Positions 1-64,000 of a stretch of DNA of 64,000 nucleotides are shown here, one piece after another; the first letter of the stretch is position 1, and each line of letters opens with the position of its first letter. A program made the translations under genes and the position numbers. The notes below the pieces were generated by a model, which worked only from the letters and a program-made list of their open reading frames with translations, was not told where the DNA came from and ran no database searches. This DNA comes from Tetrahymena thermophila SB210 (lineage: Eukaryota; Ciliophora; Oligohymenophorea; Hymenostomatida; Tetrahymenidae). The stretch lies in contig NW_002476348.1 of the NCBI RefSeq assembly GCF_000189635.1, positions 248,001 to 312,000 on the forward strand, read 5' to 3'.

Positions 1-3000
1 AAGATTAATTAATAATAAAAACTAAAGTTGAAAATAAAATGGTGAGTTAAATTAACAAAGAAAGAACAAAAAAAAAGCAAGCACAATAAAAAGAAAAAGT
101 AAAAAGAGCTTTATTGTTTTAAATTAGTTTTTATAATTAAAAATATCACATTCCAAATCAAATAAATTGTTTTTACCGAAGGTTAAGTGTCAAATTTGAG
201 AGATTAATGCACTTTGTTAAAACAAAACCTAAGCCTGATACACCTTTGTTACCAATTTAATTGAAACTTATTAAATATAGAAGTAAAAATATATCATAAA
301 ATAGTTAATTAGAAGGAAAAAATGAAGAAAAAATATGAAATAATAAGATTAATTAATAATAAAAGCAAAATTTGATAATTAAATGATGATTTAAATTAGC
401 AAAGAAAGAATAAAAAAAGCAAGCACAATAAAAAGAAAAGGAAATAAGAGCTTTATTGTTTTAAATTAGTTTTTATAATTTAAAATATCACAATCCAAAA
501 GAAATAAACTATTTTTACCGAAGTTTAACTGTCAAATATGAGAGATTAATGCAATTTGCTAAACCAGAGCCTAAGTCTGATGCTCCAATTGCATCAATTT
601 TATTGCCACTTTTTAAATATTGATGAAAAAAAAATATCATTAAATATTATTAGAAGGAATAAAAGAAGAAAAAATATCAAATAATAAGATTAATTAATAA
701 TAAAAGCAAAAGTTAAAAATAAAATAATGAGTTAAAAAAACAAAGAAAAAACAAAAAAAACAAGCATAATAAAAAGAAAAAGAAAAAAGAGCTTTATTCT
801 TTTAAATTAGTTTTTATAATTAAATATTTCACAATCCAAATCAAAAAAACTGTTTTTACCGAAGATTAAGTGCCAAATTTGAGAGATTAATGCAATTTGC
901 TAAAGCATAACCTAAGCCTGATGCACCTTTGTCACCAATTTAATTGCCACTTTTTAAATATTAAAAAAAATATATATCATTAAATAGTTAATTGAATGTA
1001 AAAATGAAGAAAAAATATGAAATCATAAGATTAATTAATAATAAAAGTAAAAGTTGAAAATAAAATGATGAGTTAAATTAACAAAGAAAGCACAATAAAA
1101 AGAAAAAGAAAAAAGAGCTTTAAATTAAAAATATCTAAATCCAAATCAAATAAGCTATTGTTACTTAAGGTTAAGTGTCAAATTTGAGAGATTAATGCAA
1201 TTTACTAAGGCAAAACCTAAGCCTGATGCACCTTTGTCACTAATTAAATTGCAACTTTTTAAATATTGAAGAAAAAATATATCATTAAATTGTTAATTAG
1301 AAGGAAGAAATGAAGAAAAAATAAGAAATAATAAGATTAATTAATAATAAAAGAAAAAGTTGAAAATAAAATGATGAGTTAAATTAGCAAAGAAAGAACA
1401 AAAAAAAGCAAGCACAATTAAAAGAAAAAGAAAAAAGAGCTTTATTGTTTTAAATTAGTTATTGTAATTAAAAATATCACAATCCAAAGCAAACAAACCA
1501 TTTATGCCTAAGTTCAAGTGTCAAATTTAAGAGATTAATGCACTTTGCTAAACCAGAACCTAACCCTAATGCGCCTTCGTCACAAATTTTATTGTAACTT
1601 TTTAAATATTCAAGAAAAAATATATCAGTAAATAGTTAATTAGAAGGAAAAATGAAGAAAAAATATGAAAAGAACAAAAAACAAGCAAGCACAATAAAAA
1701 GAAAAAGAGCTTTATTGTTTTAAATTAGTTTTTATAATTAAAAATATCAATATCCAAAACAAATAAACAGTTTTTACCTAAGGTTAAGTGTCAAATTTGA
1801 GAGATTAATGCACTTTGCTAAACCAGAACCTAACCCTGATGCGCCTTCGTCACCAATTTAATTGTAACTTTTTAAATATTGAAGAAAAAATATATCATTA
1901 AATAGTTAATTAGAAGGAAAAATGAAGAAAAAAAAAAACAAAAAACAAGCAAGCACAATAAAAAGAAAAAAGAGATTTATTGTTTTAAATTAGTTTTTAT
2001 AATTAAAAATATCACTATCCAAAATAAATAAACAGTTTTTACCTAAGGTTAAGTGTCAAATTTGAGAGATTAATGTAATTTGCTAAGGCAAAACCTAAGC
2101 CTGATGCACCTTTGTCACCAATTTAATTGTATCTTTTTAAATATTGAAGAAAAAATATATCATTAAATAGTTAATTGAAGGAAAAAATGAAGAAAAAATA
2201 TGAAATAATAAGATTAATTAATAATAAAAGCAAAAATTGAAAATAAAATGATGAGTTAAATTAACAAAAAAAGAAGGGAAAAAAAAGTAAGCATAATAAA
2301 AAGAAAACGAAAAAAGAGCTTTATTGTTTTAAATTAGTTTTTATAATTAAAAATATCACAATCTAAATCAAATAGACTATTTTTACCTTAGATCAAGTGT
2401 CAAATTTGAGAGATTAATGCTTACTAAAGCATAACCTAAGCCTAATGCACCTTCGTCACCAATTTAATTGAAACTTTTTAAATATTGAAGAAAAATAATA
2501 TCATTAAATAGTTAATTAAAAGGAAAAAATGATGAAAAAATATGAAATAATAAGATAAATTAATAATAAAAGCAAAAGTTTAAAATTAAATGACGAGTTA
2601 AATTAGTAAAGAAAGAACAAAAAAAAAGCAAGCGCAATAAAAAGAAAAAGAAAAAAGAGCTTTATTGTTTTAAATTAGTTTTTATAATTAAAAATATCAC
2701 AATCCAAAACAAATAAACTGTTTTTTACCAAAGGTTAAGTGTCAAATTTGAGAGATTAATGCAATTTGCTAAAGCACAACCTAAGCCTGATACATCTTGG
2801 TCACAAATTTGATTGCCACTTTTTAAATATTGAAGAAAAAATATAACATTAAATAGTTAATTGAAGGAAAAAATTAAAGAAAAAAATATCAAATAATAAA
2901 AAATGAATAATAAATAATTAAAAATAGAATTGAAAATTAAGTTAAAATAGCTAAAAATTTTTAATAAAAATCAATGAATAATGATGATAATTTCTTTAAC

Positions 3001-3234
3001 AAAAATTATTTATTTAAATAAAATGAAAGTTAAATATATAAAAATATTAATATTAATAAAAAAAATATATATAAATAAATTATACTTGAAATCAATATGG
3101 AGAATCTAGTGAGATAAAAGTGAAGAGCTTAAAAACTTTTTTTATTAATTTATATAAATTTAAAGGATATTAATAAAAATATTAATAATTACTTCTTATA
3201 ATCCGTTGTAATGTTTAATCTATTATATTATCAT
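1..3234 (-). CDS. LRR (RNI-like) protein, one LRR per exon, 5' part; runs off the left edge
   Basis: Read on the minus strand with TAA/TAG as Gln. The first exon (3234-3086, ATG at 3234-3232) gives MIIQQIKHYN... and ends two bases into a codon. It is followed by nine LRR exons: 2818-2729, 2473-2387, 2132-2043, 1867-1778, 1597-1508, 1254-1165, 949-860, 608-519 and 266-177. All are 90 nt (30 residues) except 2473-2387 (87 nt). A typical repeat reads GNQIGDKGASGLGYALAN then CINLSNLTLNLR, the ribonuclease-inhibitor-like LRR pattern known from large ciliate families. Donors are G/GTAAAAA-like and acceptors AAAAAG/T. Introns are 174-268 nt and are themselves repeated. No stop is seen, so the gene continues leftwards. 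Such LRRs usually bind proteins; no specific partner can be inferred. A paralogue lies at 59286-62980. Confidence 0.82.
100..2900 (-). repeat. Tandem exon+intron units of about 340 bp (nine copies)
   Basis: Exon right boundaries lie at 177, 519, 860, 1165, 1508, 1778, 2043, 2387 and 2729, giving periods of 342, 341, 305, 343, 270, 265, 344 and 342 bp. The similarity covers the intron as well as the coding part: the blocks AAGATTAATTAATAATAAAA and AGAGCTTTATTGTTTTAAAT recur in nearly every unit. The two short units near 1600-2000 lack part of the intron. This looks like recent unequal exchange inside one gene. Confidence 0.85.
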
Positions 3235-5276
3235 TTATTTTTTTTTCAAAAATATTGAATAGCAATTTATGAAATTTAATTAATTATAAATGGATAAATA
3301 GAGCAAATAAAATATAATAATTAATTATTAAATATTAATTTATACATTTGGTTTTATGAAGAGATATCACATAAAAATTAATTTAACATTCATTACTTAA
3401 TCTTAATATTTGTATTTAAAACGTATACTTAAAAATATAGTTGGAATTAAATATGACCAGTTAGTCATATTTGAAAAAATTCTTATAATTAATTAATGTT
3501 ATTATATTATTAAAAATAATTTATTAAAATTTTTAATAAGAAAAAATAAATTTTAATTATCCACAATTTTTAATCTAACACTATACATTTTTTACTTTAT
3601 TTCTCTTCTTTCAATTATTCAAATTCTAAATTTTCTAATCTAAAATTAGATTTATAACCCTTTTTATAATAAACATATTTAGTTTCATTATCTGTGAAAT
3701 TATTTAAAAGTAAATAACTAATTCTAAAATATTTCTTAGAATTTTTCTAATCATCCAATAAAATTCGTTTTTTAATTATTCACTAATCTTATAAAATTTA
3801 TATACAAACAAAATATTGATAGTAAAATATTGCGAATGATAAAAATTTTTGTTTCAATATTTCTAATTTTCCCATAGCTGAAATTTCGAATTTTGTGTTT
3901 TCTAAATTACAAAATTTCTTATTCTACAGATAAAATAACATAGAAATTTAGTTTATTTTTAAAGTTCTTTAAAGGATATAATAAAAAATGGTTAATTAAT
4001 AAAATTGAAAATATTTATTTCAAAACCTCTAAAATTAATTAAAGAGGAGGAGATTAAGTATAAAAAAAATTACTAGAAGTAAAATATTTATATATTTGAG
4101 CAAATAATCAAATGATCCTTTATAAACTGTAATCAGATACTAAGTGAAACATCTAAAATATTTGTGTAATTTTTCAGTAAATCAAAATAACATTCGCTAT
4201 GTTATTTAAATAAAATATAAAATATTTTATAATTTTTCTACTTGTTTTCAAATTGTATTAATTGTACTTTTTATTTGTATGGCTTATAAAGAAATATAGC
4301 ATTTATAAAAAATGTTTACAATTAGATAATGTAAAGGATATATTTTTTAAATTTATTATCAAAAATAGTTAGAAGATGACCAATTTTCAATTAAACGAAA
4401 TTAATTTTTTAAATTCTATTTAGTTGAATTTCAGCAATTTTTTTACTCAAAAATTAATCTATATTTTTTAAATTACTAGAAATTAAATTTTGATTTTTGT
4501 AGTTAGTGGTTAAATTTTATCATTAATATGAAACAATTTAATTGCATATTTATTTATCTATAATTTATTTCATTTCATTTTGAGATTTATATTGGAATAC
4601 TTTAAAATATTGTAAGCTTTTGCTACTTTCAAAGTATTTATGATAAATGAATCATTTATTGTTATTACTAAAAGCAGCGCGCTTTAGTTATAAATGAAAT
4701 AGATTCCATTATTTTAGGTGAAAAGTGATTAATAAGATATCACTAGAGTAATCAATCTATTCCAAAAATAGATTGTTATAAAAATACAAAAATTATAAAA
4801 TTACATTTAAAAATAATGATTTAGTGAGTGATGTTTCTTTTCATCTAAATTTCATAATAGCCATAACTTTAAATACTTATATTGTAATATTTTCACCACA
4901 GTCATAAAAAAATATGGTTATTTTAACTGTAATTAAATTCAAAAAAATTTAATTATTGAGGTTTAATTTAGCTACGTTCATAAATGAATAGCCAAACAGT
5001 TAAATTTTATAGATTAGACAGATTAATTAATACTAAAATTTGAAGGCCTAGTTTTTTATTTTTAGATTAATTAATTTTTGAAATTCAATTTTTTATTGGT
5101 TGAGTAATTAAAAAATAGAAAATCAAAAAGTCAAATTGTAAATTTATTCAAGTAAGTATCTTTCTTTATGTTAATTAGCCTGAATTCTCTTTAAATTACC
5201 AGTTTTCTTTCATGAAAATAATAAATAATAAATAATTATCTAAAAAAACATAAAAAAATATTATAAGTACTAAAAA
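3235..5276. other. Divergent intergenic region: LRR-gene promoter side and protease-1 upstream block
   Basis: No open coding pattern under code 6. The left part lies upstream of the minus-strand LRR gene. From about 3880 the sequence matches 14170-15611 (upstream of protease 3). From about 4100 it matches the 5' flanks of all intact proteases, so it is the duplicated promoter/leader block. A 20-bp element GGTGAAAAGTGATTAATAAG lies at 4717-4736, 541 bases before the start codon. Confidence 0.6.
4717..4736 (+). promoter_or_regulatory. Conserved upstream element of the protease genes (copy 1)
   Basis: GGTGAAAAGTGATTAATAAG recurs at 8639, 15041, 17638 (one change), 20284 (one change), 22620 and 28204 (two changes), always about 430-600 bp before the protease coding region and preceded by AAATGAAATAGATT. 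It is better preserved than its surroundings. It may mark a promoter or transcript start, but recent duplication alone could explain the conservation. Confidence 0.35.
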
Positions 5277-6281
<1,005 letters not shown>

Positions 6282-9180
6282 TTAAATTAAAATTTACATT
6301 AAATATTTGAATTATATTAAACATAAACTAAAGTCAAGTGTTTAAATGCTTTATGTCATTTAAAGTATTCTTAAAATTTTTTAATTAGCGAATAAAAAAT
6401 ATTATTAAATTCTTTTTTAAGATATGATAGTGTTAATTACTTTTGGTATTTTTTAAATAAAAAATGGCTTATTAAAATTTTAAATGTTTTATAAAACTTT
6501 TACTTCCATTAAGTTAAATAGTTAAAAAATATAAAATATAAAAAATCCCTGTATTTTTGGTTGTAGGGTAGTTGTTATCCAAAAAAATAAAAAATTTAAA
6601 TTAATTAAAAATCAAAATAAAAACAAAAGGCTTGGGTTAATTCATTTGAAACATATGCATTTACTATTTTTTACCTCTTAAAAATATATATTGATATTAA
6701 AAAACAAAAAATACAAAGCAATTTATTAGAAAAATCTACTTATATAATTTCTTAAAAATCTTTAGATAATATAATTCTAATTTTAAATAATTTTATAATC
6801 TTTATCTTAAAAAAGTTGAATTGAAACACAAATTAAGTGAGTTTTCTTGATGAAATTTTATCTGTATTTTCATAACAATCTATCTTTATAATAATGAAAT
6901 TTATTAAGAAGGCTTTTTATCTCATTTAAAATTTATTAGTCATATTAATAACCATTTTAACTAAAAATAGTATTTTTTTGAGAATATTATTAAATAAAAT
7001 ATTTATTTTTTTTAAGATAAATAATTTTAATTTATAAAAAGAACTGAACAAATAATAGTTAAATGATTGTCCATAAAAATATTTTTTTATCTAACCAGTA
7101 TTAAGTTTTATTTATGCACATTTTATAAAGAAGAATGGCCCCCTTTTATTTGTGCAATTAGACACACTAATATATTTATTTAGACAGTAAATAAGAATTA
7201 AATGAATTATCTAAGTAAAAATATTTAGTAATTACCTTGAATTAATAAAAATAAAATTAATTAATAGTTCAAGATTTGATATACTGACATAAAAAATATG
7301 AAATAAAAGCATGGTAATTTTAATCATGTAATATTAGATAAACAATGTCCATTTATGTTTAAATTTAATAGCATAATATAAATAGTTAATATTTGCTCTA
7401 TGGTATTATATGATTAAAATATTTTTTGTATGAAATAAATGGAAAAGACTCCCTCTCCTCACCTATTACTTTTTTATTTAATATCTTTGTTAAAGTTAAA
7501 AAATATAACATCAATCCATGATTTAAATTAGTCTTTTTCTTTATTTTATTTAAATAATTTGCAAAGTAACTACTCCTTAAATACAAAAATAGCTACAAAA
7601 AATGATTTTATTTTTGAAGAAACAGTTAAAACAAATAATTTATAAAAAACTAATAAAATTTTAAAATTATTTTAAGTATTAATATATATGTATTTAGCAA
7701 TACAAGTTTTAGATTTTTTGATCCCAGTAAATAAAGTCAGAAAATAAAATTTAAATTAAAAAAAAATAAAAAAATTATATTCCATTTTTTAAAATATTAT
7801 TACAAATAGATTATATAGCCCTTCCTGGTTTTGAAATTCCGCTGATAATTTCATTTTTGTTGTAAATTATTAAAATTTAATTAAAGTATTCTAATTGAAA
7901 AATTGAAACAAACAAAAAGAATGTTTAAATTCACATTTAATTCTAATATATATGAACTGTAAACATTCTATTTTAGCTTAAATTGTTTTCGAAAATCTTT
8001 AAAAAAAATTTTTTTAAAAAGAGCATTTTTATAAATTATAATCAGATACCAAGTGTAATATATAAAATATTTGTGTTATATTAAGTAAATTAAATAACCT
8101 TCACTATATTCTTTAATTAAACATAAAATATTATATTTTTTTCACTTATTTCATTAAAATATATTAACTGAACTATTTCTTTAAATAAGATTCTATTTGA
8201 AATTAAAAAAAATGTATGTAATTAGATAAGATAAAAGATATGGTTTTAAAATTTATCATCTAAAATAGATTTAAAATGACCAATTTTTATTTGGAGAAAG
8301 TCATAATATAAAATTCTATTTAATTGAATAAGTTAATTAAATTAAAATCACGATTAAGTAATGTTTTTACTCATAAATTAATCTATATTTTTTTAAACTT
8401 GAAATTAAATTTTTATTTTTGTAGTCAAAGGTTAAATTTTTCTCCAGAATATGAAACAATCAATTCTAATTTCTTATGTATTTCATTTTATTTTAAGATT
8501 TATATCTGAATACTTAAAAATATTTTAAGTTTTTACTACTTTTTACTTTCGTAGTACTATGATATTCTAGCTATTTATTTTATTATTAAAAGGAGCACAT
8601 CTTATTTATAAATGAAATAGATTTTTACCATTATTTTAGGTGAAAAGTGATTAATAAGTAACATCACAAAAAAATTTGATATAAACCACAAATACATTTT
8701 TTTAAAATTCAAAGATCATAAAAATACATTTAAATCTAATGTTTTAGTGATTCTTTTCATCTAATTTTCATAATAACCATCACTTTAAATAAATATTTTC
8801 ACAAAAATCATAAAAAATACAATTATTTTTAAAATAATTAAATTCAAAAAATTTTAATCATTGAGTTTTAATTTAGCTACATTCATAAGTAAATTGCCAT
8901 AAAGTTAAGTTTAAAAGATTAGACTGATTAATTAATACTAAAACTTGAAAGTCTATTTTTTTATTTTTTAGATCAACTAATTTTTGAAATTGAATTTTTT
9001 AATGGTTTGATAATTAAAAAATAGAATTTCAAAAAGTTAAATTTGTAAATTCATTAAATAAGTTACTTTCTGTATGTTAATTAGCCTGGCTTCTCTTTAA
9101 ATTACCGGTTTTCTTTCATGAAAATATAAATAATAAATAAACTAATAAAAAATACATAAATAATATTATAAAAGTAAAAG
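6282..9180. other. Intergenic region between proteases 1 and 2
   Basis: No coding exon recognised. About 7100-7740 is homologous to 21250-21960 and 26850-27540 (shared block containing CCACTTTTATTTGTGCAATT-like sequence), so it is the duplicated 3' flank. From about 8020 to 9180 it is the duplicated 5' flank, with the GGTGAAAAGTG element at 8639-8658 and a leader ending in AAAAGATG. Small ORFs here have no codon-usage support. Confidence 0.55.
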
Positions 9181-10194
<1,014 letters not shown>

Positions 10195-10908
10195 TTATAC
10201 AAAAATTTACATTAGATATTTGAATTATTTTAAAATAAACTAAAGTCAAGTATTATAAGCTATATTTCATTTATAAGTAAAATATTATTAAAATTATAAA
10301 GTATAAATAATTTTGAGCTTTATCAAGGTATTTTAGTGTTAATTACTATTGGTATTTTATGGCTTTTTAAAATTTTAAAAGTTAACTTTTATTTTTAAAT
10401 ATATTTATTAAAATTTAAAGAAAGCATTTTCAAAAATAATATTTATTAGGTATTCGTAATTGGAAATATTATTTTACTATTCTAAATATTTAATAATTGA
10501 TTTTGATTAATAATCATATTAATTTTAAATCAATTAACATACATTCAATTATTATTAAAATTTTTTAATTATATTTTTCAAAAAATATTTTGCTACAGAA
10601 ATTTCTTTAAATTTTGAAAATAATATTTATTATTTTACTAAATAAATATTTATTTCCTACTACATAAATAATAATTAGAGAATAGCAATTTGTAAAAATA
10701 TTTATTGTTTTTTCAAATTTATACTTTATATATAATGACATTTATTTTATACCAATAAAATAATTAATATTATTATTACTTTATGTCAATTAATATATAG
10801 GTTTATTTCATAATATCATTAAATTTCTGTTTTATTTATTTCTTTACTTTAAATTAATTTTGCTAGCTAATTAATTAGGCTTATTTTTAAGGAAATTAAA
10901 CTAAATTT
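10195..10908. other. Convergent 3' flank between protease 2 and the minus-strand LRR gene
   Basis: About 700 bp of very A+T-rich DNA with no coding signal. It presumably holds the 3' untranslated regions of two convergent genes. No stem-loop terminator is expected or seen. Confidence 0.5.
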
Positions 10909-13285
10909 TCAATAATCTGAAAATTTAACAGCATATAAGTATTTCCTTATTATGTAATAATAGATTTTTGATTCTCTAAAATGTTATTCCTCCTCATCTG
11001 TTCCTTAAAAAATATTAACATAGCTGAGCTGTATAAAATAAATTTTTCTAATTTTCTGATTAATACTTGACATCATTTTGATCAATTATTATTTTTCAAA
11101 TGTTCCCTCATAACTAAATTCATTAAAATTAATTTTATATTAGTAAAAAGTTAAATTTTACATTCTAAGTGAAGCTAACCTAAAATTATTTTCACTAAAC
11201 TAGATTTCTTTTTCTAGTAGTTATTATCTTTTTATATTTTCCTAAATTACATGTTTAGGATTTGATACATAAGGCCCATAGTTTCTCCAATACTAAAAAT
11301 TTAAAAGCATCTTTTAAATAACTCCAAACTTATCATATTCAAATAGAAAATAGGTAGTTTCATCATCAAAAAATCCTGCAGTAGTTAATACTTCTAAGCT
11401 TTTAAATTTTTTTGCTTCATCTTTAATAATTTACAATTATTAATCAAATTCAGAATACCTAAAAATATAATTCATTAATTAAATTTCATTATTAATTCAT
11501 AAATAAAAAGTAAAGTGGATAAATAAATAGAAATATAAGTACTTGAATGTAAAATCTAATTTTCTGAGCTTTTAAAGTTTCTGTTAAGAATTTTTAATTA
11601 TTTTCTTCAAATAATTTTCATCAAGTTTAACATGACTAAATAAAATAAATAATTTCTTACTATCAATTAAAATTTTTTATTTTAATTTAATATAATTTTA
11701 CTAACTAGAAATTTCTAGCTCTTCCAAGTTAGGAGCGTTTGATATGATCTCAAGATCATAATTAAAAGTTTCTAATCCCTACTTTTTCGCACTAAAAAAG
11801 TACATAATTATAATGAATATAATAAATTAGTTTTTGAAATCATATTTATTTACTATTATCCAAGTTTAAGCTATTTTAGCTAGTTATTTTGCGTGTCTTA
11901 TTTTATGATAGAAACAAGTCGGTCTCCTTATTACATTTTATTAAGAGGCATTTTTATAGATATTTTTGATAAATTTGGCAAGTTTTATATTGATTTTGAA
12001 ATTAAGTAAGCTTTCTAAACTTAAATGTTTGTTTCACTATTAAATTAAAATTTCAATGAAAAATTTAAAATGATGAAATAAAAGAAACATAACTTAGAAC
12101 TAAAAATTTAACAAAATGAAAAATTCTATTATAAATATATAGCCCTAGAAAGTTATCTTTAAAAATAATTTATTGAAAAGATAAAGAGCTACATATAATT
12201 ATTAAGAAAAATAAAATTTAAAGATTTTACCAAAATTCAATTTCAATAGACTTTAACTATTAACATTTTTATAGTTCTTCACAGAATTTAGTATCTATGA
12301 TATTCTCAGTGAATCCACTAAAATTTAACAATTAAAAGAAATAAATTTTCAGTAGTTTGTTTGAATAAATAATTTACCTGAATATTAGTTAAAGCTATTC
12401 TAAATTTGGCTTTTAGGAAGAAAGATATTATAGCATATTCAATGGATAACTTAAGCATTTTATATTACTTGATCTTTGTTTATATTGAAATTAATCAATT
12501 ATCAAAAAAAAAAATATTTTATATGTATTAAAAAAATTTTACTTAAAAAGTATTACAGTTAGAGCTTTTAACAGCAAAAAGTTATCAAGATCGATTAATA
12601 AATCGCTCAATTTGAAATATTGTATATTAACTAAAGAGGGGCAATTTCCATTATTTTAATTTACTTCTGCTCTATAACTTTATATCAAAATTTTATTTAT
12701 TTATCTTATTGAGTTGAAATAATATTTTTGATTATATCCTAAGTAAACTAAGTCTTTTAATTCCATTTAGTCTTTCAAAACATAATTCGATGCGAAATTT
12801 TTAAAATCATTATAAAATGCTTCTAAAACTTCAAATTTAATTTATTTCTTTTTAGTAGTATAAATTTGAATTTATTTTTTGTTTTTTATCAATTATTATG
12901 GTAAATCAGGTAATGATTTCATATACTCTGCTTCTATATTTTCAAACTGATCTGATTCATTAAACACACAGTTAAATTGTTAGTTTGTAATTTTATTTTT
13001 GTTAATAGTAAATTTATATTATCCTTCAAATTTTGGTATTAATTAAATAATTTTAAATAAATTTCCAATTTCTACTCTATATGTTAAAATATTTAACAAA
13101 AAATCTTAACTCAAGAATTTGATTTTTTATCTTTCAATTTTATATAAATTTGATATGGATTAAATTATTTCTTAATTAATAAAAGCTATTTCAAGTGGTT
13201 TAGTTTTAAATTTGATTTCGATAGGTGTCAAATTATATGGTCCTTCTTGTTTAGAATTATTAGTAAGTTTATTTTTTGATAGCAT
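10909..13285 (-). CDS. Seven-exon LRR-type protein (613 residues)
   Basis: Exons on the minus strand: 13285-12543, 12473-12378, 12317-12231, 12036-11854, 11791-11702, 11635-11543 and 11458-10909 (TGA at 10911-10909). Every intron is GT-AG and interrupts a codon after its second base, and the summed length is 1842 nt, in frame. Exon 1 (247 residues, starting MLSKNKLTNN) has no recognised domain. Exons 2-6 encode degenerate LRRs such as LNMLQYLSSQKPNLEQLQLI, LQKCQQLKSIEIEF and NAPNLEELEIS; several are 87-96 nt, about one repeat each. The last exon is a 183-residue tail. Repeat pattern and intron phase match the LRR array genes at both ends of the window, so it is probably a distant relative. 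Function unknown; likely a protein-interaction scaffold. It is the only non-protease gene inside the protease cluster. Confidence 0.75.
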
Positions 13286-15611
13286 GTTGTATTATTTTTT
13301 AGTATTTTATTTATTTAATTTATTATAAGAATAAGAATATACTTTCTTGGCTATTCAATTTATAATAGAATTTATTTGTTCTCATTATTTTATTTTTAAA
13401 ATAATCCATATCTATTAGGATATTCTTAAAAATAATTAGTTTCATAAGTGTGTGTCTCTAAGAATTTATTAAGATAGAGTGTCTCTAACAATTTATTAAG
13501 ATTGAGTGTCTATAACAATTTATTAAGATTGAGTGTCTCCAACAACTGATGAAATTTAATTTAAATTAGCTTCATAAGAGTCTCTAATAATAAATAAATT
13601 AATTTTTATATCGTAAAAAATGAATAATTATTTGTTCTCTTTCATGAAATGTTAATCATTATAAATCTATCAGATTAATTGATTATATTGATTGATTAAA
13701 TAATCTCATGACTAATAGTATGTAAAGAAAATATTAATGTATACATTTTTATAATAAATATTGTTAATTTAGTAATTAAATAAAAAATCATATTACTTAC
13801 TTCATTTTACTTAAAATGATAAACACTAATCAAATTAGATTTAAAAGTCTCTCTAACAATTAATTAAATTAAAATAATTAGTTAAGTTTCTCTAACAATT
13901 TATTAAGATAGAATTGTATCCAAAAACTGATTAAATTTAATTTAAATTAGCTTTATAAGTGTTTCTAATAACAAATAAATTAATTTTTATATCCTAAAGA
14001 ATGAATAATTATTGATTCTCATTCATGGAATGTTAATTGAATTGGTTTTCAATATGAAAATAGTCTATAACTGTACTTTTTTTTTTGTTGAAAATAAGAT
14101 ATATTCAAAAACAAAAACTGAGGGCGTGATACTCTCAAGAGATTTTTCGAAAATCAATTTAAAATTTAATAGATTTCGAATTTTTTGTTTTTTTTGAATT
14201 TTTAGTATGTTTCTTATTATACAGCTGTATGATATAAAAATTAAATTTATTTTTAAAGTTCTTAAAAGGATATAATAAAAAATGGTTTTTAATAAAATTA
14301 AAAATATTTATTTCACAAAACAAACCTCTGCTCATTTGACTTTGCTATAATAAATTAATATTTTAACTCTAATAATTTTTTTTAGACTAAACCTCCAATT
14401 TAATAGATTTTAATTTTTATAAATTGTAATCAGATACTAAATGAAACATATAAAATATTTGTGTAATTTTTCAGTGAATCAAAATAACATTCGTTATGTT
14501 CTTTAAACAAAACATTAAATATTTTATATTTTTTCTACTTGTTTTAAATGTATTACTTGCACTGTTTATTTTTTATAACTTATAAAGAATGCAGAGGATT
14601 TATAAAAAATGTTTGTAGTTAGAAAATTTAAAAGATATATTTTAAAAATTTATTTTCAAAAATAGTTAGAAAATGACAAATTTTCAGTTAAAGAGAATCA
14701 ATATTTTATATTCTATCTAGTTGGAAAGGTAATTAAATTAAATTCATAATTAAACAGTGTTTTTAATAACAAATTAATCTATATTTTTTTAATTTACTAG
14801 AAATTAAATTTTGATTTTTGTAGTTAATGGTTAAATTTTGTCATCAATATGAAACTATTCTAATTGCTTATTTATTTATCTTTTATATATTTCATTTTAT
14901 TTTCCGATGAATATGGGAATACTTTAAAATATTTTAAGTTTTTGCTAATTTCGAAGTACTTATGATATTTGGGTTAAATTGTTATTACTAAAAGCCGCGC
15001 CTTTTACTTTAAATGAAATAGATTTCTTACCACTATTTTAGGTGAAAAGTGATTAATAAGAAATATAACCAAAGTAATCAATCTATTCCAAAAATAGATT
15101 TTTTCAAAATTCAAAAATCATAAAAATTACATTTGAAAATAATCATTTAGTTAGTGATATTTCTTTTCATCTCATTTTCATCATAGCCATAACTTTAAAT
15201 AAATATATTGAAATATTTTCACCACAATCATAAAAAAATATGATTATTTATACTGTAATTAATTCAAAAATTTAATTATTGAAGTCTAATTTAGATAAAT
15301 TCATAAATAAATAGTCTAAAAATTAAATCTTATAGATTAGACAAAGACAGATAAATTAATACTAAAATTTGAAATCCTAGTTTTTTATTTTTAGATTAAT
15401 TAATTTTTGAAATTCAATTTTTTATCTGATGAATAATTAAAAAATAGAAAATCAAAAAGTCAAATTTGTAAATTTATTTATTGAATTAAGTATCTTTCTT
15501 TATGTTTATTAGCCTGACTTCATTTTAAATTATCAGTTTTCTTTGATGAAAATATAAAATAATAAATAAATAACTAAAAAAACATAAAAAAAAAATTATT
15601 AGTACTAATAA
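13286..15611. other. Intergenic region upstream of protease 3, with minisatellite and duplicated flank
   Basis: 13440-13680 and 13840-14040 hold short direct repeats (separate entry). From about 14170 onward the sequence matches 3880-5276, the flank of protease 1, including TTCGAATTTT, the ATAATAAAAAATGGTT block and the conserved element at 15041-15060. No coding exon recognised. Confidence 0.55.
13440..14040. repeat. Minisatellite built on GTGTCTCTAACAATTTATTAAGAT, duplicated as two blocks
   Basis: The core GTGTCTCTAACAATTTATT occurs about four times in tandem at roughly 28-bp spacing between 13447 and 13545. Related cores recur at 13840-13930. The following 140 bp (CAACTGAT...AATTTAATTTAAATTAGCTT...TCATTCATGGAATGTTAAT-like) is present after both blocks, so the whole segment was duplicated about 400 bp apart. 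Confidence 0.7.
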
Positions 15612-16625
<1,014 letters not shown>

Positions 16626-18158
16626 TTAAACAAAAATTTACATTAAATATTTGAATTATATTAAACTTAAACTAAAGTCAAGTGTTTATAAGCTATATGT
16701 CATTTTATAGTATTCTTTAAGTTTTTTGATTAATGAATATAAAATATTATCAAATTCTTTTTTAAAGTATGATTGTTAATTACTATTGGTAAATAAAAAA
16801 GAGCTTATTAAAATTTTAAATGCTTGTATAAAATATAAGTTTAATATCTAAAAAATAATTATGTTTTGTATCTAATTTTGGAATGATTACTTGTTTGTGT
16901 ACTTAAAAAAAGTGTGTGTTTGAAAAAAATTTTATTGAATACCATAACTCCTCATATATCCTTTTTAAAGTTTTTAAAAAAGTTGCCAAACTCTTTTCCA
17001 GTATATGTAAAATATTAATTTATTTGATCAAATAATAATTTTTATAAATTTTAATCTTTTACAGTAAATCAATATAGCCTTAGCTATATTATTTAAATAG
17101 AACATAAAATATTTTATATTTTTTCTATTTGTTTTATCAAAATGTATTATCGCACTATTTATTTATATAACTTATAAAGAAAGTATTAAATTAATATAAA
17201 AAATGTTTGTAATTTGATTAAGTAAAGGATATATTTTTAAAAATTTATCATTAAAAATAGAAGAAAATGACAAATTTTCATTTAAAGAAAATCAATGTAT
17301 AAAATTATATTTAGTGAACAAAGCTAATTAAATTAAAGTCATTATCATACAAAATTTTTACTCCAAAATTAATCTATATTTTTTTAATATACTAGAAATT
17401 AGATTTTAATTTTCCTAGTTAATAGTTAAATTTTTGTCATGAATATGAAACTACTCCAATTATTTATTTAACTATAATATATTTCATTTTATTTTGAGAT
17501 TTTTTTGGGATTACTTCAAAATATTTTAAGTTTTTGCTACTTTCCAAGTACTTATGATATTTTAACAATTATTTTTATTATTTCAAAACTAATTCATGTT
17601 ATTTATAAAGGAAATAGATTTTTTTACCTTTATTTTAGGCGAAAAGTGATTAATAAGTAATATCACCAAAGTGATCAATCTATTCTAAATTTTGGTTCTT
17701 AAAAAAATTCAAAAATCATAAAAATTAAATTTAAAAGTAATGCTTAAGTTAGTGATGTTTCTTTTCATCAAATTTTCTAAATTGATATTTCTTTAAATAA
17801 ATATATTGTAATGTCATCACTGTAATCATTAAAAAACATGGCTAATTTTGCTGTAATTAAATTCAAAAAAATTAAATTATTCATGTTTAATAAAGGTACA
17901 TTCATATATATATATAAATAGCAAATAAAAATTAAATTTTATAGATTAGACAGAATTTTTGAAATTCAATTTTTTATTGTTTGAGTAATTAAAAAATAGA
18001 AAATCAAAAAGTTAAATTTGTAAATTCATTCAAGTAAGTATCTTTCTGTATGTTAATTTGCCTGAATTCACTTTAAATTACCAGTTTTCTTTGAATAAAT
18101 ATAAAATAATAAATAAATAACTAAAAAAAACATAAAAAAATATTATAAGTACTAAAAA
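16626..18158. other. Intergenic region between proteases 3 and 4 (duplicated 5' flank)
   Basis: No coding exon. From about 17000 the sequence is homologous to the other protease 5' flanks. The element is GGCGAAAAGTGATTAATAAG at 17638-17657, 502 bases before the start codon. The spacing between copies 3 and 4 is the shortest in the cluster. Confidence 0.55.
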
Positions 18159-19172
<1,014 letters not shown>

Positions 19173-20735
19173 TTAAATAAAAACTTAAATTAGATATTTT
19201 AATTATATTAAATTTATTCTAAAGTAAAGTGTTAAAAAACTATTTTTCATTTTAAAGTATTCTTTAAATTTTTTTGATTAATGACTAAAAAAAATTATTA
19301 AATTCTTTTTTAAAGTATGATAATGTTAACTATATTGGTATTTTTTAATTAAAAAATGGCTTATTAAAATTTTAAATGCATGTACAACATTTTTATTTCT
19401 ATTAAGTTAAATACTAAAAAATATAAAAATCACTGTGTTTTTATTTTAATTACATGTTTTTTAAACAATGCATAGTAATTAAATTTTTAAAAATGGAGTG
19501 AATACAAATCAAAATGATTAACTAAATCTATGACAAAGATGCCAATAAATACCAGAAGACTTACTAAGAATAACTTGGAGGTAGGGTTTACATACAGATG
19601 GATTCAAAAAAAACTAATTTGAAGAAAAATTTTTATTTATCCCAACTAAACCCTGAAAGAATTGTAGTTGCTTTAGTATATTCCTGATTCAATGAAAATG
19701 AGCATTTTTATAAATTTTAATTAGATACCAAGTATAATATATAATACATTTTTGCAATTATTAAGTAAATTAAATTAGCTTTCGCTACAGTATTAAAATA
19801 AAACATATAATATTTTATATTTTTTTAACTTGCTTTATCAAAATGTATTAATTGGACTATTTATTTATATAACTTATAAAGAATCTATTGGATTTGTAAA
19901 AAATATTTGTAATTAGATAAATTAAAGGATATATTTTGAAAATTTATTTTCAAAAATAGATAGAAAATTATCAATTTTGATTTAAGAAAATCAATTCATA
20001 AAATTCTATTTCGTGGACAAAGCTAATTAAAGTCATGATCAAACAGTGTTTTTACTCACTAATTAATTTTTTTTTTTTAATCTACTAGAAATTAAATTTT
20101 TATCCTGAATATGAAACAATTTGAATTACTTATTTATCTTTTATATATTTCATTTTATTTTGAGAATAATATGGGATCATTTTAAAATATTTTAAGTTTT
20201 TGCTACTTTTTAAGTGTTTATAATATTCTAAAAGCAACGCATCTTATTTATAAATGAAATAGATTTTTTTTACCATTAATTTAGGTGAAAATTGATTAAT
20301 AAGTAAAATCACCAAATTAATAATCTATTCCAAAAATAGGTTGTTATAAAAATTTAAAAATCATAAAACTTATAATTAAAAATAATGTTTTAGTTAGTGG
20401 TGTTTTTTTTAATCTAATTTTTATAATAGCCATAACTGTAAGTAACTTTGAGGCTTAATTTATGTATATTCATTTATAAATAGACAAAAATTAAGTTTTA
20501 TAGATCAGACATATAAATTAATACTCCTTAACTCTTACAAGAAAAATTACTAAAACTCGAATGCTTCGTTTATTTTTTAGACAATTAATTATTAATTAAA
20601 TTTTTACTGGCTTGAATAATAAAAAAATAGAATCTCAAAAAGTTAAATTTGCTAATTCATTCAAGTAAGTATCTTTCTGTAATTTAATTAATCTAACTTC
20701 ACTTTTAATTACAAGTTTTATTTCATGAAAATAAA
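19173..20735. other. Intergenic region upstream of the protease remnant
   Basis: From about 19700 to 20700 this is a degenerate copy of the protease 5' flank, including the conserved element with one change at 20284-20303. A G+C-richer patch at 19514-19687 differs from every other flank (separate entry). Confidence 0.5.
19514..19687 (+). pseudogene. Possible orphan coding fragment (57 residues)
   Basis: An ATG-to-TGA frame reading MINQIYDKDANKYQKTY..., with a QLGGRVYIQMDSKKTNL segment, has clearly less A+T bias than its surroundings and protein-like composition. It is absent from the flanks of the other protease copies. It could be a fragment of an unrelated gene or an unrecognised exon. I do not recognise it. 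Confidence 0.25.
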
Positions 20736-20960
20736 GATGTCTATATTGAAAAACTCCTAGCCTACAATAAGTGGTCAAGCTAAAATTTAAGATCCTTCTT
20801 GAGCGATAAAGAAAAGCTATTTAGACAATTAGTCTTCTTTGAGAACTTACAAAAGGTCAAAAATCATAATAGCCAAGACCACCACACTTACTCACTTGCT
20901 TTGAACTAATTTTCTGATATGACAGAAGAGGAGTTTGCAGAGAAAGTTCATATGAAATCT
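20736..20960 (+). pseudogene. Protease remnant, copy 5: prodomain only
   Basis: In frame it reads [19 protein letters not shown]... through [20 protein letters not shown], i.e. the I29 prodomain of the family. Two deletions made it. On the left the leader, start codon and signal peptide (about 110 bp) are missing, so CATGAAAATAA joins directly to the DVYIEK codons. On the right the linker and the entire peptidase domain are missing, and the sequence passes straight into the 3'-flank block that begins GGTCAAATACCTTTATAAAG (also at 26555). No start codon in frame. Not functional as a protease; a free prodomain-like inhibitor is conceivable but there is no signal sequence. Confidence 0.88.
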
Positions 20961-23237
20961 CTAAAGAAATTATTTATATGGTCAAATACCTTTATAAAGT
21001 CTAGCGATACAGCTTCACTATTTTTTAGAAAGGATTTATTTATAAATAATACTTTTTTATAATAAAATTTTTATAATCGAATATGATTTATAATCATATT
21101 AATTTCAAATTAATCAAAATATCTTGTTTTTCAATGAACATTTTTACCAATTATAAAATTCATTTTACAAGCTACGAGATATGCCTAAAATTTAAATAAT
21201 GGGGTACAATTTTCTATTTACTAATTTAAGACAAAAATAAAATGTGTTATTTATAGATGTTTTAAAAATAAGAGTCAGCCCACTTTTATTTGTTCAATTA
21301 TGCATTAAAATATACTTAATCTGAAAGTAAATAAGACGTGAAATATCTAATTAAAAATAAATGTAAAAATATTTAATATTTAACCATAAATCAACAAAGA
21401 TAAAATTAATCAATAAATTATGTTTGGATATACTTATATAGAAAAAATCAGAAATAAAAGTATGGTTAATTAATCATCTTTTATTTTAGATAAATAATAT
21501 CCATTTAAATATGTTTAACTTAAATAAAATAAATAAGTGGTTAATATTTGTTTTTTGGTATTTTAAAATCAGTAATGTTTGATGTTTGTTTGAAAGAAAT
21601 GATTAAGACTTTCTCTGCTCACATAACATTTTTTTGATTCATATCTTTGTTACAGTTAATGAAAATAACATATCCATGAATCAAAATAGTCTTATTCTAC
21701 TTTTCATTAATTTGCAAAGTAGCTATTCCTTGACAAAAATAGTTTAAAAAATAATTTAATTTTTCAAAAAACGGTTAAATCAAACAATTTATAAATAACT
21801 AAAATAATTATATAATCATTTTAAAATATAATTAAAATCTTAGTTTCAACAAAAAGTAAATATTTTTTGATTGTTTTATTTGATGGATGAAAAAATATAT
21901 ATATGAATTTAGCTTTACAAGTTTTGATTTTTAATCCATTTAAATTAAATCATCAAATCCAACTTATTTGAGAATATTATAGAATGAACATTTTTATAAA
22001 TTGTAATAAGTTGATAAGCTTGATATATAATATATATGTGTAATTATTTAGTAAATTAAAATAACCTTCACAATAATCTTTAAATAAAATATAAAATATT
22101 TTATATCTTATCACTTGTTCAATATAAAAAAGTGTTACACTATTTATATAACTAATAAAGAATCTTTAGGAAATTAAAAAAAGTTTTTGTAATTAGATAA
22201 AGTAAAAGATATATACTTAAAATTTATGATCAAAAATAGATTAAAAATGACTAATTTTTGTTTGATTAAATTTAATCAATAAAATTCTATTTAGTGGAAG
22301 AAGTTATTTAAATTAAAATCATGATCAAAAATAATATTTTTACTTACAAATAAACCTGTATTTTTTTAAATGATTAGAAATCAAATTTTGATTTTTCTAG
22401 TTAATTATTAAATTTTTATCCTGAATATCAAAATGTTTCATTATTTATTTTTAAAAACTTTTTTTCATTTTATTATGAGATTTCTAAAAGATTATATTAA
22501 AACATTTTAAGTTTTTGCTACTTTCAAGTACTTATGATACTCAAGCTATTACTATAAATAAAAAAACACATCTTATTTTTAAATGAAATAGATTTTTTAC
22601 CATTAATTTAATTAATTTAGGTGAAAAGTGATTAATAAGCAATTTTAACTAAGTAATTAATCTATTCCCAAAATAGATTATTATAAAAAATTCAAAAATC
22701 ATAAAACTTACACTTAAAATAGTGTTTTAGTTAATGGTGTTTATTTTGATCTAATTTCCATAAATACCATATATTTTAAATAAATATTATGCCACATTTT
22801 AACCACAATCATAATAAAAATATGATTATTTTTACCATTATTAGATTTAAAGAATTAACTTTTGAGGTTTAGAGTTACAAAAGTAAATTTAGATACTTTC
22901 GTAAATAAATTGACAAAAAGTTATGTCGTATAGATCAGATAGATATATAGATAGATAAATAGATAAATAAATACTCCTTAAGCCTTTCTAGAAAATTATT
23001 AGAGCTTGAATGTTTCATTTATTATTTGTTAGATCAATTAATTTTTGAAATTCAATTTTTTACTGGTTTGATTAATCAAAACATAAAATCTATAAATAAA
23101 TTGATTCAAGCAAGTATCTATCTTTCTGTATGTAAATTAACCTGAATTCACTTTAAATACCAGTTTTTTTTTATGAAAATAATAAATAATACATAATTAA
23201 CTAAAACAACATAAAAAAAAATTATTCTTACTAAAAA
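20961..23237. other. Duplicated 3' flank of the remnant and 5' flank of protease 6
   Basis: 20975-21985 is strongly similar to 26550-27590 (AAGAGTCAGCCCACTTTTAT, GAAGAAATGATT..TTCTCTGCTCACAT and other shared blocks) and partly to 7100-7740. 21985-23237 is the 5' flank of protease 6, with the conserved element at 22620-22639, and is closest to the flank of protease 8. A short GATA-type microsatellite (AGATAGATATATAGATAGAT) lies near 22937. No coding exon. Confidence 0.55.
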
Positions 23238-24236
<999 letters not shown>

Positions 24237-25250
24237 TTAAACAAAAATTTACATTAAATATTTGAATTATATTAATAATAAACTAAGATACAGTATTTAT
24301 ATGTATTTTTCATTTTACAATATTCTTAAAGTTTTATAGATTAATTAAAGTAAAATATTATTAGTTGATAAAATATTAATTTTTTTGATGCTTTTTTTAG
24401 TTATAATAAACAGTTTAATTGCTTTTTGAATTTTTAAATAAAGAATATTTTTTTAAAATTTATATATTAGTATGGATTTTTAAATATTGTTTATTAAACA
24501 TTTAAAGTAAATATTAAAAGAAAATAATATTTATTAGGTATTCATAAGTGTAAATGATATTATGAAATATAGTTAAATGCCTTTAAAGTCTAGTGACATT
24601 TATTAAAAGTAAACGATAGGGGGAGTGACATAAAGAGAAATATATTCAAAAATGAATGAAAGTGAGTATATGCATCCCCGCCAAACTATATATTTTATTA
24701 TAAAGCTTTATTTTATTTTGAAATCAAAATATTTAGAGGGGGATTTCTTATTGGTGGAATTTAAATAGCTACAATTTTCAGGGTGATAAAAATGAAATTC
24801 TCTTATTGATTTAAGTTTTGCAATTAAATTTGTTAAGCTTGTTAATCTTTGCTTTGTTCATTAGTTTAAGCTTGTTATTAAGGCTCTGATTGATTTAAGT
24901 TTTACAATTAAATTTGTTAAGCTTATTAATATTTGCTTTATTCATTTGTTTAAACTTGCTATTAAGGCTTTAATTATTATTAAAATTCCTATTAATTTAA
25001 ATTTTAAACTTATAGATCCTTTTTCCCATTTAAATAAAGCTAAAATGACTCTTCTTATTAATTATTTTTACTGGCTTGAATAATAAAAAAATAGAATATC
25101 TAAAAGTCAAATTTGTCATCATTAAAGTAAGTTTCTTTCTGTATTTTAATTAACCTACTTCACTTTAAATTATTATTTTTCTTTCATGAAAATAATAAAT
25201 AATAAATAATTAACTAAAAATACATATAAAAAAATTATTCTTATTAAAAA
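24237..25250. other. Intergenic region with an unusual inserted segment
   Basis: 24560-25060 is not found in other intergenic spacers. It contains G-runs (GATAGGGGGAGTGAC near 24616, GAGGGGGATTTC near 24736), the string GCATCCCCGCCAAAC near 24671, and an ~80-bp direct repeat at 24809-24970. The protease 5' flank normally expected here is missing except for the last ~180 bp. No coding exon recognised. Confidence 0.5.
24809..24970. repeat. About 80-bp tandem duplication
   Basis: TGATTTAAGTTTTGCAATTA begins a segment at 24809 that is repeated from 24890 with about ten substitutions; both copies contain AAATTTGTTAAGCTT and end in TATTAAGGCT. Confidence 0.8.
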
Positions 25251-26252
25251 TTAATTCTAAGTTGAGTATTGCTTTGCTTATGCCTCTTTATTTAGCTTAA
25301 GATGTCTCTATTGAAAAACTCCTATCTTACAATGAGTGGTCAAGCTAAAATTTAAGAACCTTCTTGAGCGATGAAGAAAAGCTATTTAGACTATTAGTCT
25401 TCTTTGAGAACTTACAAAAGGTCAAAAAATCGTAATAGCCAAGACCATCACACTTACTCACTTGCTTTAAACTAATTTTCTGATATGACTGAAGAGGAGT
25501 TTGCTGAAGTTCTTAAGAAATCTCATGTTGTTGATCTTCAAATTTAATAAGCTAACAGTAATAACTCAACATCTTCTACTACTGGAGGATCCACTTCATC
25601 TAATTCTACAAGCAACAATGCAACAGTTACAGTATACTGGAGAATTAAAGGTGCTGTAACTTCTGTTAAAAACTAAGGTACATGTGGCTCTTGCTGGGCA
25701 TTCTTTGCAGCTGGTTTAATGGAATCTTTTAATTTGATTAAGAATAAAAATTTAACAGATTTTTCTGAATAGTAACTTGTTGATTGTGTCAACTCTGCAA
25801 ATGGTTACGGTTCTAAAGGATGTAATGGAGGATGGCCTGCAGGATGCTTGGATTATTCCTCAAATTTTGGTATCACAACCTTAAAAAGCTATCCTTATGT
25901 TGATGTTTAAAAGAAGTGTAATATTACTGGAACTAACAAAGGTTTTAAGCCTAAATTTTGGAAGCAAATTCCTAATACTTCTAAGGACTTATAAAATGCT
26001 TTAAATTTCTCACCAGTTTCTGTTATTGTTGATGCTTCTTCTTGGTCTCAATATAGATTTGGTGTCTAAAATGGTTGCAACTAAATCAATATTTAACTTA
26101 ATCATGCTGTGGTAGCTGTTGGTTACGATTCCGCTGGTAACTAGATTTTTAAAAACTCTTGGAGTACTGTTTAGGGTGAGCAAGGTTATATTAGACTTGC
26201 TCCTAATAATATTTGTGGTATTTTAAGCTATAATTACTAAATTACAGCTTGA
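25251..26252 (+). pseudogene. Decayed papain-family protease, copy 7
   Basis: Full-length homology to the active copies, but the start codon is changed to TTA, about ten bases of the signal-peptide region are deleted, and one extra base in the prodomain (near 25425, before the AATAGCCAAGACC string) shifts the frame. The mature region still shows [15 protein letters not shown] and KNSW, but strongly conserved residues are altered: the VDW at the mature N-terminus is VYW, the W of GNWIVKNSW is Gln, and WGTGWG is WSTVQG. Most of its promoter block is also missing. It looks like a copy drifting after losing its promoter. Confidence 0.85.
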
Positions 26253-28808
26253 TTAAACAAAAATTTTTACATTAAATATTTGGATTATATTAAAAATAAG
26301 CTAATATAAAGTATTTATAAGCTAAATTAATTATTTTACAATATTCTTAAAGTTTTTTTGATTAATGAAAATAAAATATTTTAAATTGACAAAATATAAA
26401 TAATTTTAATTCTTTTCAAGTTTTAATACTATTAATTGCTAAAATTTAAATTTAAATATGGACTTTTAAATATTTTATATCAAACATTAAAAGGAATTAT
26501 TTACAGAAAATATTATATTAAGTATTAAAAAATGTTAATGTTATTTTTAAATATGGTCAAATACCTTTATAAAATCTAGCGATATAGCTTTACTATTTTT
26601 TGGAATTATCTATAAATAATACTTTTCAATTATTAAAATTTTTATAATGGATTTGATTTATAATCATATTAATTTAAATCAATCAAAATATTTTGTTTTT
26701 CAAAGAATATTTTGCTTCCCAATTATGAAATTCATTTTACAAGCTACAAGATATACTTACAATTTAAATAGTGGGGTAGAATTTTCTATTTACTAATTTA
26801 AGGTAAAAATAAATTGTGAAATAAATTAGTATTGAACTTTATTTATGGATGTTTTAGAAATAAGAGTCAGCCCACTTTTATTTGTGCAATTAATTATGTA
26901 TTGTAATATATTTAATCTGAAAGTAAATAAGAGGTGAAATATCTAATTAAAAATAAATGTAAAAATATTAAATATTTAACCATTAATCAACAAAAATAAA
27001 ATTAATCAATAAATTATGTTTGGATATACTGATATAGAAAAAATCCGAAATAAAAGCATGGTTAATTAATCATCTTTTATATTAGATAAATAATATCCAT
27101 TTAAATATGTTTAACTTAAATAAAATAAATAAGTGGTAAATATTTGTTTTTTTGTATTTTAAAATGAGTAATGTTTGATGTTTGTTTGTTTGTTTGTTTG
27201 TTTGAAATAAATAGTTAAGACCTTCTCTGCTCACATAATATCTTTTTGATTCATATCTTTGTTACAGTTAATGAAAATAACATATTTATGAATTAAAATA
27301 GTCTTACTCTAATTTTCATTAATTTGCAAAGTAACTATTCCTTACGTACAAAAATAGTTTAAAAAATAACTTGATTTTTCAAAGGATGGTTTAAGCAAAC
27401 TTTATAAGTAACTAAAATAATTTTATAATCGCTATAAAATAAAATAAAATATTTTTTGATTTCTTTATTTGGTGAGTGAAAAAATATATATATGAATTTA
27501 GCTATACAAGTTTTGATTTTTTAATCCATTTAAATTAAATCATCAAATCCAACTTATTTGATTATATAATAGAATGAACAATTTTATAAATTTTAATAAG
27601 ATGATAAGCCTAATATATAATATATTTGTGTAATTATTTAGTAAATTAAAATAACCTTCACAATAATCTTTAAATAATATATTTTATATCTTTCCACTTG
27701 TTCAATATCAAAAAGTGTTACACAATTTATATAACTAAAAAAGAATCTTTAGGAAATTAAAAAAAATGTTTGTAATTAGATAATGTAAAAGATATATTCT
27801 TAAAATTTATGATCAAAAATAGATTAAAAATGACCAATTTTAGTTTGATGAAATTTAATGAATAAAATTCTATTTAGTGGAAGAAGTTATTTAAATTAAA
27901 ATCATGATCAAAAACAATGTTTTTACTTACAAATAAATCTTTATTTTTTTAAATTATTAGAAATTAAATTTTGATTCTTCTAGTTAATTATTAAATTTTT
28001 ATCGTGAATATAAAAATGTTTCATTAAAATTTATCTACTTTTATGTACTATATTTCATTTTATTTTGAAACTTCTAAAGGATTATTTTAAAATATTTTAA
28101 GTTGCTACTTTCAAGTACTAATGATACTCAGGCTATTATTATTATTAAAAACACATCTTATTTTTAAATGATATAGATCTTTACCATTAATTTAATTAAT
28201 TTAGGTGAAATGTGATGAATAAGTGATTTTAAAAAGTAATTAATCTGTTCTCAAAATAGATTATTATAAAAAATTCAAAATCATAAAACTTACACTTAAT
28301 AATAATGTTTTAGTTAGTGGTGTTTCTTTTGATCTAATTTCCATAAATACCATATATTGAAATAAATATTATGCCACATTTTAACCACAATCATAATAAA
28401 AATATGATTATTTTTACCATAATTAAATTCAAAGAATCTTAGCTTTTGAGATTTAGAGCTTCAAAGTTAATATAGATACTTTTGTAAATAAATATCCAAA
28501 AGTTATGTCGTATAGATCAGGATAGATAGATAAATAGATAAATAAATACTCATTAAGTCTTTTTAGAAAATTATTAGAATTTGAATGCTTCATTTATTGT
28601 TTGTTAGATCAATTAATATTTGAAATTCAAATTTCTACTGGTTTGATTAATAAAAACATAAAATCTCGAAATAAATTGATTCAGGTAGGTATCTTTCTGT
28701 ATGTTAATTAGCCTGACTTCACTTTAAATTACGAGTTCTCTTTCATGAGAATAATAAATAATAAATAATTAACTAAAAAAACATAAAAAAAAATTATTCT
28801 TACTAAAA
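26253..28808. other. Duplicated 3' flank of copy 7 and 5' flank of protease 8
   Basis: 26550-27590 matches 20975-21985. 27570-28808 matches 21985-23237 and the other 5' flanks. A (TTTG)n stretch, GTTTGTTTGTTTGTTTG, lies near 27182. The conserved upstream element, with two changes, is at 28204-28223. No coding exon. Confidence 0.55.
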
Positions 28809-29807
28809 ATGAATTCTAAGTTCATCCTTTTGAGTATTGCTTTGCTTATGCCTATTTATTTAGCTTAAAATGTTTCTATTGAAAAACTACTTGCTTACAA
28901 TAAGTGGTCAAGCTAAAATTTAAGAACCTTCTTGAGTGAAGAAGAAAAGCTATTTAGACAATTAGTTTTCTTTGAGAACTTACAAAAGGTCAAAGATCAC
29001 AATAGCCAAGACCATCACACTTACTCTCTTGATATAAACTAATTTTCTGATATGACTGAAGAGGAGTTTGCCGAGAAAGTTCTTATGAAATCTCATGTAG
29101 TTGATCTTCACATTTAATAAGCTACCAGTAACAATTCAACTTCCACTGCTTCATCTAATTCTGCAAGCAATAATGCAATAATTACAGTAGACTGGAGAAC
29201 TAAAGGTGCTTTGACTGCAGTTAAAAACTAAGGATAATGTGGTTCTTGCTGGACATTCTCTGCTGCTGCTTTAATGGAATCTTTTAATTTCATTAAGAAT
29301 AAAAATTTAACAGATTTTTCTGAATAGTAACTTGTTGATTGTGTCAACTCTGCAAATGGTTACAGTTCTAATGGATGTAATGGAGGATGGCCTGAATCAT
29401 GCTTAGATTATTCTTCTAAATTCGGTATCACTACCTTAAAAAGCTATCCTTATGTTGGTGTTTAAAAGAAATGTAATATTACTGGAACTAACAATGGTTT
29501 TAAGCCTAAATCTTGGAAGCAAATTCCTAATACTTCTAAGGATTTATAAAATGCTTTAAATTTCTCACCAGTTTCTGTTATTGTTGATGCTTCTACTTGG
29601 TCTCACTATAGCTCTGGTGTCTACAATGGTTGCAACTAAACCAATATTTAACTTAATCATGCTGTCGTAGCTGTTGGTTATGATTCTCTTGGTAACTGGA
29701 TTGTTAGAAACTCTTGGAGTACTGCTTGGGGTGAGCAAGGTTATATTAGACTTGCTCCTAATAATACTTGTGGTATTTTAAGCTATAATTACTAAATTAC
29801 AGCTTGA
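28809..29807 (+). CDS. Papain-family cysteine protease, copy 8
   Basis: A single exon of 332 residues, TGA at 29805-29807. Signal peptide, I29 prodomain, short linker, then [18 protein letters not shown] with catalytic Cys about residue 147, His in LNHAVVAVG and Asn in RNSWS. It is unusual in having SWSTAWG where the other copies have SWGT.WG, and AAALMES instead of AAGLMES. The altered glycine lies next to the active-site asparagine, so activity may be reduced; all catalytic residues remain. It is the last member of the cluster. Confidence 0.9.
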
Positions 29808-31736
29808 TTAAACAAAAATTTACATTTAGTGTAGGAATTATATAAAAAATAAATTAATATAAAGTATTTATAAGTATTTTTTATTTACAATATCCTTAAA
29901 GTTTTATAGATTAATTAAAGTAAAATATTATTATGTTGATAAAATATTAACTTTTCGATGCTTTTTTTAGGTAAAATAAACGGTTTAATTGCTTTTTGAA
30001 TTTTTTAAATAAAAAATAAAAAAATATTTTCTTAAAAATAAATATTAGTATAGATTTTTAAATATTTTTTATTAAAAATTAATCTTTGGAAAAAAAGTAA
30101 TATCATATAAACCTTAAACACAATGTATTTTTAAACTGTTATGGTATTTATTAATTTATTCTAAATGTGTCTCATTAAAAATAACAAATATTCGATTTCT
30201 AAATTAAAGATTTAGGATAAATAAACAGATTTTTTTTTAGTTTATTTAAATATTTAATATCTTAGTTGTCATAAGAGAACTATATTAAAGTGGTTTTATT
30301 TGAAAAATTAAATTATTAAAGAGATTTTATGAGGAAAAAAATAATTTAAATAAGGCAAAACTAAATAAAAATAATTTTATATTAATTTAGTAAATAAAAT
30401 TAATAATGAAATTTTAGGAGTTCTTATTTTTAATTAAATTATTAATTTTTAATGAAATCATAAATAGTCTAATAAATTTCAATCACTTTTTTCAATAAGC
30501 CCTAATTAATCAGAAAAAGTAGAATATGGATAATTTACTATTATATTAAAAATATAATATTAAATTGATCTATTTTATAACTTCTAATTAGAGTAAATAA
30601 ATATTGAAGTAAAATTTTAATTTTTTTCAGTAACTTGAATTCTTTATATAAAATTGTCATAAAACCCATTCAAATTTTAAAAAAATAAGATTTTGCTTTT
30701 ATCAAAATCTCTATATTTAGTAATTAATTATTTGCATATTGATAGGTTAAAAGAATAGCAATCAAGATTTAAGTTTAAAGCAGCGAAACAAGTTTTTACT
30801 TTAAATTAGTGAAAGGAGAAAGATATGTAGTTATAGATATTTGGCAATGCTGCTAAAATTAGCTAGAAAAAGCTAATTTTATTGGAATTTCATAAATATG
30901 TATCAATATTATTTGGAAAATTTAGCAATATCAATTATGCTACAGATTACAAAAGATTAGGTGGTGATAAAAATTAAAGAATGAATAAGCTGGATAAGTG
31001 TATGACATAAAAGCTGTAAGTCTTTAGATTACAACTTGATAGGTAGCTAATTAGTTATAAGTGTCATGAAATACAGTAATAAATTCCATTTATGAAAAGA
31101 ATTATCATATCATATACCAAAAAAAAATTCCTTAACTTTATTCCAACCTCATTTAAAAACGTTATCAACATTCAAAATATCTCTAAGGTAGACTAGGTAA
31201 TAGGAAATCAAATATGTTTTTAAATTTTCAGGTAAAACTTTTAAATTTTCATTTTGGTAATTCAAAATGTATTGAAAAATAACCTCTCTTCTCATAATCA
31301 AAACCTCAATCAAATAATCATAATTTATAATCTAAAACTTAAATTTAATTAGAAAAATCATAATTTGAAAATAATTCTAATCGAATTATGGTATTTATTT
31401 TTGGAAATACATGTATTAATTTAGTTTAATTTAAATATATTTCAATTAATAAAAATTCTTTGATAAAATTAAAAAGGTTAAGCCATTTAGCTTTATAAAA
31501 AACCACATATTTCAAACAAAATTAATACTACCTAATATTGTCCATTCCATTAATTAATTGACAAGAAAAGTATTTTATCTCAAAAAAATTAAAAGTAATA
31601 AATATCTCAAAAATAATACTTTGATAGCTAATTTTTTCACTTTAAAAAGGAAGAATATTTAGATTGCAATAACAAAATAATATCATAAATTAAAAAACAA
31701 AATTAAGAAAAAGAATTGGAAAATAAATAAAAATAA
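29808..31736. other. Intergenic region between the protease cluster and the CxxH/CxxC gene pair
   Basis: 29808-30780 is A+T-rich with no coding signal. 30780-31200 is G+C-richer and may be a relic gene (separate entry). 31370-31700 is the duplicated 5' flank of the next gene; its second copy is at 33205-33560. Confidence 0.5.
30825..31463 (+). pseudogene. Open frame of 212 residues, possible relic gene
   Basis: Under code 6 an ATG at 30825 stays open to TGA at 31461. The first ~120 codons have coding-like composition (for example KRLGGDKNQRMNKLDKCMT); the rest is as A+T-rich as spacer. In another frame, the ~130 bases before and across this ATG also look coding (KLVKGERYVVIDIWQ), which suggests a broken gene with shifted frames. 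Not recognised. Confidence 0.3.
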
Positions 31737-33032
31737 ATGTCTTTGTTTAGTAATTGCTTGACAGTTAAAAAGTGTAATATTCATCCTGAATATAATGTAT
31801 AGTTTACATTATTAAAAAAAACTGAGTCTAATTAGGCTTTTTATTGCTCTTTATGCTTGCTCTAATAAAATATTGACAGCAAATTGTTAATATCGATTGA
31901 TAATGTTGTTAAATAAGTAAATACTGAGCCTATATTCAACTGGCCTTTAGGTATTAGTAAAACTATTACTGAATATCTGCAAGATAAATCTTCAGTGAAT
32001 AAGAAGGAGCAACTCAAATAAAAAATTGAAGATTATTACAAAGATTTGGAACAACAATTTCTTAAATAGCTATCAGAATCTAAATAATAAACTCTCTAAG
32101 ATCTTGAAAATTAATCTGCCTTAGAAACTGATATAATAAATGTTTATAACTACTATTTCAGAAGAACTAATTTAATAAATTTGTTAAGTAATAATGTATC
32201 AAACGATGAGGAATATTGGAATATTTTAAATCAAGTGGATGAATAAAAGGAATAAATCTTCAAAGAATTAGAAGAAAAGATAAAATAAATAAAATATATT
32301 TAATAATAACTTGAAAAGGGTGTACCTTATAGGATTAAATAAAACATAAATTAGCTTATAAAAAATATTTAATTTTTTGATAGCTCAGTCAAAACTCCAG
32401 AAAAAAGTGAATAAAATAATAATTAATTATCAGAACTCAACAATAATTTTGATTTAACTACTCATGATAATATTTTATATTGTATTTTACATGAGCCTAT
32501 TAATAAGAGTTTATTAAGTAAGATTTTATAAGAAAAAAATAAAGAATATTAAACTATTAAATCTGATATTGAAAAATTAATTAAAGAATAGTTACCAGCA
32601 ACACAAAGTTTAATGTTGACAAATTTATCACAATTAATTGATCAAATTTAAGAAAAATTGGTATCATTTGAGTGCCTACGATATTAAGAATTCAACCTTT
32701 TAGATTGCAAAAAGTAAGATGAAAGGTCGAAGATAGTAAAAGTTATTCTACAATAATATTTAACTTTGAATGAATAACAATAATTGGCAATTAAGTAAGA
32801 TATTAATTCATTTTCAAAGAAAAATGTTTTTATGGAATTTTTAGACCAAAAAAAAAAAGCTGAAATACCCTAAAATCAGTTTAGAAATTAATTAGGAGGT
32901 TTGTTCTAAAATGCAAATTAAAAATAATAAACAAGTCTTTTTGGAGGAATAAATAATCTTCCTACCACTCAGACTGAACCTAAAGTTGAAAATAAAACAA
33001 GTTTATTTGGCTTTTCAAAAATCGTCATTTGA
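31737..33032 (+). CDS. CxxH/CxxC coiled protein with FG-type C-terminus, paralogue 1
   Basis: A single exon of 431 residues, TGA at 33030. The N-terminus has Cys13-x2-His16 and Cys37-x2-Cys40 (KKCNIHPEYN...FYCSLCLL), a spacing that could hold one zinc ion, as in B-box-like or other small zinc motifs of ciliates. Residues about 90-360 are Glu/Lys/Gln-rich and likely helical or coiled. The C-terminus holds GGLFQN, SLFGG and SLFGF, resembling nucleoporin FG motifs, but there are too few for a firm call. The 1.3 kb gene and its upstream flank are duplicated as the next gene. Beyond its stop, the DNA still matches the last ~17 codons of the paralogue in another frame, so the C-terminus is shortened. 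Function unknown. Confidence 0.85.
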
Positions 33033-33571
33033 AATTAGTTAAATTTAGCAAATACCAAGCAATTAAGCAATAGTTAATAAATAACAAATTTGATTAAAAA
33101 TGATATTCTTATATCTATCTATATCTTATTTAATGTATTTTTTTGAGATTATCAAAGTAAACTGTTGATAAACTTTTATTTTTTTAATATTTAATTCATT
33201 TTTTTAACATAATTCTAATCTAATTATGGTTTTTATTTTCTAGAAATTTACATTGTATTAATTAATTTAGCTTAATTTAAATATATTTCTATTAATAGAA
33301 ATTTTTTAATCCATTTGGCTTTATAAAAATGCCACATATTTCAAACAAAATTAGTTTTTAATAAATTTATATCTACCTATTACTTTACATCAGATTTACT
33401 TAATTAAGAAGAAAAGTATTTTATCTCAAAAATTCAAAAATATCTAAAAATAATACTTTGATAGATAATAATTTCACTTTAAAAAGTAAGAACATTTTGA
33501 TTCTAGTAATCAATAAAATCATAGTAAAAATAAAATTAAGAAAAAGAGGAGGAAAATAAAAATAAAGGTCT
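33033..33571. other. Spacer between the two paralogues (duplicated 5' flank)
   Basis: 33205-33560 is similar to 31370-31730 (CTAATTATGG, TAGCTTTATAAAAA, CACATATTTCAAACAAAATT), showing that gene plus promoter were duplicated together. No coding exon. Confidence 0.55.
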
Positions 33572-34918
33572 ATGCTTAGTAATTGCTTGACAAATAAAAA
33601 GTGTAATGTTCATCCTGAAAATAATGCATAGTTTGCATTAATGAAAAAATCAGAGTCTAATTAAGCTTTTTATTGCTCTTTATGTTTGCTCTAATAAAAT
33701 ATTGACATCAAATTGTTATTATCTATTGATGATGCTCTTAAAAAAACAGATACTGAGTATATATTCAACTGGCCTTTAGGTATTAATACAACTATTACTG
33801 AATATCTGTAAGATAAATCTTCATTGAATAAGAAGGAGTAACTCAAATAAAAAATTATAGAATATTACTAAGATTTGGAACAACAATTTGTGAAATAATT
33901 ATCAGAATCTAAATAATAAACTCTCTAAGATCTTGAAAATAATTCTGCCTTAAAAACTGATATCATAAATACTTACAACTTATATTTCTATAGAATTAAT
34001 TTAATACATTTGTTAAGTAATAGTAAATCAAACAATCAGGAATATTGGAATATTTTAAATCTAGTGGATGAATAAAAGGAATAAATATTCAAAGAATTAG
34101 AAGAAAAGATAAAACAAATAAAATATATTGAATATTAAATAGAAGAGGGTGTTCCATATAAGATTAAATAAAACATAAATTAGCTTATAAAAAAAATTTA
34201 ATTTTTCGATTGCTCACTCAATAACACAAAAAAAAGTAAAAAAGATAAAAATTCAATATCAGTAATTCTCGATAAGAATATTAACTAAATGGCTCATAAT
34301 GATATTTTTGATTGTATGTTACACGAGCCTGTTAATAATAGTTTAATATTTTAAAATTTATTATAAAAAAATAAAGAATATTAATAAATTAAAACTTCTA
34401 TTGAATAAATCATTAAAGACTAGGAAAGATAGGTATTTTTACAATAATACATAGATCAAATTTAAGAAAAATTGATATCATTTGAGTGTCTACGAGTTTA
34501 AGAATTTAACCTATTAGATTTCTAATAGTAAAATACAAGATCGAAGATAGTAAAAACTATTCTTCATCAATATTACACTTTGAGCTAATAGCAATAATTT
34601 GAAATTCAGTTAAAAATGAATTCATTATCATAGAGAAATGTTTTTATAGAATTTTTAAATCAAAAAAAAACTGAAATACCCTAAATTCCAAGTAAAAGCT
34701 AATAAGGAAATATTTTTGAAAATTTAACTTAATAAAAAAATACAAATTTGTTTGAAGTAAAAAATAATGTTCCTATCACTCCTACTCCTACTGAAACTAA
34801 ATTTGAAAATAAACAAAATATTTAAGGTAAAAATTAATCATTATTTGGTGAGAGTAAAATTTAGCAAACACCAAGTAATTAAAGCAATTAAGCAAAAGTA
34901 ATTAAATAGCGAATTTGA
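33572..34918 (+). CDS. CxxH/CxxC coiled protein with FG-type C-terminus, paralogue 2
   Basis: A single exon of 448 residues, TGA at 34916. Same plan as the preceding gene: Cys11-x2-His14 and Cys35-x2-Cys38, a long helical Glu/Lys/Gln middle (HEP motif shared: MLHEPVNNSL vs ILHEPINKSL), and a C-terminus with TNLFEV and SLFGES. The paralogue's ATG is AGG here, so translation should begin two codons later at ATG CTT AGT. The proline/threonine stretch VPITPTPTETK before the last LFG is longer than in paralogue 1. The tail ends KVIKQRI. Function unknown. Confidence 0.85.
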
Positions 34919-35735
34919 TTAAAAATAATATTCATATATATATCTACCTATATCTTATTTAATGTATTCTTTTGAGATTATAAAGTAAACTGTAGAGAAA
35001 CTTTTATTTTTTTAATATTTTAAAAATGAAAAAATTTATAAAAAAATTTTTGTTTGTATTTAAAAGCAAATGTTAAAAGCCTAACATAAAATATTTTATC
35101 TTTATGATTTAAAACTTTAAATTTTCAATTTTATTTAATTTAAATTTAAAAAATTTTATGTGTAACTATTTTTTAATAATTTCAGAAACTGTGAATAATA
35201 TTTTAATATTAAATTTTATTCAGTAAAAAAGCTAATATAATTCAACAAAAATTTAAAAATATTTTTAAAAATTATAATTTATTTTATTTCATTAATAAGT
35301 TGTCTAGAAAAATTAGTATCTTTAAATTAAAAAGATGTTGTTTGATAATTAATTAATTAAATTGAATAGATAATCGAACAGAAACATAACTAATCAAAAA
35401 AATGTTAATATGTGGAATAATAGAATACTAGGTGGAAAAATAAAGAAAGACTCTTCATATAAGTTTAAATAAGAATAGGGAGGGAGGTTGGGAGGAAGAA
35501 AATCAATTTTAAATTAAAATGGATAAAGAGATTGAACAACAAATGTTATTCAAAACATATCTTATTGATTAGAAGAAAAATTAAGTAAAAAAAAAAAGGA
35601 AAAATAAAATTGAAATGTGAGATATTCGATGCAAATAAATAATTAGATAAATTATCCTAATATCAATAATAAATAATTCAAAAAATTAAAATAAAAGTAA
35701 TTTAAATAAAAAAGTAAAATCTTAATTAAAAATAA
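34919..35735. other. Intergenic region upstream of the Alba gene
   Basis: Mostly A+T-rich. 35475-35500 contains an unusual G-rich patch (AGGGAGGGAGGTTGGGAGG). A 33-codon ATG-TGA frame (35519-35620, MDKEIEQQMLFKTYLIDQ...) precedes the Alba start and could be an upstream ORF. No other gene seen. Confidence 0.4.
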
Positions 35736-36608
35736 ATGGGTGATAACTAGAAGAGACACTTTACCAATAAATATTATGAAAATAAAGAACCTAAGTTCAA
35801 CTACTTACACAAAAAAGTTAGAGAATACACTGTTGACAACAATGGTAAGGAAGTGCCTGAATAATCTGGATAGAATGAATATAAGGTGACATCCAGATAA
35901 TCAACAATGATTATTAAGAAAATTGCTTAAGATAGCGAGTAATAAAAAAATCAAAATAACTTCCCCGTCACTTTAAGTGCTATTGGTTATGCTGTTAATC
36001 ATGCATTTTAAATTTTATAGGCCTACAAATAAACTAACTCTGTTGTTGGTGATGTCAAAATTTAGATGTCAACTCTTATTATGGAGTTTGAAGCAGAACC
36101 TCTCGTTGAAGGTTTAGAAAAATTGGATTACAAAACTGTAAACGGTAAGATTACCATTCAATTCACTTTGAATATTTAAAACAATGAAGAAAATGAGAGA
36201 AAATTAAACAGTATCCACATCTCTAACAGAGTATCTAGAAATAGAGGATACAACAAGGGCTAAAGAGTATCTAGAAAAAGAAATTATAAAAATAATTAAA
36301 AGCCATATAAGCCATAAAGCAAAAAAAGAGGTTTTCGTAGCAATGGCAATGGTAACCAAGAAACAAATCAAGAAAATGGTTATGATTAAAATAAAAATCA
36401 ACATCAACATCCTCACAATCATTAAAACAAATCAAATTAAGACAATCAGCAATAAAATAAGGGCGAAAGAGGAAATAGAAGAAATGATCGTACTAAAGTC
36501 AATTAAGGCAAAAAACCTAATTTTTAACCTAAGTAAAGAGATAACCAAAACAAAAGAAACTAATAATAGTAATAGTAATAATAATAATAATAATAGACTC
36601 CTTAGTGA
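35736..36608 (+). CDS. Alba-domain nucleic-acid-binding protein with RG-rich and polyGln tail
   Basis: A single exon of 290 residues, TGA at 36606. Residues about 75-145 match the Alba fold: MIIKKIAQD, then VTLSAIGYAVNHAFQILQAY, then VGDVKIQMSTLIMEF (the central helix and following strands). The second half is basic and Arg/Gly/Asn/Gln-rich (SRNRGYNKGQRVSRKRNYK, KRGFRSNGNGN), typical of eukaryotic RNA-binding Alba proteins of the Rpp20/Mdp group extended by an RGG-like tail. It ends in a run of 12 Gln encoded only by TAA and TAG, followed by TPQ. Expected role: binding RNA or chromatin; which one cannot be decided from sequence. The polyGln run is a microsatellite and may vary in length. Confidence 0.85.
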
Positions 36609-38407
36609 TGGAATCAAAGAAGCAGGATGAATAATTTTTTTTAATGATGTCTTTACTTAAAACAATTTGATTATTTAAGATATTTATGTAGAAATAAACC
36701 CAAATCTGCTTTTATTTATAAATAAAAACTTTATCTTGTTAGTTAATTAAAATTTAAAATATTTTTAATAAAGTTAATCGCATCTATTTTTCCTCTATTT
36801 TTTTCTTAGATTGAAAGAAATTTTATTTGTTAACATTTATTTCTCAAAATAAAAGCATTCAATAAATTAATTAATTAAAAAAATAAAAAGAATCAAACAT
36901 TTATTTTTAAATAGAACTTTTATTTTTATTTTTCCAAATAAGCTAGATTTCTATTTTTCAGATTGATAGATGTTGTCTGTCTGTCTTTTTTAATTGAAAA
37001 AATTTTACAGCAAAAAATATCTCTATAATTAATTATTACAAACAAAAAAATCAAAAAAACACAAAATTAAAAACAATATCAAAAAATTATAATAAAATAG
37101 AATAATAAAATTTTTTTAATTCACGGATTAAAAGCTTTATTGCCTTGAAAAATCAGTCATGCATTTGTGTTTAGATGGTAATTCCAACTAACATATAATC
37201 AAAGCAAAAGCTTTAGCCATTCCTTTAGAACATAAATATTATTTTTTATTAAATATTTTGATTATTGTAAATAAATTTGCTAATCAAACAATTTCTTATA
37301 AATAAATAAACTAGGATTAATTATCATATAATAATATCTTTTTCTCAAATTTTTAGGTTTATTATCTAATAATTATGCTAATATTTTAACTATGCTATTA
37401 CATTATTAATTCCCTTAGTCTTTAAAGCCGCCATATAAAACATATAAATAAAAATAAATAACAAATATTAATAAAAATAAAAAGTAAATAAATAAATAAA
37501 ATAAAAACACCTCAAAAAAATAGAAAAATAAAAATTAAATACAAAAAATAAGTAAATTAAGAAAGAAAAATTTTAACTTTGAAATACAATCAATTATATG
37601 TTTACATAGCAATCAATTTTTTCTACTGTTTAAATTCAATATTTTAATTTTTATTTTACTTCAAAAGTTTAAAATTTAATGGTTGAATAACTATTTTCAT
37701 ATATAATTTATTTATTCTATTTTAGCTTAAAAAAATAAATAGAAATACAGATAAGCAGATAGATATACTGATAAACAGATATAACATCATTTAAATATAT
37801 TGAATTTAAAAAATAAATTTTTTAGATTTAAATATAAATTGTAGAAATGAATGAATGAATGAAATATGTACATAAATTTAAAACAATAAAAAATGAGTGT
37901 GCAACAAATCAAAAAATGCAAACGAAAATAATTATTTATTATAAATTAATGGCGATTAAAGTGTTTTAAACATAATTTGAGAATATACTATCTGTTTTGC
38001 AAAAATAAATAAGCGATCTTATTTAATTTATAATAAAGACTTAGAGAATATGTATGCTATAAATATTTATTTATTATTAAATTGGTTTATTGATTGATTG
38101 ATTTTAATTGCCTTTTGATTGATTGATTGATTGATTAATCACACATTCAAATTCTTTATATTAATAAATTAATTTCAGTTATATCTATTTATTTATTATT
38201 TATTAATCAATCTATTATTTATTTATCTATCTATCTATCTAAAAAATAAGTGAAAAGATGGTTGGTTTGATTTAATTTGATATACTTGCTAAAATTGTAA
38301 TTGAATTATTTGAATAGGAAAACAAATAAAATATTTTATATGTCACACTAATTTTATTATTTAACTATTCAAATGTCTTTTAGATTATTGCATTTTCAGC
38401 TAATTTT
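36609..38407. other. Convergent intergenic region with simple repeats
   Basis: It lies between the 3' ends of the Alba and EF-hand genes. Microsatellites: TGAATGAATGAATGAA near 37848, (GATT)n near 38094-38136, (ATCT)n near 38228-38242. A G+C-richer patch at 37120-37240 has no convincing ORF on either strand and could hold a small RNA; no snoRNA boxes were recognised. Confidence 0.5.
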
Positions 38408-39337
38408 TCAATATCCTCCATACCCATCATCTTCTTTTTCGGGCATTTTAACTTTCTTACGCTCAGCTTCAAGTTTTTTTCTTTCTGCAAAATCACGCTT
38501 ACGTTGTTTATCAAGGAATTCCTTTAAAGTTATCGATTTCTCTTCTCCCTAGGCATTTTTTTCTTCCTTTCCAAAGATTTCTTCAATTTCGTAGTCAAGG
38601 TTTTAACGACCGAAGCGCACATAAAGAAGTTCTAAAGTATCTTCCACAGTAATTGTTTTCTTTTGGTGGCTTTATTCGTTGTTAGCAACTGCTGTGTTGG
38701 CTCCTGAAGAAGAATTAACATTAGTGTCACTCTTTAAATACATTAAGAATTACACTAAATTATATAAATTACGAGGTTCTAAACCAGTTTTATCATAACG
38801 ACATCTTCTGTACATCAAATTGAATTCATAGCTATTTACTTTATTATCAAGATTCTCATCGACTTCCCAAATCATCTACTCAATCTCTGCCTTTGTTGCA
38901 ACATACCCAAGATCATGGAGAATTATAGCAACATCCTTGGCAGTGAAGTAATCTTTGCCTTCACTTCCTTCTTTTTTATTTGCATTATTGTCTTTTGTAG
39001 TACTTTGGTTATTATCTTTAATTTATGCACTACTAATGTTGTTATTGCTGTTGTTAAAATTATCTTTGGATGAGGTATTACCGCCTTGTCCATAAGTTTC
39101 ACTTGCCATTCTAAGTTGATCAAAAACCTTTGCCAAACGAGCAATTTCAACTTATTGAATCTCTAATGCCATAATTTCTTCTTCACTTGATTTCTCTGTT
39201 TTTTTAAGATTCTTAGAAGCGTTTGCAGTTTATCCCATTACTGAAGGCTTTTTCATAGTACTAGCAGCATTTAGAGTATTTCCTTATTTGCTTTGGTTCA
39301 TGTTACTTGCTGTATTTCCATACTTACTTTTATCCAT
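38408..39337 (-). CDS. EF-hand protein (309 residues)
   Basis: A single exon, ATG at 39337, TGA at 38410-38408. Residues 1-125 are low-complexity (Asn/Ser/Lys). Residues about 128-200 contain an EF-hand pair. The first helix (DYFTAKDVAIILHDLGYVAT) has no good loop. The second is a canonical calcium loop DENLDNKVNSYE (residues 160-171) in WEVDENLD...YEFNLMYRR, followed by DKTGLEPRNLYNLVQFLMYL. That combination occurs in conserved EF-hand proteins of ciliated organisms. The C-terminus is highly charged (KQRKRDFAERKKLEAERKK) and ends DDGYGGY. An axonemal or basal-body role is plausible but inferred only. It is divergent from the kinase gene, sharing a 1.7 kb upstream region. Confidence 0.87.
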
Positions 39338-40999
39338 TTCTTTTATACTTTTAATATTCTACTACTCTTGTATTACTTTCTTTATTTAGGATTCTTTTTG
39401 ACCAATCAGCCTTAAGTTAAAGCTCTCTTTTTATTTATATTCCTTCTTTTTTACAGATATTTTTATTGAATCTCTTTTATTCTTGTTTCTTTCAAAATTT
39501 ATATTAAAAATGTAAAATTTTTTGTATTTGTTAGGATATAATTCAACTTATTAATCAATATTCTTAAAATCATTTGGATGTTTTATTTTTCAACTGCAAT
39601 TCATTCATTCATTCATTTATTCATTCAATCAATCAATAAATCAATCCTATACAGATAGATAAATTATTAATAAATAAATAGATTGCTTGTTCTTCATCCA
39701 TTTTCCTTCGTTCTTCTGCATTCAATTAATATAATTGATAAATATATATTTTTTATTCAATAATTTTCCATCTTTTAAATGTTTGCTTTCAAAAATAAGC
39801 AAAATCTAAATTTAATAAAGAATTATTTTAATATTTTTAATTTTAAATGTTTGAAATTTCTTATCTTATTAAAATAATTATTTTACTCACGAGAATATTA
39901 ATTTGACCCATTCTCCTTTTAAAAATCTTTGCTTTATTAAATCAATATTAGCTAGGATTTCAAATTTAAAATATTAAAGTTTCATTTTTGTATTAAATTA
40001 AAAAAATAGCCATTAAAGATTAAAAAATTTTAAATACAGAATTATTTGTAATTTACTTTTTCATAATAGATATTTATAAGCTTTAAAATAAATAAATGTT
40101 TTTATTATATAAATTTTCTTAAATTTTTAAATATATGTTTTATAATTCACACTCATTTTATCAAAATAAATTAACTCTAAAATTTTATAAAAACATGAGT
40201 CTTAATTATTAGTTAAAAAAAGAATTAGTGTGATTCTGTGTTTGTCTTACTATTATCTAATATTTAATTTAAAGTTATTAAATCACTGTTTTAATTTTTT
40301 AGATTGTATATTTTTGAAATTAACAACAGTTTTTTTAATTTATAATATAAAATAAATATTTTAATTTCAAAAATATTTTGTTTTTTACTTCTTTTTATTA
40401 TTAAAGCTATTTATAAAATATGAGTTTTTTGATTAAAGTAGTTTTTTTCTCATTTAATACAAAGTTGATCTAAAATTAGCAGTATTTTATTTAATTTTTA
40501 AATCTAAAAAGGATAATGTTAAATTATATTGATTATATTACACTTTTTCTAGTAATATAGAAGATATTTTAATAAATTTACAAAAATTTTACAAGAATTC
40601 TTAGTAAATTTTAATGTGCATAAGAAATGTTAGTATTTGAAATAAAAATTAGATTATATATTTAAAGAGTAATTGATGCAAAAAATAAATAGATTATTTC
40701 AGATTTGTTTTGATTAAGGAAAATAATAATCTGGAATATATAAATAAATTCAAGCAAATAAATGTATTTTGTAAATATTTAGTTTGCTAAAATGCATCTA
40801 TCACAAAGCTAGCTTTCAAAAATATTACAATTTCTACTTTTTTAATGTATGATAATAATTAAATTTAGAAAAAAAGAGACAATCATAGCCTTTTCTATAT
40901 CTAAATATTATCAAAAATATAAACTAATTGATAGATCTTTACTTTCATAAATCAAAAACATAATATTTATAAAAGGATAAAATAATTTTAGATTTAAAA
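39338..40999. other. Divergent promoter region (EF-hand gene and kinase gene)
   Basis: No coding exon seen. A (TTCA)n/(ATCA)n microsatellite lies at 39598-39645. The remainder is A+T-rich spacer without distinctive elements. Confidence 0.45.
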
Positions 41000-43900
41000 A
41001 TGTGTACTATTGAAAAATTAGTTACTCTAACTTATAGTACTAATGATCTCTCAACTACAGTGTAGATTTGTTATTCATTTCAGCTCATAATTTAGCATTA
41101 ATTTTGTTTATTTTTATTTAAAAGGTCAAATTCAATGTAATCTTTGAGAGATACGATGAATTTTACTACCAAATCTATTCTTAAAAATAAATGTAATTAT
41201 TTTCCTCCTTTTTTATGTATTTATTTTGCATTTAACTTAAAAAATTCTGTTGTCAGAAACATATGTCGTTAAATTTGCTAAATTGTTATTTAAAATTTAA
41301 CTAATAAGTGAGTGCGAAGAAAGGAGGTGAAATAAAATCTTCTATTGAGCTTGAGTACACTTAACTTAACTATGATGAGAATTTTAGAGCTCATGGTGCA
41401 AAAATATTTGAGATATTGAAAAATAATCCTTATTTAAATGAAAAATACGCAAACTTTGAATTTATAGCAGCAGGAGGTTTTGGTTTGGTTTTTAAGGCTA
41501 AAAAGAAAGTTAATAACAATAAACCAAACAAAATTTATGAAGAGAGAGAATTAGCTAAATATATTGCCTTTAAATTTATGCTTAATGACTTAAATGCAAA
41601 AAGAGAGATTGCAATCATGAAAAAGCTATTTTAGATGAGCACAAAACTGTTAATGGCAAGAAATATACAAGTATTTAGGAGATATGAAATAGTTACTAAG
41701 GAGAATGGGACTAATTAAAATGCTTGTAGGATTATAAACAGTGATAGCTTTTTTGAAAATAGTCCTAAATTGGTTTAGTCAGCTTCGGAAGGCACAAAAG
41801 ACAAAATACCCTATGTTATGGTAGAAATGAGCAAGGCTACATTTTCAGTAGATGCTGCTATTTCATATAGAAAAAAGAATAAAAAGCCTTATTTTATTTA
41901 TGAAATAAATAAAATCATCAGTAACGTTTTAGAATGTTTGTTCATTATGCATATTTAAGGTATTGCTCATTTAGATGTTAAGCCACAAAATATCCTATTT
42001 GTAGATGAATTAAATAGGTAATCAATCAATCAATCAATTTTAATTTCAAGTTTACACTTTTTTGTTTATTAATAAGTAATCCCTTTTCTATTCTAATTAT
42101 TTAGATATACGTTAGCTGATTTTGGGTGCAGCCTAGAATTAAATTCAATTGATTTCGAAAATTATTAGCTAGCTACTGAAGAAATTGTTGGGTTTACTCC
42201 TTAGTATACAGATCCAAATATTCTAGAAAAAGAATTTTTTAATCCTTTCAAAGCTGACATTTGGAGTGTTGGTGTCATTCTGCTTGAGCTTCTTTCAGTT
42301 GGATAAGATTTTGATTTAGTATAAATTTTAAAAACATGTAAGAGCAGTCAAGATGTTGAAGAGAAAATATTCAAAAAATATATCTTTAATAGTAATGGTG
42401 AGATGATTTACTGTCCTATGTTAAAAAACTTTGTTGAAATTGACAACTAATTAAAGATGTACTTATAATGGGATGAGAATCAGAGATGGAACATCATAGA
42501 AATTTTAATAGAAATATAAAATAGTATCTTAGTTTAGCCATTTTATATCCCCTTTAACAATTCTATCACAACTAAAAAGTTATTCTCCTTTTTGTCAGAT
42601 GAATAACCCCATTAGTAATCATCTCCTCTTATTTAACAAGAAGGATAAAATAATTCAAAAATTAATGAAAAAGAATGTCCTTACCTTAAGAGGTAGCAAT
42701 AAATTCAGCAATAAAATTACTTTCTTTCAGAATGTGAGCTTGTATAAGGATGGAAATACAGGGGTTTTGTTTGGTCTAATTATAATTTACAATAAACAGG
42801 ATTATACTTTTCTTAAAAAAATATACTTAAAAATGGAAAGGGAACCATTTCTAATATGCAAAATAGGCTTGTATTTTAAGGTAATTTTGATCGAGATTTA
42901 CCAATCGGAAAGGGTACATATGTTTTGAGTAATTTTTGTGACAGAAAAGCTTAATTCACAGGTATACCGAGTATAGACTAGATACTGGTAAAACATGGAG
43001 ATTAATCACTTAATGATGTAGAAAAAATTGTTTATGAGGGAGAATTTGATAGTGGATAAATAAGTGGTGGATTAATTACATATACAAATACTGATAAAGG
43101 TACAACTTATCTATTAAACAGATCCTTTAGATGTAAAGAAGTGGTAAAAAATTATCAAAAAGGAAAGATTGTTTCTGTTTTAGATTTAAATTCCAAGCAT
43201 ATTTCAATAAATTTAAAATGCTTTAGATAAAGTATTTTTGATAAAATTTTTTATGTATCAACTAGAATATATCCATTTACAAATTATAAGTCTATAATAT
43301 TTAAATAAAATGATACAATCAGTAGTGTTATGCAAAAAATTAAGTCGAGAATAATAGATACAGATACCAAATTTATTTAAAGATTATAAACTGGAAATGG
43401 TTATAACTTTTATTTTGAGCAATCTGTAATCATTTATTCATATTTTTTAAGTATTTTTAATTACAAAGAAAAATTTGTCAAATAAACAATTATACAAGAC
43501 ACTACATCATAATATACAATATATGATATATTCTTACTTTTTGAGTAACAAGTTGTTGAGTAAATTATGAGTACCATGTAGTACATTAAGCGCATTAAGC
43601 AAAAAGGCAGAATTTCACATGATCAAATGTGTTTAAACGATTTCTATAAAAAGTACAAAGGGCTTCTTAATAATTTGGAGTAATTCTGTGATAATAGAGA
43701 TGTTGACTCGTAAAACTTCTAATAATTTGGATTAAATAAGTAAATTAAATCATTTGGCCTTAATTGCACTTCATATGTAACAGAAAAAGAACAACTAAAC
43801 ATCGATAAGAGAAAAGGTTATTTAATTTTTTATTTTTATAATTGCAGTCGTTTCTCATATATTAATTAATCCTCCATTTAATTAATATAAAAATCGAATT

Positions 43901-45595
43901 TATTTTTAAAATAAACATAATTTCTCAATATTTAAAATTTGGAAAAGGTATTTTGTTAAATTTATGGGACAATAATTTTTTAATATGGTTAAAAAATTAA
44001 AAGACGATTTTTTAGAAGTATTTGAGAATTTATGTTAATAGAAATTTTATATTAAATTTATTTTATTTTCTTTTTTTTATTTGTTTTAATTATTTTATAG
44101 TCGCTAATGACTAATAAGTTTTTGAATATTTGGAGCTTAAGAATATGAAAAGACTGGGAATGTAATTTGTAACTGATAATTACTTTGAGAAGTACCTAAA
44201 TAAAAGCTTTAATACGTTAGAATATTTAAATATTTCTTTTTATTCTAATGATGTTAAAGCAGACTTTTCTTGTTTAAAAAGTTTGTAAGTGCTTAGTAAA
44301 TTCAAGGTTTTTAAAGCTTCTCCATAATAGATTAAATAGATATTTGAAAATTTAAACTTAAAAAACTTAAAAACAATCCATCTTCAGAGATAATGTGAGT
44401 ATGATCAATCAGCTATAGATACTATTTCCTAACAAGATTATTCTTTTGTCTAAAACTTTAAATTTATAAACTATAACTCAAATTAAGGAAAATGGTTTGA
44501 ATGTATAATAAATAGAAATAATTCTTTTAGAAACTTAAAAAAGCTCTGTGTAAAAACATGTAATTTACTTCAAAAATTTCAATAAGATATTCTTTATAAA
44601 TTAAACAATTTTAACTAAATAAATATTAAAAAGATATTTCAAAACTCAGCTGTACCTTAATTTCACAGAAGCTAAAAAACATAGAAACTCTTAAACTTTG
44701 CTACTGCTAGATCAACGATGAATCAATCTCAGAGCTAAAGTAACTATTTAAAGTTACTTCTTTAAACTTAAGTTCAAATGAAATCACAGACGAAGGAACA
44801 AAATATTTGTTTGAAAATATGCCTAACGTTAAAAACTTAAAATTGAATGGTAGCTAAAATATAAGTTTTAAAGGGCTTTATTTGCTATCATCTAATATGA
44901 AGCATTTAGAGGAGATTGAGTTTAAAAATAATCTCCCTCACTTCAATTATTTTTAATTCCATACAGAAAAATGCAAGAAGTCTCTTTTGCAAGAAAAGGA
45001 AAAATCTGGAGGAATAGCCTTTATTGAATCTTTGTATGAGCTAAAGAATTTACAGAACTTGAGATTGGCTTAAATGTATGAAGAATGCTTCTACGGAGAA
45101 AATCATTTCGTAAGGAATAAGCCATACAGTCCAGAATTTATTAAAAGTCTGGCAGTGCTTAGACTAAATGAATTGGATTTAAGTGATATTTAAGAAGATT
45201 ATTTAAGGCATTTTTTGTTAGCAAAGGGAGTTTCAAATGCCAACAAATTAGTTCTTAATCCCAAAATTAATTAAATATCTGATGAAATAGCTTTGGCTTT
45301 AATTAGTGGAAGCTTTAATCAGCTCTAACATCTCTCTCTGTCTAATTGCTACAATTTATCATCTAAAACCATACAAGTTTTACTATAAAATAGAGATATA
45401 TAAAAAACTATCAAAGAGCTTTATCTTAACAATACGGAATTTGATGATGATTGCTCCGATTATTTAATAAACTTTTTACACCTTTTTCCTAAATTAGAGA
45501 TTCTCTCAGTTAAAAATTGTATTGATATCTCGGAGGCTTCGTTATAAAAGCTACAGAAAAAATTACAATAAAACAAAATATCTCTCATTTACTGA
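41000..45595 (+). CDS. Protein kinase + MORN + LRR multidomain protein
   Basis: Likely exons: 41000-41059, 41125-42017, 42105-43816 and 44101-45595, TGA at 45593. 41125-41263 is in frame with the kinase, so either the ATG at 41000 (spliced) or that at 41263 may start; a further small intron near 41187-41305 is possible. Kinase motifs: G-loop AAGGFGLVFKAK, Lys in IAFKFM, catalytic loop HLDVKPQN (HRD changed to HLD), DFG in LADFGCSLE, and DIWSVGVILLEL. Then come MORN-like units (FQGNFDRDLPIGKGTYVLSN, YEGEFDSGQISGGLITYT), then LRRs (FKVTSLNLSSNEITDEGTKY, LQHLSLSNCYNLSS). Near 44652-44668 the LRR frame changes by 17 nt with GT...AG ends (see findings). A signalling kinase tethered through MORN and LRR modules is likely; the substrate is unknown. 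Confidence 0.82.
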
Positions 45596-46000
45596 TTTTT
45601 CCAAATCATAAAAATTTATCTTTTGTAAATATAAAATTAAACTCAAAAATTATTTTAAATTTCAATCAATCAAGCAAGTAAATTAAATATTTTTATTTTT
45701 AGTTAAAATAAAATATTAATTAATATAATAGAAATGGATTATATATTTTTTTTATATTTTAAATGTAATTTTATTCTGTAATTTTAAATAGAGATAATTT
45801 ATTATTTTAACTAAATAAAATATTTTTTTTTTAATTTATATAAAAAATGAAAAATAAATTAAAATTTTTAATATTAAATAAATAAAAATTATTTTCTTAA
45901 ACTAAACAAAAATAAATAACAACTTTTACTAAATTTTATTTAAGAAAAATATATTATTTTCAACACTGATTGATATAAAAACGATTTCTAATTTTAATTA
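45596..46000. other. Convergent 3' flank between the kinase gene and the nuclease gene
   Basis: About 400 bp, extremely A+T-rich, with no coding signal; presumably 3' untranslated regions and polyadenylation sites of two convergent genes. Confidence 0.5.
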
Positions 46001-46816
46001 TCATTTTATAAATTTGAATGTTGCTGTTAAACTTAGATGATCACCTGAGAAAGTCTAATTTGGAAGACCATTTGGCCCAATTTAATCTTAAGTTGGTAAA
46101 TTTTTAATTGAGAGAAGTTCTATGCTGTTTTGAGTATAGAAGATATAATCTATCATTCTAATTTAAACATCATTTGGTTCTCTAACTTTATAGGTTGTAA
46201 ATGTTAATCCCTTATCTTCATATGCACTCTTTAAGAAGCCTTGTTATTTTATTTTTTAGATGCAAGAGTAAGTAGGTTCAGCATTAAAATCACCAGCAAT
46301 TAATATAGGAATATCTTTGCTATAATCTTATTAAATTTTTTAAATATGCTCTAAAATTTATTCAACTTATAAAAGCCTAATATCTTCAAACTATTTTTTC
46401 GCTTTCAAGTGAGTGACTAGAAGTAAGAATTATTTATCAATCTACTTATCTAAGATAATCAAACTCCAATAGGATTAGTTCATATCTTTTTTTCCATCTC
46501 CAGATTTATATTAAATTGCTTAATGTTTTAAAATTTAAAATTTTTATTTACTGATGGCTACAAGTTAGCCATCTTCGCCTTCAGGTTTTTTATGAAAAAC
46601 TATTTCATGAGTTTAATCCAAAAAAGATGAAAAAAATACAGGATGATCAACTTCCTCTAAGCAAATAATATCTGCATTTGCTTCATTTAATAAATGATTC
46701 TTTATATTTTAACTTCTATAATCCCATTTTAAATATTATAAATCGCACTTAGGAAATGAATCAGAAAGAGAATCAGCCAAAGTATTCCATTAAGATATGG
46801 TAAAAACCCCTGGCAT
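46001..46816 (-). CDS. Endonuclease/exonuclease/phosphatase-fold protein, CCR4/nocturnin type
   Basis: A single exon of 271 residues, ATG at 46816, TGA at 46003-46001. The EEP-fold motifs are in order: ISQWNTLADSL (N-terminal Asn), ADIICLEEVDH (catalytic Glu, about residue 54), LLLVTHLKAKK (His), LIAGDFNAEP (Asp/Asn pair), RMIDYIFYT, and the terminal FSGDHLSLTATF (Asp-His pair). The WNTLA start and LEEVD fit the CCR4/nocturnin/angel branch, enzymes that remove poly(A) or act on NADP(H) phosphate. The protein is a compact catalytic domain without the LRR of CCR4 and without an obvious targeting peptide. It should be a magnesium-dependent hydrolase; the substrate is undecided. Confidence 0.9.
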
Positions 46817-47386
46817 ATTGATTTATTAGAAATAGCTATTCATAAAATATTTATATATATTCTAAATAAAAAATATTAATATGTTTATCTTTATCTTTAA
46901 GGCTTTTCTAATTATCCAAAAATTAAATATAAGTTAATTTCAAAAACGATAATATCTAAATAAAACCAACCTATACAATAAGGATAATATTATAAATATG
47001 TAAATTTTGTTAGTATAAATTAGATAAAATTCAAAAAAAAATTTTTGAAAAAAAAGTTAATAATAAATTCATTAACAAAAAATTAAATAAATTTTAATAA
47101 AAATTATTTCTTTTAAGTGTTCCAGTAAATAGCATAATAATATTTTAATTTATTTTTCTATTAATATTTTATTTTTAAATTATGATTAATTAACTATTTG
47201 TGAAAACAATTAATTATATGAATGAAATTTTAAAGAAAAATAGAATAGTTAAAATGATTTATTTGAGATCTTTATTTCTTAAAATTTTGTTATTTTTTAA
47301 TTAATTAAAGTTTTTTCTAATAGATTTTGATTTTAAGCACTGCAAAACTTGTCAAACTAAGCAACCTTTATAAATTGAATGATCAC

Positions 47387-47533
47387 TCATTAAAAATTTT
47401 CAAAAGTTTTAATCCAAAATTTGACTTTTTCATTATAAAATCCATCAATAAACTCAATAAACTAGACACCAAAATAATTGGGCAAATTTTTCACTTTTAA
47501 TCTTGTAGCGCAAAGTAAAGAAATTTTCCATTT
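47387..47533 (-). pseudogene. Possible orphan coding fragment
   Basis: A minus-strand frame reads KWKISLLCATRLKVKNLPNY followed by FGVQFIEFIDGFYNEKV and ends at TGA. It has balanced composition and G+C clearly above the flanks. There is no start codon upstream in frame, and no acceptor was identified with confidence. Probably the last exon of a lost or unrecognised gene. Family not recognised. Confidence 0.3.
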
Positions 47534-48640
47534 TGTAATGAATTTTATTATTTTATTTGATTTTTTTTAATTTTTTGTTTATTTTAATATAATTGAAAAA
47601 TAAAATATATCTATTTCTATTTTAAAATGAAAATAGAAAAAATAATTTTTATTATTATTTAATTTAAAATAAAAATTTTTATTAATAAACAATAAATAAA
47701 ATATTAATGACTTACTTAAATAGATACTTTAATCAGATACCTTTAAACATTTTTAATCATATCTAAACTATTTATGAAAAAATGATAATTAATCTTCCAC
47801 TTTTGTTCATATTTCAAATTAAACAAAATAATATTAAAATAAAATTCTGATTTTTATATTTTTATTCTCAACCAGAGTTTAGAAAAAAGTTTTAAGTTTT
47901 TCTAAAATATAGATAGATATGAAAGTTAAAATTGAGATGAGAAAATTAATTTTATTCGGTCAAATTAATTTACCAAAAATAAAATTTATTAATTATTTTA
48001 TATATTAGGTAGCCGCAAGAGTTAGCTGTTTAATTTAAATTAAAATATTAAATAAATAATCAAAATTCATCAATATCTTTGAAGAATATTTAATTATTTC
48101 TGAACTAAATTAGGAATAAAGCAATTACCAAAATTAAAAATGTATCATAATACTTAGAAAAAGGTAATGCCAAGTTATATTTAGTCTCATAAATTACTAG
48201 TAAATAGTATTTAAATAAAAATACTATTAAACAATCAAATAAAGTCTTTTAGTAAAAATAAAAAAACTAAAATAAATTTTAATAGGTCTATACTATCTAC
48301 ATTCATACTTATTAAATTTTAAATTTAGATTTCATTAAAAAAATATAATATATGAAATGAATTAAAATAATATCAATAAAATGGAGCCATTTTATATTTT
48401 AAAGAACAAATAAATGATTAAATTTTATAAAAGATTAAATGATTAATTATACAATACGATCTTCTTAAAATATGTAAACATACAATTTGTACTAGAAGGT
48501 TTAATAGCAATTTATTAATTTTATGAAAATAAAACTTATTTATTCTTCATTACTATTCAAACAAGTTACAGCTTAAAATTAACCAAAATATTTTGTTTTT
48601 TTTTAATCTTTTTTAGTCAAACTTTTTTGTAAAATACAAA

Positions 48641-49096
48641 TTTATTATCGAATTTGTATTGTAATTCGAGCTAATCTATTATATAAATATTTTAGATTTC
48701 AAGAATATGTTTTTTTTAAAAATGATGCATTATTATTTTTTACAATTGAAATGAGTTACAGCTTAAAAGAAACCAAATTATTTCGATTTTTTTTAGCTGA
48801 TTAATCAAATTTATTTCATAATAATAAATAATTATTATCGAATTTGTATTGTAATTCGAGTTAATATATTATATAAATAAACTTTAAAATTACTGTTTTT
48901 TAAATGAAAATGATAAAATAGAATTAGTCGGGGGATAAAATCATTTCAAAATCGATACATGATTTTGTTTATTTAATGATAATTTGATATTTTAAAACAT
49001 TTCTCATTTTTGAAAAACTTTTTGATTTTTGTTATTAAAGAAAAATGTGCTTAAGAAATAAGAAAATATTGTAATTCGAGCAAATCTATTATATTA
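48641..49096. repeat. Three spaced copies of a TTGTAATTCGAG element
   Basis: The string GTAATTCGAG starts at 48661, 48851 and 49071. The first two copies extend to CGAATTTGTATTGTAATTCG, an inverted repeat (CGAATT/AATTCG, 8-nt loop), and continue into CTATTATATAAATA-like sequence. GTTACAGCTTAAAA precedes each of the first two. The spacing is 190 and 220 bp. Confidence 0.7.
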
Positions 49097-50747
49097 AATT
49101 TCAGCATTATATTTTTTATAGAAAAAAAGATAAAATAGAATTAACTAGCTTATAAAATGATTCTTGAAGCTTTTTTTACATGATTTGGTTAATTTAATGG
49201 GATTGCTTTGAACATATCTAATTTAAAAAAATTTTTGATTCTCTCTTTTTAGAATAAGAAAGAAATAAAGAAAATATTAAATTAAAAAAGGAATATTTAT
49301 TTTTGTATTTAAATTTTTATTATAAAAACCTATTTTCTACTATCTAAATAATATTTATGATAATTAAAAAGGTTTTTAATTTGGCGAAATCATTTTAAAA
49401 ATTGATAAGTAACTCACTCATTCAAAATTTATTGACATATAAGCTTTTACAGTTTACATTGATTTATTAACTTTAACAGCTTACATTCATCAATTAATAT
49501 CAAATTATTTATTTAATTTCTAATTTTTTAATTTGTCTACTTTATCATAAAAGCTAATGTTTAATTCATACGTAAAATTAATTCCCTCCCTTTAATCAAA
49601 ATTAATAAAGACTCTCTGCAGTTACTATGATATAAATGTTAAAATTATTATTTTATGTATGTTTTATCTTGTTAAAGCAAAGTAAAATGATTTTAAAATA
49701 AACTAAAGAGAAAACCTAAACAAAAAAATTAATTTTTAAGGATTTTGATGAACAATAGCAAAATTAAATTTACTTTAATTAAATTAATCTTTGTAAACAA
49801 AATATTTGTTCTCTTAAAATCCTTTTTAAACATACTATCATAGATTCATTCTGAATTTCAAATTCTTAAATTATTTAATTTTCCTTAATAAATTAATTTG
49901 ATTATTACATACTTTTGAGTGTTATCTATATCAAAAACATTTCTAGGAAATGATGATCTTGGTTGTATTTGTTAGTTTTAAATTTTTAAAATCCAATTTA
50001 AGTTTTAACTAAATGCTAACAGGGAAACAGACAGACAAAAATATGATTTAAGTTTTTAAGAAATTTTTCATCATTACATTTAATTTATTTTGAAAAGCAT
50101 TAAAATGAAATAATTTTTTATGAATGTAATTAAATTAATGTAAAGACTGAAAGAATAATTACACATTTTAAAATAATTAATTAAAACGCACAAAATTTTT
50201 GAAAAATCAATGTATAAGAATATTTAATGTTTTTGATTGTAAAGTTTGAGGTCAAATAAATAATCAAAATGCATGTAAATAATAATTAAAGATATAAATA
50301 GGAGCTATTACAGCATCATTCTTTTTCCTTATAAATATAATTGATACTATTTTATTCTTAACGCTTTTTTGATTGTCTATCTTAAATATATATTTTGTTT
50401 TCTGCTCTTAAAAGAAGTAAACTATCTTGAAAAAAACTTTATTTTAAAATAGCTTTAAAGATTTTCATATCAACAATATATTTAGTTTTAATTTCATATG
50501 CAAGATTTTATATAAAACTCTAAACTATTTTTTTTTTAATATTGTGTTTTTTTAATATTTTAAAAAGTGAGAAATTTATCATCAAAATGTAAATTATTAT
50601 TCATAAGATAATCATTCTCAATAATAATAAAAAAAATTTATATTGTTTTTTTTTGATTGCTTTTGCATTTAAATTCAGAATCTAAATTTTATCAAATAAT
50701 TATTAAATCATAAAAAAAAAGTAATTTATCAAATTATACTAAAATCT

Positions 50748-52745
50748 ATGAATAAAAAATATCTTGCTTTACTTGCTGCTTTCAGTTTACTGTAGCTAGT
50801 CGCAGCCGGTGATTGTCCTCTCTGTACATACAGCGCTAATGGAGAAGATTCTCCTGATGCTTGTTAATCCTGTCCTGCTGGTAAATGCACACCTAGTGTA
50901 AAAACTAGTAGTACAGACGATACATAATGTACTGTTAATACTAAAGAATGCGATGTAGGTAAATTCAGCTCAACAGGATATGATACAGATGGGCTTGGAG
51001 CAAATTGTGATGTTTGTGCACTTGGAACTACTAATAATACAAAAGGTTCAAAATCCTGTCCTATCACCTTACAAAAATGTCCTAAAGGAAAATACAGCGC
51101 AACCGGATATGATTCAGATGGAGCAGGAGCAGGTTGTACCAATTGTTCACCTGGAACTACTACCAGTTCAGAAGGTTAAACCACCTGTTCATGTCCTAAA
51201 GGAAAATACAGCGGAACCGGATATGATTCAGATGGAACAGGAGCAGGTTGTACCGATTGTTCACCTGGAACTACTACCAGTTCAGATGGTTAAACCGCCT
51301 GTTCTGTTACCTTACATAAATGTCCTAAAGGAAAATACAGTGCAACAGGATATGATTCAGATGGAACAGGAGCAGGTTGTACCGATTGTTCACCTGGAAC
51401 TACTACCAGTTCAGATGGTTAAACCACCTGTTCATGTCCTAAAGGAAAATACAGTGCAACAGGATATGATTCAGATGGAACAGGAGCAGGTTGTACCGAT
51501 TGTTCACCTGGAACTACTACCAGTTCAGATGGTTAAACCACCTGTTCATGTCCTAAAGGAAAATACAGCGGAACCGGATATGATTCAGATGGAACAGGAG
51601 CAGGTTGTACCGATTGTTCACCTGGAACTACTACCAGTTCAGATGGTTAAACCGCCTGTTCTGTTACCTTACATAAATGTCCTAAAGGAAAATACAGTGC
51701 AACAGGATATGATTCAGATGGAACAGGAGCAGGTTGTACCGATTGTTCACCTGGAACTACTACCAGTTCAGATGGTTAAACCGCCTGTTCTGTTACCTTA
51801 CATAAATGTCCTAAAGGAAAATACAGTGCAACAGGATATGATTCAGATGGAACAGGAGCAGGTTGTACCGATTGTTCACCTGGAACTACTACCAGTTCAG
51901 ATGGTTAAACCACCTGTTCATGTCCTAAAGGAAAATACAGCGGAACCGGATATGATTCAGATGGAACAGGAGCAGGTTGTACCGATTGTTCACCTGGAAC
52001 TACTACCAGTTCAGATGGTTAAACCGCCTGTTCTGTTACCTTACATAAATGTCCTAAAGGAAAATACAGTGCAACAGGATATGATTCAGATGGAACAGGA
52101 GCAGGTTGTACCGATTGTTCACCTGGAACTACTACCAGTTCAGATGGTTAAACCACCTGTTCTATTACCTTACAAAGATGTCCTAAAGGAAAATACAGCG
52201 CAACCGGATATGATTCAGATGGAGCAGGAGCAGATTGTACCAATTGTTCACCTGGAACTACTAATAATGCAGATGGCTAAACTTCCTGTCCTATAGTGTT
52301 ATAAGGATGTCCTTAAGGGTCTTATAGTTTATCAGGATTTGATAATGATGGACTAGGAGGAGGTTGTACTCCATGTACTGTTGGTACATCAACACCTTCA
52401 AGCTAAACTAAATCAAGTGATAATTCAAAATGTACTGTCACATTAACTAAATGTCCTGCTGGAACTATCAGTACAACAGGTTACGATACAGATGGAAGTG
52501 GTAGCGGTTGTAATTAATGCAGCAAAAACACATATTCTTCAATTGGTGACACTACTTGCACACCTTGTCCTACAGATCGTGTTTCTTCACCAGGTTCTAA
52601 GTCAGCTAGTGACTGCGTTTGCCCTAACAACTATGTTTAATCTACAGATGGAACTAAAGCTTGTATCTAAATTGATACAACAACTTACGAAAGAAATTTA
52701 GTTGCATCATCCATGATTTTACTGATATTCGCAATTATATTTTGA
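50748..52745 (+). CDS. Immobilization-antigen-like cysteine-rich surface protein (GPI-type)
   Basis: A single exon of 665 residues, TGA at 52743. Residues 1-20 (MNKKYLALLAAFSLLQLVAA) are a signal peptide. The body is a chain of Cys-rich repeats of 38 or 43 residues, each with CPKGKYSATGYDSDG, GAGCTDCSPGTTTSSDG and a closing QT.C. The last ~15 residues (LVASSMILLIFAIIF) are hydrophobic and end at the stop, as in GPI-anchored proteins. This matches the ciliate immobilization/surface antigens that coat the cell and cilia and are expressed one at a time. Many Gln and none of the Cys depend on reassigned stops. The neighbouring spacer is long on the left side, which would fit independent regulation, but no element is recognised. 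Confidence 0.92.
51078..52178 (+). repeat. Nine coding tandem repeats of 114 or 129 bp
   Basis: Units start at TGTCCTAAAGG at 51078, 51192, 51321, 51435, 51549, 51678, 51807, 51921 and 52050; their lengths run 114, 129, 114, 114, 129, 129, 114, 129, 129. The two types differ by a 15-bp insert in the linker (TCATGT versus TCTGTTACCTTACATAAATGT). Copies are almost identical at the DNA level, with only GCGGAACC/GTGCAACA alternations; units before 51078 and after 52178 are diverged. Confidence 0.93.
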
Positions 52746-53058
52746 TAATATTTTAAATTGAGTGATCTTTTTTTAAGTTTTTATTTGTTGGTTGCTTGTT
52801 TGTTTGTTTTTTAGATTTTAATTTAATGATATATCAAACAAACAAAATTTATATATTAAACAAAAAATTTATTTGAATTTTTTAAATCAAAAATCATTTT
52901 TTATTAAAATAATATTATGAAAAATTTAATGAACATAATTATTTATGTAGTTAATTCCTCTAGAATAAAGACACCAGAAATTAGCACAAATTTAAAAAGA
53001 AAAATATTTTTTTTTCATTTAACACTCATAAAAAAGAAAAAATTTAAAGTAAAAATAA
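52746..53058. other. 3' flank of the surface-antigen gene
   Basis: A+T-rich spacer with a (GTTT)n-like stretch near 52795-52812. A 64-codon standard-code frame at 52917-53111 overlaps the next ORF in a different frame and has no support. Confidence 0.4.
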
Positions 53059-53505
53059 ATGAGGAATTTTCAACACCAATAAAAAAAATATCTAAACTCC
53101 AAAATAGTTGAGAGAAAAAATAAAAAACAAACTCTGAAAAAATAAAAATTGGATAAACAAATTAAGTACAAAAAAGTGACTAAAAAAGGACAAATTACCA
53201 TCAAAATAGTAATATAAATCAATAGGAGAAAAGCTAGAACAGTGACTCAGCCACAAGGAGAGTCACCCTATTCTCGATACGATCGTCAAAGTCTAGATCT
53301 AAGACACTAAGTAGATCAAGAACAAACAGCAATTCTAACTACAAAACCAACTACAGTACAAACTCAAACTTAAAAACAAAAACCAAAAGAACACAATGAG
53401 GAAACAAAATAAAAAGATATTAAAATAGGAAATAACAAGTAAATTAAATGCTTTTATTTAATTAAAACTCTTTCAAGAAATAAAAAAAATATTTATTTGT
53501 ATTGA
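53059..53505 (+). CDS. Small, very basic protein or first exon, unknown function
   Basis: Under code 6 an ATG at 53059 opens 148 codons to TGA at 53503. The product is Lys/Gln/Asn-rich (KKQTLKKQKLDKQIKYKK) with a better balanced middle, RTVTQPQGESPYSRYDRQSL. The coding-like composition stops near 53440 at AACAA/GTAAATTAA, which would be a good donor, so the true gene may splice there. No next exon was identified before the Sec6 gene. Not recognised. Confidence 0.4.
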
Positions 53506-53643
53506 TGTTTCTTCATTTTAGTAGATTTATTTTTTATTAATTATTTATTTATTTATAAAAATAAACTTTTATAAAGGTTTTAATTACATAAAAATAACTT
53601 TTTAAAGAAAACTGAAAACTTTTGGTAGGAATATAAAAAAGTT

Positions 53644-56076
53644 TCATTTTTATTTCTACTATTACTCCTTCTCTTCAGATTCTATTTAATATTGAATTAT
53701 TCTTTTTAAACTATTTATTAGACTTTCTTTTTCTTATCTCTCTATTCCATCTCTGATAGTTAGAACTCCTTCTAAAAAATAAGGTGAAAACTGATTTTGA
53801 AATGATTTTTAAATTTATGAGAGAATTGTATTAAGATCATACTTTGATGTAACTAAAATGCTTTTAAATATTTGAAACTATGTTTAAACATGTTGCACTT
53901 ATTATGAAGAAATTTAAACAATAGAACTATTTGTCATTAGAGCATTTAAAATTTCTCCATCAGATTAAATCTTTTCCAACAGTTTTTAATAATTACTAAA
54001 AATAGACTTCAGCTCTGTTATTTCTTTTTTGCTTGACTTAGGAGCCACACAGTGAGTTAAGTTATCAGGATTATAACCTTAGCAGACATCATACACCTTT
54101 TTAATTTGAACAATAAGCTGTTCCCAATACATATTCATTGTATGCTCAATGCACAATTTACATAAGCTGGCATAGTGAATTTTACTTGGCTTTAATCCTT
54201 ATTTTATTCTTTTCAAATGTTCTTCCAAAGTTTTTGATAATGCTTTCATATTGACTTCTTCATCATCATTTATCCACTTGTCTCTTAAAATTTATTAACA
54301 AAAATAAATAAATAAATAAATAAATGATTTCTTAGCACTTAGCTAATGAAAATTAATTAATTTACCCAAATAAAAATGGAATAACTATAGAGTGTATTTC
54401 TCTAAATATGATTACCAGCAAATACTGCTAAAGAGTAGAAATTGCTTCCTTAAAATTTTTTCTTATCTCATTTTGAAAAATGTTTTCGATCCTATCCAAA
54501 TAAGACTCATCCTTATTTTCAAAGAAAGCCAATGCTTATTTCTTCGTATCTGAAGCGTTCTTATCACATTTATGAAAGTTGTTAATATCAATAATTACTT
54601 TAACAAGAATATAGAAAGTATCTCCTCCGACTGGTAAATGCTATAATTCTTTAATTAGCATTTGAAGCTCCGGTTATATGACATAGTGATTCAAACTATC
54701 GCTTATTAATCTTAAAAATTCTATAAATTGGTTAGGTTCTAACTGAGGTCCTAAAATATCTATCTGAGTATTAATAAATACGAAAGTATCAACTGGGAAA
54801 TTACCAATTAAATCCTACTTTTCTGTTACAAGTTTTGTGATAGATTCTACTGTCATAAAGTTTATATGATCATTTTCTACACAATTTTCTAAAAATTTTC
54901 TAAAGAACTCCTTTAAATGGTCTTAAAATAAAGGCATATATTAAAGAGCTTTGGCTTTAAGTAACTAATAGTCTGTTGATTCTAGCCCAGCTTTTGCAAG
55001 CATTTTTTCATAATCATTAACCCATTAAATCAGTTTAATAGGAGTTCCATATTACTCTTTAATTTTAGACTCATCGTCTAAATAGGGAAGGACTCTTTTC
55101 TCAATGTTCTCACGATATTTAGATTCATACACTTTGAATATCTCAAAATCATCTGGAAAGCATTTCATGACTTTATCTTAAACAAGAATGAGATCTCTCT
55201 CAGTGAAACTAAATTCATTATTTGAAAAAAAATGTTAAAATAATATTTATTTAATCAAGTTCGTTACTGCGCTTTATCAAGAATTAAAATAACATCTGTT
55301 GCTCCTTCAAGAACTTTATCAAATCTTAAATCGATAGAATCGTGTATTGCTTTTATTGCATTTTTCTTAAATTAGGGAGGTTTATTTTTTTCTTAGAGGA
55401 ATTTATCACCAGATTGAATAATTTTAACTAACTAAATTAAGTGATTTGGATCTTTCAAAGACAATTCTATAGCATTTCCAAAGCCACTATAAACTTCGTT
55501 GTAAAAAGCTCTTTCAAAAGAAGTTAATGATTCAAATTCTTTTTCTAATTTATCTATATCTTGACCTCTTTGTTTCATTTTATCTATTAAATTATCACGC
55601 AACTCTGTCTAGGTAAGTAACTTATAATGAATATACTCATAATTCTACTTATCCTCCTCAAATAATACTCTCATTTTGTCAGTCTACTTCTTGATTGCAA
55701 AATAAAACTTTATGTCATCAATTAAATTTCCTACATTTTTTTTGTAAAGGTTAAGCTTTTCTACTTTTTCTAAATCTTGCTAAAAGGGTTAATCTTTTTC
55801 ATGATCTAACTGCAATTTTACAAGCTATTCTTATGTTTAAACTAAATTTATATTGCACTTTCCCATAAACTCTTTCACAGCCTAAATATCATCAATTTGC
55901 TTTTCTACAGAAACAATTATTTCATTATCTATTTCCTATTATCTCTTTTTGTAGCTATTATATTCTTAGCGAAGTTTGTCAGGATTTAAAAAATTCTTAT
56001 TATTTAAAATATCTAAAATAGCTTTCGAACTTAAATCTTTCGCTTCCTATTCAGTGCTTATGTTTTTTAGATCCAT
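53644..56076 (-). CDS. SEC6: Exocyst complex subunit Sec6 (EXOC3-like)
   Basis: Three exons on the minus strand: 56076-55268, 55208-54366 and 54283-53644 (TGA at 53646-53644). The introns of 59 and 82 nt are GT-AG with consistent phase and give 763 residues, close to the usual Sec6 length. The N-terminus is coiled (LEKVEKLNLYKKNVGNLIDD). The central AFYNEVYSGFGNAIELSLKD followed by PNHLIQLVKII matches the conserved Sec6 core (repeated kDP.xLv..lrIIe pattern). The second exon has the LIQWVNDYEKML motif typical of Sec6 (W-V-x-x-Y). Sec6 tethers secretory vesicles to the plasma membrane with the other exocyst subunits. It is divergent from the membrane-protein gene on its right. Confidence 0.78.
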
Positions 56077-57247
56077 TATTATTAATTCAGTTTTGATTTT
56101 CTAAAATATATCTCTAAAACTACAATTAAATCTATTTAAATCAATATTAATAAGATGTAAATCTTTGGTTTTGATAATTAAATTTAGTAAGTATTATTTA
56201 TCAGTAATTTTTTAAATTAAGTAATATGTTTTTTTTATTTTGTTAATATACAACTACACAAATCATTATTTCTGTTATTTAATAAAAATAAATTATATCT
56301 TAAAATAAATAAATGATTTTATATTTGAATATGTTTTATAAAAATATGTTATCAAATATCTTAAATTAATTAAAAATATTCAATCAATCAAAAATAGAAA
56401 CTATGAATTTTATTTTTAGATATTATTTAACTATAAATCTTCGATTAACCTATTATCTAAAATATTTTTAATTTAAATGATTCCTATTTATTTTTAAATG
56501 ATTTTTTAGCTATCAAGCAAATAAATTAATTAAATAATAAATAATTTCATAAAATTTAAATTTGTAATTTTTTAGAAATATAAAAAAAATATTTTAAATT
56601 AATTTAATTATATAAATATGAATAAATAATTCAATTAAGTAAATGAAATGTTTTTAAAGAAATATTTGTAAAAATTAATTTTAAATTAAGATATTTATAT
56701 ATTAAGCTCTTATTTGTTTTGTAAAATAGTATTTTAAATTTATGGATTAATCAACTTCTGCATTCAATAACCTCTATAATTAAAATAAGAGTCTTGAGTT
56801 ATTATGAAATGAGTGGAATTTATCTTATTTATTTTTAAAAAATACTATTGGTTTATTTTATGAGTGAATGATTAGAACACTCTCAAAATTAAGAAATAAT
56901 CAGAATAATTGTAAAAAATGGTTTTATAGAATGCCAAATTTTTACAATTGAAGAATTTCTGGTTATGAAATACTTAAATATGATTGATTGCTTCATTATA
57001 TGAAAAGATTGTAATAAAATTTATCAGAAACATGGGAAAAAAGTACATTTGTTTTTACTTACAGTTTATGCAACAAGCAGTAAAAAAATATCTATGTAGA
57101 TCAAATAACAAATTATGAGCTTATTTTTTTATCTTTTCTTGTAATAATTTAGTTTATTTCTTAATCACTAATTAAAGCAAATAAAGTTAAGAAAAAAAGT
57201 GATTCAATTGACTCTTATACTTTAACTTAATTCTTTTAATAAAATAA
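56077..57247. other. Divergent promoter region (Sec6 and two-TM protein)
   Basis: About 1.2 kb of A+T-rich sequence between two divergent start codons. No coding exon or distinctive repeat recognised. Confidence 0.5.
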
Positions 57248-58820
57248 ATGGATCTTTAATAAAGTAGTGCAAATGAAAAGTAAGCTGAATAACAAATTAA
57301 CTTTAAAATTTGCAAAATAGATAACTCTGAGTTAAATATATCGAAAAAGTAATACTTTTTTTTAATTGATATTAGATTAAATTAAAACTATTTTTGTTCA
57401 ATAGAACAAAAGTGTGGTTCTTTTTGAGCTATGCTGATATTTTTAGATATTTGCCGGTGCCTAAAACAAATGAAGTAAGCACTTTACAGTCTTAATCAGC
57501 CAGTATATTTGCAGTTTCGGCTCTACTAGGGTTATTTATCTATGAAATTATTACCCTGTTACTGTTTAATCAACCAAGAATAACTTAACATGACTAGCCT
57601 ATTGACATTAATTCTATATACGATGCTCCAGACTTTGCTTTTGGCTTCTTTATAGGCGATAGCCTGCAAACATTTTTTAATGATGATACTTATTTCGAAT
57701 ACTATATCGCTTAGTATTCTCAGTAGAAAGATTAAAGTGGAACTTACCAATCTGCTGAAATTTAATAGTAAATTGCTATGTGCAACCCAGATTGGTTAAA
57801 TTTTTAGCTGTAATTAAATTGTCCATCAAGTTCTTTAAAAATATAAAACTAAGATATTTAAAATGAATAAGTACTTTTTCCAACAGTAAAAATTCTTTCA
57901 TGTAACGAATAAAAACAAAAGGTTTTAGGAAAATAATGCAAAACTAGCCAATAAGTAAGAAGCCTTTTCGCGTAAGGCAGGTTTCTTTTGTTCATTAAAA
58001 AATAAGGGTAGTAAAATGTAAAAACAAATGAGTATTCAGACGATTCTTATGTTGTCTATTAATTCTTTGTAACAATTAAATACGAAAACATAGGAGAAAC
58101 ATTACTTGCTAGAAAAATTTTGCAATAAAATCCAGATTTCGCTCGTAGATTTTCTCAAAAGAAATCTGAAGAATCATATTTCTAAAATTTTTATCAGCAT
58201 TTAAATAAGGTTAATGTTCAATCTACTCCAATAAAAAGACTGCTTATGTAAGGTAAAATGTTTTATTCACACAAAAAAAATATTTTTAATTTGTAAAATA
58301 AAATACTTTTTAATACTTAGGTAGTTAAATAAATGACTCTTTATTCTCAGAGTCAATTGATATGCAAGATTAGTAAACTATAAATTAAAGAATTCTTGAA
58401 TAATCTTTTAGCAGTTAAAAGTAATATTTCCAGTGGTCATTAAATTAAGTTTCTAACTAAAAAGTAATAAATTAGACATATAAAACAGTTCCTGATTTAT
58501 TTTCTTTCTTAGGAGGTATATGGGATCTTATGTATGGCGCTTTTGTATTGCTGTGTGTAAAGAGAAATGCAAATAAATTTTATGCCTAAAAAAAATCTTG
58601 GGGAAATTTTGATTTATTCATGAAAGAAAAAGCAAAATAAAAAAGAATAGAGGAAATTAATAAAATCAATATTTAATTAGAATTAATCCCTTCAGAATTC
58701 AAGAATTAGTATATATAGACAAATGAAAATTAAAAAGGTATTAAGTTCTATGATTTAAAAAAAATAGTAAGTCAGTTTTAAAAAAAAAATATTAATAATA
58801 ACAATAATAAAATATTATGA
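57248..58820 (+). CDS. Two-pass membrane protein of a ciliate-type family (482 residues)
   Basis: Exons 57248-57348, 57405-58252 and 58321-58820, with introns of 56 and 68 nt; phases agree and the total is 1449 nt, TGA at 58818. A short Gln-rich cytoplasmic N-terminus precedes TM1 (SIFAVSALLGLFIYEIITLL). A long extracytoplasmic domain follows, with several Cys (AMCNPDW, LNCPSSS, ILSCNEQ, KQCKTS). TM2 (FSFLGGIWDLMYGAFVLLCV) comes near residue 390 and is followed by a Lys/Gln/Asn tail. This TM-loop-TM layout, with a GG.WD motif at the second helix, is common in large ciliate-specific families. Function unknown. Confidence 0.83.
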
Positions 58821-59285
58821 ACAAATTATCTTGTAAATTATAAAAGAAAACCTTTAAAAAAACTATTGAAAAAAATAAATAAGAAATAGAAAAAAACAAA
58901 CTCTTTAATTTATGTAAAAATAAAATTTTAATTAATTTAATTATTACACTCACTCACTTACTCAATTAACTATAAAATTTTAATAAAATCTGTAGGATTT
59001 CATTTTGTAAAATATTTATTTGCATTATATAATTATTAGTTTAATTTAAAATAAAAGTAGTTAACAAAACCTAATACACATACACACACACACCATAACA
59101 TTCAATTACAAAAAATTTAAAAAAAAGGGAAATTTTCTCAAAGTAAATTAATTTTTTCTATTTTATAAAATTTAAGCTCTTAATATATTCGGCTCTTAAT
59201 TAATGAGGATTTACAGTATATTCTATGTTAAATTAAAAAGCATTTTTTTTACTTTATTCATCTTACCTTCGTTAATTACTTGTTA
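58821..59285. other. Convergent 3' flank with small repeats
   Basis: It lies between the two-TM gene and the 3' end of the right-hand LRR gene. It contains CACTCACTCACTTACTCA near 58948 and an (AC)n tract near 59077-59094. No coding exon. Confidence 0.5.
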
Positions 59286-62200
59286 TCATGAAAATAGCTT
59301 ATAGGAAATCAATCTTTTTAATTTAAGGCACTTCCACTTTAGTTTCAATTTTTCTGATACTTAAATTTAGTTATCACTATAAATATAAATAAATTATTGT
59401 TATTAACACATTATAAATTAGTTAAATAAAAAGATAATTTATAAATAAATTAAAAGTATTTATTATTTTAAATTTTTTTTTTTAAAAAAGTATCACAATT
59501 AAACATGAAAAAGTAAGATGTTTTACCCAAGATTAAGTATTAAATTTAAGAGAGTAGTAGATTTTGCTAAAGCGGAAACTAAGCATGATTAACCTTCATA
59601 ATCAATTTAACTAACACTTTTTAAAAATTCAACAAAATATTTTTAGCTATGATGAAAAAATAAAGAAAAATTGTTAAAATATAAAAATAAGTTAAAATGC
59701 TATTAAAAACTAATAAATATAAAAATGAAAGTTTTATTGTTAAATTTTCATTTTTATATGAAAAGCTGTTTCATTCCAAAATAAATAAATTGTATTTACT
59801 TAATATAAAGTGTTAAATTTAAGAGATTTGAGCACTTTTATAAAGCAGAACATAAGCTTGAAGCACCCTTTGCACCAATTTAATTTTCGCTTTTTAGATA
59901 TATGAGAAAATATATTAATTGGAAGGATGGTAAAATGAAGAAAAAATATGAAATAATAAGGATTTTAATTGTGTTAAGTTAGTTTTTATGTAAAAAAATA
60001 TCACTATCTAAAATAAATAAACTATTTTTACAAGAGATAAAGTGCCAAATTTGAGAAATTAGTACACTTTGATAAAGCATAACCTAGTTCTTATGCACCT
60101 TGATCGTCAATTTTATTGTAACTTTTTATAAATTGAAGAAAATTTAATTGATAATTTATAATTAAAAAATGAAGAAAAATATTAAAAAATTATAAATAAA
60201 TTCATAATCAAAACAAATGTTGGAAATAAAATTTATATTTTAAGATAAAAAAATCAAAATTAGAATAAAAAGTATAAAAATAAATAGTTTTTTTATTATA
60301 ATTTTTTTATATTCAAAGATATCATAATCTAAAGAAAAAACTATTTTACCCAAGATCAAGTGTCAAATTTGAGAGATTAGAGCAGTTATCTAAAGAAGAA
60401 CCTAAATCTAATAAACTAGTTGCGCAGATTAAATTCTAACTTTTAAAAAGAAGTTGAATTAAAAAATTTAAGTAAAAATCGAATAAAAAACTAAAATGTA
60501 AATAAAAAGAAGGTGTTTTGTTATTTAAATAAAAAGTACCACAATCAAAAATAAACAAACTGTCTGTTTTTACCTTAGATAAAGTGTCAAACTTGATAGG
60601 TTAGTGCACTTTACTAAAGAAGAACCTAAGCCTAATATACCTACATCTTCAATTTAATTTTCACTTTTTTAATATTAAGAAATATATAATTAACTAATTA
60701 GTTAGAATGAAAGAAATAATGAAGGATAATTAAGTATAAATAATTAAAAATTAATTAATGATCAAAAAAAACTATTTTTACTTTAGATAAAGTGTAAAAT
60801 TTTAGAGATTAGTGAAGTTTGCTAAAGTATAACCTAAGTCTAATAGGCCTTCATTGCCTATTTGATTTCCACTTTAATATTGAATAAAATATAAGAAGTT
60901 AACAAAGAAGAAGAAATGAATAATATGAAGTAGCAAAAATTTAAAATTAAATTATGAGTTAAGGGGGAGATTATAATCTTGAATAAGATTTTAATTTTGA
61001 TTTTACAAAAAATTAAATTGAAAATAAGAAATAAGTTTATTTTTTGGAAAATTTTTTGCCTCCTCTGCATCTTATTTAGATAAAATAAAGTAAAATCAGA
61101 ATAAAAAAACAAATAAATGAAATAAAGAGGTATTTATAAATAAATTAAAAGAGTTTTGTTGTTTTAAATTTTTTTTTTTATGAAAAATTATCACAAAACA
61201 AAAAGAATAAACTATTTTTACCTCAGATAAAGTGTCAAATTTGAGAGATTAGTACACTTTGCTAAAATTGAACCTAAGTTTAATTCACATTTCTGGCTAA
61301 TTTAGTTATGACTTTTTAAATTATAAAAAAATATAAATGGGGAAAATGTAGAGATAAAATGATGTAATTTGAAATTAATTAATAATCAAAGTAATATAAA
61401 AACCAATAGGGATTAAATTAAAAGAAATTAGAAGAAAAAAACAATGAAGGTAATTAGAAAATAAGTCAAAATAGGCAAAAATTAATTTAAAGAATTATAT
61501 TGTTTTTAAATTAAATAATTAAAAAATATCACAATTTCTAACAAATAAACTAACTATTTTTACCCAAGATCTAGTATCAAACTAGAAAGATTAGGGAGTT
61601 TTGCTAGAGCATAGCTCATATCAGATGCACCAATTAAACCAATTAAATTTTTACTTTTTAATTTTTAAGAAAATATTATGAATTAATGATAAAGAAAAAA
61701 TTGAAAAATATGAAATAAAAAAATTATTTAATATGTAAATTAAAAGAGTTATTTTAAATCAAAATATTGCTATCAAAATCATCTCTATTTTTACTTTATA
61801 TAAAGTTCCAAGTTCTAAAGATTTATACATTTTGCTAAAGCTTAACCTAGACCTGATGCGCCCTGATTGCCAATTTAATTATAACTTTTTAGATATCAAA
61901 GAAAATATAATAGTTAGAAGAATAAATATGAAATTTTTAGAAGTTAATGAATAAAAACAGAGCAAAAGTTTGTAAATTAAAAATCTGTTAAATTGAGAAG
62001 AAAAATAGTAAAATCAAAATAAAATTACAAATAAATCTAATAAAAAAGCAAATATATAAATAAATTAAATAAATTTTATTGTTTTAAATTCATTTATATG
62101 TTAAAAAATATCAATGTTCAAGACAAATAAACTATTTTTACTTAAGGCATATTGTCAAATATGAGACATTAATGCATTTTGTTATTGCTTAACCTAAGCC

Positions 62201-62980
62201 TTATACACCATCATCACTAATTTAATTTCTACTTTTTAAATATCAAACAAATTATAATTTGTTATCAAGAATGATAAGATGAATAAAAATATTAAATAAT
62301 AAGAAATAATCAAAATATAAAGTTTAAAATTAAATGATGAGTTGAGATAGATAGGAGAAAAAAAATACAATAAAGGTATAGAAGTAAATAAACCAAATAA
62401 AAAGATAATGCATAAATTAATTAAAAAATTTTACTACTTTAAATTCATTTAAATATTAAAAAATATCTCTCCAAAACGAATAAACTATTTTTACATAAAA
62501 CTAAATCCCAATTTTGTTAAATTAGTACAGTTTGCTAAAGCAAAACCTAAGCTTGACAAACCCTCACCACCAATTTCATTGTAACTTTTAAAAATTTGAA
62601 AAGAAAATTAACTAGTTAGTTAGAAAGAAAAGAAAGAAAAAAAATTAAATAATAAAATTCGATTAATAATTTAAATAAGGGTTTAAAATTAGAAACGAGA
62701 TGAAATAAATAAGTAAAAAGAATATTATCATCAACAAATAAAATAGATGAGGGTATTAAATTGGAAAATAATTTTTATAATAAATTGATAAATGAAGATC
62801 AAAAAAATAAGATTAAAAAGAATAAATTAATTTACTTAAGATTAAAATGGAGATCTTTATGAGATGAAAGCGAAGAGCTTAAAAACTTTGTTTATTAATA
62901 AAAATAAATTTAAAGAATATTAGTAAAAAATTAATAATTACATCTTTTAGGTTGTTATAATATTTATTCTATTATTTCAT
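59286..62980 (-). CDS. LRR (RNI-like) protein, one LRR per exon; older paralogue of the left-edge gene
   Basis: First exon 62980-62836. Eleven LRR exons, each 90 nt: 62584-62495, 62231-62142, 61884-61795, 61653-61564, 61311-61222, 60871-60782, 60663-60574, 60439-60350, 60121-60032, 59889-59800 and 59616-59527. The terminal exon is 59376-59286, with TGA at 59288-59286 and a basic end (KRLISYKLFS). Repeats such as GQGLGQAI and ALAKLPNLSSLILDL fit the same pattern as at 1-3234 but vary from each other. All exons break codons after base two. The first exon aligns with its paralogue (MKQQNKYYNNLKDVIIN) but carries one base fewer before the LRR, so the ATG frame does not join the LRR frame. It may be a frameshifted gene, a sequence error, or start elsewhere. 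Expected product about 408 residues if in frame. Confidence 0.78.
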
Positions 62981-63302
62981 TTATTTATTTATCTTTAAAG
63001 AATATTAAAGAGAAATTTATGCAAATTTAATTAATTATAAATACTGCCTACTCTCTTAAACATAATAATTCTATATAAGACTTTAATAATACAGTTATAT
63101 TTTCAAAAAAATAAAATTTTATACAAATATTTTATAAGTTTATAGGTCAAAAAAGCAAAGTAACTACATTAAGTTGTAAATTTACAAATTCTAATAATTT
63201 GATTTCTTTCGAAATTTTTAAATTGTAAATAGATAAAATTGAATTAAAAATATTAAATTAGTATTAATCTGTTTATGATCAATATTTGCTATTTTTTAAT
63301 TT
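62981..63302. other. Upstream region of the right-hand LRR gene
   Basis: A+T-rich, no coding signal. 62981-63040 still matches 3235-3290 upstream of the paralogue (AAATTTATGCAAATTTAATT-like), so some promoter sequence is shared. Confidence 0.45.
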
Positions 63303-64000
63303 TCAAAATTATGATTTAATTACTAATAATTCACTCACCACTTAAAATGATTGTGATAAGAGTCAAAATATACCATGATATAATTCACTCACCGCTTAAA
63401 ATGATTATAATAAGAATATAAAAATACTCATGATTCACACAACTAAATAAATAATGAATGCTTTTAAAGTAAAGTGTAATCCCTCATGATTCACACAACA
63501 AATTATAAAAAAATATCAAATTGAATATTTACTCATGATTCACTCAACAAAATAAAGTAAGAAATGCTACAAATTTGAATTAATACTCATGATTCACACA
63601 AGATTTCAAAATATATTTAATCTTTATCAAAAGATACTCATCAAGTACGCAGCAAATATAAAAATGAAAGCCTTTAACTTAAAAGTAGTCACTCATGAAT
63701 CACATAAAATATAAATTCAAAATTATGATTTAATTACTAATAATTCACTCACCACTTAAAATGATTGTGATATGAGTCAAAATATACCATGATATAATTT
63801 ACTCACCGCTTAAAATGATTATAATAAGAATATAAAAATACTCATGATTCACACAACTAAATAAATAATGAATGCTTTTAAAGTAAAGTGTAATCCCTCA
63901 TGATTCACACAAAAAATTATAAAAAAATATCAAATTGAATATTATTTACTCATGATTCACTCAACAAAAGTAAGTAAGAAATGCTACAAATTTGAATTAA
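63303..64000. repeat. 414-bp direct repeat rich in TCATGATTCACACAA motifs
   Basis: The copy starting at 63303 (TCAAAATTATGATTTAATTA) repeats from 63717 and runs to the window edge with very few differences. Each copy contains two TCACTCACC(A/G)CTTAAAATGA elements and several ACTCATGATTCAC(A/T)CAA elements, for example near 63430, 63484, 63533 and 63588, with weaker versions at 63635 and 63690. No coding frame. More copies may lie beyond the window. Confidence 0.85.

What the first reader, a model, noticed from the sequence alone, without database searches (positions are those of the whole stretch)
1..3234. LRR gene growing by tandem copying of whole exon+intron units
Each 30-residue LRR is exactly one exion-sized 90-nt exon and the unit of repetition (about 340 bp) includes the intron. 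Intron sequence is as similar between units as exon sequence, which implies very recent expansion or ongoing homogenisation. All introns split the codon after base two, so any unit can be gained or lost without changing frame. That makes LRR number a freely evolvable trait and predicts copy-number polymorphism.
Basis: partly seen in the sequence, partly recalled or inferred. Interest (0 to 1): 0.75.

Follow-up and report, generated by a model that had tools for sequence, protein, structure and literature searches.

The report
Ciliate LRR gene with hypervariable binding strip
This Tetrahymena gene is built from tandem exon-plus-intron copies, as already published for its family, but across the family the repeats are nearly random at the few residues predicted to face a binding partner while everything around them stays almost identical, which points to selection for a diverse set of recognition proteins.

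Summary
The architecture is real but already published. The window lies in what I take to be Tetrahymena thermophila, and 1-3234 is most of a minus-strand gene: two short 5' exons, 11 LRR exons (9 in the window; 8 of those 9 are exactly 90 nt) and a terminal exon, 378 aa, one final TGA. Every intron bordering an LRR exon is phase 2. This is the 90-bp-exon LRR family of Xiong et al. 2019 (PMC6564038), which already reports variable exon number and proposes unequal crossing over.

Introns are more alike than exons: over 256 units from 37 loci, mean diversity is 0.076 in introns and 0.153 in exons. The excess sits in a few codons, chiefly residues 28, 30 and 1, exposed positions of LxLxxN. Their first two bases differ in 59% of comparisons, against 7% at four-fold sites. 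Among pairs differing at only 1-2 of about 286 surrounding bases these codons are already near random, a roughly 100-fold excess.

Best reading: strong diversifying selection on a recognition surface, over a scaffold kept alike by ectopic exchange. Function is inferred. Nine literature searches found no report of this pattern.

The parts
3193..3234 (-). exon 1, ATG, 42 nt (MIIQQIKHYNGLQE); phase-0 intron follows
   Evidence: the short-exon model fits 24 of 31 flank rows, this gene included
3086..3105 (-). exon 2, 20 nt, ends the N-terminal half-LRR; phase-2 intron follows
2729..2818 (-). LRR exon 1, 90 nt
2387..2473 (-). LRR exon 2, 87 nt (one codon shorter, still in frame)
2043..2132 (-). LRR exon 3, 90 nt
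1778..1867 (-). LRR exon 4, 90 nt
1508..1597 (-). LRR exon 5, 90 nt; donor reads GC instead of GT
1165..1254 (-). LRR exon 6, 90 nt
860..949 (-). LRR exon 7, 90 nt
519..608 (-). LRR exon 8, 90 nt
177..266 (-). LRR exon 9, 90 nt; two further LRR exons (contig C188:247833-247922 and 247493-247582) and the terminal exon (C188:247002-247089, TGA) lie left of the window
2926..3231 (-). 5' block shared by paralogues (best match per flank 76-89% identical): short exons 1 and 2, the 87-nt intron and part of the next intron

Best explanation
A complete member of the young T. thermophila 90-bp-exon LRR family. It encodes a small protein (378 aa) made almost only of ribonuclease-inhibitor-like LRRs. SHOWN (by sequence): one exon per LRR; phase-2 introns; unit number differing between paralogues and near-identical unit pairs at various spacings; introns, four-fold sites and exon scaffold about 93% alike among units; codons 28, 30 and 1 (with 26, 3, 6, 7 and 15 to a lesser degree) about 8-fold more diverse than introns and four-fold sites on average and about 100-fold in the closest pairs; hypervariable residues rich in Y, G, S, R, D, N, E. 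INFERRED: unequal crossing over and gene conversion within and between arrays keep the scaffold and introns alike, while strong diversifying selection on the concave face changes the exposed residues after each duplication. The phase-2 intron cuts the beta-strand inside codon 30, so every crossover in an intron joins residues 28 and 30 of one unit to residue 1 of another without a frameshift. The product is a germline-encoded repertoire of recognition proteins, for bacteria, food, toxins or self.
For: Gene model. LRR_6 in Pfam (E 4e-30). Register LxLxxNxI from alignment to solved LRR proteins. Diversity: intron 0.076; 14 four-fold sites mean 0.070 (0.008-0.169); exon outside eight variable codons 0.063; first two bases of codons 1/28/30 0.593; bootstrap over loci gives hv/intron 7.0-8.9; of 253 intron columns none exceeds 0.5 and 10 exceed 0.3. 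Split halves of the loci give the same nine top codons. In 49 pairs (27 units, 13 loci) with 1-2 differences in about 286 nt, hv differs at 0.561 per nt, ratio about 105. The four-fold sites of Leu27 and Leu29, on either side of codon 28, stay at 0.016 and 0.079. Codon 30 is independent of the next unit's codon 1 (z 0.2). Y/G/S/R/D/N/E/W/H (a set chosen after seeing the data) make up 79-89% of hv residues, against 28% expected from intron base composition. The short 5' exons repeat the pattern beside an intron of mean diversity 0.062. Ne about 1.1e8 and mutation rate 7.6e-12 (PMC5585995, abstract and passages) make very weak selection sufficient (my inference).
Against: No expression, binding or population data. 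The gene-level Ka/Ks in Xiong et al. indicates purifying selection. The hv codons were picked from the same data; the split halves only partly answer that. Close pairs share units and are not independent, choosing the closest pairs inflates the ratio, and that test set aside 15 bases of moderately variable codons. In the window gene alone hv diversity is lower (0.37 over 8 nt, against 0.097 for the rest of the exon and 0.087 for introns), and among its 5 units that passed the filters codon 28 is not among the nine most variable codons. Third bases inside hv codons vary too (e.g. GAC 47, GAT 45 at codon 28), more than selection on residues alone would require. Some linkage exists: codons 6 and 7 (36% of the maximum), 1 and 3 (16%), and neighbouring units resemble each other slightly at codons 28, 30, 1 and 15 (z 3.5-6.5).
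Confidence: 0.73

Rival explanations
1. Copy-number growth only: exons and introns diverge together after tandem duplication and there is no special diversification.
For: Unit number varies 4-20 among paralogues; 28 of 1502 within-locus pairs are at least 97% identical.
Against: Exon diversity is twice that of introns, with the excess in a few codons; near-identical flanks mostly carry near-random hv codons.
Confidence: 0.06
2. A dedicated, codon-targeted diversifying process (mutagenic copying, or gene conversion from a pool of variants) creates the variation, and selection only filters it.
For: hv codons are near saturation even when flanks differ by 1-2 of about 286 nt; third bases inside hv codons vary too; Xiong et al. 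report the LRR units beside a retrotransposon in the germline genome.
Against: Variation stops within 3 nt: the four-fold sites of Leu27 and Leu29 are at baseline. Blocks of conversion would link codons 28 and 30 (6 nt apart), but the excess mutual information is only 5% of the maximum. Introns, 27% A on the coding strand, do not vary likewise, so a simple adenine mutator is unlikely.
Confidence: 0.1
3. The units are old and the hv codons are merely unconstrained, while introns and scaffold are held by constraint or homogenisation.
For: hv diversity does not rise with flank divergence beyond the closest pairs, as at saturation.
Against: hv residues are far from neutral composition: G+C 38-45% over the three codons where introns have 16%, and polar/aromatic residues about 3-fold over expectation. 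Four-fold sites are as low as introns (0.070), so constraint would have to hold them too. Group III introns differ in length between species according to Xiong et al., which argues against long-term constraint.
Confidence: 0.11

Closest known systems
Tetrahymena group III 90-bp-exon LRR genes (Xiong et al. 2019, PMC6564038)
   Same: exactly 90-bp exons, phase-2 introns of about 257 bp, nucleotide-level repeat units, highly variable exon number, proposed unequal crossing over; the species matches
   Different: that paper reports conserved leucines and purifying selection overall; the words 'positive selection', 'hypervariable' and 'concave' have 0 occurrences in its main text
Highly variable plant NLR receptors (PMC8226289, abstract and passages seen)
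   Same: variable residues at the x positions of LxxLxLxx on the concave LRR face
   Different: no nucleotide-binding domain found here (Pfam finds two LRR models and one sub-cutoff hit); one exon per LRR; ciliate
Lamprey variable lymphocyte receptors (recalled, not read)
   Same: LRR modules with hypervariable concave positions
   Different: those are assembled somatically; here the diversity lies in assembled genome copies, and somatic assembly was not tested

Membership tests
Tetrahymena group III 90-bp-exon LRR genes | arrays of at least three consecutive exactly 90-bp exons | tested here: met
   nine consecutive 90-nt LRR exons follow the 87-nt one
Tetrahymena group III 90-bp-exon LRR genes | phase-2 introns around the 90-bp exons | tested here: met
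   12 of 13 introns phase 2, the exception being the first, between the two short exons
Tetrahymena group III 90-bp-exon LRR genes | introns near 257 bp (T. thermophila) | tested here: met
   family median 256; in this gene 7 of 10 introns between LRR exons are 250-255, the others 175, 180 and 215
Tetrahymena group III 90-bp-exon LRR genes | masked by one of the eight published consensus repeat sequences | tested here: inconclusive
Tetrahymena group III 90-bp-exon LRR genes | species-specific gene | not testable with these tools
   the genome search reports no relatives held
Leucine-rich repeat proteins, LRR_6 / ribonuclease-inhibitor-like | profile match over the curated cut-off | tested here: met
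   PF13516 101.8 bits against cut-off 23.4
Highly variable NLR immune receptors | nucleotide-binding domain | tested here: not met
   no such Pfam match in 378 aa
Highly variable NLR immune receptors | variable residues on the concave LRR face | tested here: met
   codons 26, 28, 30, 1 across the family; mapped by motif and alignment, not by a structure
Variable lymphocyte receptors | somatic assembly of LRR modules | not tested
   no germline (micronuclear) sequence here

The most novel reading that the evidence does not exclude
A unicellular eukaryote keeps a genome-wide recognition repertoire in which a dedicated process, not only selection, diversifies single LRR codons, and intron-mediated exchange inside the binding strand recombines them.
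Probability: 0.08. Interest if true: 0.92.

Novelty: new variant of a known kind. Interest (0 to 1): 0.6.

Why it matters
What the LRR genes of Tetrahymena do (1,874 in T. thermophila by Xiong et al.) is an open question; those authors could only suggest recognition of bacteria. A hypervariable strip at the predicted ligand-facing positions, measured against introns in the same units, is evidence that a binding surface is under diversifying selection, and it names the residues to test. It also gives the phase-2 intron a possible role: it cuts the binding strand in two, so exchange in the intron makes new combinations. If right, a free-living single cell holds a recognition repertoire with the surface logic of plant and lamprey LRR receptors. 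The array architecture itself is not new; the hypervariable pattern is the part I found no report of.

Tried and rejected
Rejected: a satellite or pseudogene array (1 of 329 exons has a stop in the coding frame; gene model with both ends). Telomeric repeats: no two-unit CCCCAA/TTGGGG in the 37 stretches fetched, so array ends at contig ends look like assembly breaks. Regional hypermutation (four-fold sites beside hv codons are at baseline). Assembly chimaeras as the cause of hv variation: hv codons 6 nt apart are nearly independent, which read-scale mis-joining should not produce. A genome search with the LRR_6 profile gave 2 matches (150 of 280 candidates scored) and was not used further.

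Not done: structure prediction (the tool takes proteins read letter for letter from the DNA; this one is spliced). Supplementary consensus sequences of the paper were not looked at (0 look-ups allowed).

Dropped before counts: of 353 units, 12 without AG/GT borders (one of them at a contig edge) and 12 not 90 nt; for the 256-unit set, also units whose next exon failed or whose intron was outside 200-300 nt, and intron columns with occupancy of 80% or less (422 to 253). The four-fold count uses only units with the commonest codon box at each site. The linkage test used 321 distinct exons of 329.

An earlier count said 25 of 31 flanks fit the 5' exon model; the right count is 24 of 31 rows, one of the misses being a second hit on the same flank.

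Full report
What the window is. The window is G000:C188:248001-312000 of a 101-Mb, 445-contig genome. A piece of a telomerase frame from that genome aligns to PDB chain 6d6v over 61 residues with one difference, at the edge of the aligned stretch. That this chain is T. thermophila is recalled. The median intron of the LRR family is 256 nt, and Xiong et al. give about 257 for T. thermophila and about 232 for its closest relative. I therefore take the genome to be T. thermophila, macronuclear.

The observation. Tandem units with periods of 341 and 265 bp lie between 1 and 2914. On the minus strand each unit carries one LRR exon. Comparing paralogous loci gave the gene's two ends. The 5' end is a pair of short exons (39-42 and 20 nt), fitting 24 of 31 flank rows, this gene included; together they leave phase 2, as the first LRR exon needs. 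The 3' end is an exon ending in TGA, read by eye from the aligned tails of 25 loci. For the window gene the 14-exon model gives one open frame of 378 aa from ATG at 3234 to a TGA left of the window. In the window 8 of 9 LRR exons are 90 nt and one is 87. One donor is GC. This copy lacks a decayed LRR remnant that most of the other aligned rows have between the 5' block and the first full LRR exon.

Already in print. Xiong et al. 2019 (PMC6564038; abstract, sections 9, 10, 13, 27, the first part of section 15, and passages) describe exactly 90-bp exons, extreme phase-2 bias, about 347-bp exon+intron units in T. thermophila, exon numbers from 1 to 51, scrambling among paralogues and unequal crossing over, and they suggest recognition roles. 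My counts agree: 18 loci with both ends hold 4-20 units (L030 merges two genes), and 28 of 1502 within-locus unit pairs are at least 97% identical, 13 of them neighbours.

The sample. A DNA search with 1-3234 scored 38 of 981 candidates in the genome. I fetched 37 stretches with the best-scoring arrays, so the data set is the window's closest kin, not a random sample of the family; a protein search later showed 6085 candidate exons, 150 of them scored.

Introns are not as similar as exons; they are more similar. In this array mean pairwise difference is 8.7% for introns and 14.5% for exons. Over 256 units of 37 loci it is 0.076 and 0.153. The excess is concentrated in codons 1, 28 and 30 (codon 30 is split by the phase-2 intron), with lesser peaks at 7, 6, 3, 15 and 26. 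Outside these eight codons the exon is at 0.063, 14 four-fold third positions average 0.070, and the first two bases of codons 1, 28 and 30 average 0.593. Bootstrapping loci gives a ratio of 7.0-8.9 to introns. Two random halves of the loci (149 and 107 units) have the same nine codons at the top. The short 5' exons, which are not part of the array, show the same contrast with their own 87-nt intron (mean 0.062, one or more columns up to 0.5; 23 loci, intron from 21).

How sharp it is. Codon 28 (0.65, 0.25, 0.57) and the two exon bases of codon 30 (0.74, 0.62) enclose codon 29 (0.09, 0.02, 0.08), and the first seven bases of the intron are at 0.00-0.05 (the eighth is at 0.27). Among 49 pairs with 1-2 differences over about 286 surrounding bases (27 units of 13 loci; 15 bases of moderately variable codons set aside) the eight hv bases differ at 0.561 per base, close to the 0.61 of distant pairs. 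Eight pairs had no difference at all in the surroundings; in three of them the hv bases were identical too, as expected of very fresh duplicates. The ratio of about 105 is inflated by picking the closest pairs, and the pairs share units; in the next class (3-5 differences, 210 pairs, 72 units) it is 37.

Position and chemistry. Alignment to solved LRR proteins sets the register L27-x28-L29-x30-x1-N2-x3-I4. In plant NLRs the variable positions of LxxLxLxx form the exposed array on the concave face (PMC8226289, passages; PMC3138743, passages). The hv residues are polar or aromatic (Y, G, S, R, D, N, E, W, H 79-89%, against 28% expected from intron base composition; the residue set was chosen after seeing the data).

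Mechanism. The scaffold and introns are alike within and between arrays (intron diversity 0.059 within loci and 0.077 between), which fits ectopic exchange. The hv codons escape this (0.512 within, 0.596 between). Linkage between them is weak even at 6 nt (codons 28 and 30: excess information 5% of the maximum; codons 1 and 3: 16%; only the adjacent codons 6 and 7 are strongly linked, 36%), and codon 30 is independent of codon 1 of the next unit. Independent changes at single codons, kept by selection, fit best. With Ne about 1.1e8 and 7.6e-12 mutations per site per division (PMC5585995), neutral divergence of 0.5% takes about 3e8 divisions (my arithmetic), so even very small advantages could saturate these codons meanwhile. 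A dedicated codon-targeted process is not excluded: third bases inside hv codons vary more than selection on residues alone demands. That selection, and not relaxed constraint, is at work rests on the residue composition and on three agreeing neutral references (introns, four-fold sites, 5' intron).

Limits. No RNA, no second strain or species, no structure, one subfamily. The window gene is a milder case than the family average (hv 0.37 over eight bases, against 0.097 for the rest of the exon), and in its five fully filtered units codon 28 is not among the nine most variable codons.

Literature. Ten searches were run; nine bear on this question (one search was for the mutation rate). None of the papers listed reports, by title and start of abstract, hypervariable or positively selected LRR residues in Tetrahymena; one search listed 15 of 79 papers and one search listed 5 of 6. 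Only open-licence papers are held, so this is not proof of absence. Four papers were opened (PMC6564038, PMC5585995, PMC8226289, PMC3138743), none in full.

Noticed in passing
window 5184-29804: Six of ten open frames scanned, all on the + strand, match papain-family cysteine proteases with I29 propeptide (starting 5184, 8680, 15411, 18066, 23049, 28749): a tandem cathepsin-like cluster beside the LRR gene.
   Followed up: partly
window 41047-45592: A protein-kinase frame (41047-44022) is followed by a frame with weak LRR matches, all below Pfam's cut-offs (44501-45592); possibly one kinase-LRR gene, or neighbours.
   Followed up: no
window 50957-52289: High-identity tandem repeat of 114/129/243 bp in a GC-richer region; no Pfam match in the frame 50752-52713.
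   Followed up: no
L023-L027, L031-L034, L036-L043, L045, L046: In 19 of the 37 fetched stretches the LRR array runs to or close to a contig end, without telomere repeats, so unit numbers there are lower bounds and the assembly seems to break at these arrays.
   Followed up: partly
rows other than the window gene: Most paralogues show a decayed end of an LRR exon in the intron before the first LRR exon; the window gene lacks it.
   Followed up: partly
window 24800-24995: An 84-bp direct repeat of about 2.3 copies inside an open frame without Pfam match (24781-25788).
   Followed up: no
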